Position numbers and translations under genes: made by a program
In this document: in pieces, positions 1 through 64,000 of the stretch
Layout: every line of letters starts with the position of its first letter
Numbering within the stretch: position 1 is the first letter of the stretch
The notes under the pieces: model-generated
Databases searched by the model: none
The model's input: the letters and a program-made list of their open reading frames with translations, nothing else
What the model was told of the DNA's origin: nothing
Assembly: GCF_017939705.1 (NCBI RefSeq)
Contig: NZ_JAGKSQ010000008.1
Location: 62,001 to 126,000, forward strand
Origin: Halalkalibacter suaedae
Lineage (GTDB): Bacteria > Bacillota > Bacilli > Bacillales > Bacillaceae_D
Length of the DNA stretch: 64,000 bases
Direction of reading: 5' to 3'

Positions 1-959
1 CTGCTAAGCTCTGGTTCAAGAATGATTGAATTCTCTATTTCATCCTCTTCAATAATGGATAATAATGTCTCGCAGATTTTTTGTGCGATACGGGGAATCG
101 GAACTCCGACTCGGGTTACTTGCACATCAAATTCTTCTGTCAGTGTAATATTATCATAGCTTATTATCGATAAGTCACTAGGTATTTTTAGACCAAGCTC
201 AGTCGTTGCTCGCAAAATACCTCTTGTTAAATCGTAGCTTCCACTAATGATCGCTGTCACTGATTGTTTGTCAGAAAGCAAGGATTTCGCAGCCTGATAG
301 CCATCATGAATATCTAATCCATTTGTCGGAACAAGGAAATGCTTACTATTTTCAGTCTGATTTACATTCATTGCTTCTAAGTACCCTAATCTCTTTTCTA
401 TTTGTAACGGATCCTCATCTGTTAAATCGCCAATATAAGCAATCCGTTGATGACCAATCCTTTGCAAATATTCTGTCGCCATTTTTATTGCAAAGCGGCG
501 GTTCACATCAATCGTTGGGAACAGAGTATGTTCCTTGATTCCATAATATAAAATTGGAACCTTTGTCTTGAAGGAAGAATGATGAATCGTTCCTCTATTA
601 TCACCAAAGACAACGATCGCATCGATTTGAAAACGATTAAAGGTTGCGATAGCTGAGTCTATTTTATTAATAGAGAGAAGGGTTGAATACGAATGTTCCT
701 CTAACAAATCAGTTATTTTCGTAATTAATACTGCAGGAGCCATTCGCTTAACACTTGGCCAAATGACACCAATTGTATATGACTTTTTTTGTACTAGGCT
801 ACGAGCTGCAATATTAGGTTGATAGCCGAGTTCTTCAGCTATTTTAATTATTTTCTTTTTTGTAGGCGATTTTACGAGAGGGCTATCTCTTAATGCTTTT
901 GAAACGGTCGAATAGCTTACACCAGCTTGTTTAGCGATATCTTTAATCGTCACACTCAT
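1..959 (-). CDS. LacI-family transcriptional regulator (C-terminus cut by window edge)
   Basis: Reading leftwards from an ATG at 959, the protein opens with MSVTIKDIAKQAGVSYSTVS, a textbook LacI helix-turn-helix, then a second helix region ending in EELGYQPNIAARSLVQ and a periplasmic-binding-like sensor domain (IGVIWPSVKRMAP onward). About 319 residues are visible; the family is usually 330-345, so only the last residues are lost. It is divergent from uxaA-uxaB, so it most likely controls hexuronate catabolism, as ExuR/UxuR-type LacI regulators do in Bacillus. The specificity is inferred from position, not from the sensor domain. Confidence 0.9.
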   Translation of the reverse strand, partial: MSVTIKDIAKQAGVSYSTVSKALRDSPLVKSPTKKKIIKIAEELGYQPNIAARSLVQKKSYTIGVIWPSVKRMAPAVLITKITDLLEEHSYSTLLSINKIDSAIATFNRFQIDAIVVFGDNRGTIHHSSFKTKVPILYYGIKEHTLFPTIDVNRRFAIKMATEYLQRIGHQRIAYIGDLTDEDPLQIEKRLGYLEAMNVNQTENSKHFLVPTNGLDIHDGYQAAKSLLSDKQSVTAIISGSYDLTRGILRATTELGLKIPSDLSIISYDNITLTEEFDVQVTRVGVPIPRIAQKICETLLSIIEEDEIENSIILEPELS

Positions 960-978
960 GAAACATCCTCCAATTAAT

Positions 979-992
979 TAACAACGTTGTTA
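979..992. promoter_or_regulatory. Perfect 14-bp palindrome, probable LacI-type operator
   Basis: TAACAACGTTGTTA is a perfect inverted repeat centred on CG, the usual centre of LacI-family operators. It lies in the 120-bp gap between the divergent regulator and uxaA, so it could control both. Binding is inferred. Confidence 0.6.
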
Positions 993-1080
993 TTGATGAA
1001 CCTATTATAGCAAAGAGAACCAATTGTAAAAAGGTGTTGCCCGAAAACCTTTGAATTTCTTAAATATTAAGGAGGTTAAT

Positions 1081-2586
1081 ATGAAAACAGATTATCTATT
1101 AGTCAACAAAGCCGATAATGTCGTCGTCACTCTTAAACATTATCATAAAGATGAACGATTACTATTTGAAGGCAAAGAGATTGTTGTAAAAGAAGATATT
1201 GATGTTGGCCATAAGATTGCGATAAGACAAATCAACCAAGGTCAAAATTTAATCAAGTATGGATTTCCAATTGGCCATGCAACAGAAGACATTAAAGCAG
1301 GCTGCTGGGTTCATACTCATAATACAAAAACGAATCTATCGGGAGAATTAGATTATACCTTTTATCCGAAAGAGGGAGAGGATCCAACTTCTACTGCGAC
1401 TGTGGTGGAAGAACGAACATTTAAAGGCTATCAACGAGCAAATGGGGACGTAGGCATTAGAAATGAGATTTGGGTTATTAATACGGTTGGCTGTATTAAT
1501 AAAACATCGGAACTAGTCGCCAAAACAGCAGACGATCAATACCGTGGCAAGGGTATCGATGGTGTCTATCATTATCCACATCTATTTGGTTGCTCTCAGC
1601 TAGGAGATGACCTCCATCACACACAGAAAATATTGAGTAATTTAGTTCATCATCCTAATGCCGCTGCTGTGCTCGTACTTGGATTAGGTTGTGAAAATAA
1701 TTATATAGAGGAATTTAAAAAGGTAATCGGTGACCATGACAATAAGCGAGTGAAATTTTTAAGTGTGCAAGAAGCGGATGATGAGTTGGAAGAAGCAATG
1801 GAATTAATGGAAGAACTGATTGATTATGCACAGAAATTCACACGCGAAGATATTCCAGTGTCAAAACTTAAGGTCGGTTTGAAATGTGGGGGCTCGGATG
1901 GCTTTTCTGGTATTACAGCTAATCCATTAGTTGGTTCGTTCTCAGATAAGCTAATATCCTATGGTGGAACTACGGTATTAACCGAAGTGCCAGAAATGTT
2001 CGGGGCAGAGACAATTTTGATGGAGCGAGCGAAGAATGAACGAGTATTTGAGATGATTGTTGATTTAGTAAATGACTTCAAAGCATACTTCATTAAACAC
2101 AATCAAGTAGTCTATGAGAATCCTTCACCTGGTAATAAAAAAGGTGGGATTACGACACTCGAGGAGAAGTCATTGGGCTGTGTACAAAAGGGTGGATTTT
2201 CAACAGTGAATGATGTCTTACCATATGGTGGCCGTGTAACATCACCTGGTTTGAATTTAGTACAAGGACCTGGAAATGATTTAGTATCTGTGACGGCACT
2301 TGCCGCATCAGGGGCTCATATTGTGATTTTTACGACAGGGAGAGGTACACCTTTTGGTGGTCCTGTTCCAACAGTGAAGATGTCGACAAATACCGCTTTG
2401 TTTCAGAAGAAGAAGAACTGGATTGACTTTGATGCAGGGCAATTAGTAAATGGGAAAGAGCTCGCTCAACTAACTGATGAATTGTTTGACTATATCATTC
2501 AATTGGCTTCAGGTGAGGTCAGAACGAATAATGAGAAAAATGGATTTAAAGAAATCTCGATTTTTAAAGATGGTGTGATTTTATAG
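1081..2586 (+). CDS. uxaA: Altronate dehydratase
   Basis: Converts D-altronate to 2-keto-3-deoxygluconate in galacturonate catabolism; an Fe/Mn-dependent cytosolic lyase. The 501-residue protein has an N-terminal SAF-like domain (about residues 1-95, with GHATEDIKAGCWVHTHN) followed by the altronate/galactarate dehydratase body, with cysteine/glycine motifs VGCINKT, FGCSQLGDD, GLGCENN and LKCGGSDGFSG. The ATG at 1081 is preceded by AAGGAGG and preferred over an upstream in-frame TTG at 1051. It is followed 28 bp later by uxaB in the same operon. The length fits full-length UxaA, in which the two parts are fused. Confidence 0.93.
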   Translation: MKTDYLLVNKADNVVVTLKHYHKDERLLFEGKEIVVKEDIDVGHKIAIRQINQGQNLIKYGFPIGHATEDIKAGCWVHTHNTKTNLSGELDYTFYPKEGEDPTSTATVVEERTFKGYQRANGDVGIRNEIWVINTVGCINKTSELVAKTADDQYRGKGIDGVYHYPHLFGCSQLGDDLHHTQKILSNLVHHPNAAAVLVLGLGCENNYIEEFKKVIGDHDNKRVKFLSVQEADDELEEAMELMEELIDYAQKFTREDIPVSKLKVGLKCGGSDGFSGITANPLVGSFSDKLISYGGTTVLTEVPEMFGAETILMERAKNERVFEMIVDLVNDFKAYFIKHNQVVYENPSPGNKKGGITTLEEKSLGCVQKGGFSTVNDVLPYGGRVTSPGLNLVQGPGNDLVSVTALAASGAHIVIFTTGRGTPFGGPVPTVKMSTNTALFQKKKNWIDFDAGQLVNGKELAQLTDELFDYIIQLASGEVRTNNEKNGFKEISIFKDGVIL

Positions 2587-2614
2587 GCAGTGATAACAAA
2601 GAAGGAGAGATTGG

Positions 2615-4168
2615 ATGGAACAGCTGAATCAATCAATAGAAAAAAAGAATCTTCCTAATCATGTTACCTATGAAAAACTAGATAGCTTACCAGAGAAGGT
2701 TCTTCAATTTGGAGAAGGAAATTTCATTAGAGGATTTGTCGATTGGATGATCCATCAGATGAATAAGCAGGGTCTATTTAATGGTAAGGTGGTCGCAATT
2801 CAGCCTACTCCCCATGGAAAGGTTGTTCCTAAACTAAATAAGCAAGATGGTCTATACACTGTTGCGTTAAGAGGCTTTGAAGATGGTCAAAAAGTAGAAA
2901 GCAATGAAATTATCTCTTCGATATCTAGAGGGATTAATCCGTATGAAGATTGGGATCAAGTGTTATCCTTAGCTGAATCAAAGGATATTGAGTTTGTTTT
3001 TTCCAATACAACCGAAGCGGGTCTAACTTATATGGAAGAGGAGCTATCAGAAAAATCACCCCTCTCCTTTCCTGGTAAGATAACGGCGTTTCTATATCGC
3101 CGCTTTCAAGTCTTTGGTGGAGATTCAAAAGCAGGACTCGTATTTATCCCCTGTGAATTAGTAGAGAGAAATGGTGAAGTGTTGAAAGAACTTGTATTAC
3201 AGTATGCTACTGATTGGAAATTAGCGAGTGAGTTTATTGAGTGGGTGAAGGAATATAATCAATTTTGTAATACATTGGTTGATCGTATAGTGACAGGATT
3301 TCCAAAGGATAAAATTGAACAGTTTAACGAGTTGCTTGGCTACGAAGATACTCTGTTAACTGTAGGTGAACCATATCACCTATTTGCTATTGATGGGAAT
3401 GAAGACATTGCTCGCAGGCTACCATTTGCTCAAGCTGGATTGAATGTGAAATGGGGGGATATAAGCCCGTATCGTGAAATAAAAGTAAGGCTGTTGAACG
3501 GACCACATACGATGATGTTTGCTGTTGGTTTTCTATCAGGTGTAAATACGGTACAAGAGGTGATGAATGATAAGGATCTTCGTATATTAGTAGAACAGGG
3601 TGTCTTTCATGAAATTCTTCCGACCGTCAATATGGACGATTCAGAAACACTTTCTTTTGTTCGATCAGTATTCGAGCGCTTTTTAAACCCATTCAATAAA
3701 CATTATCTAGTCGATATTGGAATGAATGCTATCTATAAATTTAAATCAAGATTGTTGCCACCTTTACTAGCATACCATGAAACAAATAAACAACTCCCTC
3801 GAGCGATTGTATTTTCACTAGCGGCGTTAATCGTCTATTATCGTTCAAGCGAACGTAAGGGAAATCTACTAGTTGGGAAAAGAGGAGAGGAGGATTACGA
3901 GATTCGTGATAATGGTGAAGCCATTCTCGCATGTTTACAAGCATGGAAAATTGAGAGCGAAACGGATGAAGAACTGAAGAATGTCGTAACAACTATTTTA
4001 GCGAATAAACAGCTCTGGGACCTTGATTTAAATGAAATCACTGGCTTGACTGACATGGTCACCTACGATGTACAAAGGGTTATCAGGAATGGAATGAAGG
4101 AGAGCGTCAAAGAGATAGCACAACAAGTTAATAGCAGTGAAATTTTTAGTCCAACAGAGAAACAGTAA
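2615..4168 (+). CDS. uxaB: Tagaturonate reductase (mannitol dehydrogenase family)
   Basis: NADH-dependent reduction of D-tagaturonate to D-altronate, the step before UxaA. The protein is 517 residues. The Rossmann entry LQFGEGNFIRGFVDWMI is at about residues 31-47, and the C-terminal half carries the polyol dehydrogenase signature region (RLLNGPHTMMFAVGFLSG). GAAGGAGAG precedes the ATG. It shares the uxaA operon. The alternative, a fructuronate reductase (UxuB), is less likely because uxaA rather than uxuA is beside it. Confidence 0.92.
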   Translation: MEQLNQSIEKKNLPNHVTYEKLDSLPEKVLQFGEGNFIRGFVDWMIHQMNKQGLFNGKVVAIQPTPHGKVVPKLNKQDGLYTVALRGFEDGQKVESNEIISSISRGINPYEDWDQVLSLAESKDIEFVFSNTTEAGLTYMEEELSEKSPLSFPGKITAFLYRRFQVFGGDSKAGLVFIPCELVERNGEVLKELVLQYATDWKLASEFIEWVKEYNQFCNTLVDRIVTGFPKDKIEQFNELLGYEDTLLTVGEPYHLFAIDGNEDIARRLPFAQAGLNVKWGDISPYREIKVRLLNGPHTMMFAVGFLSGVNTVQEVMNDKDLRILVEQGVFHEILPTVNMDDSETLSFVRSVFERFLNPFNKHYLVDIGMNAIYKFKSRLLPPLLAYHETNKQLPRAIVFSLAALIVYYRSSERKGNLLVGKRGEEDYEIRDNGEAILACLQAWKIESETDEELKNVVTTILANKQLWDLDLNEITGLTDMVTYDVQRVIRNGMKESVKEIAQQVNSSEIFSPTEKQ

Positions 4169-4174
4169 TAGGTA

Positions 4175-4358
4175 TAAGAGGCTGGACAAAGGAATTTCAC
4201 AAAAAGAAATCCGAACAACGATGATGGCTGACGCAAACCGCTCCTAAAATATACTTCGCTTTCCGCGGGAAGCAAAGTATATTTCAGGAATGGTGTTCGC
4301 TCATCTATCTTTGTTCGGGTTTTGAGTCGGTTCAGATACTTGTGTCCGGGCCTCTTTT
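4175..4358. repeat. Long palindromic intergenic repeat, copy A
   Basis: Ends AAGAGGCTGGACA and (reversed) AAGAGGCCCGGACA form imperfect terminal inverted repeats. Inside are the pair TCCGAACAA/TTGTTCGG and a core pair around AAATATACTT/AAGTATATTT with CCGCGGGAAGC. It fills the gap between the convergent uxaB and cupin genes and may also act as a terminator (right arm ends CCTCTTTT). Related copies lie at 15889, 21236 and 58629. Confidence 0.75.
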
Positions 4359-4362
4359 CAGT

Positions 4363-5211
4363 TTAATAGTGGTTATTTTCGGCAGCCATTGCATCTTCTT
4401 TCGTTTCATGAACAGTTCCGTATGGATGCTCTGGTGGAGCGTAGATCGAGTAAAGCTTTAATAGGTTATTCCCCGTGTTCGTTAAATTATGCCATTTCCC
4501 AGCTGGTATAAGAATAGCATCGTCTGCGAAAGCTCTCTTTTGAAAGTTCAATTGATCTTTTTGATCTCCCATTTGAACAAGTCCCTGACCTTCTTCGATG
4601 CGAATAAACTGATCGAGATTTGGATGTTGCTCTAACCCGATATCTTCACCAACATCAATGCTCATTAATGTTACTTGCAACTGAGTTCCTGTCCACAATG
4701 CAGTACGAAAGAAAGTGTTTTCTTGTGTAGCCTTTTCAATATCTACGACAAATGGTGATGATCCATAATCAATTGAATCTGAAACGATCTGTTGATTGGA
4801 ATGATGTCTATTGCCACTCACTTGACCATGAGACGATGCCCATGATAAATGGCGGTTAGTATGGTCGTTAGGAGTAAAGAGGCCACTTCTTTGAAATTCT
4901 TCATATCCTTGTACTTCAGTTTGATAGACCTTTTCAAGCCCATCACTGTAATCTGTAAATGAAACTTGGTCAGCTAGTTCATCATTAGGCCTTTGGCCAG
5001 TTAGGTGCGTAAACAAATTAGTTATTTGTGTTAGATGACTCTTTTTCGATTCGAGTGTGTGAACAATACCCTCTTTATGAACCTGATTCGGTGCTGATTC
5101 TAGCAATCGCTCATATAAATTAATTGCTGTAACCTCTTTTCTAATGCCATTCTGAATGGCATCAACAACTTGTTTCTGGTCTTGAGTGTTTTGATCGTAC
5201 ATAATGTTCAT
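4363..5211 (-). CDS. Ferritin-like helical domain fused to a cupin
   Basis: 282 residues in two parts. The first ~120 form helices with the spacing of a ferritin-like/DUF2202-type hairpin (EVTAINLYERLLES, ESKKSHLTQITNLF, EVQGYEEFQRSG). Residues ~155-270 are a cupin with metal-binding pattern EQHPNLDQFIRIEEG and AGKWHNLTN. No catalytic role can be assigned; a metal-dependent barrel attached to a possible iron or oxygen-responsive helical module is the inference. A GGAGGGG lies just upstream of two close ATGs (MNIM...), so the start is uncertain by three codons. Preceded on its strand by a CotF-like gene. Confidence 0.75.
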   Translation of the reverse strand: MNIMYDQNTQDQKQVVDAIQNGIRKEVTAINLYERLLESAPNQVHKEGIVHTLESKKSHLTQITNLFTHLTGQRPNDELADQVSFTDYSDGLEKVYQTEVQGYEEFQRSGLFTPNDHTNRHLSWASSHGQVSGNRHHSNQQIVSDSIDYGSSPFVVDIEKATQENTFFRTALWTGTQLQVTLMSIDVGEDIGLEQHPNLDQFIRIEEGQGLVQMGDQKDQLNFQKRAFADDAILIPAGKWHNLTNTGNNLLKLYSIYAPPEHPYGTVHETKEDAMAAENNHY

Positions 5212-5389
5212 TCCCCTCCGTAGGTTTTCAAATCATCCTATGCCTATGTTTGGAGAATGGCCTTTACATATTGTCATGCTTCTATAAATTGGGCAAGAGT
5301 CTTTATTGAGTGAGGAAATGTAGAAGGGATCCGTTATTAGAAGAAGTAATAGAACGGGACAAGCCCGTTCTATCAGAGAAAGAAAACAA

Positions 5390-5986
5390 CTATTGCATAT
5401 ATCCTGTATGTTGTCCTTGGATGTTCATCATATTTTGCTGATTAATTGATTCCATTGGTTGAAACATACCCATGATTTGAGTTGTTTGAGCAGTATTAAA
5501 GGTCGGTGGCTGGTAGTACCCATTTTGATTCATCCAAGACCAAATTTCGTAGGCCATTTCTTGACATAGGTTAGCCCCATTTACATGATAGGTGCGAACT
5601 TGTGGATCGACGCACTCGTTCGCCCACTGCATTCCCATGACAGAACCTGATTTATGGACATTAAGAGCTAGAGTAGCAATGGTTTGATCTGATAGAGCTT
5701 GAGTATTCATCATTGGAGCTGACATTGTTACTTGATGATGGGCATATGGATTATGATTTTGGGTATGGAAACTCGGAATTGAATGAGTCATTTGAGCTCC
5801 TTTACCTTGCATTAAATTAATGCCTTGTTGATAAGCATTAATCATTTGTTGCTGATGCTTTGCTAAGATCGCTTTCAGGCGTTGATCATTACATTGATTA
5901 GCGAATAAACCATGTTGCTCAATTTCTGCTGCTTTCGTCCGCAACGCTTCCTGTGTTTCTAAAAGTTCATGTGCTGCTAAATTCAT
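5390..5986 (-). CDS. CotF-like spore coat family protein
   Basis: 198 residues. MNLAAHELLETQEALRTKAA, an internal KAILAKHQQQMINAYQQGINLMQ and a second helical block (LALNVHKSGSVMGMQWANEC) are typical of the Coat_F fold, a helical bundle found in spore coat proteins; the tail is rich in Q, M and N. The ATG at 5986 follows AGGAGG by 7 bases and is chosen over ATGs at 5992 and 6037. A related protein is encoded at 20607. Expected to be made in the mother cell; no sporulation promoter was identified. Confidence 0.75.
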   Translation of the reverse strand: MNLAAHELLETQEALRTKAAEIEQHGLFANQCNDQRLKAILAKHQQQMINAYQQGINLMQGKGAQMTHSIPSFHTQNHNPYAHHQVTMSAPMMNTQALSDQTIATLALNVHKSGSVMGMQWANECVDPQVRTYHVNGANLCQEMAYEIWSWMNQNGYYQPPTFNTAQTTQIMGMFQPMESINQQNMMNIQGQHTGYMQ

Positions 5987-6212
5987 ATTCATTCCTCCTA
6001 TGTGTTGTGGGATACGACCCAAAGCTAGTTTACACATAGGCAGATATTACATACGGATCACAAAAAATTAATTATTACTCTAACTGAAAAGTGCGATTAC
6101 CATTAATTCCTTATTTGTATCCCAGAAAAATGGAAATGCTATATAAGGATTGAAGGAGAGTTTTAGCGGTTACATGAATGACTATCAAGATTATGGAGGA
6201 TGTGAGTCGTGA

Positions 6213-7001
6213 TTGCCCTACACAGTAGAAAGACATCAACCAGCAATTTATTATGAAGAAATCGGAAGGGGAACCCCAATTATCCTTATTCCTCCACCAG
6301 GTGTCGGACACTTAACCTTTCGATATCAAGTGAAACTGATCGATCAATGCCAACTGATCAGTTTCGACATAAGAGGGGACGGTCAAAGTGAAAGAAGCAG
6401 TGAGCTGATGACGATGGATCAACTAATTTCTGACGTAAAACGTGTCTTAGATACGAATCATATCAAGAGAGCAGTTATTTGTGGCTACTCTAATGGAGCC
6501 TGCATAGCTCAGGAGTTTACCCTGACTTATCCAGAACGGACAATGGGTTTGATTCTTATTGGTGGCTATTATGCAGTAAACAGTTTCTTATTAGAAAAGG
6601 AATACCAAATAGGGATCTGGGCTGCCAAAAATGGCTTAATGACATTCCTCGCAAAAGCTCTTTCGAGAAATCATTTTTCGGACAAGCAAGCGGCTGAGGA
6701 GCATTATCGAGAAATAAAGAAAACCAACCCACAAATGTTAGCACAGCAATATCAAATAGGCTTACACTTTAGCAGTGAAAGCCGTCTCCAACAGATTAAT
6801 GTACCGCTGTTATTAATTTACGGATCAAGAGACTATTATCTGCACGAATATCAACATCTCTTTAAACAACTGATTGAAGATGTTGAGATTGTCTATATTC
6901 ATGGAGTAAAGCATCAGGTTCCAACAAAAGCCCCAGATGAATGTAATGCTGCAATAAGAGACTGGTTGAAGAGAAAGAAGCTAGTACCTAATTCTGATTG
7001 A
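6213..7001 (+). CDS. Alpha/beta hydrolase
   Basis: 262 residues with the alpha/beta-hydrolase layout: oxyanion region IILIPPPGVGH, nucleophile elbow CGYSNGACI (Ser about residue 92), acid DYY in LLIYGSRDYYL and base His in HGVKHQVP near the C-terminus. Substrate unknown. Start is a TTG at 6213 after GGAGGATG; GTG codons nearby are out of frame or run into a stop. Likely cytosolic: no signal peptide is seen. Confidence 0.8.
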   Translation: MPYTVERHQPAIYYEEIGRGTPIILIPPPGVGHLTFRYQVKLIDQCQLISFDIRGDGQSERSSELMTMDQLISDVKRVLDTNHIKRAVICGYSNGACIAQEFTLTYPERTMGLILIGGYYAVNSFLLEKEYQIGIWAAKNGLMTFLAKALSRNHFSDKQAAEEHYREIKKTNPQMLAQQYQIGLHFSSESRLQQINVPLLLIYGSRDYYLHEYQHLFKQLIEDVEIVYIHGVKHQVPTKAPDECNAAIRDWLKRKKLVPNSD

Positions 7002-7041
7002 TAGCACCATTGGAATGAACGAAAAAGGAGGAGGATATGTA

Positions 7042-7194
7042 ATGGATCAAAATAATGCGAATTTAAGCAAAGAAAAATTAGAAAAAATCAACAAAATAGA
7101 ACTGGAATTAGGAGTCGAACTTACTCTATTTCCAAAAGAAAACAAGCCAAATAAGGGTGAATATTATAAACAATACGAGGACGATAGATTGTAA
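7042..7194 (+). CDS. Small hypothetical protein, 50 aa
   Basis: A short, charged, probably helical product (MDQNNANLSKEKLEKINKIE...) preceded by a strong GGAGGAGG-type ribosome binding site. It follows the hydrolase by 40 bp and may be cotranscribed. The repeated LEK/KIE pattern suggests an amphipathic helix; no family is recognised. Confidence 0.5.
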   Translation: MDQNNANLSKEKLEKINKIELELGVELTLFPKENKPNKGEYYKQYEDDRL

Positions 7195-7282
7195 ACATAA
7201 CATTTATATTAAAGACAGGTAAAATTAAATTAAAATTTCTTATGTAGTCATTATCAAAAGAAGAGGCAGACTATAGCCTATC

Positions 7283-7444
7283 TTATTTAAATATTTTACT
7301 CCTAATATTATTCACGCAATGAGGACAACAGCCCATTTCCCCATCAAACTTAAACCATATTTTGCAAGAAATACAACGTTTATGAAGAATGTTATTAATA
7401 AGAAGGTCATATCCATAAGGTGTGGTTTTCTTCTCGATTTTCAT
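7283..7444 (-). CDS. Small zinc-ribbon-like protein, 53 aa
   Basis: The leftward reading frame from the ATG at 7444 has a GGAGG immediately upstream and encodes two CxxC-type knuckles, RCISCKIW and GCCPHCVNN, 12 residues apart, the geometry of a zinc ribbon. Only about 53 residues long, basic at both ends. Function unknown; nucleic-acid binding would be typical of such folds but is not shown. Confidence 0.55.
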   Translation of the reverse strand: MKIEKKTTPYGYDLLINNILHKRCISCKIWFKFDGEMGCCPHCVNNIRSKIFK

Positions 7445-7644
7445 AAAGGCCTCCAATCTCACAGCTATATAAGCAGTGTATGAAAGGAGGCATTTATTTG
7501 TGCTGATTTTTCCTGGTTATTTATGTCGTGCTGTCGAAAGTAACAAGACTTTTATTTTTGGGAATTCTAAACTTATGCTACCTTTTAATCTCGGGAAACA
7601 ATGTCGATGGAGTAATTATCACTATCACCGAATAGTAAAAGAAA

Positions 7645-7700
7645 AGGGATCCGCCCAAAAGGTTAGATTAAACCTAGTGGGACAAATCCCTTTTCCTCTT
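7645..7700 (-). terminator. Intrinsic terminator after the LtaS-type gene
   Basis: AAAAGGGAT pairs with ATCCCTTTT, with an inner GGTTTAATCTAACC hairpin; on the minus strand the stem is followed by CTTTTCTTTT. It sits just beyond the stop at 7702. Confidence 0.65.
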
Positions 7701-7701
7701 A

Positions 7702-9576
7702 TTAAAAGGTATGAAACCTGAACAAATCACCATAGATAATCTGGTCAGAATATTTCAATTCATCGATTACTTTTTCTTTAATTGGATCACATGGGGAGGA
7801 GGGGATTGATAGTTCAAACGAACCCTTATCGGTATCTAAACGCTCTCCTGACTCTCGGTTGTAGCATTGTTCATTGACATAGACATATTCGTCGCTGACA
7901 AAACTTCCATCCCGCTGTGCAATAAACTCCTTCTGTTTATCTCCAAATAGATCGACCCCAAAACCGATTTCATCGGTTGTATCAATCCCGAGTAAGTGTA
8001 GTAATGTTGGTTTTACATTAATTTGGCCTGCGATATCAGAAAAGACCTTGCCATCCTCACCTGGAATGTGAATGATGAATGGTACTCGTTGCAACTGCAT
8101 GCTCTCATACTCTGTAAGCTCTTTTTTATCAAAATACAAGGAGAGGGCATCGTTCTCATACTCACTAATACCATAATGATCACCCATTAGTACAATGATT
8201 GATTCTTGATACATTCCGGTTTCTTTTAATTGTTTAAAAAACTGTTCAATAGCTTCATCGGTATAGCGTGCGGTCACAAAATAGTTATTCAAGGTTTCTG
8301 ATTCTGAAGAAAATGGCTCAATTGATGCATCCTCTTCACTTAGGACATATGGATGGTGGTTCGTTAACGTGATAAATTTACTGTAAAAAGGCTTAGGCAA
8401 TGTTTGTAAGTGTTCGATAGATTGGTCAAAAAAATCCTTATCTTTTAACCCCCAACCGACTTGGTTTTGCTCAGTTAATTCAAATGCGGTTTCGTCGAAA
8501 AAGTGATCGTAGCCAAGGCTAGTGTACATTACATCTCGATTCCAAAAGTCTTTATTATTTGCATGAAATACAGAGGTACTATAACCTTTATCACCTAGAA
8601 TCTCAGGAATTGCATGGTACTCATTTTGGCCATGTGTGAAGAAGACAGCACCACCGGAAAGTGGGTATAATGAATTATCTACTAGAAATTCTGAATCAGA
8701 TGTTTTTCCTTGTGCTGTTTGATGATAGAAGTTCTCGAAATAATAGCTATCCTCGATTAAATTATTTAAAAATGGGGTGACCTCTTCACCATTAACTTTG
8801 TTATTGATTACAAAGCTTTGGAGAGACTCTAGAGAAATAAAGATCAAATTTTTATCTTTAGCTACACCAAATAACTCAGAGGATTGCTCGCTTTTTACAT
8901 TTTCCTCTATATAATCAACAATCTCAGAGATGTTCGTATCATCTTCCGTTGCGAAAACTTTTTGACTTCTCATCAAAGACTGCTGAACGATATCGAATAA
9001 ATGAAAATGAAAGACACCGATATTTTTGACTAAATATTCTCGATCAAACGTCCGTTGCAATAACTGAGGTCTTTCAATTTCTGCTAACGTGAAATTCATT
9101 ACTAACAAGATAATTGAGAAGCTCAATACTCGGGCTTTTCGAGTATGAACGGAAATTCGAGATCGATTCTTACTTAGGTACCAAATAATAATAACATCCA
9201 GAAATAATAATAGATCTGTTGCCTGAAAAAGCATGAAGATGCTGTTCCCAACATCACCGGCATTATTTGCTTGAAATAGGACAGGAATAGTAAGGAAGTC
9301 AGTGTAATCACGATAGAACATCAAATTTGCCCAAAGAATGATTGTTCCTATCAATGAACCATAACGAATTAATCTTAATTGGTTCTTCTCTTTCAACCAT
9401 ACGCTAAGAGCAAAAAAGAAAAATGCGGAAGCGAATGGATTAATAAATAAAATAAACGCTTGCAAAGGGTTCTCAATCGATAAATCAAACAAAAGCCAAT
9501 AGACTAAAAAGGTTTTTAGTCCAAACAACGCTGTAGCCATCACATAAAGTGGAACGTTTTCAAATTTCTTTAACAT
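7702..9576 (-). CDS. ltaS: LtaS-type lipoteichoic acid synthase / membrane sulfatase-fold phosphotransferase
   Basis: 624 residues: about five N-terminal membrane helices (to ~165), then an extracellular alkaline-phosphatase/sulfatase-fold domain. The catalytic threonine lies in QTAQGKTSDSEF (Thr292), a metal-binding Glu in FISLES (~250), and Asp/His in VLMGDHYGI. Such enzymes transfer glycerol-phosphate from phosphatidylglycerol onto a glycolipid-anchored chain. Bacillus carries several paralogues (LtaS, YfnI, YqgS, YvgJ), so whether this is the main synthase or a primase-type relative is open. The next gene on the same strand encodes a glycolipid-type glycosyltransferase. Confidence 0.88.
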   Translation of the reverse strand: MLKKFENVPLYVMATALFGLKTFLVYWLLFDLSIENPLQAFILFINPFASAFFFFALSVWLKEKNQLRLIRYGSLIGTIILWANLMFYRDYTDFLTIPVLFQANNAGDVGNSIFMLFQATDLLLFLDVIIIWYLSKNRSRISVHTRKARVLSFSIILLVMNFTLAEIERPQLLQRTFDREYLVKNIGVFHFHLFDIVQQSLMRSQKVFATEDDTNISEIVDYIEENVKSEQSSELFGVAKDKNLIFISLESLQSFVINNKVNGEEVTPFLNNLIEDSYYFENFYHQTAQGKTSDSEFLVDNSLYPLSGGAVFFTHGQNEYHAIPEILGDKGYSTSVFHANNKDFWNRDVMYTSLGYDHFFDETAFELTEQNQVGWGLKDKDFFDQSIEHLQTLPKPFYSKFITLTNHHPYVLSEEDASIEPFSSESETLNNYFVTARYTDEAIEQFFKQLKETGMYQESIIVLMGDHYGISEYENDALSLYFDKKELTEYESMQLQRVPFIIHIPGEDGKVFSDIAGQINVKPTLLHLLGIDTTDEIGFGVDLFGDKQKEFIAQRDGSFVSDEYVYVNEQCYNRESGERLDTDKGSFELSIPSSPCDPIKEKVIDELKYSDQIIYGDLFRFHTF

Positions 9577-9720
9577 CGTATTCCTCCGTATTAATAGAAA
9601 ACTATTTTTATTTTACAAACATAAGTAGCTTAATAGAACCTGTGGTTAAACATAACAAATATTATCAAATTTTACTTTCTCTTAAATAGTAACAAAGTAT
9701 TCGGAAAGAGTCTCTAAAAA

Positions 9721-9762
9721 AGACAGTAAACCAACTAACAATTTTTAGTAGGCTTACTGTCT
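9721..9762 (-). terminator. Intrinsic terminator after the GT28 gene
   Basis: AGACAGTAAGCC pairs with GGTTTACTGTCT, followed on the minus strand by TTTTTT. It separates the glycosyltransferase from the downstream ltaS-type gene, so ltaS probably has its own promoter. Confidence 0.8.
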
Positions 9763-9768
9763 GACTTA

Positions 9769-10926
9769 TTAGGAATGAATGGTCGAAGCACTAATTTGAC
9801 TAATACTTTCTGAATACTGATAAGAACTTCTAGTTTGTAAGATGATTCTTACAATATCTTCAGCGGCTTCTCTGTTAATAAATGCTTGCTGTGATTGTTT
9901 AATGTTGTTAAGTTTCTGTGCGTCATTTTCTAATAGTTCACCGATGACTTGCTTGATGTGATCCGTATCCTTACAGATTACACCTAGATTACGCTTTTCA
10001 ACAAATGCGGGATTATCTTCCTCTTGACCTGGCAGGGCCCCAGTGATAATGAGAGGTGTATTAGAAGCAATTGCCTCAAACATCACATTTGGACTCCCTC
10101 TCGTAAAAGCAATGTCAGAATCAAACATCAAGTCTTGAATATCCTTAGTAAAACCATAGATTTCTACTTTGTCCTCGTATTGACGCAGTGATTCTTCTAA
10201 ATTAGCTTTTAGTTTTGCGTTTCTGCCTGCAACGATTTTCACTCTGCAATCAAAATTATTAAGTAGGTTTTCTGCGATTGTTTTCATGTTACCGGAGCCT
10301 TCACCGCCACTCATAATTAAGCAGGTAAGGGGAGAATGACTTTCTTTGACTTCAAGTAAGTTTCTGTTACTAGCAAAGAATCTTGACCTGACAGGGAAAC
10401 CGGAAATAACGATTTTTTCCTTAGGAATTCCGTATTCCAAACATTTGTCTCTAGCCTCGGATGTCGGACTGATAATACAGTTAGCCCGTTTATCTGCCCA
10501 AAGTGGATAGATATTAACTAAATCTGCAATTAATGTTAGGAAAGGGATGTCTAATCTTTCTTTCTCTAATATGTTCAGTATGGAACCATTAAAATTAGGA
10601 TGGACAGAGACAATCACATCTGGTTCAATATCTTTAATCAATTGTAAGAAATTCTTTTGAATAGCTGCTTCTATGTATGTATTTACTAAAGATGCTTTGA
10701 TTGCTGTAAGTTTCCAAATAATTTCCCAAAGTTTTTCGGCGCTTCTTGTGATTGGACCATAGGAATTGCCAATGGTTGAAAGAAGTCGTCCACCAAGGGA
10801 AAAACCGTCGACGACATGGATGTCGACATTCGTATCGAGAATAATCTTTTCGCATAATGACTCTGTAATACTTTTATGACCATGACCTGTATTCTCAGAA
10901 GAGATAATTAGTATTTTTTTCCTCAT
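9769..10926 (-). CDS. MGDG synthase/UgtP-like glycosyltransferase (GT28)
   Basis: 385 residues. The N-terminus KILIISSENTGHGHKS matches the acceptor domain of monogalactosyldiacylglycerol synthases and of UgtP/YpfP. The C-terminal half has the GT-B nucleotide-sugar region (MSGGEGSGNMKTI, DIAFTRGSPNVMFEAIASNTPLI). It probably adds a hexose to diacylglycerol or a related lipid. Next to an LtaS-type gene it would plausibly make the LTA glycolipid anchor, but the divergence from UgtP leaves the acceptor uncertain. Confidence 0.78.
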   Translation of the reverse strand: MRKKILIISSENTGHGHKSITESLCEKIILDTNVDIHVVDGFSLGGRLLSTIGNSYGPITRSAEKLWEIIWKLTAIKASLVNTYIEAAIQKNFLQLIKDIEPDVIVSVHPNFNGSILNILEKERLDIPFLTLIADLVNIYPLWADKRANCIISPTSEARDKCLEYGIPKEKIVISGFPVRSRFFASNRNLLEVKESHSPLTCLIMSGGEGSGNMKTIAENLLNNFDCRVKIVAGRNAKLKANLEESLRQYEDKVEIYGFTKDIQDLMFDSDIAFTRGSPNVMFEAIASNTPLIITGALPGQEEDNPAFVEKRNLGVICKDTDHIKQVIGELLENDAQKLNNIKQSQQAFINREAAEDIVRIILQTRSSYQYSESISQISASTIHS

Positions 10927-11083
10927 TCGTTAAATCCATCCTTCCGTGCACTTCTGAAACAAGTATACCAAAAGATTGTAAACGTAATAATATTATTTGT
11001 AAATATATTGTAAGTTTGTACAATGTGATAGAATGGAAAAAATAAACAATTTAGCTGACGTCTAGTAAAGGAGCATTAAATCA

Positions 11084-12487
11084 TTGAGGCATACGACTAA
11101 ATTCAAAATGTACTATACTGTTTTCGTGTTTATTGCTCTAGCTGCCTTTGAGCATATTATCATCGGATTATTTCCTCCACTGTTTCAATACATCGCATCA
11201 GATTTGAATATAGATGTTGCTGATTTGGGATTTGTTTCGGGAGTCAACATTCTAGTTACTGCTATTTCTGCTCTCGTATGGGGGTACTTGTCTGGTAAAT
11301 ATAAGCGTAAAATGCTTATAATCATTGGAACTATTCTTTGGGTATTGTCAGTTTATTTAACTTCGCTAAGTCAAAATTTTGTTCAACTACTGATCTATCA
11401 AATTATAACTGGTATTGGGCTTGGCTGCATGGCGGCAATTGGATTTAGTGTCTTAACAGACTATATCCCTTATCGGAAAAGAGGACTTATTCTTAGCTTG
11501 TGGGGGATGGCCCAAGGACTGGGGGGCATTGCTGGTTCAATTATCGCATCCTTAACTGCGACGTCCACCAGTTGGCGGTGGCCATTCGAACTAACTGCAT
11601 TGATTGGCGTATTTTTAATAATTTTATATCTATTTGTAACCGAACCAAATAGGGGAGGTGCTGAACCTGAATTCAAACGTCTTAAGGGAGACAAGCAATC
11701 GTATGATTATGTTATTAAAGCCGAGCATCTAAAGCTAATTCTCTTAAAGGCAAGCAATGTCTACTTATATATTCAAGCGTTCTTTATGAATATTGCAACA
11801 GGTAGCCTTATTTGGATTCCAACCTTGTACATATATAAGATTATTCAGCAGGGCTATAGTATGGAGACAGCAGTCATAGCTTCTGGTTATTTGTATGCGA
11901 TCTTCCAAATTGGTGGTATGGCATCAGTCTATCTAGGTCATCTTGGTGACAAGGCCCAACGTAAAAGCTATAAAGGTAGAGCGTATTTGTCAGGTGTGTT
12001 CATCTTGTTAACCTTACCACTCTACTGTTTGTTTTTTCTAATCCCGATGACCGATCTGGATATACCTAATCAGGGTAGTGCATGGCTCATTTTGATTAGT
12101 CTGCTTAAACAAATCGTGATGAATCCATTGGTTGCTCTACTATTCGTACTTGCATTCTTTGCATCTGCTTTTCAATCAGCGAATACGCCAAATTGGTTAG
12201 CACTGATTACAGATGTGAATTTACCTGAACATAGAGGAACTGCCTTTAGTGTTGCTAATTTATTTAATAGTTTAGGAAGGACCTTAGGCAATGTAGGTGT
12301 TGGAATCATACTCGGAGTTGTCTCGGTTCATGTAACAGAACCGTATAATCATATTGTCACGTTGTCGCTTTTACAAATATTTATTATTCCATCAGCGATT
12401 TGTTACTTTAAAATGGCGAACAAAAATGTAACAGATATTAAACAAGTCAAAAGTACATTGCAACAACGAGCACAGCAAGAAGGATAA
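11084..12487 (+). CDS. MFS transporter
   Basis: 467 residues with about 12 membrane helices. The MFS loop 2-3 motif is GYLSGKYKRKML, and a repeat of the pattern GHLGDKAQRK occurs in the second half. Substrate cannot be read from sequence. TTG start at 11084, ten bases after AAAGGAG; divergent from the GT28 gene. No regulator is adjacent. Confidence 0.85.
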   Translation: MRHTTKFKMYYTVFVFIALAAFEHIIIGLFPPLFQYIASDLNIDVADLGFVSGVNILVTAISALVWGYLSGKYKRKMLIIIGTILWVLSVYLTSLSQNFVQLLIYQIITGIGLGCMAAIGFSVLTDYIPYRKRGLILSLWGMAQGLGGIAGSIIASLTATSTSWRWPFELTALIGVFLIILYLFVTEPNRGGAEPEFKRLKGDKQSYDYVIKAEHLKLILLKASNVYLYIQAFFMNIATGSLIWIPTLYIYKIIQQGYSMETAVIASGYLYAIFQIGGMASVYLGHLGDKAQRKSYKGRAYLSGVFILLTLPLYCLFFLIPMTDLDIPNQGSAWLILISLLKQIVMNPLVALLFVLAFFASAFQSANTPNWLALITDVNLPEHRGTAFSVANLFNSLGRTLGNVGVGIILGVVSVHVTEPYNHIVTLSLLQIFIIPSAICYFKMANKNVTDIKQVKSTLQQRAQQEG

Positions 12488-12499
12488 TCTTTTTTCGAA

Positions 12500-12538
12500 C
12501 GTGTCACAAAAGATTAATAGTGTATCTTCTGTGACACG
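12500..12538. terminator. Inverted repeat between convergent MFS and catalase genes
   Basis: CGTGTCACA pairs with TGTGACACG, with an inner AGAT/ATCT extension. It lies between two converging stops. A T-run is not evident on either side, so intrinsic termination is only probable. Confidence 0.5.
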
Positions 12539-12565
12539 ACTAAAAGCTAGGTGTGTAATTAGACA

Positions 12566-14707
12566 CTACAAGTTCATTTCGCGACTCCAGTGACGATGTT
12601 TGGCAATACCTTGAGTAAACGCATGTGTAAAGCTTTGCATGTTTGTTGCGTTTCTGATCGTAATGACACCTAGAGAGTTGATTGGCGATGAAGAACTTTC
12701 CACTGAAGCAATCGCGATTCCATAAATTTGTGCATCTGCTATTAATTCGACTCCTTCATTAGAAGCCCCGATTGTTTTTGCGTGAGTATATGCTTCTTTA
12801 ATAAATTGTAGGGCTTTTGCCTCTTCGCTTAGTTTAGTTACACTTTCGGTCCCACCAGGAAGATAGACTGCATCATACATCACAGAGTCACTAGTAGTGA
12901 ATGTTTTGTCTACTTTAATCTCTTGTCCGTTCTCACACGTAATAAAGCCAAGTGTTTTGCTGATAATATTAGCTGACACACCTTCAATATTCAAATTCTT
13001 TATTACTTGGGTGATCTCTTCATACTTAACCCCGTTTTCAGCTAAAATAGCTACTGTTCTTGATTTCGGAGACTTTTTTGTTGTCATCTGGCTAACAGCT
13101 GGTGAGCTTGCCTTTACGCCAGTACCTCCTGGTGCCATAGGTGGATCTACTCCAATACCAGCGGCAATAAGAGTAGCAAGTTCACTATCAACGTTGTTAA
13201 ATACCTCAACAACTCGTTGTCTAATTTGCTTGTTTTCAACGTTTCCAACTTCGAAGTGGAATGCATTAATGATATGTTGTTTTTCAACCTCAGACATACT
13301 ATTCCAAAAGAAAGTCGCTTGACTATAATGGTCATTAAAACTTGGGCTTCGCTCACGAATTTTTCGTCCGTCTACTTTTTCAGCGTAATGAACATAGCCG
13401 CCCTCTTTTTCACTTGATGGTTTAGGATCGTTATTCTGTAATGAATTGACGGAATAGCTCGTGACACCGCGGTTAATTGTCATACGGTGATAGCCATCGC
13501 GTTGATTATTGACAACAGCTGAGACAGAACGATTAATTGGAATTTCATGAAAGTTAGGACCGCCTAATCGAATTAATTGTGTATCCAAATACGAGAACAA
13601 TCTTCCTTGAAGAAGAGGATCATTAGTAAAATCAATACCTGGAACGACATTCGCTACATGGAAGGCAACCTGTTCTGTTTCAGCAAAGAAGTTATCAACA
13701 TTGCGATCTAATGTAAGCTTGCCAATCTTTCTAACAGGAATGTCTTCCTCTGGCCAAAATTTAGTTGGATCTAAAATGTCAAAATCAAACGCAAACTCAT
13801 CTTCTTCCTCAAGAATTTGTACGCCAAGCTCGTATTCTGGAAAATGTTCAGCATCAATCGCGTTCCATAAATCACGTCGGTGATAGTCAGGATCCTTTCC
13901 AGCTAGTTGTTGAGCTTCCTCCCATACAAGTGAGTGAACACCGAGAATAGGCTTCCAGTGGAACTTCACAAAGCGAGCCTTCCCTTGTTTATTGACAAAG
14001 CGAAATGTGTGAACGCCAAAGCCTTCCATCATTCGAAAGCTTCTTGGAATACCTCGATCAGAAAGTACCCATAGGACCATATGGGCTGTTTCGGTATTGT
14101 TAACAACGAAATCCCAAAATGTATCATGTGCCGTGGCAGCTTGTGGGATTTCTCTGTTAGGTTCAGGTTTTCCGGCATGAATCACATCAGGGAACTTCAT
14201 TGCATCCTGTATGAAAAAAATCGGGATGTTATTGCCGACTAGATCAAAAATTCCTTCTTCTGTATAGAATTTTGTCGCAAATCCTCGTACATCTCTAGCG
14301 GTATCTGGAGAGCCTTTTGAACCGAGAACAGTTGAGAAACGGACAAAGACTGGTGTTTTCTTCGAGGGATCCTGTAGGAACCCTGCTTCAGTAAGCTCAT
14401 GCATTGGCTCATATACTTGGAAATAGCCATGAGCACCACTTCCTCTTGCATGTACGACTCGTTCTGGAATGCGTTCATGATCAAAATGAGTCATCTTCTC
14501 TCTGAAATGAAAATCCTCCATAATTGTTGGTCCACGTCTACCAGCTCTTAATGAATCATCATCATTTGAGACACGGAGTCCTTGATTTGTTGTCATCCTT
14601 TTACCGGTATGATCAATAGTAAATGATTCTAATTGCTTTTCCTTAGCATCTAAGTTATTTAGCTTTTTCTGATTCTCATTACTATGGAGTCGCTCATGAT
14701 CTGACAT
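12566..14707 (-). CDS. katE: Large-subunit (HPII-type) monofunctional catalase
   Basis: About 713 residues, the size of clade-2 catalases. The catalytic His lies in [14 protein letters not shown], the distal Asn region in VRFSTV...[15 protein letters not shown], and the haem-ligand Tyr in [12 protein letters not shown]-terminal ~150-residue class I glutamine amidotransferase/DJ-1-like domain ([25 protein letters not shown]) is characteristic of HPII. Decomposes hydrogen peroxide in the cytosol. ATG at 14707 follows GAAAGGGATG; upstream ATGs extend the frame but have no better site. Bacillus homologues (KatE/KatX) are general-stress or spore enzymes. Confidence 0.93.
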
Positions 14708-14931
14708 GATTTTCATCCCTTTCTGTTTCTTCATAACTGTATGTAGGATCACCTATATCTACTATTGATTGTATATGCACGTCTACAAGGGAACATGTCA
14801 CTCAAGCATAGAAACAAATGGTTAAGGGACAAAACAAACTGGTCGAATCGACAAAAAACAATAGCACTTGCAATTGGAATCTTTTACTATAAGGATATGA
14901 AGTTAATTTGAAATTTCTGGAGGAGTCTATT

Positions 14932-15717
14932 TTGAATAATCATGAAATTGATTACAAGATTTACGGTGATGATATGCAGTTTGTCGAGGTTGAATTGGAT
15001 CCAGACGAAACCGTCGTTGCGGAAGCAGGGAGTTTAATGATGATGGATCATGATATTCGAATGGAGACAATCTTTGGCGATGGTGCAAGTTCAGGTGGAT
15101 TGGTAGGAAAGCTCTTTGGTGCGGGCAAACGAGTTCTCACTGGAGAAAGTCTTTTCATGACGACGTTTACGAATCAAGGGTCTGAAAAAAAGCACGTTTC
15201 CTTTGCATCACCGTATCCTGGGAAAATTATCCCAATGGACCTCTCGGAATTAAATGGAAAAATTATATGTCAAAAGGATGCATTTTTAGCCGCGGCCAAA
15301 GGCGTGTCGGTCGGAATTGAATTTCAGAAGAAAATTGGTGCCGGCTTCTTCGGTGGTGAAGGCTTCATTATGCAGAAGCTTGAAGGTGATGGCATGGCAT
15401 TTGTTCATGCAGGTGGAACGATTCATAAAAAAGAGCTGAAGCGTGGAGATAAATTAAGAGTTGATACAGGTTGCTTAGTCGCTATGACAAGTGGGATTGA
15501 CTACAATATTGAGTTTGTTAAAGGGGTCAAAACAGCATTATTCGGTGGGGAAGGGTTGTTCTTTGCAACATTGGAAGGGCCAGGAACGGTTTGGGTTCAG
15601 TCGTTACCATTTAGTAGACTTGCTAGTCGTGTCTTTGCAGCGATGCCTCATAATGATGGTTCAAAGGACGAGGGTAGTATCGCGAAGGGACTCTTTAATA
15701 TGCTTGATGGCAGGTAA
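14932..15717 (+). CDS. TIGR00266/AIM24-family protein
   Basis: 261 residues of repeated glycine-rich beta strands typical of the AIM24/TIGR00266 fold: EAGSLMMMDHDIRMET, GGEGFIMQKLEGDGMAFVHAGG, and FGGEGLFFATLEGPGTVWVQ. Biochemical role unknown; relatives are tied to membrane organisation. The TTG at 14932 has GGAGGAG at proper spacing, preferred over a TTG at 14908 lacking one. Divergent from katE. Confidence 0.85.
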   Translation: MNNHEIDYKIYGDDMQFVEVELDPDETVVAEAGSLMMMDHDIRMETIFGDGASSGGLVGKLFGAGKRVLTGESLFMTTFTNQGSEKKHVSFASPYPGKIIPMDLSELNGKIICQKDAFLAAAKGVSVGIEFQKKIGAGFFGGEGFIMQKLEGDGMAFVHAGGTIHKKELKRGDKLRVDTGCLVAMTSGIDYNIEFVKGVKTALFGGEGLFFATLEGPGTVWVQSLPFSRLASRVFAAMPHNDGSKDEGSIAKGLFNMLDGR

Positions 15718-15736
15718 GAAGCGAACCGAATGTTAA

Positions 15737-15787
15737 ACAAAGAAACTCTTTAATCGGTAAGCTGGATTAAGGAGTTTCTTTTTGTTG
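15737..15787 (+). terminator. Intrinsic terminator after AIM24-family gene
   Basis: AAAGAAACTCTTTAATC pairs with GATTAAGGAGTTTCTTT, followed by TTTTG. Confidence 0.8.
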
Positions 15788-15888
15788 TATTAATGGTAAA
15801 TAGCTTTGTTTTCAAAACGTATGGCTATGGATTAAAGTTATAAAAACAGTAATCCTCTCTTTAAAATGGATAAGTAGGTCTGAGACTG

Positions 15889-15990
15889 GGATAAAAGTGA
15901 TAATAGAATATCTGAACAATATGTCAACCGTTACATGATTGTTTTGTTCGAGATTTGAGTTAGACACTTTATTGTATCCTGGACTCTTTT
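15889..15990. repeat. Long palindromic intergenic repeat, copy C (degenerate)
   Basis: Left arm GAGACTGGGATAAAAGTG pairs imperfectly with CACTTTATTGTATCCTGGACTC. Inside, CTGAACAA pairs with TTGTTCGAG as in copy A. It has lost the GC-rich core. The rest of the 15718-16095 gap holds only the upstream terminator and the leader of the next gene. Confidence 0.6.
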
Positions 15991-16095
15991 TATTTTTAAT
16001 CTACAATTTATCATCCTCTAATGAAATAGAGACGTTTTGATAACTCATTATCGGGTAGGTTAACAGTAGTTCATTTTGGTTGGGAGAGGTTCTAC

Positions 16096-17373
16096 TTGTC
16101 AGAAATACCACTGAATTTAGTTGTGATACTTTTCGTATTAATTATATTATCTGCGTTTTTTTCATCGATAGAAACGGCGTACTCAAGTGCAAACAAATTA
16201 AGACTAAAAAGCTATGCAGATGAGAATCGGCGTGGAGGGTCTAAAGCCCTTTATATCTCGCAAAATTTTGATCATGCTCTTTCTACTATATTAATCGGTA
16301 ATAATTTGGTGAATATTGCAGCTGCTACGATTTCTGCACAGTTAGCAACAGAATTATTAGGTGGAAGTACTGGACCACTTATCAGTACGATTGTAATGAC
16401 AATCGTCATTCTTATCTTTGGAGAAGTTCTACCGAAGTCCTTAGCCAAAGAAAATGCTGAGTCTCTAGCTCTCGGGGTTTCAGCTATCTTACTTCTATTA
16501 ATGAAACTATTTACACCCTTTACGTGGCTGCTAGTTAAATTAAAGAACTCTCTTACAAAATTTGTGAAGAGATCAGAACAAAGTCCTTCAGTAACGGAGG
16601 AAGAATTAAAAGAGATGTTCACGATAAGTGAGGAAGAGGGCGTACTTGAACAAAATGAAAAAGAGCTCCTTCATAATACCTTAGACTTTAATGATATAAA
16701 AGTACTCGAAATATTAACACCACGTACCGATATTGTAGCAATTGATGTTGACATGCCGATTGAAGAAGTTACAGCGATACTAATGAGAGAAAGATTTTCT
16801 CGAGTGCCCGTATATGAAAAGTCAATTGATAACATCATCGGCGTTTTATCTGAAAGAGAATTTCTTTCACAGCTTGTTAAAAAACAAGAGGTAGACATAA
16901 GAAAAATAATTAGAAAGCCATTGTACGTGATAGGAACATTAGGTATCTCTTCACTTTTGCCAAAGTTACAAAAAGAACGAGTCCATATGGCTGTTGTCAT
17001 AGATGAATTTGGAGGGACTTCTGGGATCATTACCCTAGAGGATATACTAGAGGAGCTAGTAGGCGAAATTTGGGATGAACATGACGAGAAAGTAAATGAG
17101 GCCAAACAGGTAGGCCCGAATGAATATGAATTCTATGGTGATTTTCCGTTGGATGATTTTGCAAGAATGGTGGAAATGGAACTGCCAGATAGCAGGAATA
17201 TTACTCTTGGTGGTTGGATAGCTGAGGAGTTTCATTATGTACCAGTTACAGGGGAAGAGCTTAACTATGAGGGTGTAAAACTAGTTGTCACTAAGGCAGA
17301 TGAAAGAAGAGTGATAAACGTTAGAGTGATGTTGAATGAAGAACCATCTATTGATACTAATATAAATGAATAG
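16096..17373 (+). CDS. CNNM/CBS-domain membrane protein (HlyC/CorC family)
   Basis: 425 residues: CNNM (DUF21) transmembrane domain (residues ~1-190; four hydrophobic segments; FFSSIETAYSSANKLRLK motif), paired CBS domains (~200-330, LTPRTDIVAIDVDMP, RVPVYEKSIDNIIGVL, AVVIDEFGGTSGIITLEDILEE) and a CorC_HlyC C-terminal domain. B. subtilis relatives (YhdP/MpfA, YrkA, YugS) export or control Mg2+. TTG start at 16096 after GGGAGAGG. Isolated gene flanked by terminators. Confidence 0.88.
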   Translation: MSEIPLNLVVILFVLIILSAFFSSIETAYSSANKLRLKSYADENRRGGSKALYISQNFDHALSTILIGNNLVNIAAATISAQLATELLGGSTGPLISTIVMTIVILIFGEVLPKSLAKENAESLALGVSAILLLLMKLFTPFTWLLVKLKNSLTKFVKRSEQSPSVTEEELKEMFTISEEEGVLEQNEKELLHNTLDFNDIKVLEILTPRTDIVAIDVDMPIEEVTAILMRERFSRVPVYEKSIDNIIGVLSEREFLSQLVKKQEVDIRKIIRKPLYVIGTLGISSLLPKLQKERVHMAVVIDEFGGTSGIITLEDILEELVGEIWDEHDEKVNEAKQVGPNEYEFYGDFPLDDFARMVEMELPDSRNITLGGWIAEEFHYVPVTGEELNYEGVKLVVTKADERRVINVRVMLNEEPSIDTNINE

Positions 17374-17389
17374 TTTCTATTAAATTATA

Positions 17390-17437
17390 ACAAGGTTCCT
17401 GCCAATGATGATGACTCACGATGGCAGGAACCTAAAT
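17390..17437. terminator. Bidirectional terminator between convergent genes
   Basis: AGGTTCCTGCCA pairs perfectly with TGGCAGGAACCT between the CNNM gene and the lipoprotein gene. Confidence 0.8.
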
Positions 17438-17448
17438 AAATCTTGAAA

Positions 17449-18243
17449 TTATAAGTTTACAGTGACGTCTGCATCTGCACGAAGACTTTCAACAAACGCT
17501 TGTGCTAATTCTGCTTCTTTCTGGCTTCTTACTTGGTTTTCAAGCTCTGATTTGATTTCATCAAAAGAGGGGACCTCTACTTCTTGTCCATCTTCTCCAC
17601 CCATTTGCTCTTGTTGAGCAACAAACATTTCATAAAGCTCATTAAGTTCCTCGTCAGTGACTTCAATTTCACCAGATTCATTTGCAATCATCTGATCTAT
17701 TTTCACTTGCATTTCAACCTCTGACATTACTTGTGCTTCACTCAAACCTTGTTGTTCGAAAGCTGACATAAGCGCTTCTCTGGATTCGAGCCCGTTTTGC
17801 TCTTGTATTCGATCAAGTATTTGATTGATTTCTTCTTCCGAAACTTGAAGATCTCTATCGTTTGCTTCTTGGATTAGAAGTGTTTGACCAATCATACTTT
17901 CTGCTATTTGCTCTTTCAATTGATCTTGGTCTATCTCTTGCCCGCTCATTTGTGCTTGCAGCATAGCTTGCTGGAATTGTCCCTGATATGTAGCAATAAA
18001 TTCCTCTTTAAGAATTTCTTCACCGTTCACTGCTGCCACAACCTCTGGAATCCCTTCCAAATCCGGTTCAGGCATTTCAGGTTGCTCACTAGCTACATCA
18101 CTCTCAGCTTGTTCCCCTTCCGCTACTTCTTCTGTTGACTCGGCTTCCTCACTACTATTTTCAGCTGGTTCATCTGAGTTGCAAGCTGTTGAAACTGCTA
18201 GCAGTCCTGCAAGTGATAAACCTAATAACCATTTCTTGTTCAT
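17449..18243 (-). CDS. SurA-N-like lipoprotein lacking a PPIase domain
   Basis: 264 residues. Signal peptide with lipobox LLAVSTAC (Cys21), then an acidic Glu/Ser-rich linker to ~65, then a SurA_N-like helical domain starting VVAAVNGEEILKEEF and ending RSQKEAELAQAFVESLRADADV. It lacks the parvulin domain of PrsA. Probably an extracytoplasmic chaperone-like lipoprotein. A paralogue at 61582 has the same plan (lipobox, acidic linker, VIATVNGEE). GGAAGGGGAA lies upstream of the ATG. Confidence 0.82.
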   Translation of the reverse strand: MNKKWLLGLSLAGLLAVSTACNSDEPAENSSEEAESTEEVAEGEQAESDVASEQPEMPEPDLEGIPEVVAAVNGEEILKEEFIATYQGQFQQAMLQAQMSGQEIDQDQLKEQIAESMIGQTLLIQEANDRDLQVSEEEINQILDRIQEQNGLESREALMSAFEQQGLSEAQVMSEVEMQVKIDQMIANESGEIEVTDEELNELYEMFVAQQEQMGGEDGQEVEVPSFDEIKSELENQVRSQKEAELAQAFVESLRADADVTVNL

Positions 18244-18246
18244 TAA

Positions 18247-18691
18247 TTATTCCCCTTCCATTACGTGATGTTTGTCATTGTAACATCTATTATTGCTGTA
18301 TGTAATACTAACAAGACTGACGCCAAGGGAAATAGAAGTTATTGATCTGTTAAACCCTTGCCATATCAAGTTTCTGTATGAATTTATATTAATGTGTGAA
18401 ATTATGACCTTATTTACACAAAGGATAACATTTGATTTTTTTTGATTAGATCCTACTTTTTTAGACAAATAAGAAGAGGTAAATAAGATTGGATATCTTA
18501 GTTAGAAGAGAAGAATCGTATTGAAAAAAACAGTAAATATATGAGTAGTTTGTTTTTAATCGGCTATAAAAGAGATAAATTAGTAGAATATAAGTAAAAA
18601 AAGCTAAAAGACATATAAGTTGATTGTCATTTAGCTTTTTCGATCAATGTACGGCTACTTCCTTACATTTAATGGCCGCAGAATGTACTAA
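18247..18691. other. Gene-free stretch
   Basis: Holds the leader of the SurA-like lipoprotein gene and, at its right end, the terminator of the SDR gene. Otherwise AT-rich with no supported gene; the short frames in it lack ribosome binding sites and recognisable products. Confidence 0.6.
18597..18641 (-). terminator. Intrinsic terminator after SDR gene
   Basis: AAAAAGCTAAAAGACA pairs with TGTCATTTAGCTTTTT with flanking A/T runs, about 50 bp beyond the SDR stop. Confidence 0.75.
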
Positions 18692-19486
18692 TTAGTGCTT
18701 TAATTTTTTTGCAATTAATTCAGCTGCCTTTTTAGGGTTTACTCGGTAAATCTTATCCATTAGGTATACATCTTTTCCTGCAAGAACACTGAACTTATCT
18801 TTCTCCATGCCAGTTACAATTATTTCGGCAGCTTCTTTTGGTGTTAGTATTTTTTGCCTTTGTTTTTCATCTACAGGTTGATTTGAACGCTCTGCACCTG
18901 AATTTTTCATAATGTTGGTACCTACACCTCCAGGAAATACGACAGTGACTTTTACGTTTGTATCTTTAAGCTCGGAGTGTAAAGCTTCTGTTAGAAGTTT
19001 TACAGCGGCCTTGGAAGCCCCATATATTGATTGACCTGGTACTGGTAAGAAACCGCCCATACTTGAAATGTTTGTAATATGTCCCACTGGTCTTTTTAGG
19101 AGATAAGGTATGAAGGATTTCACCATATAAAGAGTTCCATAAAAATTAATATCCATGACGAGTTTTATCTTTTCGTAGTCAAGCTCATTTACATGTACAA
19201 ATGGTTGGATAATTCCGGCATTATTAATGATTCCATCGACCGAACCGTGATGAGCAATTACTTGTTCAGGAAGTGCTTCGACCGCTTCTCTTTCAGTAAG
19301 ATTGACCACATGTATTGAGACTTTTGAACCTTTATCTCCTGCTATTTTGAGAGTTTCAGCTAGTGCCTCTTGATTAATATCGACAGCAGCGACACTCGCT
19401 CCCTTAGCAAGAAGATTTAAGACAATCTCACGTCCAATGCCTCCACCGGCACCAGTAACAACAATGACTTTATTTAAGACATTCAT
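18692..19486 (-). CDS. Short-chain dehydrogenase/reductase
   Basis: 264 residues. Rossmann motif VVTGAGGGIGREIV near the N-terminus, NNAG motif, catalytic Ser in ISSMGGFLP and YxxxK in SIYGASKAAVK. Classical SDR preferring NAD(P); VAAVDIN after beta-2 favours NAD. Substrate unknown. ATG at 19486 follows AAGGAGG by 7 bases; upstream in-frame codons lack a site. Divergent from a TetR regulator, which probably controls it. Confidence 0.88.
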   Translation of the reverse strand: MNVLNKVIVVTGAGGGIGREIVLNLLAKGASVAAVDINQEALAETLKIAGDKGSKVSIHVVNLTEREAVEALPEQVIAHHGSVDGIINNAGIIQPFVHVNELDYEKIKLVMDINFYGTLYMVKSFIPYLLKRPVGHITNISSMGGFLPVPGQSIYGASKAAVKLLTEALHSELKDTNVKVTVVFPGGVGTNIMKNSGAERSNQPVDEKQRQKILTPKEAAEIIVTGMEKDKFSVLAGKDVYLMDKIYRVNPKKAAELIAKKLKH

Positions 19487-19754
19487 TGTATTTCCTCCTT
19501 TTATTCGTTGATGAGATGATTTTGTATGCGAATACAAAAGGCGTTTTGAGAATGAAAAATAGAACAAAATTTTGCTATTTTGCAGAAATTAGTTAGAATA
19601 GAATAAATATAACGAACAAATGTTGATTATCTTTCATATCAAAATTATATTTCATACCGAAAGCTAAGATCAATCAGCAAAAGATAGTGATAATGTATGT
19701 TAATAGACATTGGTCAAATTATTTGTTCATTTAAATTGGAATGGAGGTATTGGG

Positions 19755-20381
19755 GTGGGTGAGAGATCCGATCAAGTGGATAGAAGAATTCTAAAGTCAA
19801 GAGCTGCAATGAAACGTGCCTTGCTTAGCTTAATGAAAAAAAAGGATTTCAAAAGTATCTCAATCACGGAAATTGTACATGAGGCAGATGTCAATCGGGG
19901 AACCTTTTATAAAAATTATGTCTATAAAGAGGACATATTAGATGAGATTATATGTGATGTTACCAATGATTTAATCATGTCGTTCAGAGAACCTTACAAG
20001 GACCTTGAAAAAATTGATGTTAGATACTTAACTTCAAAAGCAATAAAAATCTTTGAACATGTTGAAACACATGCATCGTTCTATACACTAATAGCTTCTT
20101 CAACTAATTTTGCTGGATTTGAAAATAAACTATGTCAAGAGATCAAACAGTTATTGTTTAATGACTTCGCGTACTCACTATCAAATCAAACAATAGATAT
20201 AAATATCCTTGCGAGTTATCATTCCTATGCTCTTGTCGGAATGATTATGGAATGGGTACATACCGACTATCAATATAGTTCAGAATATATGGCTGAACAA
20301 CTGCTAGAAATTATAAGAAATAGCCAGAGGATTAGTATAAAGGAGATTAGTGTTGAAGTAGTAGAGAAGAAATCAAATTAG
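19755..20381 (+). CDS. TetR-family transcriptional regulator
   Basis: 208 residues. N-terminal HTH with SRAAMKRALLSLMKKKDFKS, ISITEIVHEADVNRGTFYKN and YVYKEDILDEI, the TetR pattern; C-terminal helical ligand domain resembling the TetR_C_7/AcrR type. GTG start at 19755 is seven bases after GGAGG, better than the upstream ATT/ATG region. Likely represses the divergent SDR gene and perhaps itself; inferred from position. Confidence 0.85.
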   Translation: MGERSDQVDRRILKSRAAMKRALLSLMKKKDFKSISITEIVHEADVNRGTFYKNYVYKEDILDEIICDVTNDLIMSFREPYKDLEKIDVRYLTSKAIKIFEHVETHASFYTLIASSTNFAGFENKLCQEIKQLLFNDFAYSLSNQTIDINILASYHSYALVGMIMEWVHTDYQYSSEYMAEQLLEIIRNSQRISIKEISVEVVEKKSN

Positions 20382-20606
20382 GGAAGTCAGACTATCTGAT
20401 GCCAGTAATTCATGAATAGAAAAGGTTTGAGAATCGAGAATAATGTTAAACAGAAGAAATTGGTTAAAGTTATAGCTTGGGACATCCATTGTAGTCCTAA
20501 AGTAAAAAGAGTATGGTTTTAAATGTTTGAATTAACTGGAATTATACGAATAAAAAGATGATCACTTGAACAACTTAACAGGTACATACAGCTTAGGAGG
20601 TAGATT

Positions 20607-21194
20607 ATGTTAAAAACAGTAGATGTTGGGCTTATGGCAAATCATCTTTCTTCACATCAAGGTGTAATTCGTAGACTAGAATTGTACACGAAACTAACTA
20701 AAAACCAACAGCTAAATCAGATATTCAATCAACAAATCGGTGCAATGAAAAACCATGTACAGGTTATGAATATGCTTTTGAATCCTCATCAAACGAACCA
20801 ACAAATCACGGTGCCGCCCATTCCGCAAAATGGAATGCAGATGCAACAACCTCAACCTACGCCAGCAGATATCGATATCACTGATAGAGATATGGCACTT
20901 GATGCCCATTTTACGGCAACAGCCATGGCAAATGATAATTTTGTCTCTGCTTCTAGTATGAAGAATATCCAAGTTAAGCATCTTCATATTGAAATGGCAA
21001 TGCAGCAATTTCAACTTGCTGAACAACATGAAAGGCTAGCTGAGCAAATGGGTTGGATGACACATCCAGTAGCAACAACAACGGAGCAACAGCAGGCGAT
21101 TAGTCAAATGCCACCCCAAGGATTTCAGCCGTATCGACAGATGGCAAATAATGGCCAAATGAATGGTCAGAATCAACAACATCGTTATAATTAA
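20607..21194 (+). CDS. CotF-like spore coat family protein
   Basis: 195 residues with paired helices RRLELYTKLTKNQQLNQIFN and VKHLHIEMAMQQFQLAEQHE, the Coat_F-type bundle, and Gln/Met-rich middle and tail. AGGAGG sits six bases before the ATG. It shares plan and composition with the protein at 5390. Probable spore coat or coat-associated protein; the 225-bp gap upstream shows no other feature. Confidence 0.75.
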   Translation: MLKTVDVGLMANHLSSHQGVIRRLELYTKLTKNQQLNQIFNQQIGAMKNHVQVMNMLLNPHQTNQQITVPPIPQNGMQMQQPQPTPADIDITDRDMALDAHFTATAMANDNFVSASSMKNIQVKHLHIEMAMQQFQLAEQHERLAEQMGWMTHPVATTTEQQQAISQMPPQGFQPYRQMANNGQMNGQNQQHRYN

Positions 21195-21235
21195 GTGTAC
21201 TGAAGAAATCGATTATAAACACCTCTATATTTATC

Positions 21236-21481
21236 AAAAGAGGCTGGGACATAACTAAAGTGCTTAACTAAAATACCGAATAATGCAATCGCGTAGCGGA
21301 TGAAATATACGTAGACTCCTGCAGGACCTAAAAGCCAAATGTGAGACCCCGCAGTGCGAAGCACGAGGAGGCTCACCGGCTTCCCGCGGAAAGCGAAGTA
21401 TATTTCAGGAGCGGTTTACGTCCGCCACCCACAATTGTTCGGATTTTCCATTAGTTAATCACTTTATTCCCAGCCTCTTTT
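21236..21481. repeat. Long palindromic intergenic repeat, copy B (most complete)
   Basis: Terminal inverted repeat AAAAGAGGCTGGGA; inner left arm ACTAAAGTGCTTAACTAAAA, then a GC-rich core with ACTCCTGCAGGA, GAGACCCCGCAGTGCGAAG, GGAGGCTCACCGG and CCCGCGGAAAGCGAAG flanked by AAATATAC/GTATATTTC. The core matches a motif I recall as widely repeated in Bacillaceae genomes. Confidence 0.8.
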
Positions 21482-21564
21482 ACTATTGGCATTTAAGTGG
21501 ACAACCACTAAAAAAAACCTTAATTCCACAGGATAAGTTTCGTGAATATAAGTAAGACAAATGA

Positions 21565-21594
21565 TTGGCTTTTTTTGACTGTCTTGTTTATGAT
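21565..21594 (+). promoter_or_regulatory. Candidate sigma-A promoter of the MFS gene
   Basis: TTGGCT (21565-21570), 18-bp spacer, TATGAT (21589-21594), 44 bp before the start codon. The rest of the gap upstream is repeat copy B. Confidence 0.45.
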
Positions 21595-21638
21595 GGGTAG
21601 GGTTTTAGCCGAAGTTAGGGCAAAAAGGAGTGATGATC

Positions 21639-23012
21639 ATGACAACGATTGCGGGGCAAACGAGTATAGAAAATAGACTCAGTCAATCCGAGAAAAGGAA
21701 GATTATATTCATCATGTGCACGGTACTGCTATTTTCAGTTATGAACGGAACAATGTTTATGATTGCTGTACCTGATATCGCCTATTCATTTTCTCTCGTG
21801 CCATCACAGGTCAGTTGGGTTGTGACTTCATATATTGTTGTTTATGCGATTGGTGCACTCATGTATGGAAAACTAGCTGACATTTATCCGTTGAAAACGT
21901 TACTAACGATAGGATTGAGTTTGTTTGGAGTAGGTTCGATTTTAGGATTCTTCTCACCTAGTTTTCTTATGGTCATTGTAGCACGAATCGTTCAAGCAGC
22001 AGGTGCCTCTTCAATCCTTGCTTTAGTTTTCATTGTCCCTTCAAGGTACTTCCCACAAGAAAGAGGAAAGGTATTAGGGATTATATCTAGTACAATGGCA
22101 TTTGCTTCAGGAATAGGACCAGTCATTGGAGGATTTGTCGCGGGGATCTTACATTGGAATTTCTTATTTTTGATTTCAGCATGTGTATTATTATCAATTC
22201 CGTTTTTTTGGATGTGGATTCCAAAAGAGGAGAAGAAAGCTGGGAAAGTAGACTTGCTAGGTGCTTTTCTAGTGGCGATAGCTGTTGCGTCCATCATTCT
22301 TTTTATTACGCTACTCGTATGGTGGTATCTTATTATTAGTATTGGTTTCTTTGTTTTGTTTGTGTTAAGAATTTTCAAATACGATAATCCATTTATCCGA
22401 CCGGATTTATTTCGAAGTGTTTCTTATCGGACGACCATTATTACTAGTTTTTTTGCAATGATGACAATGATGGGCAATATGTTTCTATTGCCTCTTATGT
22501 TAAGTGATGTCAATGGGTTAAACACACTCGCTATTGGTTTAACGATCTTTCCTGCAGCAATGGCAGCGGCATTAACAGGAAAATGGGCGGGTGTTTTAAC
22601 GGAAAAGTGGGGAGGTAAGCAAGTCGTCTATCTTGCATTTGCCTTTATGATTTCTGGTTTTGGTTTGTTATCAACTTTAGTTGGACAGAACACATGGGTC
22701 ATCGCACTTGTTACTTTATTGGTTTTCATCGCCTTTCCGTTCATTCAAACGTCTACGGCTAACTTACTATCAGAAGCATTACCTAAAAGTGAAATCGGAG
22801 TCGGAATGGGTATATATAATTTATTTAATTTTATGGCTGGAGCCCTTGGTGGAGCATTGATTGGGAAAGCCTTAGATTACAAAACCGATTTTTTAATTAA
22901 TCCTTTTTCCATTGCAGAAGGAAATGAGACGATGTATAGCAATGTATTCATAAGTCTCGCTATATTGACAATAGCAAACTGCCTTTTCTTTCGTTTAGTA
23001 ATGAAAAAGTAA
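21639..23012 (+). CDS. MFS multidrug-type transporter (DHA2/EmrB-QacA-like)
   Basis: About 457 residues with 12-14 hydrophobic segments. FMIAVPDIAYSFSLVPSQVSWV and the loop motif GKLADIYPLKTLL are typical of DHA2 drug/H+ antiporters; motif C-like GPVIGGFVAG follows. TETL/TetA(L)-type relatives in bacilli have similar ends. ATG at 21639 is eight bases after AAGGAG; ATG 21633 and GTG 21630 are too close to it. Substrate not determinable. Confidence 0.85.
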   Translation: MTTIAGQTSIENRLSQSEKRKIIFIMCTVLLFSVMNGTMFMIAVPDIAYSFSLVPSQVSWVVTSYIVVYAIGALMYGKLADIYPLKTLLTIGLSLFGVGSILGFFSPSFLMVIVARIVQAAGASSILALVFIVPSRYFPQERGKVLGIISSTMAFASGIGPVIGGFVAGILHWNFLFLISACVLLSIPFFWMWIPKEEKKAGKVDLLGAFLVAIAVASIILFITLLVWWYLIISIGFFVLFVLRIFKYDNPFIRPDLFRSVSYRTTIITSFFAMMTMMGNMFLLPLMLSDVNGLNTLAIGLTIFPAAMAAALTGKWAGVLTEKWGGKQVVYLAFAFMISGFGLLSTLVGQNTWVIALVTLLVFIAFPFIQTSTANLLSEALPKSEIGVGMGIYNLFNFMAGALGGALIGKALDYKTDFLINPFSIAEGNETMYSNVFISLAILTIANCLFFRLVMKK

Positions 23013-23112
23013 GGGGACGGGAGAAAGTGTCTTAAGCTGATTTATAAAATCAGAACAGAACAAAGATAGAGAGTGTACGGACATCACTCCTGAAGTTAGA
23101 AAATATTGAAAG

Positions 23113-23142
23113 GAAGCAGGTGACTGAGGTTGCCTGCTTTTT
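23113..23142 (+). terminator. Candidate terminator downstream of MFS gene
   Basis: AAGCAGG pairs with CCTGCTT followed by TTT. The remaining gap (23013-23357) shows no gene; it contains the leader of the PQQ-type dehydrogenase gene. Confidence 0.55.
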
Positions 23143-23357
23143 GCCTGTAAATTGTAAGAGGGGATAGATGATATTATATATCTGAGGTTTAGTTTGAACA
23201 AAGCTAAATTAAAATGAGCTCTTTTTTATCAGAGTGTTTGCTAGAATCTCCATAATATTAACCTAGTCGTGACAAGTAACATGGTATAGTTAATACATAG
23301 CTAAGATAGGTAAAGGTGTAAGAAGATTATTGGAATATAGATAATGGGGGAGTAGAA

Positions 23358-24446
23358 GTGAAAAAAGTCTTTGGTTTAGTAATGGTCGGTTTCCTTTTCT
23401 TCGTTGGGTGCTCTCCAACTGGTCAACAAGATTCACTGGATACCGAGGAAATTAATCAGGAAGAGCAAGTAAATGGAAAAATAGAAGTGGTAATAGGGAA
23501 TCTGAATGTCCCATGGTCGATTGAGAGACATAATGATATATTCTATGTGACAGAAAGACCAGGGACCATTGCCAAAATAGAAAATGGCGAACTGATAAGA
23601 CAAGATGTAGAACTCAGTAAAGAATTATCTACTGGGTCAGAGGATGGGTTAATGGGGTTCGTGCTCTCTCCTAACTTTGAGAAATCAAGTATTGCTTATG
23701 CATATTATACATACGAAGACAACAGAGGACAGTTTAACCGGGTTGTAACCCTGCGTCTAGAGGATAACATTTGGACTGAAGAAAATGTTCTTCTTGATAA
23801 CATCCTAGGTAATTCCTGGCATGATGGTGGAAGACTTGAAATTGGCCCGGACGAAACCCTTTATATTACTGTAGGTGATGCTTATGAAAGAAGTATCTCT
23901 CAAGATTCTACCTCATTAGCAGGCAAAATATTAAGAATGAATCTAGATGGTTCAATTCCAGGTGATAATCCTTTCCCGAATTCATACGTCTATAGTCTAG
24001 GTCATCGAAATCCACAAGGGATTACTTGGTTACCTGATGGAACACTATATGCCAGTGAGCATGGTAACGAGGCTAACGATGAAATTAATGTAATTGAAGC
24101 TGGTCAAAACTACGGATGGCCACTTATTGAAGGAACTGAGGAGGAAGATGGGTTAGTCCCACCTCAATTCACTTCTGGTAGTAGTTCAACATGGGCACCA
24201 TCAGGGATGGACAATCATAACGGGAAGCTATATGTTGCAGCATTAAGAGGTTCTGCTGTTCTAGAATTTGATCTTGAAACAGGTCAGTATTATGAAGTGA
24301 TAAGTGGTATCGGAAGAATACGAGATGTGCGTATAGAGGATAACTATCTTTACTTCATTAGTAATAACAAGGATGGGCGAGGTACTCCAAGAGAGAATGA
24401 TGATAAGTTGTATAGGATTTCACTTTCGGAATTGGAAAGAAGATAG
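23358..24446 (+). CDS. PQQ-type sugar dehydrogenase-like lipoprotein (beta-propeller)
   Basis: 362 residues. Lipobox FFVGC (Cys18), acidic linker, then a six-bladed propeller of the glucose/sorbosone dehydrogenase (YliI-like) family: NVPWSIERHNDIFYVTERPG, WHDGGRLEIGPDETLYITVG, GHRNPQGITWLPDG, EHGNEANDEIN, YGWPLIEG. Family members oxidise aldoses with PQQ, but many bacilli lack PQQ synthesis, so the true cofactor is open. Outer face of the membrane. GTG start after GGGGGAG. Confidence 0.87.
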   Translation: MKKVFGLVMVGFLFFVGCSPTGQQDSLDTEEINQEEQVNGKIEVVIGNLNVPWSIERHNDIFYVTERPGTIAKIENGELIRQDVELSKELSTGSEDGLMGFVLSPNFEKSSIAYAYYTYEDNRGQFNRVVTLRLEDNIWTEENVLLDNILGNSWHDGGRLEIGPDETLYITVGDAYERSISQDSTSLAGKILRMNLDGSIPGDNPFPNSYVYSLGHRNPQGITWLPDGTLYASEHGNEANDEINVIEAGQNYGWPLIEGTEEEDGLVPPQFTSGSSSTWAPSGMDNHNGKLYVAALRGSAVLEFDLETGQYYEVISGIGRIRDVRIEDNYLYFISNNKDGRGTPRENDDKLYRISLSELERR

Positions 24447-24806
24447 AGGAGTTCAGAACTAGTATAGTAGTTTCTTCATTCTGTGAACGGATAAACTCGA
24501 TTATTTTAAGTGAATGTTAGATGAAAACAGCCACTTTCAAAATAAAGTGGCTTTATTCGTTTCTGAGCCCATTGCTTGTTTGGAAAAAAGAATCTGTAAC
24601 TTCAAAGGTACCCCCAATGAGTAGGAGCGGGTCATAGTGCCTTTCTTCTAAGCTAGTTTTTTCAATAAGGAATTATTAAGATCGGACACCCTTAAGCAAG
24701 TTCGATTATACTAAATCTGCCAAAGCGGAAATCTAAAGATGAGTGATTCTTCTTGTATGAGTATCCGTTTGCTAAGTAAGGGGAGTAACGATTAAAGGAG
24801 ATTGTG
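24447..24806. other. Gene-free stretch before the ECF sigma gene
   Basis: Contains the terminator at 24529 and the leader of the sigma gene. I could not pick out a convincing promoter pair. No gene seen. Confidence 0.6.
24529..24556 (+). terminator. Intrinsic terminator after PQQ-type dehydrogenase gene
   Basis: AGCCACTTT pairs with AAAGTGGCT followed by TTATT. Confidence 0.75.
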
Positions 24807-25370
24807 ATGGACCACTACAATGATGAAGACCTCTATATTCGAATCAAACAGCATAATAAAGAGGCCCTAGAGTTGCTTTACGACAGATACGAACGTATTT
24901 TATTTTCTTTCATTTATCGATTTGTTAAGGACTCTGGTCTTACGGAAGAGATCATGCAGGATCTCTTCCTCAAACTATGGAAGCAAAAATCAATGTATGA
25001 TTCTACAAAAGGCTCATTCTCTTCCTGGTTGTTGACGCTCGCTCGCAATGCAGCCATTGATGCCTTAAGGAAGCAAAAGAAGACTGAATATGGGCTTTTG
25101 GAACGAGATCAACGAGAAGATCCAGAGAACATTGAGAAGAAGGTCGTTCAGAAGGAAGAAAATGATACCATTCACGAAGCTATGTCCACATTACCGAACG
25201 ACCAACAAACGATTGTGAAGCTTTTTTATTTTGAAGGTCATACTCAAAAACATATAGCTGATACCTGTCAGATTCCATTAGGGACTGTAAAGGGACGGAT
25301 TAGGCTAGCACTTAAACATCTACGAAAGAAACTAAGTCGGGAACAAGTGAGAGGTGAAAACCATGAATGA
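24807..25370 (+). CDS. ECF-type RNA polymerase sigma factor
   Basis: 187 residues. Region 2 (ALELLYDRYERILFSFIYRF, EIMQDLFLKLWKQ, SWLLTLARNAAIDALRKQKK) and region 4 (LPNDQQTIVKLFYFEGHTQK, IADTCQIPLGTVKGRIRLAL) with an intervening acidic linker and no sigma-3 domain: a group IV sigma factor, like SigK of Actinobacteria in its partnership. AAAGGAG lies six bases before the ATG at 24807. Its last 8 bases overlap the anti-sigma gene, indicating translational coupling. Probably directs the surface-protein/sortase genes beyond the IS. Confidence 0.9.
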   Translation: MDHYNDEDLYIRIKQHNKEALELLYDRYERILFSFIYRFVKDSGLTEEIMQDLFLKLWKQKSMYDSTKGSFSSWLLTLARNAAIDALRKQKKTEYGLLERDQREDPENIEKKVVQKEENDTIHEAMSTLPNDQQTIVKLFYFEGHTQKHIADTCQIPLGTVKGRIRLALKHLRKKLSREQVRGENHE

Positions 25371-26139
25371 GAAAGAATGTGTACAACTACTAGATTACGT
25401 GAACAATGCTCTATCAGAGGATGAACAAAAGCAGTTTGAAAATCATTTACAGGAATGTGAAGATTGCCAAGCACTCTATGCCGATCTGATTGGGTTAAAT
25501 GAAGAGATGGCTTTGCATCATGGTATAATCGCCCCTCCTAGTGGAATGAAGGAACGAATTCTTGATACGGTGCTTGCTGACGAAAATACTCGACCTTTAG
25601 AACCAAAAGAAGAAGTAGTTGTTCCAATGAAAAAAAGTGCACCAATGTGGGGATATGCTGCCGTAGCAGCTCTTGTGCTATCAATTGGTCTTCATGTCTA
25701 CACGATGACAATTATGAATCAGTTAGAAACAAATGTCGCGACACTTGAAGAAGAACGGGATGAATTGCTAGCTGTGGTCGACCAAGAAACCACATCAAGT
25801 GCACAGCTTGTGGCCTCTGCACCTTTAAGTCAAATGGATTCAGACTTACAACTAGGAACAGCGTCCATTCTACAAGATGCGTCTTCATATCAGCTTGTTG
25901 TCCAGGTGGATGATCTGCCACAGCTTGAGCAAACGGAAGTATACCAAGTATGGATCATCCGAGATGGGACTCCGTATCCAGCAGGTTCTTTTCTCACAAA
26001 TGAACAAGGACAGGGTGCTGTAACCTTTTCGATGGACTTAAATGACCAGTCTCTTGGAGAGGCAATTGCGATTTCTCGTGAGCGGAAACCTAATAATCAA
26101 GAGCCGGAGGGTGAGATCCTAACTCTCTCTGAGCTATAA
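25363..26139 (+). CDS. RskA-like membrane anti-sigma factor
   Basis: 258 residues. N-terminal zinc-binding anti-sigma domain with HLQECEDC (H-x3-C-x2-C), one membrane helix (~residues 90-110, MWGYAAVAALVLSIGLHVYT), a short coiled-coil (NQLETNVATLEEERDELLAV) and an extracytoplasmic RskA domain (YQVWIIRDGTPYPAGSF, ISRERKPNNQEPEGEIL). Holds the adjacent sigma factor at the membrane until a signal triggers release. Start ATG 25363 overlaps the sigma gene. Confidence 0.9.
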   Translation: MNEKECVQLLDYVNNALSEDEQKQFENHLQECEDCQALYADLIGLNEEMALHHGIIAPPSGMKERILDTVLADENTRPLEPKEEVVVPMKKSAPMWGYAAVAALVLSIGLHVYTMTIMNQLETNVATLEEERDELLAVVDQETTSSAQLVASAPLSQMDSDLQLGTASILQDASSYQLVVQVDDLPQLEQTEVYQVWIIRDGTPYPAGSFLTNEQGQGAVTFSMDLNDQSLGEAIAISRERKPNNQEPEGEILTLSEL

Positions 26140-26149
26140 CGGAACGGAA

Positions 26150-26205
26150 AGAACCTACTTTTGAAAGGCTAGTTTGACTAGCTTTTATGGGTAGGTTCTT
26201 TTTAT
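26150..26205 (+). terminator. Intrinsic terminator after anti-sigma gene
   Basis: AAAGAACCTAC pairs with GTAGGTTCTTT, with an inner AGCTAG-type hairpin, then TTTATTTTATATTTTTT. Its T-rich tail runs into the IS target site. Confidence 0.85.
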
Positions 26206-26212
26206 TTTATAT

Positions 26213-26220
26213 TTTTTATT
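26213..26220. repeat. Left 8-bp target-site duplication of the IS element
   Basis: TTTTTATT directly precedes the left inverted repeat and is repeated exactly at 28053-28060. Eight bp is the usual duplication for IS1595-family elements. Confidence 0.9.
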
Positions 26221-26262
26221 GGCTCTGTTAAATTTTAATGTTGATAATTAACAAAAATAAAT

Positions 26263-26289
26263 CGGGAATCAATTACTGCATGATTCCCG
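26263..26289 (-). terminator. Terminator at the end of the IS operon
   Basis: CGGGAATCA pairs with TGATTCCCG followed on the minus strand by ATTTATTTTTG, inside the element's left end. Confidence 0.7.
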
Positions 26290-26333
26290 CCTTAACTTCA
26301 AGGAGGTTCTTGTAAAAATGATAGGATTTCTAC

Positions 26334-26897
26334 TTAACTATTAAGTTCTCCTACTAAATCATTTTTGTTTATATCAACGTATTGTATAAGGTAATCGAAT
26401 AAGTTTCTATCGCCATCATAAAGATAAAGTTTATCAGCTACTTCACTAATTTCTAACACCATAGCATCATATTTAGAACTGTGAGTTTCAGAAAAAGAAG
26501 TTATAGAGTATTCCATTTGATTATCAACATTATTTCTTAAATCCTGTGTCGATACATTGTTTTGTTCCAGTATAGAATTTATTGCCTTTAGTATTTCGTA
26601 ATCTTCTTTTGCTTGTATTCGTTGTAAAGTGTCAATCGTATCACCTAAGAATAATCCTGTTGAATTCTCTAAGAAACCCAATATACCTTGCATATTCAGT
26701 TCCGTATCTAAGTTAATTACAAGTATTATGTCTCTTATTACAACAGGTAATTTATAAAATACATCCTTTTGGGTTAAATGATTATTCTCGTCATTGTATA
26801 AGTTTAATGCAATCTCATTGATGATTTCTTCACCTGATTTCTTCGTTAGAAGATTTAGTTGGATTAAATCCTTAATTATTTCCCGATATTCATTCAT
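26334..26897 (-). CDS. IS passenger protein, DMP19/DUF4375-like
   Basis: 187 residues, predicted helical, acidic and soluble. The segment LNMQGILGFLENSTGLFLGD followed by TIDTLQRIQAKEDYEILKAI resembles the core of DMP19/DUF4375 proteins (NGGF.QYF.N..G...ET...L..IGA). The family's function is poorly known; one member, Neisseria DMP19, is a DNA-mimic. GGAGG lies nine bases before the ATG; it starts 36 bp after the transposase stop, so the two are probably cotranscribed. Lies wholly inside the inverted repeats. The family call is from pattern memory. Confidence 0.7.
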   Translation of the reverse strand: MNEYREIIKDLIQLNLLTKKSGEEIINEIALNLYNDENNHLTQKDVFYKLPVVIRDIILVINLDTELNMQGILGFLENSTGLFLGDTIDTLQRIQAKEDYEILKAINSILEQNNVSTQDLRNNVDNQMEYSITSFSETHSSKYDAMVLEISEVADKLYLYDGDRNLFDYLIQYVDINKNDLVGELNS

Positions 26898-26933
26898 AAA
26901 AATTAACCTCCATTTCTATTGGATTAACTTTAA

Positions 26934-27962
26934 TTAGGTGGTAAAACGAGATAAACGAAGGCTATCATAGGTATCTGTCATCTCAAATACAAATGATGTT
27001 AATAGAAATTCTTTAATATTGTGTCTTGTGCTTTCGTTACTTCGGCTATCAACAAACAGAAACCACGTAAGGTAATTGTCGAGATACTTTGTAGCCACAC
27101 CTTTAAAACGGTCTATCCAACGTTTCATGCGAGAATGGAGACCATTTACATTCTGAATGTGATACAAGCCTTTTATAACGTGCTTTCCATCATTTGATTT
27201 GATTCTATAATGCTCTATACCTTTTTCTTTTGCATATGTTTTGTAGGCTCTCCAAGCATCTGTAACAAGTACATTATCAGATGTTAGTTTAGAACCAATC
27301 ATCCTATCAACTTTCGTTTTCACAACACGACCCATACAAACAACTTTAGATACAGTAGATTTTGTGCGGTCTCTTGCAACAAGAACACAAACCTGTTCGT
27401 GGCTAATACCTCTGTGTTTTGATTTCCCACCACGCTTTCGAGGTTTGCGGTCTGAAATACCTCTCTTACCTTTTTCAGAATATAGGAAATAGGTCTCGTC
27501 AACTTCAACGATACCTTCAAATTGCTCAAAATCCATTTGTTTAAGGGCATTTAACAACTTGTGTCTCCAGTAAAAAAGAGTAACCCAAGTAACCCCTACG
27601 ATTTCAGCAGATTTTCGGAGGGAATAACCTTTGAACATACAATCGACAAATGTAATCCATTCGTTTCCTTTTCGAGTACGGTAAAGAACAGTATTTGTTG
27701 TATCAGTAAAGGTCTTACTACAACACCTACAACAATAGCGTTGACGACCATTGGGTGTACCGAAACGAACGATGTGTTCAGAAGCACAATGAGGACATTC
27801 AATCCCTTCTTTAAAGCGAGTTTCTCGCATTTCATTGATTAGATGACCACCGACAGAGGAAGAAGGCTGAACATAGCGTTTAACCCACTGATAAACTTGC
27901 TCTTTTTTCGTATGTGGTAGTGTATCAATGTGTTTTAACAAGTTACTAAACGCTTTGCTCAT
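26934..27962 (-). CDS. IS1595-family (ISXO2-like) transposase
   Basis: 342 residues. N-terminal zinc ribbon (CPHCASEHIVRFG then YCCRCCSKTFTDT), a helix-turn-helix segment (YSLRKSAEIVGVTWVTLFYW), then the DDE/DDN catalytic core: VEVDETYF, VTDAWRAYKTYAKEKG, and NGLHSRMKRWIDRFKG with the terminal YLDNYLTWFLF. ATG at 27962 follows GGGAGG; the frame is open further upstream without a better site. No frameshift or internal stop. Confidence 0.95.
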   Translation of the reverse strand: MSKAFSNLLKHIDTLPHTKKEQVYQWVKRYVQPSSSVGGHLINEMRETRFKEGIECPHCASEHIVRFGTPNGRQRYCCRCCSKTFTDTTNTVLYRTRKGNEWITFVDCMFKGYSLRKSAEIVGVTWVTLFYWRHKLLNALKQMDFEQFEGIVEVDETYFLYSEKGKRGISDRKPRKRGGKSKHRGISHEQVCVLVARDRTKSTVSKVVCMGRVVKTKVDRMIGSKLTSDNVLVTDAWRAYKTYAKEKGIEHYRIKSNDGKHVIKGLYHIQNVNGLHSRMKRWIDRFKGVATKYLDNYLTWFLFVDSRSNESTRHNIKEFLLTSFVFEMTDTYDSLRLSRFTT

Positions 27963-28052
27963 ACTTACAACCTCCCGAATGTTTGTTCTTGTGTTGATTA
28001 TACTAAGATTTCGGATAGGTATCAAATATCAACATTTACCTTTATCAGAGCC

Positions 28053-28060
28053 TTTTTATT
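28053..28060. repeat. Right 8-bp target-site duplication of the IS element
   Basis: TTTTTATT, identical to 26213-26220, immediately follows the right inverted repeat. It is 80 bp upstream of the surface-protein start codon. Confidence 0.9.
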
Positions 28061-28140
28061 AAAAAAAGTGATCCAAATTCAAACTTTCTTCGTTAGCTCT
28101 ATGAATCTTAAATATTAAAACCATAAAAGGAGTGTTTGAA

Positions 28141-29505
28141 ATGAAAAAAAATCTTAGAAAATCAATGATGGTCGTACCACTTTCATTATCATTACTATTT
28201 GTACCAACGATGACAGGGCTTGCACATGAAGGTCATTCGGACGGACATATGCATGATGGTTCCGTTTCGGTTTCAACGCCAGCATCAGATTTAAGAGCTA
28301 CATTAGATCAATACTTATCTGAACATGCGTTTCTCGCCATTTACACGATGCAAAAAGGAGTCGACGGAGCAGAGGATTTTGATGAAATTGCAGTAGCGCT
28401 AAACCAAAACACAGAAGATCTATCGGTTGCAGTTGCCTCGGTCTACGGTGATGAGGCCGGCGAACAATTCAAGGAAATGTGGAGTGCACATATTGGTTTC
28501 TTCGTGGACTATGTTGTATCGACAGCTGAGGAAAATGAAGAAGGTCGCCAAGCTGCATTAGCCGAACTAGACCAATATAGAACTGATTTCTCTACTTTTC
28601 TTGAGACAGCTACAGAAGAACGACTAGAAGCTTCGGCTCTTGCGGAGGGATTACAAATGCATGTGGATCAATTGGTTTGGGCGTTTGATCAATATGTAGA
28701 AGGGAATTACGATGCGACATATGAGAATGCACGTGAAGCTGTTCATCATATGTATGGTGTTGGAAAAGGTCTTTCAACTGCGATAACGGACCAATTCCCT
28801 GATGAATTTGAAGAAACGACGCCAGCCACACCAGCTGCTGATCTTCGTGCAAATCTTAATCATTTGTTGTCCGAACATGCAGGTCTTGCGGTTTTTGCGA
28901 TGCAAAAGGGGATCGATGGTGCAGCTGACTTTGACGCAATTGCAGCTGCATTAAATGAAAATACAAGCAAATTATCTGATGCGATTTCTGCTGTCTACGG
29001 AGAAGAAGGCGGAGACGTGTTTGAACAAATGTGGAGCGAGCATATTGGCTATTTTGTTGACTACGTCGTCGCAACAGCTGAGGAGAATGAAGAAGGACGC
29101 CGAGAAGCCTTGATGAACCTTGACAATTACCGCGAAGATTTCTCAGCGTTTCTAGAAACGGCGACTGAAGAACGTTTAGAAGCTACAGCTCTAGCAGATG
29201 GCTTACAGATGCATGTTGACCAACTGGTGATGTCATTTGATAGTTATGTAGCTGGCGATTATGAGGCGGCCTATCAGAATGCGAGAGAGGCTTATGCACA
29301 TATGTTCGGTGTTGGAGAAAGCCTATCATCTGCGATTGTTGACCAATTTCCAGACTCATTTACGGATAAAACTCCAACTGATATGCCAAAAACAGGTCTA
29401 GGTGGAACGGCTCAATCAGGCTTTAGCATGGAGTTTGCAGCTATTCTGATAGTGATCCTACTAGCAGGATCTAGTTTCTTTGTTTTAAGACGCAAGCAGG
29501 CATAG
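28141..29505 (+). CDS. Secreted, sortase-anchored protein with two copies of a His-bearing helical domain
   Basis: 454 residues. Signal peptide (to ~30, ending LAHEGHSDGHMHDG, a histidine-rich stretch), two tandem ~175-residue domains about 65-70% alike by eye, then a wall-sorting signal MPKTGLGG, a membrane helix and RRKQA tail. Each domain repeats the histidines in LSEHA, HIG(F/Y)FVDYV, GLQMHVDQLV and H(H)MYG/HMFGVG on predicted helices, suggesting a metal-binding or haem-type four-helix bundle. I do not recognise the family. RBS AAAGGAG, ATG 28141. Neighbour of sortase and ECF genes. Confidence 0.8.
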   Translation: MKKNLRKSMMVVPLSLSLLFVPTMTGLAHEGHSDGHMHDGSVSVSTPASDLRATLDQYLSEHAFLAIYTMQKGVDGAEDFDEIAVALNQNTEDLSVAVASVYGDEAGEQFKEMWSAHIGFFVDYVVSTAEENEEGRQAALAELDQYRTDFSTFLETATEERLEASALAEGLQMHVDQLVWAFDQYVEGNYDATYENAREAVHHMYGVGKGLSTAITDQFPDEFEETTPATPAADLRANLNHLLSEHAGLAVFAMQKGIDGAADFDAIAAALNENTSKLSDAISAVYGEEGGDVFEQMWSEHIGYFVDYVVATAEENEEGRREALMNLDNYREDFSAFLETATEERLEATALADGLQMHVDQLVMSFDSYVAGDYEAAYQNAREAYAHMFGVGESLSSAIVDQFPDSFTDKTPTDMPKTGLGGTAQSGFSMEFAAILIVILLAGSSFFVLRRKQA

Positions 29506-29564
29506 GAACGGAAGTAAGGGGAGTTCACCTCTTGCTTCTAGAAGTTATTAAGAAATCTGTGTCT

Positions 29565-29588
29565 AAAGGACATTTGTTCCGTTATTAT
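29565..29588 (+). repeat. GGACAT..GTTCCGTTA motif, copy 1
   Basis: AAAGGACATTTGTTCCGTTA, the first of four related copies in the 338-bp gap between surface-protein and sortase genes. Confidence 0.6.
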
Positions 29589-29615
29589 CAACAAATAAGC
29601 TGTTTTTAGTTTTTT

Positions 29616-29638
29616 ACGGACATCGGTTCCGTTAATAA
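29616..29638 (+). repeat. GGACAT..GTTCCGTTA motif, copy 2
   Basis: ACGGACATCGGTTCCGTTAA, same orientation as copy 1. Confidence 0.65.
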
Positions 29639-29674
29639 GAAGATAATATGAAAAAAGAATCTAGTATTAGGTGA

Positions 29675-29697
29675 ATAAAGGAATAGATGTCCGTATG
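29675..29697 (-). repeat. GGACAT..GTTCCGTTA motif, copy 3 (inverted)
   Basis: On the minus strand ACGGACATCTATTCCTTTAT, a slightly degenerate copy opposed to copies 1 and 2. Confidence 0.55.
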
Positions 29698-29720
29698 CTT
29701 ATTTAAATGACCAAAAATAT

Positions 29721-29748
29721 TAAAAATAACTGATAGGATGTCCGTTTG
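29721..29748 (-). repeat. GGACAT..GTTCCGTTA motif, copy 4 (inverted)
   Basis: On the minus strand AACGGACATCCTATCAGTTA, the most diverged copy. Apart from these copies, the gap (29506-29843) shows only the sortase leader. Confidence 0.5.
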
Positions 29749-29843
29749 ATTTCTAAATCTATTCGTTTTGTTTCACTTTAATGGAATAATGGAGCGAACA
29801 GGGTGCACAAATTTTCTGAAGGCAAAGAGGGGAGGGGGAGTCA

Positions 29844-30491
29844 ATGAACACTTGGCTTGGGATCATTTTTTTTAGTGTCACATTCGTTCTTTCTGCTTGT
29901 GGAGGACAGGAGCAAATGGAGGGAGACGGTCAAGCATCAGCATTCGAAACAAACGAGCCATTTCAACTAGATTCGGCGGAGAAAAGCTCCAAAACAGAAC
30001 AAACGAAACAGGAGACTAAGATCATTCGAGACGAACGAGTTGGCATTACGCCTATTCGAGTCACAATCCCTAGAATAGATGTTGAAGCTGAGATAGAAAA
30101 TGTGGGGTTACTTCCAAATGGGCAAATGGAAGAGCCTGATACGATAGATGGGGTCGCATGGTATGAGCTGGGCACAAAGCCAGGGGATCAAGGGAGTGCA
30201 GTGTTAGCTGGACATGTTGATAGTAAAACAGGGCCAGCCATATTCTATGATCTTCACAAGCTTGAAAAAGGCGATGAAATCATCGTCACTGGAGAAGAAG
30301 GTGAACCTCTAACGTTTATTGTCCAAGATAAAGTGGCATACCCAAGAGAAGAAGCACCTGTTCAGAAGATTTTCGGCTACTCATTTAGACGTCAATTAAA
30401 TTTGATTACATGTACTGGTGAATTTAATAGAGATGCGGGTACACATGACGAAAGGCTGGTTGTCTACACGGTGTTAAAGTCTGACTTGTAG
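29844..30491 (+). CDS. Class D/F-type sortase with lipoprotein signal
   Basis: 215 residues. Signal with lipobox VLSAC (Cys19), acidic/Gln linker to ~60, then a sortase beta-barrel: catalytic His in VLAGHVDSKTGPAIFYDL, Cys in NLITCTGEF and Arg in HDERLVVYTV. Anchoring by a lipid rather than a membrane helix is unusual for sortases but seen in this group. It most likely anchors the MPKTG protein encoded immediately upstream. RBS GGGGAGGGGGAG before ATG 29844. Confidence 0.88.
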   Translation: MNTWLGIIFFSVTFVLSACGGQEQMEGDGQASAFETNEPFQLDSAEKSSKTEQTKQETKIIRDERVGITPIRVTIPRIDVEAEIENVGLLPNGQMEEPDTIDGVAWYELGTKPGDQGSAVLAGHVDSKTGPAIFYDLHKLEKGDEIIVTGEEGEPLTFIVQDKVAYPREEAPVQKIFGYSFRRQLNLITCTGEFNRDAGTHDERLVVYTVLKSDL

Positions 30492-30504
30492 TAAAGCTTT
30501 GAAG

Positions 30505-30536
30505 AAGCTCCTGTTTTTTACAGGGGCTTTTCTTTG
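30505..30536 (+). terminator. Intrinsic terminator after sortase gene
   Basis: AAGCTCCTG pairs with CAGGGGCTT, loop TTTTTTA, tail TTCTTTG. Confidence 0.8.
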
Positions 30537-30571
30537 TTTGGAGGTCCTTCTAATGAGCTTAGGTTATGAAG

Positions 30572-30609
30572 AGAAAATAAAAAAATGGCACCTTTTTTCG
30601 GCACCATTT
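30572..30609 (-). terminator. Intrinsic terminator of tRNA-Sec
   Basis: On the minus strand AAATGGTGCC pairs with GGTGCCATTT (two G-U pairs) over loop GAAAAAA, followed by TTTTATTTTC. It lies 50 bp beyond the tRNA 3' end. Confidence 0.75.
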
Positions 30610-30658
30610 ATCTTTTATTATTAAAATAGGTAAACACAAGTCTTTAATATGTATGGTT

Positions 30659-30755
30659 TGGCGGGACTGTGTAGGAATCGAACCTACCGGAGACGGCACG
30701 CGCCTCCCAAGCGGTTTTGAAGACCGTGGCGAACACCAGTGTCACAGCCAGCCCC
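30659..30755 (-). tRNA. selC: Selenocysteine tRNA (anticodon UCA)
   Basis: 97 nt on the minus strand, from GGGGCTGG to ...CAGTCCCGCCA with encoded CCA. Anticodon arm CGGT-CTTCAAA-ACCG gives UCA; T arm GTAGG-TTCGATT-CCTAC; a long variable arm (GGGAGGCGCGTGCCGTCTCC) lies between, as in tRNA-Sec. The acceptor stem pairs GGGGCTG with CAGTCCC including one G-U; the eighth pair expected in bacterial tRNA-Sec is G-A here. Delivered by SelB, encoded divergently 309 bp away. Confidence 0.93.
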
Positions 30756-30794
30756 AAATTAAAAAAATAAGTAAATCTAAATCCGACTTAAACT

Positions 30795-30823
30795 ATTATA
30801 CACACTTCGACAACCTTCCGCAA
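30795..30823 (-). promoter_or_regulatory. Sigma-A promoter of tRNA-Sec
   Basis: Reading leftwards: TTGCGG (30823-30818), 17-bp spacer, TATAAT (30800-30795), 40 bp before the tRNA 5' end. Confidence 0.7.
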
Positions 30824-30991
30824 GAGTTAAATAGACACACTTTATCTGATCACCTCAATTTTCAAGTTGCAAGTTAACACTATAAATGAATTACTCTAGC
30901 AAAATGAGGTTAGAGTAACATAAAGTCCATTCCTTATTTACCCATTCCCAACCACTTTTTCAATCTATTTTCTCAGACAACAACCTTTCCT

Positions 30992-31021
30992 TTGTTTTTC
31001 ATTTCATGATTATAGTATGAT
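30992..31021 (+). promoter_or_regulatory. Candidate sigma-A promoter of selB
   Basis: TTGTTT (30992-30997), 18-bp spacer, TATGAT (31016-31021), 42 bp before the selB start. With the tRNA promoter it forms a divergent pair; the rest of 30756-31063 shows nothing else. Confidence 0.5.
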
Positions 31022-31063
31022 TAGGTAATGTGAAAAATAGGCAACAAGGAAGGGTCAAACGTT

Positions 31064-32971
31064 ATGAAACACTACACAGTTGGTATGGCTGGTCATATTG
31101 ATCATGGCAAAACAACATTAACGAAAGCTTTAACAAACATAGATACCGATCGATTGAAGGAAGAGAAGGAGCGGAGTATTTCAATTGAACTTGGATATGC
31201 TCCACTAAAATTGACGGACGAGATGGAAGTTTCGCTCATTGATGTGCCGGGGCATGAGCGTTTTGTTCGACAGATGATCGCAGGAGTGGCTGGGATTGAT
31301 CTTGTCATGCTTGTCATTGCTGCTGATGAAGGGATTATGCCACAAACACGTGAGCACTTAGACATTCTTCGGTTACTGGGGATTGAGAAAGGTTTAGTTG
31401 TTGTTACGAAGAAAGATCGTATTGATGAGGAGATGCTAGAAATTGTTGAACTCGATATTCGAGAAGCAATTGAAGGGACCTTTTTAGAAGATGAAGAGTT
31501 AATCTTTGTTGATAGTTTAAGTGGGGACGGAATTGAAGAGTTGAAAGTAGCGATCGCTGATGGCTTAAGGGATCGTCCCAGTAAGGATGCAGGTGGTGCG
31601 TTTCGTCTGCCAATTGATCAGGTGTTTACAGTTCATGGACAAGGTACAGTCGTTAGAGGTACGGTCTATGAAGGTTTAGTGAAAGAGGGAGATATGCTAG
31701 AGCTCCACCCTCAACGTATTCCCGTTCGGGTTAGACAGCTCCAGGTTCATCATCAAGCAAGAACAACAGGACGAGCAGGTCAACGGGTAGCTATTAATCT
31801 TGGTGGCGTTTCAAAGGATGAAGTTCAGCGTGGGCATGTGCTCGTGGCTAGTGGACATTATGATACGACCGATACGATTGATGTCGCATTAACGACTGTT
31901 TCTGAGCTCTCTTATATTGTTAAGCAACGTGGGGCAATCAAACTACATATTGGAACAGCTGAAGTATATGGAAAAGTGGTCTTTTTTGATCGTAATGAAC
32001 TTAGTGAAGGGGACGAACAAATTGTTTGTCAGCTGAGACTTGATGATTCAATTGTGACAAGACGTGGTGATCGCTTTATTCTTCGTCGCCCGACACCGAT
32101 GGAAACGATTGGTGGTGGTGTCGTCATTGATGCCCATGGCGGAAAATATCGTTTTGGTGAAGAGACCGTACATGCATTAGAGCAGAAGATGAAATCCTCT
32201 CCTGAAGAGCAATTTCAACAGCTGCTGCTTGACCGGAAGATGTTAACGCTGAAGGAAGCGAGTAAGGAACTTCATCTCACAGAGCAAGAGCTTCAGGCTG
32301 AGGTAACGAACCATCCGGAACTACTCCAGCTTCCTTCTGGTGAGATCACAAGTGAAGCAGTGCTACGTTCTTTACGTACATCGTTTCAAACAGAATTCGA
32401 GCGATATCATTCTGAATTTCCATTACGTCCAGGAATGAAAAAGGCAGAAATGATTCAAAGCTATGCTACGACGTATCCGAAACGATTGTTGACATGGTTC
32501 ATGGATGAGGGAACGTCGAAGGGTTGGTTTGTTGTCGAGGGACCATATGTTGCAGGAACTGAGCATACCCCACATCCTCCTGGACAATGGGCAAAACGAG
32601 TTGAAAATGTGCTTGCGAGTTTAAAAGAAGAAGGTTTGAAGGTCACAGCATTGAAGCGGCATTTAGATAATCAGCAAATACCTGAGTCACTGCATGAAGA
32701 GATTAGTCTATATTTTCATCATCAAGAACATTTAATTCAGCTAGATGAAAAATTATCAATCCATCATGAGCCGTTCCGTGAAGCGGTCAGAAGTCTTTTT
32801 AATGAGACGAACGATGTCTTTTTGCTTCAAGATGCAAAAGAGTTAACAGGGCTTTCAAGGAAGTATCTTGTTCCGTTTGTTGAAAAGCTCGACAAGTTAG
32901 GATTAACGATTCGTCAAGATCAGGAACGGAAATGGAAGGTTGATAAAGTTGAAAATTGGCTCAGTCACTAA
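31064..32971 (+). CDS. selB: Selenocysteine-specific elongation factor SelB
   Basis: 635 residues. EF-Tu-like G domain with GHIDHGKTT (P-loop), switch region ERSISIELGY, DVPGH, and VTKKD in place of NKxD, as usual in SelB. Then beta domains 2-3 and a C-terminal half of winged-helix modules (from ~370; e.g. FLLQDAKELTGLSRKYLVPF) that bind the SECIS hairpin. Brings Sec-tRNA to ribosomes paused at UGA. Its 3' end overlaps the next gene by 23 bp. Confidence 0.96.
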   Translation: MKHYTVGMAGHIDHGKTTLTKALTNIDTDRLKEEKERSISIELGYAPLKLTDEMEVSLIDVPGHERFVRQMIAGVAGIDLVMLVIAADEGIMPQTREHLDILRLLGIEKGLVVVTKKDRIDEEMLEIVELDIREAIEGTFLEDEELIFVDSLSGDGIEELKVAIADGLRDRPSKDAGGAFRLPIDQVFTVHGQGTVVRGTVYEGLVKEGDMLELHPQRIPVRVRQLQVHHQARTTGRAGQRVAINLGGVSKDEVQRGHVLVASGHYDTTDTIDVALTTVSELSYIVKQRGAIKLHIGTAEVYGKVVFFDRNELSEGDEQIVCQLRLDDSIVTRRGDRFILRRPTPMETIGGGVVIDAHGGKYRFGEETVHALEQKMKSSPEEQFQQLLLDRKMLTLKEASKELHLTEQELQAEVTNHPELLQLPSGEITSEAVLRSLRTSFQTEFERYHSEFPLRPGMKKAEMIQSYATTYPKRLLTWFMDEGTSKGWFVVEGPYVAGTEHTPHPPGQWAKRVENVLASLKEEGLKVTALKRHLDNQQIPESLHEEISLYFHHQEHLIQLDEKLSIHHEPFREAVRSLFNETNDVFLLQDAKELTGLSRKYLVPFVEKLDKLGLTIRQDQERKWKVDKVENWLSH

Positions 32972-33983
32972 ACCGAACATTCTATTTTTTACTCCATTTT
33001 TTAAACAGCATCGTGGAAATTCAACAACGGCTCTTCGTCTTGTTGAAGGGCTGAAAATGTGGGATGCCACAGTAAAGGTTTTTGCCTATGAAGAAGAAGA
33101 GTGGAACGAGGAGATTGAAGCGTTTTTTAACGAAGCGGATCTAGTTCATGTCCTTCATTTGAAGCGGTTTGCATTATGGTTGAAAACAGTCCCTCATTTG
33201 AAGTTAGACATGCCGTATATTCTAACCTCTGGTGGCACTGATATTAACGAAGACTTAAAAAGCCCTGAGGCAACTTGCTTAATCGAATCAGTTGTTAATA
33301 GGTCTTGTGGGATTACAGTATTTAGTCAGGATGGTAGACAGAAATTACTTCAAGCCTACCCTGAACTTAATGATCGTGTCTACGTCATCCCGCAAAGTGT
33401 ATGGCTTCCTAAAAATGAAGCTGAAATTGTTCCAGTTTTACCTGGGAAGCCTGCTCTGTTATTGCCGGCAGGCTTACGACCGGTCAAGGATGTGTTTTTC
33501 TTATGGGACGAACTGAAGGAGTTGCATGATCGCTATCCCGAGCTGACTTTTACAATTATTGGAGCAGCTCTTGATCCTACTGTCAGTGAAGAAGTCGAAA
33601 CACGTTCTAGAAAGCATAGTTGGTTTCACTATCTTAAAGAAGTTCCGCTTGCTCAAATGGCTGCAATCTATCAACAAGCAGACATCGTTTTAAATACCTC
33701 TCTATCAGAGGGGCAATCAACAGCGTTACTTGAGGCAATGCAAGTAGGGAAAATAGTGATGGCTAGAAGGAATCCTGGGAATGAAAGCATTATTCAGCCT
33801 GGTCACACAGGAATCCTATTTGACTCGCCAGAAGAATTTCGTTTGAAATTAGAAAAGCTCCTAGAAAATAGAAATATTCAAATAAATCTCGTGAAACATG
33901 CACAAACTTATATGAATAGTCATCACTCGCTAGAGGGTGAGATGAACAAATTTCTAAAAGTATATACCCATTGCTTGAGTTAA
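32949..33983 (+). CDS. GT4 glycosyltransferase resembling SenB (selenosugar synthase) / GLT1D1
   Basis: 344 residues, GT-B fold. Conserved-looking segments: FKQHRGNSTTALRLVEG, HVLHLKRFALW, TSGGTDINEDL, VYVIPQSVW, GLRPVKDVFFLWDELK, IGAALDP, LSEGQSTALLEAM and RRNPGNE. By memory these align with TIGR04348/SenB, which makes a selenosugar from selenophosphate and UDP-GlcNAc, and also with the GLT1D1 group, so substrate is uncertain. TTG start at 32949, nine bases after GGAAGG, overlaps selB by 23 bp: translational coupling. Followed by an ABC importer in the same direction. Confidence 0.75.
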   Translation: MKIGSVTKPNILFFTPFFKQHRGNSTTALRLVEGLKMWDATVKVFAYEEEEWNEEIEAFFNEADLVHVLHLKRFALWLKTVPHLKLDMPYILTSGGTDINEDLKSPEATCLIESVVNRSCGITVFSQDGRQKLLQAYPELNDRVYVIPQSVWLPKNEAEIVPVLPGKPALLLPAGLRPVKDVFFLWDELKELHDRYPELTFTIIGAALDPTVSEEVETRSRKHSWFHYLKEVPLAQMAAIYQQADIVLNTSLSEGQSTALLEAMQVGKIVMARRNPGNESIIQPGHTGILFDSPEEFRLKLEKLLENRNIQINLVKHAQTYMNSHHSLEGEMNKFLKVYTHCLS

Positions 33984-34062
33984 GTTACTTTACAAAGGTA
34001 ATGAGATGATGGTAGATTTTTCAATGTACTTAGAAAAAGAGATAAAAAGGTGGAGAAATAGA

Positions 34063-35001
34063 ATGAAAAAATGGTTAATTACATTAGGGCTTGCGTTTGC
34101 TCTAACAGCATGTGGGTCAAGTGATCCAGACGAAGTCGTTGAATCACCAACGGATGAAGAAACGACTGAAGAAGAAGTAGCTGAAACGGAAACAGATAAT
34201 AGTACTTTTGAAATAGCCGTTATTCCTTCTCAATCAACAGGTGAGATGCAAACAGGTCTTGATAATTTACAGAGCTATTTAACAGAGGAGCTTGAACGTG
34301 AAGTTGTTGTAACGCAGTATCCAAACTACAATGCAGTTGTTGAAGCGTTAAATTATAACCATGTTGACTTAGCCTTTTTAGGCCCGTTAACGTATGTTAT
34401 TGCTCATGAACAGAGTGGTGCAAAAGCAATCGTAACGATTGAAGTAGATGGGAGTTCATTTTATCACTCATACATTATTACCCATGCTGATAATGAGTGG
34501 GCGAACTTAGATGAGCTTCTTGCAGATGCTGGTGAAGTTGATTTTGCTTTCGGTAGTATTTCATCAACATCGGGTCATTTAATTCCAGGCTTACATCTTC
34601 GTGATCTTGGCTATTATGAGAGTGAAGATCAAAATGAATTTAATCAAGTTCAATTTGCTGGTTCACATGATGTTGTTGCAACCCTTGTTCAAAATCAGGA
34701 TGTTGATGCAGGGGCGATTGACAGTGCTATTTTAAACGAATTAATTGAACAAGGGACGGTTTCGGCGGACGAAATTAAAATCCTTTGGGAATCACAAGAA
34801 CTGTACCAATACCCTTGGGTTGTTCCTGCACAAACAAGTGATGAACTAGTGACGCAGCTTCAAGAAGCATTTTTTGCGATTGAGGATCCCGAAATTTTAA
34901 GTATCTTTGGTGGGGCAACAAAGTTTGTCGAAGCTGAAGATAGTAATTACTCAGATATTGTTGATGCAGCTCGTGAATTTAATATGCTTACATTAGAATA
35001 G
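34063..35001 (+). CDS. PhnD-family substrate-binding lipoprotein, predicted selenium-compound importer
   Basis: 312 residues. Lipobox FALTAC (Cys16), acidic linker to ~48, then a PhnD-type solute-binding fold: FEIAVIPSQSTGEMQTGLD, NHVDLAFLGPLTYVIA, FAFGSISSTSGHLIPGLHL, DVDAGAIDSAILNELIEQG. PhnD relatives bind phosphonate, phosphite or similar oxyanions. From memory a PhnD-related group is annotated as predicted selenate importer because it neighbours selD. Start MKKWLITLG at 34063 after AAAGGTGGAG; upstream ATGs give an unlikely extension. First gene of an ABC operon. Confidence 0.85.
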   Translation: MKKWLITLGLAFALTACGSSDPDEVVESPTDEETTEEEVAETETDNSTFEIAVIPSQSTGEMQTGLDNLQSYLTEELEREVVVTQYPNYNAVVEALNYNHVDLAFLGPLTYVIAHEQSGAKAIVTIEVDGSSFYHSYIITHADNEWANLDELLADAGEVDFAFGSISSTSGHLIPGLHLRDLGYYESEDQNEFNQVQFAGSHDVVATLVQNQDVDAGAIDSAILNELIEQGTVSADEIKILWESQELYQYPWVVPAQTSDELVTQLQEAFFAIEDPEILSIFGGATKFVEAEDSNYSDIVDAAREFNMLTLE

Positions 35002-35012
35002 AGGTTTTCTTA

Positions 35013-35774
35013 ATGGTTTGGTTTCGTAGGCGTTATATCATTTATTTCTTGCTTATTTTAGCCGCAACATGGTGGAGCATGGATGTGACTGGTTTTGAGT
35101 GGAGAAAGCTTACGCAAATCGGAAATATTGTTGATATGGTGACCACTCGCTTCTTTCCTGTTGAGTGGTCACTTTTTCCGAGAATGGCGTTACATAGTCT
35201 TGTGACACTCGCGGTTGCTTTTTTAGGGACAACCTTTGCCTTAGTTGTCGCATTGCCACTCAGCTTTCTTGCTGCTAAAAACACAAGTGGAACAGTTGGG
35301 ATGTATGCTACCATTCGTGGTGGGTTAAGTGCCCTTCGCTCGATTCCTGAGATTGTATTTGGTTTAATATTCGTTGCCGCATTTGGACTTGGTCCGTTTG
35401 CTGCAGTGCTTGCCATCATTCTCCATAATATTGGTGTATTAGGAAAATTGATTTCAGAATTAATTGAGGCGGCAGAGGCAGGGCCGCAAGAGGCGATGCG
35501 TTCGGTTGGTGCGACCAAATGGATTGGACATCTTTTTGCGATTGTTCCACAAATTTGGCCGAATGTTTTGTCTCATTTCTTCTATAGATTTGAAGTTGCT
35601 ATTAGAACCTCCTTAATTTTAGGTTTCATTGGTGGTGGTGGGATTGGTCAGCAATTATTTAACCATTTCCAGAGTTTTTATTATACAGCCGTTACCGTTG
35701 ATATAATTTTAATCATGATCTTAGTGATTATGGTTGACTTTATTGGTGGTCGGATACGTTCAAGGGTCATATAG
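35013..35774 (+). CDS. PhnE-family ABC permease
   Basis: 253 residues with about six membrane helices and the permease EAA-type loop (AAEAGPQEAMRSVGATKWIG), followed by IVPQIWPNVLSHFFYRFEVA and LGFIGGGGIGQQL, matching phosphonate-type permeases. It starts 11 bp after the binding-protein gene, with GAGG upstream. Forms the membrane channel of the importer. Confidence 0.87.
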   Translation: MVWFRRRYIIYFLLILAATWWSMDVTGFEWRKLTQIGNIVDMVTTRFFPVEWSLFPRMALHSLVTLAVAFLGTTFALVVALPLSFLAAKNTSGTVGMYATIRGGLSALRSIPEIVFGLIFVAAFGLGPFAAVLAIILHNIGVLGKLISELIEAAEAGPQEAMRSVGATKWIGHLFAIVPQIWPNVLSHFFYRFEVAIRTSLILGFIGGGGIGQQLFNHFQSFYYTAVTVDIILIMILVIMVDFIGGRIRSRVI

Positions 35775-35786
35775 GAGGGGATGTCG

Positions 35787-36521
35787 ATGTTAACAATTTC
35801 AGACTTAGTTGTTAGATATCCGAAAGCTGAAGAAAATGCGATTGACCATGTTTCTGTTGAACTGGATAAAGGAGAATTTGTTTGTGTACTTGGCAAGAGT
35901 GGTGCAGGTAAGTCCACCTTTATTCGAGCGATTAATCGCCTTCAAAAGCCGACATCAGGTCAAATTAGCTGGGGGAATACCGAATTAACGAACTTATCTG
36001 AAGCGAAAATGCGTTATCTTCGTTCAGACATGGTGATGATTTTCCAGCATTTTAATTTAATTCCGCGTATGACTGTTTTTCAGAATACGCTGACAGGATC
36101 CTTTGGGAAACGACCTCCAATTAAGAATTTACTAGGTATTTTCTCAGAGCAAGAAAAAGAAAGAGCATATCAAGCATTGAAAGAAGTAGGGTTGAGTAAA
36201 TTTGCCCATAAGAGAGTGGAAGATTTGAGTGGCGGACAAAAGCAAAGGGTTGGTATAGCTCGAGCATTGATGCAGGACCCGCAGCTAGTGCTGGGGGACG
36301 AACCAGTTGCAAGCTTAGATCCGTCTACATCCAGAACAATCTTTGAGCTGTTGCAACGAATTCATCAGGAGCGAAATTTACTAACAATTATTAATGTCCA
36401 TGATGTTCATTTAGCGAAAGAATTTGCGACGAGAATCATTGCATTTAGAGATGGGAAATTAATTTTCGATGGGAAACCAGATCAAGTGGATGAGCATCAA
36501 TTTGCTGAAATTTATCAGTAA
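35787..36521 (+). CDS. PhnC-family ABC ATPase
   Basis: 244 residues. Walker A LGKSGAGKST, Q-loop MVMIFQHFNLI, signature LSGGQKQRVGIARALM, Walker B LVLGDEP, H-loop INVHDVHLA. Close to PhnC ATPases. ATG at 35787 is eight bases after GGAGGGG; the ATG at 35781 is too near. Ends the four-gene run begun by selB, before a strong terminator. Confidence 0.9.
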   Translation: MLTISDLVVRYPKAEENAIDHVSVELDKGEFVCVLGKSGAGKSTFIRAINRLQKPTSGQISWGNTELTNLSEAKMRYLRSDMVMIFQHFNLIPRMTVFQNTLTGSFGKRPPIKNLLGIFSEQEKERAYQALKEVGLSKFAHKRVEDLSGGQKQRVGIARALMQDPQLVLGDEPVASLDPSTSRTIFELLQRIHQERNLLTIINVHDVHLAKEFATRIIAFRDGKLIFDGKPDQVDEHQFAEIYQ

Positions 36522-36524
36522 AAG

Positions 36525-36572
36525 AGGGGTGCCACAAACGTCAAATACAGACGTTTGTGGCACCCCTTTTTA
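36525..36572. terminator. Bidirectional terminator between importer operon and selD
   Basis: AGGGGTGCCACAAACGTC pairs perfectly with its complement at 36550-36567, flanked by AAA and TTTTT; it serves both converging transcripts. Confidence 0.9.
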
Positions 36573-36576
36573 ATAA

Positions 36577-37626
36577 TTATTTTACAACGATTGGTTTTTC
36601 ACCTTTTTCAAGTACTGTTCCAATAATCGTCGCTTGTTTGCCGGCTTGCTCCATGCTCTGAACATAGCTGTTTGCTTCTTCTCTAGTTAGAGCGATCAGC
36701 AATCCACCCGAGGTGATCGCGTCACATAAAATGCTCTTCTCAACATCACTAATACTCGTAGAGAAATCAACTTCGTCTTTTAACCAACGTTCGTTTGCTT
36801 TTGAACCACCAGGGACAATGCCTTTTTCAGCAAGATCACGCGTGCCCTCTAGCATTGGAACATTTGTCATTTGTAATTCGAATGTTACATCACTGCCTTT
36901 AGCCATTTCGAAGCTATGACCGAGTAGACCGAACCCTGTAACATCCGTAACCGCATGTGGATTAAGTCCTTCAAGATGTTCAGCTGCAATATTATTAAGC
37001 TCAGCCATTGTTTCAGTTACAGCCTTTTCCTGAGCTTCTGTAACAGCATCCCGCTTAATGCCAGTCGTTAAAATACCAACACCGATCGGCTTCGTTAACA
37101 CGAGAACATCACCAGGAATGGCACCAACATTTTTAAATATACGATCTGGATGAGCAAGACCTGTAACCGATAGCCCGAATTTAGGCTCTTGGTCGTCGAT
37201 GGAATGCCCACCAACAATAATTGCTCCAGCTTCCTTTGTTTTGTCTGCAGCACCGAGGAGAATATTAGCTAACACTTCCGGTGGCAAAACTGTAATAGGG
37301 AAACCGACGATGTTCATTACCGTTGTCGGCTTACCGCCCATTGCGTAGACATCGCTTAATGCGTTAGCTGCTGCGATTTGTCCAAACATATATGGATCAT
37401 CAACAACAGGTGTAAAATAATCAACTGTCTGAATCATTGCTAAGTCGTCTGTTAATTTATAAGCACCAGCGTCATCAGATGTATCGAGCCCAACGAGTAA
37501 GTTAGGGTCATGTGTTTGTTTAGGTAAATGTCGCAAAACTTGCGACAGGTCTTCTGGACCAATTTTGCATCCTCAACCAGCTTTTGTCGAGAATGAAGTT
37601 AATTTAATGTTATCATGCTTGTCCAT
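36577..37626 (-). CDS. selD: Selenide, water dikinase SelD; a selenoprotein (in-frame UGA)
   Basis: 349 residues. From the ATG at 37626 (AGGAGGTGTCCAA upstream) the protein reads MDKHDNIKLTSFSTKAG, then UGA at 37575-37573 as Sec18, then GCKIGPED: the SelD active-site loop, with Lys21 of the catalytic CK motif. The rest has the PurM-like body (VGLDTSDDAGAYKL, DVYAMGGKP, GHSIDD, TDVTGFGLLGHS). Makes selenophosphate from selenide and ATP. A reading starting after the UGA would miss the catalytic residues. Convergent with the importer operon and divergent from selW. Confidence 0.95.
37529..37575 (-). promoter_or_regulatory. SECIS element of selD
   Basis: 25 nt after the UGA, TGTCGCAA pairs with TTGCGACA (8 bp) over the loop GTT, with G at the first loop position, as bacterial SECIS elements require. 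A smaller GGTC/GACC hairpin lies between. Role inferred from position. Confidence 0.7.
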
Positions 37627-37667
37627 TTGGACACCTCCTACAATCTTTCAATAACTATCTTTATCTT

Positions 37668-37696
37668 TTGCATCCTGTCTTGTATTATCCTACAAT
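37668..37696 (+). promoter_or_regulatory. Sigma-A promoter of the SelW-like gene
   Basis: TTGCAT (37668-37673), 17-bp spacer, TACAAT (37691-37696), 36 bp before the start codon. Confidence 0.65.
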
Positions 37697-37731
37697 AGAG
37701 AGGAAAACAAAGTAAAGGAGTTTGATTTGGA

Positions 37732-37974
37732 ATGGAATATAAATTATCTGTAGAATTTTGCATGATGTGAAACTATGCACCGAAAGCCGTGAGTTTCGCG
37801 GACGATATCTTAGATCATTTTCGTGGCAAAGTCAAAGAGGTTAAGCTAGTCACTAGCTCTGGTGGAGTTTTTGAAGTGACTGTGAATGGAGAAAAGCTCT
37901 ATTCAAAAAAAGAAACCGGAGAATTTCCAGAATCAACAGAAGTGATTGAAAAGATGGAAGCAATGAGCGAGTAA
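37732..37974 (+). CDS. SelW-like (Rdx family) selenoprotein, in-frame UGA
   Basis: 80 residues with UGA at codon 13 (37768-37770). MEYKLSVEFCMMU gives the CxxU redox motif of the Rdx/SelW/SelT thioredoxin-like family in the right place after the first beta strand; then NYAPKAVSFADDILDHFRGK, LVTSSGGVFEVTVNGEKLYS and KKETGEFPES follow the family pattern (G.FEV..NG..L.SK...G.FP). Thought to act in thiol/peroxide redox chemistry. AAAGGAG lies 12 bases upstream. 60 bp upstream of selA with a hairpin between. A GTG inside (37789) would give only a fragment without the motif. Confidence 0.92.
37771..37800 (+). promoter_or_regulatory. SECIS element of the SelW-like gene
   Basis: CGAAA (37781-37785) pairs with TTTCG (37794-37798) over an 8-nt loop beginning G, 10 nt after the UGA. 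Weaker than the selD hairpin. Confidence 0.5.
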
Positions 37975-37975
37975 G

Positions 37976-38000
37976 AAAAAACACCTTTTTGGTGTTTTTT
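37976..38000 (+). terminator. Terminator between SelW-like gene and selA
   Basis: AAAAAACACC pairs with GGTGTTTTTT, loop TTTTT, right after the SelW-like stop. It could end that transcript or limit readthrough into selA. Confidence 0.75.
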
Positions 38001-38033
38001 CTGCGAAAATACCTAGTGAAAGGTGTAGAAACA

Positions 38034-39419
38034 ATGAAACAAATGCTAAGACATCTCCCTGCCATTCATGAGCTTCAGCAGGATCAGCGTTTTGCTAAGC
38101 TAGAAGAAAAATGGTCGAAGGCGAAAGCAACAGAATGGGTACAAGAGGCGGTTGCTGAACTACGTAAGGAATTATTGGAAGAAACGTGGGTACAGTCAAA
38201 CGATATAATTGATTTCGTTGATGAGATTTTCATGCGTGTGTCAGAACGCCTTAGTGAACATTCGATGAAACGTCTTCAACGTGTTATTAATGGCACAGGT
38301 ACAGTATTACATACAAATCTTGGACGAGCTAGACTCGGTGAGCGAGCGACTCTACAAGTGGCACAAACGGCTCAATCATATTCAAACCTAGAATATAACT
38401 TAATTGAAGGCAAGCGTGGTTCAAGGCATGATCTGATTGAAGGCATTGTCAAAGAAATAACTGGTGCAGAAGCAGCGATGGTTGTAAATAATAATGCTGC
38501 AGCTGTTTATTTAATCTTAAAAGCATTAGCGAAGGAAAAAGAGGTTATTGTTTCACGAGGAGAGTTAGTTGAAATTGGTGGCTCGTTTCGTGTCTCGTCG
38601 ATTATGGAAGAAAGCGGAGCACACCTTATTGAGGTTGGAACAACAAATAAGACCCATCAATCAGATTATGAGCAAGCGATTAACGAAAACACAGCAATGA
38701 TTATGAAAGTCCATACAAGCAATTTTAAGATTATTGGCTTTACTAAAGAAATTCCAGCAAGTGAGTTAAAGCACGTAACCGAACAACATAAGGTAATCTT
38801 ATACGAAGACTTAGGTAGTGGGGCAATCTATGACCTGCGTCAGGATGGCATCGGCAATGAACCAACTGTCTCTGAGGCATTAATGCATGCAGACATTGTT
38901 TCCTTTAGTGGCGACAAATTACTCGGTGGACCTCAAGTTGGTATGATTGCAGGAAAAAAGGATCTAATTGATAAATTAAAAAAGCATCAGCTTGCACGTG
39001 TACTAAGAGTTGATAAGATGACCTTGGCTGCACTTGAGGCAACGCTGAGTGAGTACCGGGATTTAGATAAGGCTAAAACGACAATCCCAACATTAAAGGC
39101 GATACTATTAACGAAGGAAGAGGTTAGAGCAAGGATCGCATTATTTAAGCCAAAGATCCCAGCAAGCTTTCTTTCTGAGATTATTGATGGAACATCACAA
39201 GTTGGTGGTGGCACGATGCCAGAGGTGGAACTAGATACTTGCTTGTTAAAATTAAACCATCAGTCAATAAAGTCACATGAAATCCAGGAACAGTTACGTA
39301 AGGGGAGTCCCGCAGTCGTTGGACGAATCCAAGAAGATGCATTATTATTTGATTTTAGAACAATTGATGAAGCCGAGTTCGCTGATCTAGAGGCTCGTTT
39401 ACAAGAATTTGCAAACTAG
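38034..39419 (+). CDS. selA: L-seryl-tRNA(Sec) selenium transferase
   Basis: 461 residues, PLP-dependent. N-terminal helical tRNA-binding domain (MKQMLRHLPAIHELQ), then RVINGTGTVLHTNLGRARL, NNNAAAVYLILKAL and the PLP-lysine motif VSFSGDKLLGGPQVG. Converts Ser-tRNA-Sec to Sec-tRNA-Sec using selenophosphate from SelD; works as a decamer. ATG at 38034 after GAAAGGTG; earlier in-frame starts fall in the hairpin. A thioesterase gene follows 17 bp later. Confidence 0.96.
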   Translation: MKQMLRHLPAIHELQQDQRFAKLEEKWSKAKATEWVQEAVAELRKELLEETWVQSNDIIDFVDEIFMRVSERLSEHSMKRLQRVINGTGTVLHTNLGRARLGERATLQVAQTAQSYSNLEYNLIEGKRGSRHDLIEGIVKEITGAEAAMVVNNNAAAVYLILKALAKEKEVIVSRGELVEIGGSFRVSSIMEESGAHLIEVGTTNKTHQSDYEQAINENTAMIMKVHTSNFKIIGFTKEIPASELKHVTEQHKVILYEDLGSGAIYDLRQDGIGNEPTVSEALMHADIVSFSGDKLLGGPQVGMIAGKKDLIDKLKKHQLARVLRVDKMTLAALEATLSEYRDLDKAKTTIPTLKAILLTKEEVRARIALFKPKIPASFLSEIIDGTSQVGGGTMPEVELDTCLLKLNHQSIKSHEIQEQLRKGSPAVVGRIQEDALLFDFRTIDEAEFADLEARLQEFAN

Positions 39420-39436
39420 TAGAGAAGAGTGATGAT

Positions 39437-39952
39437 ATGCAAGGAAAGAAAGCATCTGAGTCAAGAACAGAATTAACTGATCTTGTATTGCCACCTGACA
39501 CGAATTTTCTCGGGACGATATTTGGTGGAAATGTCATGGCCTATGTCGATAAAGTCGCAAGTATTTGTGCAATGAGACATGCAAGAGCAATGGTTGTTAC
39601 TGCGTCAAGTGATAGCCTTGATTTCATCGCACCGATTCGTGCTGGTGAGGCTATTTGTTTAGTTGGATATGTGACGTATACACGAACAACTTCAATGGAA
39701 GTCTATGTTAAGGTTGAAGCCGAGAACTTAGTGACAGGAGATCGCCGCTTAACAGCAACATCGTATTTGACGTTTGTTGCCCTTGATGATGACGGCAAGC
39801 CAACACCTGTTCCGCCAGTGATTCCTGAGACAGAGGAAGAAATATGGCAACACACGGGAGCCGAGGAACGACATATGCAAAGGCAGAAGCGTCGTGATAT
39901 TCGTAAAGAGAGACAAAAAGCTGAGGATAGCAAACAGGAAACGGAGGAATAA
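39437..39952 (+). CDS. Acyl-CoA thioesterase (hotdog fold, YkhA-like)
   Basis: 171 residues. LTDLVLPPDTNFLGTIFGGN, VMAYVDKVASICAMRHA and SLDFIAPIRAGEAICLVGYV match the BACH/YciA-type cytosolic acyl-CoA hydrolases; the C-terminus is a charged tail (RQKRRDIRKERQK). It is 17 bp after selA with AGAAGAG upstream and may be cotranscribed, though no role in selenium use is known. Confidence 0.9.
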   Translation: MQGKKASESRTELTDLVLPPDTNFLGTIFGGNVMAYVDKVASICAMRHARAMVVTASSDSLDFIAPIRAGEAICLVGYVTYTRTTSMEVYVKVEAENLVTGDRRLTATSYLTFVALDDDGKPTPVPPVIPETEEEIWQHTGAEERHMQRQKRRDIRKERQKAEDSKQETEE

Positions 39953-39978
39953 CCCCGTTCCCTGTTTCCATTTAATAT

Positions 39979-40122
39979 TTATCCACGTCCACCATGTGCT
40001 TGATTGACATGATTTCGTTGTTTTACTTTTTTTGACCCACTTAAAGGCTCTGGTTGTCCAGATGTGTGTTGGCCTTTTGGTGAATTACGACGCTGGTCCT
40101 TATACGTATTATGCTCTGTCAT
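39979..40122 (-). CDS. sspP: Small acid-soluble spore protein P
   Basis: 47 residues; the stretch [20 protein letters not shown] followed by VKQRNH matches B. subtilis SspP/CotL ([18 protein letters not shown]). Minor SASP of the spore core, made in the forespore. Starts at the ATG at 40122, after GGGGGATCACG; follows sspO on the same strand, upstream of and divergent from acnA, as in B. subtilis. Confidence 0.9.
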
Positions 40123-40149
40123 GATCGTGATCCCCCTTGTATAGTGGTT

Positions 40150-40311
40150 TTATTGACGTTTTTTGGTTTTCTTGTTATTTTGGCGCTGCATTTCTGTTAA
40201 CGGTTCACCAGCAGCCTCTTCCATAAATCCGCTGTTAATTCCAGCACTTTTAGCTTGTGCATTTGAGTCAGTCATATGTGTTACCTCATGGTTTGATTTC
40301 TTTTTAGCCAA
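40150..40311 (-). CDS. sspO: Small acid-soluble spore protein O
   Basis: 53 residues from a TTG at 40311 (GGAGGTGAGG upstream): MAKKKSNHEVTHM...EPLTEMQRQNNKKTKKRQ. The N-terminal KKKSNH and C-terminal LTE.QRQNNKK match SspO/CotK. Forespore-expressed spore-core protein. First gene of the sspO-sspP unit. Confidence 0.88.
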   Translation of the reverse strand: MAKKKSNHEVTHMTDSNAQAKSAGINSGFMEEAAGEPLTEMQRQNNKKTKKRQ

Positions 40312-40590
40312 TGTCCTCACCTCCGAATCTTATTTTTTGTGTTCATCAGAAAGTTATACAAGAGGATCGTTGGAAAAATGAAGACTTTTTATGTCAAGTG
40401 AAAACGCTTTTAAGTAGTTTAGAAAAATTTTAAAAAAGACATTTATTCTTTTGTAAAGTTTTGATATCCTTAAATAGGACTAAATGCACGTTTTGTTAAG
40501 CGCTTTAATTTTAAAAATTGCCTGAAGTCCGTATTTTAGACAATACGTAGAGATTGCGGTATGATAGTTTTGCGAAGGAGGGGCATACAT

Positions 40591-43302
40591 ATGTCGAAAA
40601 GTAATGATGTATTTAAGGCACGTTCATCCTTTACTTTGGATGGAAAGACAATTAACTATTATTCTTTAAAAGCTCTAGAAGAGGCAGGAATTGGGAACGT
40701 TTCAGCCCTACCTTATTCAGTAAGAGTTTTGCTTGAATCTGTTTTACGTCAGTATGACGGATATGTAATTAAAAAAGAGCATGTTGAAAATTTAGCAAAA
40801 TGGGGAACTGATGAGTTAAAAGACATTGATGTTCCGTTTAAGCCGTCTCGTGTTATCCTTCAAGATTTCACAGGGGTTCCGGCGGTTGTTGATCTTGCTT
40901 CTCTAAGAAAAGCAATGGCTGATTTAGGTGGAGACCCAGATCAAATCAACCCGGAAATTCCGGTTGATCTTGTTATTGACCACTCGGTTCAAGTTGATAA
41001 AGCTGGAACTGATGACTCATTAGAGCACAATATGTTCCTTGAATTCAAACGAAATCAAGAGCGTTATGAGTTCTTAAGCTGGGCTAAAAAAGCATTTGAT
41101 AACTATAATGCTGTTCCACCTGCAACAGGTATCGTTCACCAAGTTAACTTGGAGTACATTGCAAATGTTGTTCATGCTGTTGAGCAAGATGGTGAAACCG
41201 TTGCATTCCCAGATACGCTTGTTGGTACTGACTCACATACTACGATGATCAATGGTATTGGTGTACTTGGTTGGGGTGTTGGTGGTATTGAAGCTGAAGC
41301 TGGTATGCTTGGACAACCTTCATACTTCCCAGTTCCAGATGTAATTGGTGTGAAATTAATTGGTTCACTTCCAAGTGGAACGACTGCAACGGATGTTGCC
41401 TTGAAGGTAACTCAAGTCCTTCGTGAGAAGAAGGTAGTTGGGAAATTTGTTGAATTCTTCGGTCCTGGTTTAGCTGAAATGCCTTTAGCTGACCGTGCAA
41501 CGATTTCAAACATGGCACCAGAATACGGAGCTACTTGTGGATTCTTCCCTGTTGATGAAGAGGCACTTAACTATCTTCGTTTAACTGGTCGTTCAGAAGA
41601 ACAGATCAAGCTTGTTGAAGCTTATAACAGAGCAAATGGCTTGTTCTACGTTGCTGGTGAAACACCAGATCCAACTTACACAGATGTTGTTGAAATTGAT
41701 CTAAGTGAAATTGAAGCTAATCTTTCAGGTCCTAAGCGTCCACAAGATCTTGTTAAGCTTACTGACATGCAGAAATCTTTCCGTGATGCAGTAGTTGCCC
41801 CACAAGGTACACAAGGTCTAGGGCAAACAGAAGCTGAGTTTGATAAGGAAGTTAAGGTTTCATACAAAGACGGTCGTGAAACAACGATGAAGACAGGGTC
41901 AATTGCAATTGCTGCAATTACTAGCTGTACGAATACGTCTAATCCATACGTAATGCTTGGTGCAGGTCTTGTTGCCAAGAAGGCTGTTGAACGCGGATTA
42001 GAAGTACCTGAATTTGTTAAAACATCACTTGCACCTGGTTCAAAGGTTGTTACAGGCTATCTAACAGATTCTGGACTTCTTCCATACATGGAGAAGCTAG
42101 GATTCAACATCGTTGGTTATGGCTGTACAACTTGTATTGGTAACTCTGGTCCACTTGAAGAAGAAATTGAAGAAGCGATTGCTGAGAATGATTTAACAGT
42201 AACATCTGTTCTTTCAGGTAACCGTAACTTTGAAGGTCGCATTCATCCATTAGTGAAGGCTAATTATCTTGCATCACCACCACTTGTTGTTGCATATGCA
42301 TTAGCAGGAACGGTTGATATTGATCTTCGTAAGGATTCATTTGGAAAAGACAAAGATGGCAAAGAAGTCTACTTTGATGACATTTGGCCAACTGCACAAG
42401 AAATCTCAGATGTTGTTAAAGAAACAGTAACGCCTGAATTATTCCTACGTGAATATAAGGATGTCTTTGATAGCAACGAAAGCTGGAACAAAATTGAAAC
42501 GACGGATGAAGCACTTTACAAGTGGAACGAAGATTCTACGTACATTGCAAATCCTCCGTTCTTTGAAAACTTGTCTCCAGATCCAGAAGATATTAAGCCA
42601 TTATCTTCATTACGTGTTGTCGGTAAATTTGGTGACTCTGTTACAACTGACCATATCTCGCCAGCGGGTGCAATTGGTAAAGATACGCCTGCAGGTAAAT
42701 ACTTGATTTCTAAGGGTGTCGAGCCTAAAGACTTTAACTCATACGGTTCAAGACGTGGAAATCATGATGTAATGATGAGAGGTACATTTGCAAACATTCG
42801 TATCCGCAACCAAATCGCTCCAGGTACAGAAGGTGGATTCACTACTTACTGGCCAACAGGTGAAGTGTTATCGATCTATGATGCTGCGATGAAGTATAAG
42901 GAAGAAGGTACTGGTCTTGCTATCCTAGCTGGGAAAGATTACGGAATGGGAAGCTCACGTGACTGGGCAGCAAAAGGAACAAACCTACTTGGTATTAAGA
43001 CGGTTATCGCTGAGAGCTATGAGCGTATTCACCGTAGTAACCTTGTGCTTATGGGTGTTCTTCCGCTTCAATTTAAAGAAGGCGATAGTGCTGAATCATT
43101 AGGTTTAACAGGGGAAGAGTCATTTGATGTTCAAATTACAAATGATGTCATGCCTCGCGAAATGGTTAAGGTTGTTGCAACTGCCAAAGACGGCAAAGTA
43201 ACTGAATTTGATGTTCTTGTTCGCTTTGACAGTGAAGTTGAAATGGATTACTACCGTCATGGTGGTATCCTACAAATGGTACTACGTAATAAGCTTGCTT
43301 AA
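40591..43302 (+). CDS. acnA: Aconitate hydratase A
   Basis: 903 residues, the length of bacterial AcnA/CitB. [4Fe-4S] ligands: Cys in [10 protein letters not shown] and the CTTCIG pair in [13 protein letters not shown]-terminal swivel domain with [30 protein letters not shown] and [12 protein letters not shown]. Citrate-isocitrate isomerisation; also an RNA-binding protein when apo. ATG 40591 follows AAGGAGGGG; the ATG at 40561 has none. The upstream gap (40312-40590) holds the divergent sspO leader and a CGTATTTTAGACAATACG palindrome that might be regulatory. Confidence 0.97.
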
Positions 43303-43311
43303 AGATATATG

Positions 43312-43350
43312 AAAAGAGGTCTAAAGGTGAATTCCTTTAGACCTCTTTTT
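43312..43350 (+). terminator. Intrinsic terminator of acnA
   Basis: AAAAGAGGTCTAAAGG pairs with CCTTTAGACCTCTTTT around TGAATT. Confidence 0.9.
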
Positions 43351-43461
43351 AATGCTTAATAAAATTTCACATACTGTATTTAGTTTTTTGAATTACATAA
43401 AAAAAGAAAAAAGATACATCCTAAAAAAGATTAAATCTAAACTTGGAAGGATGAAGAAGAA

Positions 43462-43605
43462 ATGGGAAGACAGAAAAAAGGCAATGCCAACGCCCAAAGA
43501 AATAATAATGCAAAGAAATATGGAAAAGACAATCATCCTGAAACAGAATTCACATCTTTTGCAGAGCGTGAAGCGGAGAAAATGGATCGTAATAATAAAC
43601 AGTAA
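43462..43605 (+). CDS. Small hydrophilic protein, possibly SASP-like
   Basis: 47 residues: MGRQKKGNANAQRNNNAKKY...ETEFTSFAEREAEKMDR. The NAQ repeats and EF.SFAE segment are loosely like gamma-type SASPs, but too short to be sure. GGAAGG lies upstream. Sits between acnA and a DUF421 gene, in an area rich in spore-protein genes. Confidence 0.55.
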   Translation: MGRQKKGNANAQRNNNAKKYGKDNHPETEFTSFAEREAEKMDRNNKQ

Positions 43606-43640
43606 GCTACAACTATAGGGCGAAGAACGGAGGGTCACCA

Positions 43641-44348
43641 TTGTTGGATTTTTGGAATGGTACCGAATCGTTACCTGTTTATGGCTACATGATTCGTGCA
43701 ACTATTGTGTATGTTTACATTTTTCTAATTGTAAAAGTATTAGGACAACGGACAATGACTTCAATTGACCCATTAGATTTTATCTTTGGGGTTGTTATTG
43801 GAGACATTTTAGGAGAACCACTGACTGATGGCGAGCTGCCGCTTGCTGGTCCTGTAGGCGCTGCAGCAATGACGGCAACATTGCATTTGTCTCTTTCGTA
43901 TATTGCCCTTAAAGCACCAAGATTTAGGCGTGTAATTGAAGATGAACCGATTATATTAATGAAGCATGGTGAAATTCTGTACAAAGAGCTTCGTAAGTCT
44001 AAAATAACCTTAGAGGCCTTTTTGATGGACTTGCGTCTGAATAGTGCTAGTGATTTATCAGAGATTGATTATGCGATATTAGAGATGAATGGCCAAATTA
44101 GTGTGATAAAGAAATCGAGCTACGAGAGTGTTACATTAAAAGATATGCAAAAAGATGTTAAATCAAAAGGCTATCCATCGGTCCTTATTGAAGATGGAAA
44201 AATTGTTCATGCTAATGTGAAAAAAGTCGGGACAATTGATTGGCTGAGAGGCGAGATTCAGAAACAAGGCTTTGCTAATCCTGAAGAAATCTTTTTAATG
44301 ACAGCGGATGAATCTGGACAAACGTTCATTAGTCCTAAAAAGGATTAA
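43641..44348 (+). CDS. DUF421 membrane protein (YetF/YrbG-like)
   Basis: 235 residues: three membrane helices (to ~90; VKVLGQRTMTSIDPLDFIFG) and a cytoplasmic DUF421/DUF3290-type domain with RPxI-like EDEPIILMKHG and ITLEAFLMDLR. Several spore-forming bacilli carry many paralogues; YetF-type proteins are linked to spore germination or coat stability but not well defined. TTG start 43641 after GGAGGG. Confidence 0.85.
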   Translation: MLDFWNGTESLPVYGYMIRATIVYVYIFLIVKVLGQRTMTSIDPLDFIFGVVIGDILGEPLTDGELPLAGPVGAAAMTATLHLSLSYIALKAPRFRRVIEDEPIILMKHGEILYKELRKSKITLEAFLMDLRLNSASDLSEIDYAILEMNGQISVIKKSSYESVTLKDMQKDVKSKGYPSVLIEDGKIVHANVKKVGTIDWLRGEIQKQGFANPEEIFLMTADESGQTFISPKKD

Positions 44349-44413
44349 ATAAAAGGTATAAAAACACATCATTTGTATCAGAATGGCTAAAAAGATACAT
44401 AAGGAGTGTTTCT

Positions 44414-44542
44414 GTGCGTAAAGTTAAGAAATTGTCTTTTGAAGAGCTAGTCAGGGAAAATAAAGAAAAATTAATGAACGATCCAGATGCTTTAGATCGA
44501 ATTGAAGAGAGATGGGAAAAACGTAGAGCTGCGGTTAAATAA
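44414..44542 (+). CDS. FbpB-like small basic protein
   Basis: 42 residues, MRKVKKLSFEELVRENKEKL...RIEERWEKRRAAVK, closely following the B. subtilis FbpB pattern (MRK..K..FE.LV.ENK..L...IE.R.E.R). FbpB works with the small RNA FsrA in iron sparing. GTG start after AAGGAG. No Fur box is obvious, so iron control is only implied. Confidence 0.75.
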   Translation: MRKVKKLSFEELVRENKEKLMNDPDALDRIEERWEKRRAAVK

Positions 44543-44607
44543 TGGAATTGGATGATGTCGAATAGTTTTTTTGCTTTGAGGTAACCTATTCTTGAGGAGG
44601 GGTTATA

Positions 44608-44754
44608 ATGAAAAGCAACAGTACAAAATCAAATTTTGCCCAGTTTCGTCCAGATCACCTTGGGACGCAACCAGTTAAATCCCGTTCAAATAATGGCAAG
44701 AAAATGAATACAAAGAGTAATGAACAACCAGATTATATTCCTCCAAAAGGATAA
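44608..44754 (+). CDS. sspN: Small acid-soluble spore protein N
   Basis: 48 residues, ending in FRPDHLGTQPVKSRSNNGKK then MNTKSNEQPDYIPPKG; matches SspN (NHIGTQPRKAGSNKGKQMNDKS). GAGGAGGGG upstream of the ATG. Minor SASP. In B. subtilis it is likewise near citB. Confidence 0.88.
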   Translation: MKSNSTKSNFAQFRPDHLGTQPVKSRSNNGKKMNTKSNEQPDYIPPKG

Positions 44755-44761
44755 ATCAAGC

Positions 44762-44808
44762 GAAGATCTCTTAAAAGTTAATTTTTAACTTTTGAGAGAT
44801 CTTTTTTG
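44762..44808 (+). terminator. Intrinsic terminator of sspN
   Basis: AAGATCTCTTAAAAGTTA pairs with TAACTTTTGAGAGATCTT, tail TTTTG. Confidence 0.9.
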
Positions 44809-44930
44809 TTGTATAGTTGACGAGCTATTCATAAAATGAAATATATTCATTTTTTTCAAAAAAGCCCTTGTCAGAAAATAGAGATCACGAAATAATGGGA
44901 AGAGTTATGTATTTGTATTAGGGGGAAGCT

Positions 44931-45386
44931 ATGAAAGATCAACGACGCATTTTAACAATTTTGTTTATTCTATATCTTGGAGCATTGTTTTACGTGACAT
45001 TGTTTGCGTGGAATTACGGTGCATCACTTGGACCTGCTGGACCTGGAGGCAGAAACTATAATGTGATTCCTTTTCGCAGTATTTACCGGATTGCAGTCTT
45101 TAGTCCAACGATTGTTGATCCGATCCGAATCCTTATTGGGAATATTGTCATGTTTCTACCTATGGGTTTTTTGATACCAGCCTTACATAAACGTTTCCGT
45201 CGCTTTCTTCTAGTTGTGATCATTGGTGCTTTTGTTTCCCTGTGTATTGAAATGAGTCAATTTATGTTCACCTATCGCGTCTCGAATATTGATGATATCA
45301 TTCTTAATACGTTAGGAACCGCTATTGGTTATCTGATTTTTAGTGTACTGTTATGGCTGAAGAGAAAAGTTCATTTTTTTGTTTGA
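44931..45386 (+). CDS. VanZ-family membrane protein
   Basis: 151 residues with four predicted membrane helices. Conserved NVIPF after the first helix (YNVIPFRSI), GNIVMFLPMGFLIP and EMSQFMFTYRVSNIDDIILN, the VanZ family signature. Function of chromosomal VanZ homologues is unclear (possible teicoplanin or lipopeptide resistance). GGGGGAAGC before ATG. Its last 16 bp overlap the convergent VTT gene. Confidence 0.87.
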   Translation: MKDQRRILTILFILYLGALFYVTLFAWNYGASLGPAGPGGRNYNVIPFRSIYRIAVFSPTIVDPIRILIGNIVMFLPMGFLIPALHKRFRRFLLVVIIGAFVSLCIEMSQFMFTYRVSNIDDIILNTLGTAIGYLIFSVLLWLKRKVHFFV

Positions 45387-46003
45387 TCTCTAACGGTGAA
45401 TGTTTGAAAGAAACGAAATGAAATGTACACTATGACTAGAAAGACAATATAGAATAAGGCAATATAGAAAAGCTCTTTTGGTTCAGTGACAAGTGTATTG
45501 CCAACAACTGCAAATAACAGCATTGACGGTGCTTTACCAATTGTAGAGGCAAGGGAATATTGCAATAAAGACACTCGACTCAATGCAGAATAAATATTAA
45601 CGACAATTGATGGAATGACTGGAATAAGCCTTGTTAAGAAAATAGTCATAAATGCGTTCCGTTCAAAGATCGTAGTTATTTTTGAAAGCTTGTTATAGCG
45701 ATAGAGCCATTTCTTTCCTAAGTCTTGAAAGCCGTACCTAACAAATGCAAACATAATAATTGAAGCAAGTGAAGAGCCAATCCAGGTAATAAGGCCACCA
45801 GTTAATGGACCATAGGCAGCCCCTAACACGCCTCCTATAAGTGGATATGGAATGATTGGGAACAAGGCAAACAATGTAGCAAGTAATGAAGTGATTATGA
45901 TATAGTCTGTTCCTTTTCTAATCCATTCAAGTAATCCTTCACCATATAAATAAATAAGCAGGCCAATCAGTAAATAACCGATAATAACGATAATTTTCTT
46001 CAA
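45371..46003 (-). CDS. VTT/DedA-type membrane protein (TVP38/TMEM64 family)
   Basis: 210 residues, about five membrane helices. FPIIPYPLIGGVLGAAYGPLTG and FMTIFLTRLIPVIPSIVVNI carry the conserved G.YG...G and F..R..P..P motifs of the VTT fold. Relatives scramble or transport lipids. TTG start at 46003 after GGAAGGAAG. Convergent with VanZ, 16-bp overlap of coding ends. Confidence 0.85.
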   Translation of the reverse strand: MKKIIVIIGYLLIGLLIYLYGEGLLEWIRKGTDYIIITSLLATLFALFPIIPYPLIGGVLGAAYGPLTGGLITWIGSSLASIIMFAFVRYGFQDLGKKWLYRYNKLSKITTIFERNAFMTIFLTRLIPVIPSIVVNIYSALSRVSLLQYSLASTIGKAPSMLLFAVVGNTLVTEPKELFYIALFYIVFLVIVYISFRFFQTFTVRDQTKK

Positions 46004-46207
46004 CTTAAACTTCCTTCCTTGATGAATAAGTCTTTATTTTCTCATATTTTCAGTCGCTTTGCGAATGTGAACGATCTTTTCATATGAGCATCAACATAGG
46101 ACGAGTCATCAAACATTCGATCCGAGACAATCAAACGATTTAATGAGAATAGTTATTTCGTTTTACGAAGAAAAGGCGTAAAATGAAAAGAAAAAAAGGG
46201 GTCAGGA

Positions 46208-47140
46208 ATGATGGATAGGAAAAAGCGATGGCTCATCTATGGGATGCTTACACTCGCAACGAGTACGTGGGGAAGTGCATTTATCGCTGGGAAAATCGCA
46301 ATTGAAAGCTTTGATCCAGCCACAATCTCATTTTTACGTTTTTTTGGTGCAGCACTTTTACTCTTCCCGATTATGTGGATGTTTGAAAAAGATCGACCGA
46401 AACATACAAAGAAAGATTGGATTTTATTTATGCTGCTCGGTTTAACGGGAATCGCACTATACAATATTTGTTTCTTTTATGCGAGTAAATATGCTCCGGT
46501 AATCAAGAGTTCATTATTTATTGCGGCAAATCCGATGTTGATCATGCTTTTATCAGGAGTGTTTCTGAAAGAGGCGATTACAAGAAGAAATGTGGTTGGT
46601 TTGCTTTTGGCCTTTTTTGGTGTAATCACGATCATAACGGATGGTGATCCGATGGTCATACTGAAGTTTCAATTTGAATTTATTGATCTTATTTTACTAG
46701 GTGCTGTCATTACTTGGGCACTCTATAGTGTATTAGGTAGAGTTGTCTTGCAAAAATATAGTTCGATTGTTTCTACAACCTATGCTGTCGGCTTTGGGAC
46801 ATTATTTCTTCTACCATTTTCTCTTATCGAACAACCGTGGGAGCGTTTCTCGGACAGTACATTATCTGCATGGTTAGCCATTGGACATATGAGCGTATTT
46901 GTGACGGTACTAGGTTTTATCCTGTATTATTATGGTATACAAAAAATAGGTGCAGCTAAGGCTTCTATCTTTATTAATGTCATGCCTGTTTCCGCTGTTG
47001 TTATGGCAACACTATTTCTTGGAGAGGTTCTTACAATTGGAACGATTATTGGAGCCTGTTTTGTTATAAGTGGTGTATACGTAGGGACATCGGTAAAACG
47101 TAGACACAAGCAAAGTCATATGAGCACAAAAACGGGATAA
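46208..47140 (+). CDS. EamA/DMT-family transporter
   Basis: 310 residues with ten membrane helices in two EamA repeats: WGSAFIAGKIAIESFDPATI in the first and SSIVSTTYAVGFGTLFLLPF in the second. Probable metabolite exporter; substrate unknown. Two adjacent ATGs (46208, 46211) share AGGGGTCAGGA, so the start is uncertain by one codon. Confidence 0.87.
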   Translation: MMDRKKRWLIYGMLTLATSTWGSAFIAGKIAIESFDPATISFLRFFGAALLLFPIMWMFEKDRPKHTKKDWILFMLLGLTGIALYNICFFYASKYAPVIKSSLFIAANPMLIMLLSGVFLKEAITRRNVVGLLLAFFGVITIITDGDPMVILKFQFEFIDLILLGAVITWALYSVLGRVVLQKYSSIVSTTYAVGFGTLFLLPFSLIEQPWERFSDSTLSAWLAIGHMSVFVTVLGFILYYYGIQKIGAAKASIFINVMPVSAVVMATLFLGEVLTIGTIIGACFVISGVYVGTSVKRRHKQSHMSTKTG

Positions 47141-47161
47141 TGAAATGAAAGTGGTGATATA

Positions 47162-49453
47162 GTGCTACAAGAGCAAATTACGGCAGCGGAAGTACTTGAT
47201 TGGATAGAGGGGATTGAATCAGGGAAGTTTCCTCTTCGAGAAGCGAGAGCATGGGAATATTTAAAGGTGGCCGAAAAAAAGCCTGATTTTCCTAGACAGG
47301 ACTTATCGATCTTACTCGCTTGGTTGGCAAAAGCTCGCTTTGAGCGAATGGGGTATTTTGATCAGTTTATCTCAGTTTGGGTCGAACGAGCATTAGAACT
47401 CGACTCGACGAACTGGAGAATTAAAGAACTTAAAGCAGAACAATTAATTGACAAGCTTAAGCAATTGCCGTTACCTGCTAAGTTTGCACCAATTCGTGAG
47501 ACCGATAATGGAGCGACGAAGAAGGAGACGACGAGCTCTTATCTTGCTATCGCAGAGCGATTTTTTCCTTATTATGAACAAATCCATGCTTTGTGGAATG
47601 GAATAGCAGAGTCAGATCTTGTGAGGGAACAAGAGGATGCATATCAGGCACTCTCCTACCTTAAAGAATTAAATCTCTTGTTTGATGAACTTGTAAAGGT
47701 TACGCCTGAATACGTTAAATCCGTAAGTGGCGTCTATCATTCAGCGAAGTTGTTTGCTGAATTAACTAAAATCATTCGGCGGATCGAACAAATTAATAGT
47801 CAGTGGAGCGACTTGTTTGTTAACCAGGCGACTCAAAACAGTGAATCGGCTATAGACGAACTAGACAAGATGATTGGATTAGATGATGTAAAGGTACGCA
47901 TTAAGCAATTGTATCAATTTCTTCATTATCAGCAAGAGAGAGCTCGACATGGATTTCAGGCAAAGGACGGAATTAGCTTACATATGATTTTAACGGGGAA
48001 CCCAGGGACAGGAAAAACACATTTAGCCCGATTAATCGCGAAGATTTATTATGAATTGGGGCTACTGAAGAGAAATGAAGTGTTTGAAATGGATCGATCG
48101 CAGTTAGTTGGAGCATACGTTGGTCAAACGGAAGAACTAACAATGAAGGCGATCGAGCGAGCTAGTGGTGGAGTACTTTTTATAGATGAAGCCTATAGCT
48201 TGAAGCGAGAGGCATTCGCTTCAAACGATTACGGACAAACCGTTATTGATACGCTTGTTTCAGCGATGACTGGACCTAAGGCTCACTCATTTGCTGTGAT
48301 TCTTGCTGGCTATCCTGAAGAGATGAGAACATTCTTAAGAGCTAACCCAGGACTGAGAAGTCGCTTTCCTGATCATAATCAAGTTCACATCGATGATTAC
48401 TCGATTGATGAGCTTCTTGATATCTCTGAGAAAATTGCGATTGAAAATGATTATTTGTTAACGAGCGATGGAAAAAAGGAATTAGCCAAACAGATAGAAA
48501 TCGCAAAAGTTGATCAGAGCTTTGGAAATGCCAGAACAGCTAAGTCTATTATCCTTGAAGCGATCTTTCAAAAAGGTGCTCACCTAAGTCTAAGTGATGC
48601 TGAGGCAGATGATTTTGTTCTCCTAAAGGGAGCTGACTTCCAGGTTTCAGATCATACAAAAGATTTGAAGCCAGCTATTGATTCGTTAAATGAATTAGTT
48701 GGATTAAACAAAGTGAAACAGGAGCTTCTATCATTGACTTCTTTTGTTCATATTCAAAAATTACGGCGTGAACAGAATCTGAATGTGCTCCCATTAGAAC
48801 TACATTCAGTGTTCACAGGAAATCCCGGAACTGGTAAGACAACGGTGGCTAAGCTGTATGCACAAGCACTAAATGAGTTAGGATTTCTCAAAAGAGGACA
48901 CTTGATTGTTGCAAGTCGTGCCGATCTTGTTGCAGGTTATGTAGGTCAAACCGCTGAAAAAACAAGAGAAAAAATCAAGGATGCATTAGGTGGGGTTTTA
49001 TTTATAGACGAAGCCTATGCACTGCTAAATGAAACTCAAGGTGATTTTGGGAAAGAAGCGATCAACACCATTGTTCAAGAAATGACAGAGCATGAAGAAA
49101 ATCTTGTTGTTATTTTTGCTGGGTATGAGAATGAAATGAATCAACTTCTTCAAAGCAATCCAGGACTTCGTTCAAGGTTCAAGAAATTTATTCACTTTGA
49201 AGATTATAATGTAGACGAGCTGTGTGAGATTGTCTTGCAGCGAGCTGATCATGCGGGCTATTTGTTAACAGCTGAAGCGAAAGACAGCTTACGACGAAGC
49301 TTAAGTGAAGGTGTAAGTAGTGGCAATGCTAGATACGCGGTCGATTTGTTTAATCAAATGGTCCAGGCCCAGTCAATTCGACTGAGCACGTATGAGGAAA
49401 TGACGAAAGAACAGTTAATGACGATTACTGATGAAGATTTACGTTCAACATAG
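47162..49453 (+). CDS. Tandem AAA+ ATPase of the CbxX/SpoVK type
   Basis: 763 residues. An N-terminal ~230-residue helical, TPR-like region is followed by two CbxX/CfxQ-type AAA domains. Each has Walker A (GNPGTGKTHLARLIA at ~279; GNPGTGKTTVAKLYA at ~556), an EMDRSQLVGAYVGQTEE or SRADLVAGYVGQTAE pore region and VLFIDEAY Walker B, plus arginine fingers in NPGLRSRF. SpoVK itself has one AAA domain, so this is a larger relative, reminiscent of EccA with a second motor. Role unknown; protein remodelling is likely. GTG start. Confidence 0.85.
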   Translation: MLQEQITAAEVLDWIEGIESGKFPLREARAWEYLKVAEKKPDFPRQDLSILLAWLAKARFERMGYFDQFISVWVERALELDSTNWRIKELKAEQLIDKLKQLPLPAKFAPIRETDNGATKKETTSSYLAIAERFFPYYEQIHALWNGIAESDLVREQEDAYQALSYLKELNLLFDELVKVTPEYVKSVSGVYHSAKLFAELTKIIRRIEQINSQWSDLFVNQATQNSESAIDELDKMIGLDDVKVRIKQLYQFLHYQQERARHGFQAKDGISLHMILTGNPGTGKTHLARLIAKIYYELGLLKRNEVFEMDRSQLVGAYVGQTEELTMKAIERASGGVLFIDEAYSLKREAFASNDYGQTVIDTLVSAMTGPKAHSFAVILAGYPEEMRTFLRANPGLRSRFPDHNQVHIDDYSIDELLDISEKIAIENDYLLTSDGKKELAKQIEIAKVDQSFGNARTAKSIILEAIFQKGAHLSLSDAEADDFVLLKGADFQVSDHTKDLKPAIDSLNELVGLNKVKQELLSLTSFVHIQKLRREQNLNVLPLELHSVFTGNPGTGKTTVAKLYAQALNELGFLKRGHLIVASRADLVAGYVGQTAEKTREKIKDALGGVLFIDEAYALLNETQGDFGKEAINTIVQEMTEHEENLVVIFAGYENEMNQLLQSNPGLRSRFKKFIHFEDYNVDELCEIVLQRADHAGYLLTAEAKDSLRRSLSEGVSSGNARYAVDLFNQMVQAQSIRLSTYEEMTKEQLMTITDEDLRST

Positions 49454-49468
49454 AAAGGATGTTTCACT

Positions 49469-49888
49469 TTGTATATATCGAAAAAAGGAATTCAAATTCT
49501 ATATGCGGATACAGATATGATGGGTGTTATTTATCACGCTAACTATTTAAAGTACTTTGAACTTGGTCGTGCAAGTTTGATTGAAGAGTTAGGATTTAAT
49601 TATATGAAGATGGAAGAAGAAGGTTATTTTGCACCAGTTTATGATGTTCAAGCTACCTACAAGAAGCCGATCCGTTATGGCGATAAGGCATTTGTACATA
49701 CATGGGTTGAATTAAATGATGGCATCAAAACCGTGTATGGTTATCACATTATCAACGGAGAGGGTGACAAATGTGTCATTGGAACAACAACTCATATTGT
49801 TGTGAAAAAGGATACATTCAAACCAACGGCTTTTAAGAAGGCCTTTCCAAGCTGGTATGAAAAGTACGAAGAAATTAAAAAAAAGTAA
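49469..49888 (+). CDS. yneP: Acyl-CoA thioesterase YneP-like (4HBT)
   Basis: 139 residues, hotdog fold; the active-site region YADTDMMGVIYHANYLKYFELG carries the 4HBT catalytic Asp (YxDTD..GV.YHxNY..YFE). Hydrolyses acyl-CoAs. TTG start after AAAGGATG. In B. subtilis yneP also sits next to tlp and sspN. Confidence 0.9.
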   Translation: MYISKKGIQILYADTDMMGVIYHANYLKYFELGRASLIEELGFNYMKMEEEGYFAPVYDVQATYKKPIRYGDKAFVHTWVELNDGIKTVYGYHIINGEGDKCVIGTTTHIVVKKDTFKPTAFKKAFPSWYEKYEEIKKK

Positions 49889-49962
49889 AAACAATGTATA
49901 ACGCCATGTCGCCTCTCCATACTAATGGTGCAACACAATTTTAGTTGAGAGAAGGTATCGAA

Positions 49963-50199
49963 ATGGCAAAGCCAGATAATCGCAATGATAATGTAGAGAA
50001 GCTACAGCAAATGAAGGAAAATACCGAGCACAATATCGAAGCTGCTGAAGAATCAGTTGCTCACACTGAGATGACTAATGAGCAAAAACAAATGGTTCAA
50101 GAAAAAAATCACCGTCGCCAAGAAAGCATCGAGGCTTTCGAAGCTGAAATCAAGGACGAAGCAAACGCCCGCGAAAACGGCTACAACAACCAAAAGTAA
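49963..50199 (+). CDS. tlp: Small acid-soluble spore protein Tlp
   Basis: 78 residues: MAKPDNRNDNVEKLQQMKEN...AAEESVAHTEMTNEQKQ, the Tlp (thioredoxin-like SASP) signature. Start at the ATG at 49963 following GAAGG; upstream in-frame ATG 49945 lacks support. Spore-core protein made in the forespore. Confidence 0.92.
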   Translation: MAKPDNRNDNVEKLQQMKENTEHNIEAAEESVAHTEMTNEQKQMVQEKNHRRQESIEAFEAEIKDEANARENGYNNQK

Positions 50200-50286
50200 G
50201 CTGGTTTATTAGTTTTAAAATTATATGTAATTGTATTTAAATATTAGTGAAGTTAGCTATGAGAATGGTTGGCTAATACCGTAGAC

Positions 50287-50326
50287 AGAACCTCTTTGAG
50301 AAATTTTCAAAGAGGTTCTTACTGTT
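50287..50326 (+). terminator. Intrinsic terminator of tlp
   Basis: AGAACCTCTTTGA pairs with TCAAAGAGGTTCT, tail TACTG; the tail is short in T. Confidence 0.7.
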
Positions 50327-50437
50327 AAACCAGTCTCCTTAATATACATCAATGTGTTCCTCAATTTACTTCTACTTCTATTGTTTGAAAAATATTTATA
50401 AAGAAAAAATTGATATAAATCTATTCTCTTACACAGC

Positions 50438-50548
50438 GGACGGGATGGGCGGGCCGACTCCTGCAGGATGTAAAGGGCAGGTTGAAATCCACCGGCGTAG
50501 CCGGTTAGTTCAACGCCCGCCTGCGGAAAGCGTGCCCCCCATCCCGGT
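50438..50548. repeat. GC-rich palindromic element, copy E of the core repeat
   Basis: CGGGATGGGCGGGC pairs with GTGCCCCCCATCCCG. Inside are CGACTCCTGCAGGA and CTGCGGAAAGCG, shared with the core of copy B, and a CCGGCGTAGCCGG hairpin. Strikingly GC-rich against its surroundings. Confidence 0.7.
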
Positions 50549-50704
50549 AGCGAAGCCGATGCTGCTCATCATGGTAATTCTCTCTAGGGGCCGAAAGCTT
50601 GTCGATTGTCTAGAGATGGTTGACTTTGCTCTCAAACACTCACCTTTTTCATCATTTTGTTTTAATATGATATAATAAGACAATTAAAGGGTAGGGAGAT
50701 ACAT

Positions 50705-51001
50705 ATGGCTTTTGGCATTTCACGTAAGCAATTAAATGACTGGAAGAAACAAGCTCAAACAGGTCAAATTGCTTTTATTACACATTATTGGCTCGATGAC
50801 CGTTTTCCAGAATGCTCCACTGTAACGAAGGTTGCTTGTGCTGACCTAGACAAGCTCATTACATGGGGTGAACGGCATGGCCTAAAAGCAGAATGGATTC
50901 ACCAAAGAGATCATTATCCTCATTTTGATTTGTTAGGTGAACGTCAGCGTCAAATTCTAGTAAAAGAGGGTCTAGAAGAACAGTTAAATCGGTTACTGTA
51001 A
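50705..51001 (+). CDS. yneQ: YneQ-like hypothetical protein
   Basis: 98 residues, MAFGISRKQLNDWKKQAQTG...FITHYWLDDRFPECSTVTKVACADLDKL. Matches the short cytosolic YneQ family from memory, whose function is unknown. AGGGAG upstream. nadE starts 15 bp after its stop. Confidence 0.8.
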   Translation: MAFGISRKQLNDWKKQAQTGQIAFITHYWLDDRFPECSTVTKVACADLDKLITWGERHGLKAEWIHQRDHYPHFDLLGERQRQILVKEGLEEQLNRLL

Positions 51002-51016
51002 GAAAGGATGGATATA

Positions 51017-51841
51017 ATGAGTAAGCAACAATCAATTATTAAGGATCTACAGACAAGTGCGACAATTGACGTAAAGAAACAAATTCAAGAACGTGTGACG
51101 TTTTTAAAGGATTATTTAGTACATAGTGGTGCAACAGGATATGTTCTAGGCATTTCTGGTGGACAGGATTCAACCTTAACAGGGAAACTCGCACAAATGG
51201 CGATTGACGAATTAAATTCTGAGCAAAAAGAGCGAACATACTCTTTCTATGCGGTTCGATTGCCATACGGTGTTCAGCAAGATGAGGCTGATGCTCAGGA
51301 TGCCATATCTTTCATTAAGCCTACAAAAGCCCTTACTGTTAATATAAAAGCTGCTGTGGAAGCGGCGGTCGCCTCAGTTGAAGAAGCAACAGGAGAGCCG
51401 TTATCAGATTTCAACAAGGGTAATACAAAAGCTCGAGAACGTATGAAGGTTCAGTATGATCTAGCTGGTCATTACGGTTGTCTCGTTATTGGCACAGACC
51501 ATGCAGCTGAAGCCATTACTGGTTTCTTTACGAAGCATGGTGATGGTGCATGTGATGTTGCTCCGATTTATGGGTTAACGAAGAGACAAGGTAAGGCGTT
51601 ACTAAAAGAACTAGGAGCACCAGAACATCTATATTTAAAAGTCCCGACAGCGGATTTAGAAGATGATAAACCAGGTCTTCCAGATGAAGTTTCTTTGGGG
51701 ATGAGCTACGACCAACTAGATGATTACTTAGAAGGGAAATCCGTAGCTGAAGAGATTGCCGAAAAGATCGAGTCGCGTTATGTGAAGACTGAACATAAAC
51801 GCCAGCCACCTGTTACAATTTACGATAATTGGTGGAGGTAA
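51017..51841 (+). CDS. nadE: NH3-dependent NAD synthetase
   Basis: 274 residues, N-type ATP pyrophosphatase fold with P-loop [11 protein letters not shown], then [55 protein letters not shown] and [15 protein letters not shown]. Amidates nicotinate adenine dinucleotide to NAD. Lacks the glutaminase domain, so uses ammonia. ATG 51017 after AAAGGATGG. Confidence 0.96.
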
Positions 51842-51908
51842 AAGTAGGTTATAAAAGGAATCTCTCACTCATATTTTAAAGTTGTATGTTCAGTAGGGGG
51901 AGAGAAAA

Positions 51909-52379
51909 GTGAAAACGAAGATTATTCTGTTTACATTACTATGCCTTTGTTTATTGGCTCTAATAAGCTATATGTTCCTTTCAAATGCCGATCCGGGAGT
52001 TAGTGGTAGCCTAGGTAAAAGTAGTGATCAAATGAGGGAGATCAACGGTATTGAGATGCTGATAAATGATTTCTACGTTGAACCATATTCAGAATCGGAG
52101 CAGTTTATCATTGTTGATCTATCTATCCAAAATACGACAGAGAAGGTATATGAATTTTCACCTTTTAAATTTACACTTGTTGATGAGGAAGGGTTTGCAT
52201 TTGAGAGAGACACTTCAATTGAAACAAAGGGTGTTTTAGGGGGACAAATTCATCCCGAACGCATGGTAAGAGGTGAACTAGCATTTCTAGTACCAGTTGG
52301 AACAAACTATGAATTAGTTTATACAGAGCACCTACGTACTGGACAATTGATTTGGAAACTAACAGTAGATAAGGACTGA
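51909..52379 (+). CDS. DUF4352-type membrane-anchored protein
   Basis: 156 residues. N-terminal membrane/signal helix (IILFTLLCLCLLALISYMF), then an immunoglobulin-like domain with FIIVDLSIQNTTEKVYEFSP, TLVDEEGFAFERD and GELAFLVP, the DUF4352 pattern. Extracytoplasmic; role unknown. GTG start after GGGGGAG; PHP gene follows 8 bp later. Confidence 0.75.
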   Translation: MKTKIILFTLLCLCLLALISYMFLSNADPGVSGSLGKSSDQMREINGIEMLINDFYVEPYSESEQFIIVDLSIQNTTEKVYEFSPFKFTLVDEEGFAFERDTSIETKGVLGGQIHPERMVRGELAFLVPVGTNYELVYTEHLRTGQLIWKLTVDKD

Positions 52380-52387
52380 ATATTTTT

Positions 52388-53230
52388 ATGAGCGGTACTA
52401 ATAGTGACCTGCATATGCACTCAACAGCTTCAGATGGCGGTTACTCCCCATCTGAGCTGCTTCACAAATGTAAAAAAGAAAACTTAGAAATCATTGCTCT
52501 AACCGATCATGACACGGTAGATGGTATAGATGAAGCGATTCAAGTAGGAAATAAGCTCGGCATTACAGTCATTCCTGGGATTGAATTGTCGACAAAGCAT
52601 AAAGGGAAGAGTGTACACATTCTTGGCTATCAGCTTGATCGAAAGGACCAAGCTCTATTAGACATGCTATCAGTACAAAAAAAGCTCCGTAGAGAACGAT
52701 TGGATACAATTATATCGAGGTTAGCTGAAGTTGGACTATTTTTAACGCCAGAGCAGGTATTAAAGCATGTTGACGGTGGAGCTGTTGGCAGGCCCCATGT
52801 GGCCAAAGCATTAATTGATGCAGGCTATGTCAAAGACGTAGCTGAAGCCTTTGAGAGATACCTTGCAGAGGGACAGCACGGTTATGTTGAAAAGGCAAAA
52901 GAAATGACCGTTGAAGAAGCAATCGACTGGATTCACAAAACAGGTGGTGTCGCCATTGTCGCACACCCAGTTTACTATGATTTTGATGATGATATTAAAG
53001 AGTGGGTCAAGATGTTCGGCTTAGATGGAATCGAAGTGTATCATCGCGATCATGATAATGCAGCGGTTAAACGTTTTGAACAGTTAACCGAAGTAATTGA
53101 AGCAGAGCTTGGTGTCACGCTACTACGAACAGGCGGCTCGGACTTTCACCATGAAGACTATGGTCGTGTACCAGAACCACTGGGAGTAACGAGACTAGAA
53201 AATACACTTGCCGAAAAGCTACTTAAGTAA
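52388..53230 (+). CDS. PHP-domain phosphoesterase
   Basis: 280 residues. PHP metal-binding motifs DLHMHSTASDGGYSP, LTDHDTVDG, GIELST, HILGYQ, AHPVYY and GGSDFHHEDYG. Related proteins (YciV/RnaAM, TrpH) cleave nucleoside 3',5'-bisphosphates or 5'-end oligonucleotides. No polymerase or HisK fusion. ATG 52388 has only weak AAGGA upstream, 8 bp after the previous stop, suggesting coupling. Confidence 0.87.
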   Translation: MSGTNSDLHMHSTASDGGYSPSELLHKCKKENLEIIALTDHDTVDGIDEAIQVGNKLGITVIPGIELSTKHKGKSVHILGYQLDRKDQALLDMLSVQKKLRRERLDTIISRLAEVGLFLTPEQVLKHVDGGAVGRPHVAKALIDAGYVKDVAEAFERYLAEGQHGYVEKAKEMTVEEAIDWIHKTGGVAIVAHPVYYDFDDDIKEWVKMFGLDGIEVYHRDHDNAAVKRFEQLTEVIEAELGVTLLRTGGSDFHHEDYGRVPEPLGVTRLENTLAEKLLK

Positions 53231-53279
53231 AAGCAAACAAGAAGCAAAGAACATTACTTTGTTTCTTGTTTGCTTTCTA
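53231..53279. terminator. Bidirectional terminator between PHP and RNase H-like genes
   Basis: AAGCAAACAAGAAGCAAAG pairs with CTTTGTTTCTTGTTTGCTT; the right arm lies in the end of the convergent RNase H-like gene. Confidence 0.85.
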
Positions 53280-53913
53280 TTTTTGTCCCTTGAAGGGCTT
53301 GAGTGGCTAGTTGGTCTGCTTCTTTGTTTTGGGTACGCTCAATAAGCTCATAGTCAATCTTTAAACCTAGCTTGGTAGCGAGCTCCTCTGTCCGGTTTAA
53401 CCATGTTAAGTAGTGCTCTTCATAGCAAGGCCATTCGCCAGAGGCTTGGTTAACGACAATCATCGAATCTGAATACACTTGTATCGTTTGATGATGGATG
53501 CCGAGCTCTTCACAATGTTGGACAAAGCGATAGAGGGCAGCATATTCAGCCTCGTTGTTGTCTTCAATCAACTCAAGTGAGTCGTTCATTCTTGCACGCC
53601 ATTTTTTATGATGCTGTTCAAAATAGATAGCCATACCAATTCCAGCAAGGCCTGTTTTCGCATCGAAACCGCCATCAATATATCCGGTCACATTATGTGG
53701 TTCTGTTTCAAACTGTTTTAAGAAGACTAGTAATTCTTTTTTCATCCAAGAAGAATCATGTTCATCGAGGAATTCAATCGACTGCAGACGTCCGGTTTTT
53801 TCTAAGTCTTCATTTAGTAAGATTGCTTGCTGAACCGTCATCCAATCTGATTTCATAAAGAATGTTTGTTTATGTTTCGGCAGGATGTACGTCCATTCTA
53901 ATCGTAGCTTCAT
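53254..53913 (-). CDS. RNase H-like protein (YpeP-type)
   Basis: 219 residues. An N-terminal ~75-residue extension (LRLEWTYILPKHKQTFFMKS) precedes an RNase HI fold: GYIDGGFDAKTGLAGIGMAI (first Asp), EDNNEAEYAALYRFVQ (Glu), YSDSMIVVNQASGE (Asp) and NKEADQLATQA (Asp). All four catalytic carboxylates appear present. Like B. subtilis YpeP/YpdQ. ATG 53913 chosen after AAAGGGTGG; a GTG at 53922 overlaps that site. Confidence 0.85.
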   Translation of the reverse strand: MKLRLEWTYILPKHKQTFFMKSDWMTVQQAILLNEDLEKTGRLQSIEFLDEHDSSWMKKELLVFLKQFETEPHNVTGYIDGGFDAKTGLAGIGMAIYFEQHHKKWRARMNDSLELIEDNNEAEYAALYRFVQHCEELGIHHQTIQVYSDSMIVVNQASGEWPCYEEHYLTWLNRTEELATKLGLKIDYELIERTQNKEADQLATQALQGTKIESKQETK

Positions 53914-54082
53914 TTTAGCCACCCTTTTCGTGAGTTAATAATTGCAGAATTGTTTATTTCATGATAAGTTTAATTATCGAAATAGTCTATTATTCGTTCA
54001 GCTAGTTCTCTTGTCTAGTATGATTCGTTAAGAGTTCAACATACATGTAGAATGAATTTGCAAAAAAGGAGTAAACGTTGTT

Positions 54083-55000
54083 ATGCCGATTAAAATTCCA
54101 GACCATTTACCTGCTAAAGAAATATTGAGTGCTGAGAATATCTTTATTATGGACGATAGTCGTGCATACTCACAAGATATCCGTCCGCTAAAGATTGTCA
54201 TCTTAAACTTAATGCCTGTCAAACAAACAACTGAGACCCAGCTCCTAAGACTACTTGGAAACACACCATTGCAAATTGAAGTTTCCTTTCTGTATCCTAC
54301 AACTCATGTATCTAAAAATACATCACATGATCATTTACAATCATTCTATAAGACATTTGAAGAAATCAAAACAAAAAATTTCGATGGAATGATTATTACT
54401 GGTGCCCCAATTGAATTGCTCTCATTTGAAGAAGTTGATTATTGGGAAGAGCTACAAGAGATAATGAATTGGAGCAAGGAACATGTTACTTCAACCTTAC
54501 ATATTTGTTGGGGAGCACTTGCGGGACTATATCACCATTTTGGTATTAATAAACATCCATTAGAATCGAAAATTTTTGGTGTCTTTCCACATACAATTGA
54601 AAAGCAAAATGTTAATCTACTTCGTGGATTTGATGATGAATTCTTGGCACCACATTCACGGCATACAGATGTTAGAAGAGAAGATATTGAAAATGTAGAG
54701 GAATTAGATATTTTAAGTGAATCAGATGGAGCAGGAGTATATCTTGTTGCAAGTAAAAATGGAAAACAAATCTTTGTTACTGGTCATTCCGAGTACGATG
54801 TCTGTACACTTCAGGATGAATATGAACGCGACATCCAGAAGGGTCTAGATATTGACTTACCACATAATTATTTTCCACAAGACAATGATAAGAAGCCGCC
54901 ACGCTTACGTTGGAGAGCACACTCGAATCTGTTGTTTTCTAACTGGCTAAATTATTATGTGTATCAAGAAACACCATTTGATTTGGATCATCATAAGTAA
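54083..55000 (+). CDS. metA: Homoserine O-acetyltransferase, MetA type
   Basis: 305 residues, MetA/HTS family. Catalytic Cys142 in [12 protein letters not shown], His in FVTGHSEYD, Glu later. Residue 111 is Glu (ITGAPIE), the residue that in Bacillus MetA marks acetyl-CoA use; E. coli succinyltransferases have Gly here. First committed step of methionine synthesis. AAAGGAG upstream. No SAM riboswitch is visible in the 160 bp before it. Confidence 0.94.
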
Positions 55001-55021
55001 TAAATTTAATAATACCTCACA

Positions 55022-55060
55022 GCCAACGTAGACAAGAAATGTAGACGTTGGTTTTTTATT
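55022..55060 (+). terminator. Intrinsic terminator of metA
   Basis: CCAACGT pairs with ACGTTGG, tail TTTTTT. Confidence 0.85.
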
Positions 55061-55198
55061 CGAATTTCCTCTATCTACTCATATAGATGAATGAGTGAAG
55101 TTTGTCGCGTGCAAACTACTTAAATACCTACGTCTTTTTCCACCGCTAGTTAATCTGTGTATTGTCGATGAATAAGTATGAAATGAGGTGTCTTTTTG

Positions 55199-56032
55199 AT
55201 GAAGAATGAGGTTTGTACATCAACTGTTTATCTCATGGATACAGATGTATATTATGAGTTCTTTCCATGTAAGGGTAAGGGGCAACTCAAAAAAACAATG
55301 ATTCTTATCCATGGATTTGTCTCGTCATGCTTTAGTTTTCGCAAGCTAATACCTGAACTTAGAAAAGAGTTTGATATTTACACATTAGATTTACCTGGCT
55401 TTGGTAAGAGTGGGAAGCGTAAGAATTTTGTTTACAGCTTTCATAATTACGCTAGTGTTGTCATTGCGTTTTGTCAGCTTTTTAAATTAGATGAAGTTAT
55501 TCTAGTTGGGCATTCAATGGGAGGTCAGGTAGCACTATATACAGCGAAAGTGAAACCAAATCTGGTTGAGAAAATAGTATTACTTTCAAGTTCAGGCTAT
55601 TTAAAAAAAGTCAAAAAGCCATATGTGTATGCTTCTTTTTTACCTTTTGCCAAACAAGCAATGAAATGGTGGATTCAGAAAAAGGACTATAAGGAATCAC
55701 TCTTACAGGTTGTCTATGATAAAAAAATGATTGATGATGAAACCTTAACCGAGTATACGAGACCATTTTCAGAAAATGAATTTTACGATGCATTACTTTG
55801 CTTACTAAGGCAAAGAGAAGGAGATTTGACGAAAGATGAACTACATAGGATTTCTCATTCGGTCCAGATTGTTTGGGGGGAAGAGGATAGTGTGATTCCA
55901 GTCAGGATTGGTAGACAATTAGCCAGAGACTTACCAAATGCTACGTTTACAAGCTTCGCAAAGACAGGTCATCTTCTGCCAGAGGAGAGGCCTAAGGAGG
56001 TCGCTAAATTAATGAAAGATTTCCTACAATGA
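55199..56032 (+). CDS. Alpha/beta hydrolase
   Basis: 277 residues: oxyanion region ILIHGFVSSCFSFRKL, DLPGFGKSGK, nucleophile elbow VGHSMGGQVALYT (Ser ~111), acid in VWGEEDSVIP, base in KTGHLLPEERP. Similar to YugF-like and other bacillar hydrolases. ATG 55199 at eight bases after GAGGTG is preferred over the adjacent TTG at 55196. Substrate unknown. Confidence 0.85.
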   Translation: MKNEVCTSTVYLMDTDVYYEFFPCKGKGQLKKTMILIHGFVSSCFSFRKLIPELRKEFDIYTLDLPGFGKSGKRKNFVYSFHNYASVVIAFCQLFKLDEVILVGHSMGGQVALYTAKVKPNLVEKIVLLSSSGYLKKVKKPYVYASFLPFAKQAMKWWIQKKDYKESLLQVVYDKKMIDDETLTEYTRPFSENEFYDALLCLLRQREGDLTKDELHRISHSVQIVWGEEDSVIPVRIGRQLARDLPNATFTSFAKTGHLLPEERPKEVAKLMKDFLQ

Positions 56033-56159
56033 TAAAGATCAATGTCCACATCCAATTATTGAGAACTATGGTATAATAAGATTATCTTTGTATATGTTTA
56101 TGAAAACGTTTATTAGTAGCGTTTTTGATCAATGCGTCTTTTTTAAGGAGGCGGAATAA

Positions 56160-57374
56160 TTGGATGCTTTGGATGTTATGATGAATAAGGATCGTGTGGT
56201 CCCGTATTATCAACCAATCATCAGTGCTGATAAACAATTAGTTGTTGGCTATGAGGTGGTTGCTAGAATACAGACAGAGGATGGAATAGAAAGATTAGAT
56301 TGGTTTTTTAAGGATAAAACCATTCCTGATGAATATAGATTAGAGTTAGATGATCATATTCAACAATTGGCATTAGAGGATTATTTGAAAACAGATCAAT
56401 CTGCAATGCTTTTTTTTAATTATGATGCAGCTTTACTACAAAAGGATAATGGTGAGACGTTTCTTAATAGAATCTCATCATATCAAAAACATGGTCTCAA
56501 AAATCAGCAAATAGCTCTTCAATTAAAAGAGGAGGATCTTACTGATTTTATAAGTGAGTACAAACATTTCTTTTTTTATATTCAAAGCTTAGGTTTTCGG
56601 ATGGCGATTAGTGATGTCGGTCATAGGGGAAATAACTTTGATCGGATCGCAATGCTGAAGCCAAATATTGTTAAAGTGAATGTAGGGTTTATGGAGGATG
56701 AAGAGCTACCACATCTGTATAGCGAAGTTCATCAATCACTTTCAATGCTATCACGTAAAATAGGAGCAACCCTCCTGTTTGAAGGGATTACTAATTTTAA
56801 TCAGTTGAATTATGCATGGAGAAATGGTGGTCGTTATTATCAGGGACCCTACTTGCAGCCGACAAGAGGATTTTTCGTCGAATCGGACTGTTGCAGGGAA
56901 ACAATGAAAAAGCAATTCCAACATTTCATGGTGTATGAACGTAAAAAAATGGAATCTCAGATTACATTAACGAATGATTTAAATCTTCAACTAAAACAAG
57001 CAATGAAAACGATATCCCCTGAGGATACATATGATGAAATGATTATGAAGGTTGCCACTAGTTGTAGTCAGTATGCATTTCGAATTTATATTTGCAACTA
57101 TGAAGGATTTCAGCAATCCTCAAATGCAGAACAAAATTCAGAGAAATGGGTTTTACTTGAAGAGGGGCGTTTTAAGAACTGGAGCTGGCGTCCGTATTTT
57201 CTTGAAAATATTGTTCGTATGAACATTGAGAAAAGAGGGATTTTATCTGACTTGTATACGGATATAGATCGTGATGAACGTATACGCACATACTCTTATC
57301 CAATCACCGATGAATTATTCCTATTTCTTGATATTCCTTACGATTATTTGTTTGAACAGGAAGGATTGCTATAG
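56160..57374 (+). CDS. ykuI: YkuI-like EAL-domain protein (probable c-di-GMP receptor)
   Basis: 404 residues. EAL-type domain (1-250) with GYEVVARI for the EAL motif, ISDVG in place of DDFG, KVNVGF and LLFEGI; one of the paired metal-binding Asp residues is replaced, so catalysis is doubtful. A C-terminal PAS-like YkuI_C domain (~255-400) follows a coiled linker. Length and layout match B. subtilis YkuI, which binds c-di-GMP. AAGGAGGCGG then TTG start at 56160. Confidence 0.85.
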   Translation: MDALDVMMNKDRVVPYYQPIISADKQLVVGYEVVARIQTEDGIERLDWFFKDKTIPDEYRLELDDHIQQLALEDYLKTDQSAMLFFNYDAALLQKDNGETFLNRISSYQKHGLKNQQIALQLKEEDLTDFISEYKHFFFYIQSLGFRMAISDVGHRGNNFDRIAMLKPNIVKVNVGFMEDEELPHLYSEVHQSLSMLSRKIGATLLFEGITNFNQLNYAWRNGGRYYQGPYLQPTRGFFVESDCCRETMKKQFQHFMVYERKKMESQITLTNDLNLQLKQAMKTISPEDTYDEMIMKVATSCSQYAFRIYICNYEGFQQSSNAEQNSEKWVLLEEGRFKNWSWRPYFLENIVRMNIEKRGILSDLYTDIDRDERIRTYSYPITDELFLFLDIPYDYLFEQEGLL

Positions 57375-57420
57375 GTCTGACCGTTGAGTGACATTTATGT
57401 CTCTCAAGGTCGGACTTTTC
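57374..57420 (+). terminator. Intrinsic terminator after ykuI-like gene
   Basis: GTCTGACCGTTGAG pairs with CTCAAGGTCGGAC, tail TTTTCTTTTT. Confidence 0.8.
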
Positions 57421-57454
57421 TTTTTGATGGTATTGATGAAGGAGAGTGGTTGTT

Positions 57455-58630
57455 TTGGTTGAAAAATCGATTATTCGATTGATGGCCTATTTATTTTTTA
57501 TTCATTCAACAATGACGATAATTATTGGGTATATACCTGTCTTTTATCAAGGCCAGGGGCTTACTGGTTCACAGGTTGGCCTTTTAATGGCGATTGGACC
57601 GATTGCAACAATCGTGGCACAGCCTTTCTGGGGTTATATGAGTGACAAATACAAGTCAATTAAGCGAATGATTATCCTTGCCTTGTTTGGGCTTTTCCTG
57701 TCGACAGCGGCCTTTCTTATTGTCGATTCATTTTATGGCTATATGATTCTCATGTTCGTTTTATATGTATTTGTTTCACCAACGACTGCTTTAGGTGACT
57801 CACTAGCTCAGCAAACCGCAATTGAGAAGAAAGTTACATTTGGAAGTATTCGTATGTGGGGCTCGCTTGGGTTTGCGATTACATCGCTTTTAACAGGTTA
57901 TCTTCTAACGTGGATTGGTGTAAATTACATCATGTATCCGATGATGTTCATGGCTATCATTGCCTTAATCATTGCGTTTGGGGTGAAGGACGTACCACAA
58001 ACAAATAAACCAGTTACGATTGTTGATGCCCTTCGCTTAAGCACAAATAGAACCTTAATGCTCTTTCTATTGTTTGTAGTGTTTATATCAAGCACTCACC
58101 GAGCTAACGACACGTATTTAGGGTTATATATTGTTGAACTAGGTGGTCCAGAAGCAATGATTGGCTGGGCGTGGTTTATCGGTGTTGTCGCAGAAGCGGC
58201 AATCTTTGCAACAAGTGCATATTGGTTTAAAAGGTGGTCCCCATTAACTTTTATTATATTGGCTGGTGGACTATACACGATCAGATGGGCTCTGATGGGA
58301 TTAATCTCAAACCCGTGGTTCATTTTACCGCTACAAGTCACTCACGGTCTAACTTTTGGTGTGCTATATCTTGCTGCATTCCAGTTTGTAAATCATTTAA
58401 TTCCTAAGCACTTACAAGCGACGGGGCATGTTCTTTTTATTACAATTGTCTTTGGAGTATCAGGAATTATCGGTTCACTTGTTGGAGGTTATATTATTGA
58501 ATTAACTTCAATGAATACGCTCTACTCATTGCTTGCAATTAGTGCCTTTGTTGGAGTCGTCTGTTTAGCACTCTTTCAAAAAGGGATGGCCGGCACTAAG
58601 AATCGTTTTAATGTAAGAGAAATAGAATAG
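57455..58630 (+). CDS. MFS transporter, MFS_1-like/PPP-type
   Basis: 391 residues, 12 membrane helices. PVFYQGQGLTGSQVGLLMAI, WGYMSDKYKSIKRM and SIRMWGSLGFAITSLLTGYL (the GS.R.WGS.GF motif) are typical of the MFS_1_like group related to nucleoside and 3-phenylpropionate carriers. TTG start at 57455, eight bases after AAGGAGAG; GTG 57446 lies inside that site. Substrate unknown. Confidence 0.85.
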   Translation: MVEKSIIRLMAYLFFIHSTMTIIIGYIPVFYQGQGLTGSQVGLLMAIGPIATIVAQPFWGYMSDKYKSIKRMIILALFGLFLSTAAFLIVDSFYGYMILMFVLYVFVSPTTALGDSLAQQTAIEKKVTFGSIRMWGSLGFAITSLLTGYLLTWIGVNYIMYPMMFMAIIALIIAFGVKDVPQTNKPVTIVDALRLSTNRTLMLFLLFVVFISSTHRANDTYLGLYIVELGGPEAMIGWAWFIGVVAEAAIFATSAYWFKRWSPLTFIILAGGLYTIRWALMGLISNPWFILPLQVTHGLTFGVLYLAAFQFVNHLIPKHLQATGHVLFITIVFGVSGIIGSLVGGYIIELTSMNTLYSLLAISAFVGVVCLALFQKGMAGTKNRFNVREIE

Positions 58631-58770
58631 AGACAGAGATAGGACTAAAGTGTCTGACTAAAATTCCGAACAAAGCAATTCTTTAGTGAAGTATACTTCA
58701 AGATCGGTGTCATTGCACCAACCCCTTCGTTCGTTTTTTTAGTTAGTTCATCATCCTTGTCTCGGTCTCT
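58629..58770. repeat. Long palindromic intergenic repeat, copy D
   Basis: Terminal arms AGAGACAGAGATAGGA and (reversed) AGAGACCGAGACAAGGA; inner left arm ACTAAAGTG.CTGACTAAAA and CCGAACAAAGCAAT align with copy B. The GC-rich core is replaced by a short GTGAAGTATACTTC hairpin. Confidence 0.75.
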
Positions 58771-58843
58771 AAGAAACAGCTGTTGTGAATTTTAATGGTA
58801 AGTTTGTTACACTATCTGAAAAGACAGAAGGGTGGGTTATATA

Positions 58844-59146
58844 ATGGATATTATTTTGACAGAAAAAGCGAAAACGTTTTTTAAGCAATTATCCTTAGCA
58901 TCTAAGTCAATTCGTGTTCGAGCATATGACACGTTTGAGTGAAGCACGATGGTAGCGTACGACCTTGTTCTGGATGAACAAGGACCAGATGATGCTTCAA
59001 TAGAAATTGATCAATTGCCTTTTATCTATGATAACAAAACAGAAGATGAGATAGGTGCGTATGTGAAAATTGATTTTGTCGCTTCGCAAGGGTTGAAAAT
59101 GATTAATGCCAATCAAACCCTTGCTTATGCATTAAATCTTAAATAG
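58844..59146 (+). CDS. HesB/IscA-like selenoprotein with in-frame UGA, divergent
   Basis: 100 residues with UGA at codon 33 (58940-58942): SIRVRAYDTFEU, then STMVAYDLVLDEQGPDD. The RV.....U/C....Y.L.LDE layout, predicted Y-F/I-D segments and length match HesB-like proteins, and the same locus of the relative at 61055 holds Sec. It lacks the usual GMGU glycines, having FEUS. RBS GAAGGGTGGG before the ATG. HesB/IscA proteins carry Fe-S or metal; the role of Sec here is unknown. A short ATG-started frame after the UGA (58949) is not the gene. Confidence 0.8.
58963..58983 (+). promoter_or_regulatory. SECIS element of the first HesB-like gene
   Basis: CCTTGTTC pairs perfectly with GAACAAGG (8 bp) over loop TGGAT, 20 nt after the UGA; G occurs at loop position 2. 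Confidence 0.7.
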
Positions 59147-59150
59147 TCTG

Positions 59151-59513
59151 TTATTTCTTAATGAAGAGTCCGCTAACTTGTTTGACGATTGGACTTACCT
59201 GGTGCATCGTCTTTACAACTTGGTCCATTGTTTGAACCGTACGTCCTACATCAAATTTTCCGTTCTCACCAACAAAGGCTGATTTGAAAAAGGATGCTTT
59301 CTTTGGACCAGCACCTGGAAGAGCTTGCGGTCCTTGTTGAGTAGGTGCAAACGGCTGGCTCTGCTGCCCTTGTTGAGGGTACGCAGGGTATTGCTGCTGT
59401 GGGAACGGTTGATGGTGAAAGTGTTGTGGTTGACCAGCTGTTTGAAATGGTTGTAATCGTTGTTTCCGATTTGGTGACATATTAGGTCTGTGATATGGAT
59501 TAGGTTGAAACAT
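59151..59513 (-). CDS. yppG: YppG-like proline/glutamine-rich protein
   Basis: 120 residues. First ~70 are low-complexity Pro/Gln/His-rich (QTAGQPQHFHHQPFPQQQYP), then FFKSAFVGENGKFDVGRTVQ and a hydrophobic, heptad-like tail ending VSGLFIKK. Matches the YppG family, widespread in bacilli and of unknown function, often sporulation-associated. AGGAGGTTTTACT upstream of the ATG. Follows the Hsp20 gene on the same strand by 11 bp. Confidence 0.8.
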   Translation of the reverse strand: MFQPNPYHRPNMSPNRKQRLQPFQTAGQPQHFHHQPFPQQQYPAYPQQGQQSQPFAPTQQGPQALPGAGPKKASFFKSAFVGENGKFDVGRTVQTMDQVVKTMHQVSPIVKQVSGLFIKK

Positions 59514-59524
59514 AGTAAAACCTC

Positions 59525-59965
59525 CTATTCAATTGCTATTTTTTTTCTTCGATTTGGAATGGTAATGACAAGAAGTCCATTGCTGTAGACGGCTTTGACT
59601 TCTTTCTCATTTATTAAAAAAGGGACATTAATTACTCGTTGACGGACCTGTGAGTGCCCATGGCGTTCAGTAATGTTGTTCTTTTCATCCGTATAAATTG
59701 TTTGTTCATCTTCAATTACTTGGATTCGAATCGTCTGGCGATATATATCTAGTTTAATTTGACTTTTTTTGACTCCAGGAAGTTCGATTTCAGCTTTCCA
59801 GATGTCCTTTTCTTCCTTCACCCGAACTGGAATTGGAGCAAGAAACATTGGGTGCTCATTTAAATGTGTGTAGGTGTTCTGAAAGAATTCATCAATTGAT
59901 TTTAGAATATCCTGATAGCCTTTTGGCAGCTTTTTAGACCATGGCTGCTGTTGATCATCGGACAT
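59525..59965 (-). CDS. Hsp20/alpha-crystallin small heat shock protein
   Basis: 146 residues. N-terminal helical region with KLPKGYQDILKSIDEFFQ, then the crystallin beta sandwich (DIWKAEIELPGVKKSQIKLD, RQRVINVPFLINEKEVKAVY, NGLLVITIPNR). Holds unfolded proteins; relatives CotM and CotP are spore coat-associated. ATG after GAGGTGAAAGG. Operon with the YppG-like gene. Confidence 0.9.
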   Translation of the reverse strand: MSDDQQQPWSKKLPKGYQDILKSIDEFFQNTYTHLNEHPMFLAPIPVRVKEEKDIWKAEIELPGVKKSQIKLDIYRQTIRIQVIEDEQTIYTDEKNNITERHGHSQVRQRVINVPFLINEKEVKAVYSNGLLVITIPNRRKKIAIE

Positions 59966-60053
59966 TGCCTTTCACCTCAATCTTTCTCTTGATTACTACT
60001 GTATATATATGTGGATTTTTCAACTTTTGTGAAAAGTTAGGGGGCAAAATAAT

Positions 60054-60989
60054 ATGAATTCATTCATTATTGATTCGCACTGTGATGCACTGTTAAAGCT
60101 TTGGGAGCAGCCGCAAAGGGATTATCATACTTCTGCGGAGATTGATGCTAATCTTGATAGACTTATTGCAGGAAACGTGCGTGTTCAGCTTTTTGCTATC
60201 TTTGTTGAGCCTTGGGTCAAGCACGACCAGAAGTTTCAAGTTGTTTTGGAGCAAATTGATCTTTTCTATAAAAAAGTACTTACCGCCCCTAAGGTGAGAC
60301 ATATAAAAAAATGGTCTGACCTGACCTCTCTTCAAGACGGTGAAATAGGAGCTGTGCTTACACTTGAAGGCGTTGATGCGATCGGAGACGATTTAACGAA
60401 GCTAACCATTCTTTATCAATTGGGTGTATTATCTGTTGGTCTCACTTGGAACCAAGCGAATCTTTGTGCAGATGGTGTTGGTGAACCACGCGGTGCCGGT
60501 CTTTCCGTTTTAGGAAAAGAACTGGTTGAATTGAACAATCAATTTGATGTGTTAACTGATGTTTCTCATTTGAGTATTAATGGCTTTTGGGATGTTATGG
60601 AGCTCGCAAAAAAGCCGATTGCCAGTCATTCAAATGCACGTGTATTATGTGAGCATCCACGGAACTTGTATGATGACCAAATTGAAGCACTTACTACGAA
60701 TAATGGTTATATTGGTATCGTATTTCATCCTTTATTTCTAACCAATAGTGAGGAACAACCGACAATTCTAGATGTGGTAAGGCATGTAGAGCATCTCTGT
60801 TCACTAGGAGCAGAAAAACATATTGGCTTTGGTTCAGATTTCGATGGAATATCTGTCTATGTTGACAAGTTAAGGCATAGTGGGGAGTACGGTAACTTAG
60901 TGAATGAACTAATGAAGTATTTTTCAACTGAAGTTGTGAATGGGTTCTTACATGAAAACTTTAGGAGATTCGTTATTAGTGAAAGATAG
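60054..60989 (+). CDS. Membrane dipeptidase (peptidase M19)
   Basis: 311 residues, binuclear-zinc TIM barrel: DSHCDALLKL (HxD), EGVDAIGDD, SVGLTWNQANLCADGVGEP, DVSHLS, ASHSNARVLC and GFGSDFDG. Renal-dipeptidase-like enzyme, cleaving dipeptides. ATG 60054 after AGGGGGC. No signal peptide is obvious, so probably cytosolic. Confidence 0.92.
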   Translation: MNSFIIDSHCDALLKLWEQPQRDYHTSAEIDANLDRLIAGNVRVQLFAIFVEPWVKHDQKFQVVLEQIDLFYKKVLTAPKVRHIKKWSDLTSLQDGEIGAVLTLEGVDAIGDDLTKLTILYQLGVLSVGLTWNQANLCADGVGEPRGAGLSVLGKELVELNNQFDVLTDVSHLSINGFWDVMELAKKPIASHSNARVLCEHPRNLYDDQIEALTTNNGYIGIVFHPLFLTNSEEQPTILDVVRHVEHLCSLGAEKHIGFGSDFDGISVYVDKLRHSGEYGNLVNELMKYFSTEVVNGFLHENFRRFVISER

Positions 60990-61054
60990 GATCAATTAAA
61001 TGATATTTGCTAGGTTTTCCGTTATACTAGTTAGGAAAATGTGAGGTGAGGACA

Positions 61055-61339
61055 ATGAAAATAACAGATCGTGCAAAAGACTTTCTTAAAGAAACGATGA
61101 ATGAACATGGACTTACAACAGTACGTGTTGTATTTGCTGGAATGGGCTGAGGTGCACCAAAACTTGGGCTTGCTCTGGATGAGCCAGCGGATACTGATAT
61201 TCAAGAGACAATTAATGAAATTAATGTAGCGTTTGAGAAAGAAGTGGTAGAACACACACAGGATCTGACCCTTGATTACGAAGAATCAGAGCAGGGTTCA
61301 GGTCTAGTGTTGAATGGTAGTGGATCTGACTGTTGTTAA
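61055..61339 (+). CDS. HesB-like selenoprotein, in-frame UGA
   Basis: 94 residues with UGA at codon 32 (61148-61150): VRVVFAGMGUGAPKLGLALD then EPADTD, closely matching known HesB-like selenoproteins in which Sec replaces the first metal-site Cys; the C-terminus GSGSDCC supplies the remaining cysteines of the IscA pattern. Predicted Fe-S or metal carrier. GTGAGGTGAGG precedes the ATG. Terminator-like hairpin follows at 61367. Confidence 0.93.
61168..61188 (+). promoter_or_regulatory. SECIS element of the second HesB-like gene
   Basis: GCTTGCTC pairs with GAGCCAGC (7 of 8) over loop TGGAT, 17 nt after the UGA. Confidence 0.6.
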
Positions 61340-61366
61340 ATAGGATGTGATCGCACTGCTAATTGC

Positions 61367-61418
61367 TACAAGGGGGGTTTTCAGAAGGAACATAACCTTT
61401 TGAAACTCCCTTTTTTTA
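61367..61418 (+). terminator. Intrinsic terminator after HesB-like selenoprotein gene
   Basis: AAGGGGGGTTTTCAGAAGG pairs imperfectly with CCTTTTGAAACTCCCTT, followed by TTTTT. Confidence 0.8.
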
Positions 61419-61581
61419 GGGTGTTATATAGTGTTGATTTTCATTTAGTTAAGCATAACCTTCAATAAGAAAAGGCAACCTAGTCGAAGTGTTAGGACTA
61501 CGTCAAAACTGATATTAGTTGCCATATATGTTACAATTGCTATAGATTTTGAGTAGAAGTAGAAGAAGGGATGAATAAGAG

Positions 61582-62340
61582 ATGAAGAAAATGGGAGTTA
61601 TGTTCGCTGCATCAATCTTGGCAATTACTTTAGTTGCTTGCGGAGGGGACGAGCAGCCAGAACAGAGTGAAGAAGTAGAAGGTGAAGAAGCTACCAGTGA
61701 AGAGGCTGAGGTTGAGCAAGAAAGTACATATAACACTGATGATATCCCTGAAGTCATTGCAACAGTCAATGGTGAAGAAATTGATAATGAACTCTATATA
61801 GCATACTTGCAACAAGAGGTTCAATCGTTAACCATGCAAGGTGTTGATTTAGAAAGTGCAGAAGCAACATCCTTTATAGAGGGAACGAAGAAACAACTGC
61901 TTGATTATATGGTTGATGAAAGAATTATTCTTCAAGAAGCAGAGAAAGAAGGTATTACGGCATCAGAAGAAGATATTGACGCCGAAATAGCAACTTACCT
62001 TGCACAGTATCAAATTGATGAAAGTGAATTAGAAGAACGACTTAGCGAGCAAGGAATTACAATGGAGGAAATTCGTGCAGATTTTGAAGCACCTGTTATT
62101 AGAAACAAATATATTGATCAGTTTGTCTCAGTACCAGAAGTGACAGAAGAAGAACTTCAAACAACCTATGATGAAATTGTCGCATCTGCAAGTCAAGCTG
62201 AGGAAGAAACAGAGATCCCTTCTTTTGATGAATACCGTGAAGAACTTGAAAACTATCTAGTAGCCCAAAAGCAACAGGAAGAACTTGGTGCATTATTAGA
62301 AAAACTTCGTGAAGAGTATGAAATTACTACATTTATGTAG
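61582..62340 (+). CDS. SurA-N-like lipoprotein lacking a PPIase domain
   Basis: 252 residues. Lipobox ITLVAC (Cys20), acidic linker to ~50, then SurA_N-like helices: VIATVNGEEIDNELYIAYLQ, QLLDYMVDERIILQEAEKEG, and terminal EELGALLEKLREEYE. No parvulin domain. Same architecture as the protein at 17449, with which it shares the acidic linker and a PEV.ATVNGEE start. Ribosome binding site GAAGGGATG. Extracytoplasmic chaperone role is inferred. Confidence 0.83.
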   Translation: MKKMGVMFAASILAITLVACGGDEQPEQSEEVEGEEATSEEAEVEQESTYNTDDIPEVIATVNGEEIDNELYIAYLQQEVQSLTMQGVDLESAEATSFIEGTKKQLLDYMVDERIILQEAEKEGITASEEDIDAEIATYLAQYQIDESELEERLSEQGITMEEIRADFEAPVIRNKYIDQFVSVPEVTEEELQTTYDEIVASASQAEEETEIPSFDEYREELENYLVAQKQQEELGALLEKLREEYEITTFM

Positions 62341-62371
62341 AAATAATAACTTATGGGATTTTTAAATCCAG

Positions 62372-62424
62372 CAATTGGAGATTACTCTAAAGTCTGTTAA
62401 TGACTCTTGGAATAATCTCTTTTT
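62372..62424 (+). terminator. Intrinsic terminator after SurA-N-like gene
   Basis: GAGATTACTC pairs with AATAATCTC over a long loop, tail TTTTTTCTTTT. Confidence 0.6.
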
Positions 62425-62516
62425 TCTTTTAAAATGTTAAAAATATATGTTGCTGATATGGGTGTAGGCTTATAAACTAGGAGTAGTACGGAGACAAGCT
62501 CATTGGAGGAAATAAA

Positions 62517-63428
62517 ATGGCTAACATAGAAAAGAGTAATATTTTACTTGACAGTGGAACAAACGAACTAGAGATTATCATGTTTAAAGTAGATCAAGGC
62601 ACATTTGGAATTAATGTTTTGAAAGTGAGAGAAATCATTAACCCATTACCAATTACAGCTACTCCTAACGGTCATCCGAATGTGGAAGGTGTTGTAAGAC
62701 TTCGAGATGAGGTTATTCCTGTTATTGATTTAGCAAAAGTATTAAATGTACCTGCATCAACCGATCAAACACAGGACAAATACATTATCGCTGAACTAAA
62801 TCAACTAAAAGTCGCCTTTCATGTTCATAGCGTCTCACGTATTCATCGAATTTCTTGGGAGCAAATTGAAAAACCAAGTGAGTTGGCTCAAGCTGGCATG
62901 AGTCAAACAATCGGAATTGTAAAAATGGAAGATGAGATGGCTATATTATTAGATTTTGAGAAAATCGTTGTTGATATTAATCCCGAATCTGGTTTAAGTA
63001 TTGACGCTGTCAAAGCACTTGGACCACGTCAACGCTCTGCTAAAAAGATTCTAATTGCTGAGGATTCCGCTATTTTACGTAAATTACTACAAGATACGCT
63101 TACAGAAGCGGGATATGGTAATTTACAGTTTTTTGAGAATGGGAAAATGGCTTGGGAATACCTTGAACTTCTTTCTAAAGAGGGACGTGAAGAAATTAAT
63201 CGTCGTGTTGATGGGATTATCACAGATATTGAAATGCCGCAAATGGATGGACACCATTTAACAAAGCGTATTAAAGAAACCGAAAGCTTAGCTCATCTTC
63301 CAATTGTTATTTTCTCTTCACTAATCACAAGTGATCTTTTCCACAAGGGAGAAAAAGTCGGAGCACAAGCACAAATTAGTAAACCGGAGATTGTGAAATT
63401 AGTTGAAACACTAGATGAATTAGTATAA
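62517..63428 (+). CDS. cheV: Chemotaxis coupling protein CheV
   Basis: 303 residues, the length of B. subtilis CheV. CheW-like domain (~15-160, EIIMFKVDQGTFGINVLKVR, EGVVRLRDEVIPVIDL) and a receiver domain (~175-303, KILIAEDSAILRKLL, phosphoacceptor Asp in VDGIITDIEMPQMDG, Lys in AQISKPE). Couples receptors to CheA and adapts signalling by phosphorylation. GGAGGAAATAAA upstream. Confidence 0.95.
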   Translation: MANIEKSNILLDSGTNELEIIMFKVDQGTFGINVLKVREIINPLPITATPNGHPNVEGVVRLRDEVIPVIDLAKVLNVPASTDQTQDKYIIAELNQLKVAFHVHSVSRIHRISWEQIEKPSELAQAGMSQTIGIVKMEDEMAILLDFEKIVVDINPESGLSIDAVKALGPRQRSAKKILIAEDSAILRKLLQDTLTEAGYGNLQFFENGKMAWEYLELLSKEGREEINRRVDGIITDIEMPQMDGHHLTKRIKETESLAHLPIVIFSSLITSDLFHKGEKVGAQAQISKPEIVKLVETLDELV

Positions 63429-63453
63429 GGTTTTGAACAATGTAATGCAAAAA

Positions 63454-63502
63454 TAAGGTGACTGAAAAGGACATAGACCTCTTCAGTCACCTTTTTACTT
63501 TT
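63454..63502. terminator. Bidirectional terminator between cheV and small convergent gene
   Basis: AAGGTGACTGAA pairs with TTCAGTCACCTTTTT; the right arm overlaps the end of the convergent small gene. Confidence 0.85.
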
Positions 63503-63591
63503 TTGGTTAATAACTGTTTTTGTTCTTTTGTGATGATACCTAATTTTGAGAAAAGATGTGCGTAAAAAATAGTTTTCTTATTAAGCCCCAT
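63487..63591 (-). CDS. Small basic hypothetical protein, 34 aa
   Basis: MGLNKKTIFYAHLFSKLGII followed by a basic tail ending KKVKR, with AAAAAAGGAG nine bases before the ATG, a strong ribosome binding site. Basic, with one amphipathic helix likely. Its stop lies within the terminator stem shared with cheV. No family recognised; the upstream in-frame extension to 63744 is unsupported. Confidence 0.45.
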   Translation of the reverse strand: MGLNKKTIFYAHLFSKLGIITKEQKQLLTKKVKR

Positions 63592-63743
63592 TCGGATCAA
63601 CTCCTTTTTTATATAGTATGCACACGCAACAAAAAATTGCCTTAAGGAAACAAAATTTGTGTGTTTCAAATACCGTTTCATAGACAAAGGAGACTCTAAG
63701 TTGATATGATAGGGAGAAAGATGACAATGAGGGAGTGACACCA

Positions 63744-64000
63744 TTGAATATACAAATTACAAAACCAGCACTACAATGGTTTAAAGATGAATTTAACTTA
63801 AAGGGAGAAGGGGAATATATTCGTTTCTTCGCTAGATACGGGGGATGTGGCTCAATTCAAAGTGGATTTTCACTAGGGATTAGTCAAGAAAGTCCTTCTG
63901 TTGTCGGTACTCAGGTAGAAGAGGATGGAACGATTTTTTTCATTGAGGAAAAGGATTTATGGTATTTTAAAAATCAAAATCTTAAAGTGAAATATAGTCG
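63744..64000 (+). CDS. yneR: HesB/YneR-like protein (cut by window edge)
   Basis: About 85 residues visible: MNIQITKPALQWFKDEFNLK, YIRFFARYGGCGSIQSGFSL, GISQES, then FIEEKDLWYFKNQNLKVKYS. Cysteine (GGCG) stands where the two relatives in this window use Sec. Matches YneR, which B. subtilis encodes near yneQ. TTG start after GAGGGAG. Continues beyond the window. Confidence 0.85.
   Translation, partial: MNIQITKPALQWFKDEFNLKGEGEYIRFFARYGGCGSIQSGFSLGISQESPSVVGTQVEEDGTIFFIEEKDLWYFKNQNLKVKYS

What the first reader, a model, noticed from the sequence alone, without database searches (positions are those of the whole stretch)
31064..36521. SenB-like glycosyltransferase and phosphonate-type importer inside a selenocysteine operon
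selB, a GT4 enzyme and PhnD/E/C-like genes run in one direction with overlap or short gaps (selB and the glycosyltransferase overlap by 23 bp). Convergent to them is selD, and selA follows. The glycosyltransferase resembles SenB, which makes a selenosugar from selenophosphate. SenA and the rest of a selenoneine pathway are not in this window. This suggests either a selenosugar made for another purpose or a new selenium acquisition/storage branch linked to Sec decoding.
Basis: partly seen in the sequence, partly recalled or inferred. Interest (0 to 1): 0.9.

Follow-up and report, generated by a model that had tools for sequence, protein, structure and literature searches.

The report
Selenosugar enzyme in a selenocysteine operon
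A Bacillus-like bacterium carries, among its genes for making selenium-containing proteins, a probable selenium-to-sugar joining enzyme and an import pump, and in its relatives the enzyme is inherited together with a sugar-trimming enzyme, which points to an undescribed small selenium compound.

Summary
selB, a GT4 glycosyltransferase and PhnD/E/C-like importer genes form one run; selD, a SelW-like gene, selA and tRNA-Sec flank it.
The enzyme is not SenB by NCBI's cut-off (72 of 300 bits), but keeps 11 of 13 SenB functional sites, against 2 to 6 in 15 other GT4 proteins of the genome, and groups with SenB in a tree. No EgtD was found, so selenoneine is unlikely.
Among 120 related genomes all 37 with the enzyme have selA (59 do). 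The importer's binding-protein orthologs occur only in selA genomes and track the enzyme. New: a NodB-type deacetylase, next to the enzyme in one lineage and unlinked in the window's, is in 29 of 37 enzyme-positive and 0 of 83 enzyme-negative genomes. In more distant members of the phylum a PIG-L deacetylase often sits beside it instead.
Best reading: selenium uptake, selenophosphate, Se-GlcNAc, then seleno-glucosamine: an undescribed selenosugar branch of the selenocysteine system. Chemistry, importer ligand and purpose are inferred. New variant of a known kind.

The parts
30659..30755 (-). tRNA-Sec gene (anticodon TCA)
   Evidence: ARAGORN; Rfam RF01852, 60.2 bits over gathering 47
31064..32971 (+). 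selB, Sec-specific elongation factor
   Evidence: TIGR00475 359 bits over cut-off 242
32934..32939 (+). GGAAGG, likely ribosome-binding site of the glycosyltransferase, inside selB
   Evidence: read
32949..33983 (+). SenB-like GT4 glycosyltransferase, predicted Se-glycosyltransferase; overlaps selB by 23 bp
   Evidence: NF038229 246 bits (cut-off 400), TIGR04348/SenB 72 bits (cut-off 300); active-site match; tree; model pLDDT 94
34063..35001 (+). PhnD-type substrate-binding protein with lipoprotein-like start, predicted importer of a selenium species
   Evidence: TIGR01098 184 bits over 112; TIGR04553 166 (cut-off 250); PhnD 161 (cut-off 261); fold comparison; co-occurrence
35013..35774 (+). 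PhnE-type permease
   Evidence: TIGR01097 248 bits over 217
35781..36521 (+). PhnC-type ATPase
   Evidence: TIGR02315 307 bits over 266
36525..36567 (-). terminator-like stem-loop after selD (also lies just after phnC)
   Evidence: 18 pairs, 11 G-C, consensus scan; 7 such sites found in the region against 6.8 in shuffles, so not evidence by itself
36577..37626 (-). selD, itself a selenoprotein; UGA at 37575-37573
   Evidence: TIGR00476 375 bits over 125; read-through; 407 bits with 1 TGA inside
37732..37974 (+). SelW-like selenoprotein, CMMU, UGA at 37768-37770
   Evidence: downstream part PF10262 Rdx and TIGR02174 over cut-off
38034..39419 (+). selA, Sec synthase
   Evidence: TIGR00474 562 bits over 268

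Best explanation
The glycosyltransferase is a second kind of Se-glycosyltransferase. It joins selenium from selenophosphate (made by the neighbouring SelD) to the sugar of UDP-GlcNAc, giving 1-seleno-GlcNAc. An N-deacetylase (NodB type, encoded elsewhere in this genome; a PIG-L enzyme in more distant members of the phylum) then removes the acetyl group to give seleno-glucosamine, the same two-step logic as BshA/BshB in bacillithiol. The PhnD/E/C-like importer supplies the selenium species that feeds both this branch and SelA. The compound most likely buffers or stores reactive selenide in Sec-decoding Bacillota. Shown here: the gene arrangement, its conservation, the co-inheritance and the active-site match. 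Inferred: donor, acceptor, product, the importer's ligand and the purpose.
For: Active site: of 13 SenB sites named in PMC10891094, 11 are kept in the window enzyme (T83 is Gly, H235 is Thr), with 5 of the 6 selenophosphate-pocket residues; 15 other GT4 proteins of the genome keep 2 to 6 of 13 and at most 2 of 6. Tree: 44 family members and 2 SenB against 10 paralogs, 100/99. Profile match to SenB 98.8%, E 4.8e-17. Selenium link: 37 of 37 enzyme-positive among 120 relatives have selA, 59 having it (p 7e-16; 18 of 18 genera against 31 of 65, p 4e-8); 22 of 22 positive genomes in a phylum sample of 398 have selD, 260 having it (p 6e-5). Two gene orders: selB-GT-SBP-E-C-(selD)-selW-selA, and GT-selD-SBP-E-C-deacetylase, in several loci with selB and selA diverging. 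Deacetylase: orthologs of 205 bits or more in 29 of 37 positive and 0 of 83 negative relatives, 0 of 22 of those with selA but no enzyme (p 7e-21, genera 4e-12), though in 24 of these 29 it lies on another contig or far away. PIG-L-type gene directly upstream in 10 of 13 more distant loci (cluster c15; two members scanned: PF02585; one against NCBIfam: BshB1 119 bits, below its cut-off).
Confidence: 0.55

Rival explanations
1. The enzyme is a Se-glycosyltransferase, but the selenosugar is the end product, a sink that traps excess selenide or selenophosphate; the deacetylase link reflects some other shared need.
For: Same active-site and co-occurrence evidence; 8 of 37 positive relatives have no NodB partner of 205 bits or more; no deacetylase lies beside the enzyme in the window.
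Against: The NodB partner is absent from all 83 enzyme-negative relatives, and at least two unrelated deacetylase types lie beside the enzyme in different lineages.
Confidence: 0.2
2. The enzyme is a GlcNAc transferase to a carbon or oxygen acceptor, as BshA is to malate, making a thiol-type cofactor precursor needed by selenium-using cells; it does not touch selenium.
Against: TIGR03999 BshA only 32.7 bits against cut-off 273.7; the genome's other GT4 proteins lack the SenB pocket; the tree joins it to SenB, not to the ten paralogs; strict tie to selA/selD in the samples.
Confidence: 0.17
3. The importer carries phosphite, phosphonate or phosphate and only shares the neighbourhood (this can be true together with any of the others).
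Confidence: 0.25
4. The glycosyltransferase is an ordinary cell-envelope GT4 that hitch-hikes in the sel operon.
For: GT4 enzymes are common (16 Pfam PF00534 matches in this genome); 18 of 80 contig loci and 3 of 36 relatives' loci have no sel gene in the stretch held.
Against: The three relatives with no sel gene nearby (G071, G102, G107) have both selA and selD, as do the distant genomes checked for selD; the genomes behind the 18 contigs were not checked. Co-occurrence and active site as above.
Confidence: 0.04

Closest known systems
SenB (TIGR04348), selenosugar synthase of selenoneine biosynthesis
   Same: GT-B/GT4 fold, most donor and selenophosphate-pocket residues, grouping in a tree
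   Different: 72 bits against cut-off 300; EGQ in place of EGGAHV; neighbours are Sec genes, an importer and, in some lineages, a deacetylase; no EgtD found in the genome
BshA/BshB (bacillithiol) and MshA/MshB (mycothiol)
   Same: GT4 enzyme paired with a sugar N-deacetylase; close fold
   Different: BshA score 32.7 of 273.7; acceptor pocket like SenB's; main deacetylase partner is of NodB type; tied to Sec genomes
NF038229, GPMC system family 4 glycosyltransferase
   Same: Best-scoring NCBIfam profile for the window enzyme and for four other members from three lineages (199-262 bits)
   Different: All five below cut-off 400; no paper on the GPMC system was found
TIGR04553, putative selenate ABC transporter substrate-binding protein
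   Same: Match over the whole profile; a selenium role is already guessed in this model's name
   Different: 166 bits against cut-off 250, about equal to the PhnD score of 161
NF040786, selenium metabolism-associated LysR regulator
   Same: The LysR gene beside the enzyme in L089 scores 271 over cut-off 250
   Different: No LysR gene noticed among the ORFs around the window's operon (read, not searched)

Membership tests
SenB (TIGR04348) | Score over NCBIfam cut-off 300 | tested here: not met
   72.2 bits
SenB (TIGR04348) | Residues N20, T23, H58, R61, T85, D86, Q131, R155, K158, E231, E239 | tested here: met
   all 11 kept in the window enzyme (sites mapped by motif and spacing)
SenB (TIGR04348) | T83 and H235 | tested here: not met
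   Gly and Thr; H235 is Asn in one of the two SenB used
SenB (TIGR04348) | EGGAHV motif | tested here: not met
   EGQSTA in the window; E231 kept
SenB (TIGR04348) | Hercynine supply for the selenoneine route (EgtD) | tested here: not met
   No EgtD at E 1e-5 in the genome, 98.73% complete
SenB (TIGR04348) | SenA partner gene | not tested
   SenA was not searched for; none noticed among the ORFs beside the operon
SenB (TIGR04348) | Makes selenosugar from selenophosphate and UDP-sugar | not testable with these tools
   needs an enzyme assay
BshA (TIGR03999) | Score over cut-off 273.7 | tested here: not met
   32.7 bits
GPMC glycosyltransferase (NF038229) | Score over cut-off 400 | tested here: not met
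   246.2 bits
Putative selenate ABC binding protein (TIGR04553) | Score over cut-off 250 | tested here: not met
   166.2 bits
PhnD (TIGR03431) | Score over cut-off 261.1 | tested here: not met
   161.5 bits
PhnE (TIGR01097) and PhnC (TIGR02315) | Scores over cut-offs | tested here: met
   247.7 over 216.7 and 307.1 over 266.1
Bacterial selenocysteine system | selA, selB, selD and tRNA-Sec present | tested here: met
NodB-type de-N-acetylase (partner, outside the window) | Pfam PF01522 and catalytic motifs | tested here: met
   PF01522 113.6 bits for the L065 copy; TFDDGP, HxxxH, RPPFG, DW and HE columns invariant or nearly so in 13. The window genome's own copy was found at 42% identity but not scanned itself

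The most novel reading that the evidence does not exclude
Sec-decoding Bacillota make an undescribed selenium metabolite, seleno-glucosamine (or a close GlcN-Se compound), by a dedicated pathway of importer, SelD, a new Se-glycosyltransferase family and interchangeable N-deacetylases: a selenium counterpart of bacillithiol's first two steps that stores or buffers selenide for selenocysteine synthesis.
Probability: 0.4. Interest if true: 0.88.

Novelty: new variant of a known kind. Interest (0 to 1): 0.78.

Why it matters
A 2024 paper calls SenB the only functionally identified Se-glycosyltransferase (and characterises two close SenB-like enzymes; PMC10891094, section 10), and a 2026 review states that no specific high-affinity selenium transport system has been identified in prokaryotes (PMC13188914, passage). 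This locus offers a candidate for each in Bacillales, including named strains, plus a partner enzyme that predicts the product. It turns a selenium gene neighbourhood into a pathway that one in-vitro reaction and one 75Se labelling experiment can test.

Tried and rejected
The single-protein scan of genome contigs found nothing; the alignment scan worked but kept only the best 80 of 219 relatives, all Bacillota by their titles, so other phyla were not sampled. The fold comparison did not separate SenB from BshA. NCBIfam cut-offs gave no membership for the enzyme, and for the binding protein only the broad model TIGR01098. Neighbours of the unlinked deacetylase: in 20 stretches no gene recurs widely; small groups of close relatives share some, and one cluster of generic ABC ATPases is in 9. 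RNA folding after the UGA was favourable for selD (z -2.4) and not for selW (z -0.2). A simple hydrophobicity scan gives the deacetylases no clear signal peptide: best 17-residue mean in the first 45 residues at most 1.03 in 13 linked and 1.32 in 20 unlinked copies, against 1.51 for the importer's lipoprotein; the margin is small. Literature: searches turned up no description of this enzyme, pathway or importer; the library is open-access only, and the DOI I recalled for the 2022 selenoneine discovery paper is not held. PMC5322559 (passages) lists an unnamed Slackia glycosyltransferase as a STRING neighbour of YedE; whether it belongs to this family was not tested.

Corrections and dropped rows. 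In one search my selD query was in a wrong frame; it was corrected, but the selD count for the 36 relatives' loci still rests and may be low. The tree left out five of 15 paralogs. One deacetylase neighbour (L119) was dropped as unrelated (28% identity). Two partial deacetylase hits (G029, G113; 175 and 156 bits) are left out of the strict count of 29; with them it is 31. In the 398-genome sample the deacetylase passes 205 bits only in G000 and G328, both with the enzyme; four further genomes have weaker hits (151-174 bits) in longer proteins, and those four are not among the 22 with the enzyme. Three of those 22 are partial matches (G121, G278, G500); without them 19 of 19 have selD (p 2e-4). 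Genus counts are my own tallies from the listings.
Full report
What is there. The window lies in a genome of 4.3 Mb (98.73% complete); the closest named matches to its enzyme are from Halalkalibacter. tRNA-Sec, selB, a GT4 glycosyltransferase, PhnD/E/C-like genes, selD, a SelW-like gene and selA lie within 30659-39419. selD and selW both contain an in-frame UGA at the expected place (AG-U-GCKIG and CMMU). The glycosyltransferase most likely starts at TTG 32949 with GGAAGG upstream, overlapping selB by 23 bp. A stem-loop lies between phnC and selD.

Is the arrangement conserved? Of 120 related genomes (own included), 37 have the enzyme at E <= 1e-10. In the 36 stretches fetched around it in the others, selB is in 31, the binding protein in 30, selD in at least 30, selA in 28, and some sel gene in 33. 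Of 80 loci kept from 219 in the genome collection, 41 have all eight genes in the stretch, 62 have some sel gene and 18 have none; some genomes occur in both sets, and stretches differ in length. A second order, GT-selD-SBP-PhnE-PhnC-deacetylase, appears in Planococcus, Paenisporosarcina, Halobacillus, Aquibacillus, Rossellomorea and others, in several with selB and selA diverging. A rearranged neighbourhood that keeps the same members argues for shared function.

Is the enzyme tied to selenium? All 37 positive relatives have selA over its cut-off; 59 of 120 do, and none of the 61 others has the enzyme (p 7e-16, by genus 18 of 18 against 31 of 65, p 4e-8). In 398 genomes drawn across the phylum, 22 have it at E <= 1e-25 and all 22 have selD, which 260 have (p 6e-5). 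In a check of 24 positive genomes, including ones where no sel gene is nearby, all 24 have selD over the cut-off with one in-frame TGA; of three enzyme-negative genomes in the same call one does (it has selA) and two do not. Genomes are related, so these p-values overstate the case.

The deacetylase. In the second gene order the operon ends with a roughly 200-residue NodB-type deacetylase (PF01522 for the copy scanned); 17 of 122 loci examined have a member (52-60% identity to the L135 copy). The family was then sought in the 120 relatives. Orthologs of 205 bits or more (background up to 150) are in 29 genomes, all enzyme-positive: 29 of 37 against 0 of 83, and 0 of 22 that have selA but no enzyme (p 7e-21; genera p 4e-12; within selA genomes p 8e-10). 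Two more positives have partial copies; six have none. In five of the 29 the gene is beside or in the enzyme's operon (G058, G071, G091, G101, G102); in the rest it lies on another contig or far away, so linkage does not explain the pattern. Where one family or genus has both kinds of genome (f1, f7, f16, f20, f25), the deacetylase goes with the enzyme except in a few positive genomes that lack it. The window genome has one (210-aa frame, 42% identity, 170 bits, next best 92 bits). A simple scan shows no clear signal peptide, so they may act inside the cell. In more distant members of the phylum a PIG-L-type gene lies directly upstream of the enzyme in 10 of 13 loci (cluster c15; PF02585 in the two scanned; nearest BshB1 but below cut-off in the one scanned). 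In a fourth lineage another protein follows the enzyme in 4 of 4 loci; one of two scanned scores as polysaccharide deacetylase (24.6 over 23.1), the other does not. Different deacetylases in the same place suggest that the product carries an N-acetyl group, that is, UDP-GlcNAc as donor.

The importer. Binding-protein orthologs at 434 bits or more are in 36 of 120 relatives, all with selA (p 3e-15); the next PhnD-like proteins score 168 or less. Within the 59 selA genomes, enzyme and binding protein go together (35 both, 2 enzyme only, 1 importer only, 21 neither; p 1e-12; genera 16/2/0/13, p 5e-7). Fold matches are PtxB, PhnD and the arsenic-oxyanion binders AioX and ArrX, tied at the top, so an oxyanion-type ligand is plausible and its identity open. 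TIGR04553 already bears the name putative selenate transporter; this protein falls below its cut-off.

How it most likely works. Selenium enters, is reduced to selenide, SelD makes selenophosphate, the enzyme makes Se-GlcNAc and the deacetylase makes seleno-glucosamine. Gene facts are shown; all chemistry is inferred. Purpose is the least sure: storage or buffering of oxygen-sensitive selenide is my preferred reading.

What is known. SenB is called the only functionally identified Se-glycosyltransferase (PMC10891094, section 10). PMC10702425 (first of three parts read) reports its preference for UDP-GlcNAc. In PMC9312934, PMC13188914 and PMC5029168 the word glycosyltransferase does not occur; in PMC5322559 it occurs once, for an unnamed neighbour of YedE (passages only). 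PMC12936836 (passages) notes selenosugars as a liver selenium store in mammals, a parallel only.

Noticed in passing
window 37573-37575 and 37768-37770: selD and a SelW-like gene are selenoproteins; a mechanical ORF list truncates both.
   Followed up: yes
L089:9156-10082 and 15 other loci (cluster c11): A LysR gene beside the enzyme in some relatives; the L089 copy scores over the cut-off of the selenium-metabolism LysR model NF040786.
   Followed up: partly
G004, G008, G012 (L036, L040, L034): selA beside the enzyme is split into pieces in three relatives (in L040 selB too), while enzyme and importer look whole. G004 has a second, whole selA on another contig. Decay or sequencing error was not decided.
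   Followed up: no
own genome G000:C22:423794-424381 (in L193): Unlinked NodB-type deacetylase predicted to act with the window enzyme.
   Followed up: partly
L133 (Salipaludibacillus): The enzyme lies with the importer genes but without sel genes in the stretch held.
   Followed up: no
window 28132-29505 and 29844-30491: A secreted-looking protein with a His-rich start, an internal duplication and a sortase-like MPKTG end (read), followed by a sortase (PF04203): probably a sortase and its substrate.
   Followed up: no
window 26934-28025: Likely transposase with a zinc-finger-like N-terminus (reading of the ORF, no profile search).
   Followed up: no
no locus: From recall, not from any call: vertebrate GLT1D1 shares several motifs of this family. 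The one GLT1D1 paper in the search listing (PMC7191186, listing only) describes PD-L1 glycosylation.
   Followed up: no
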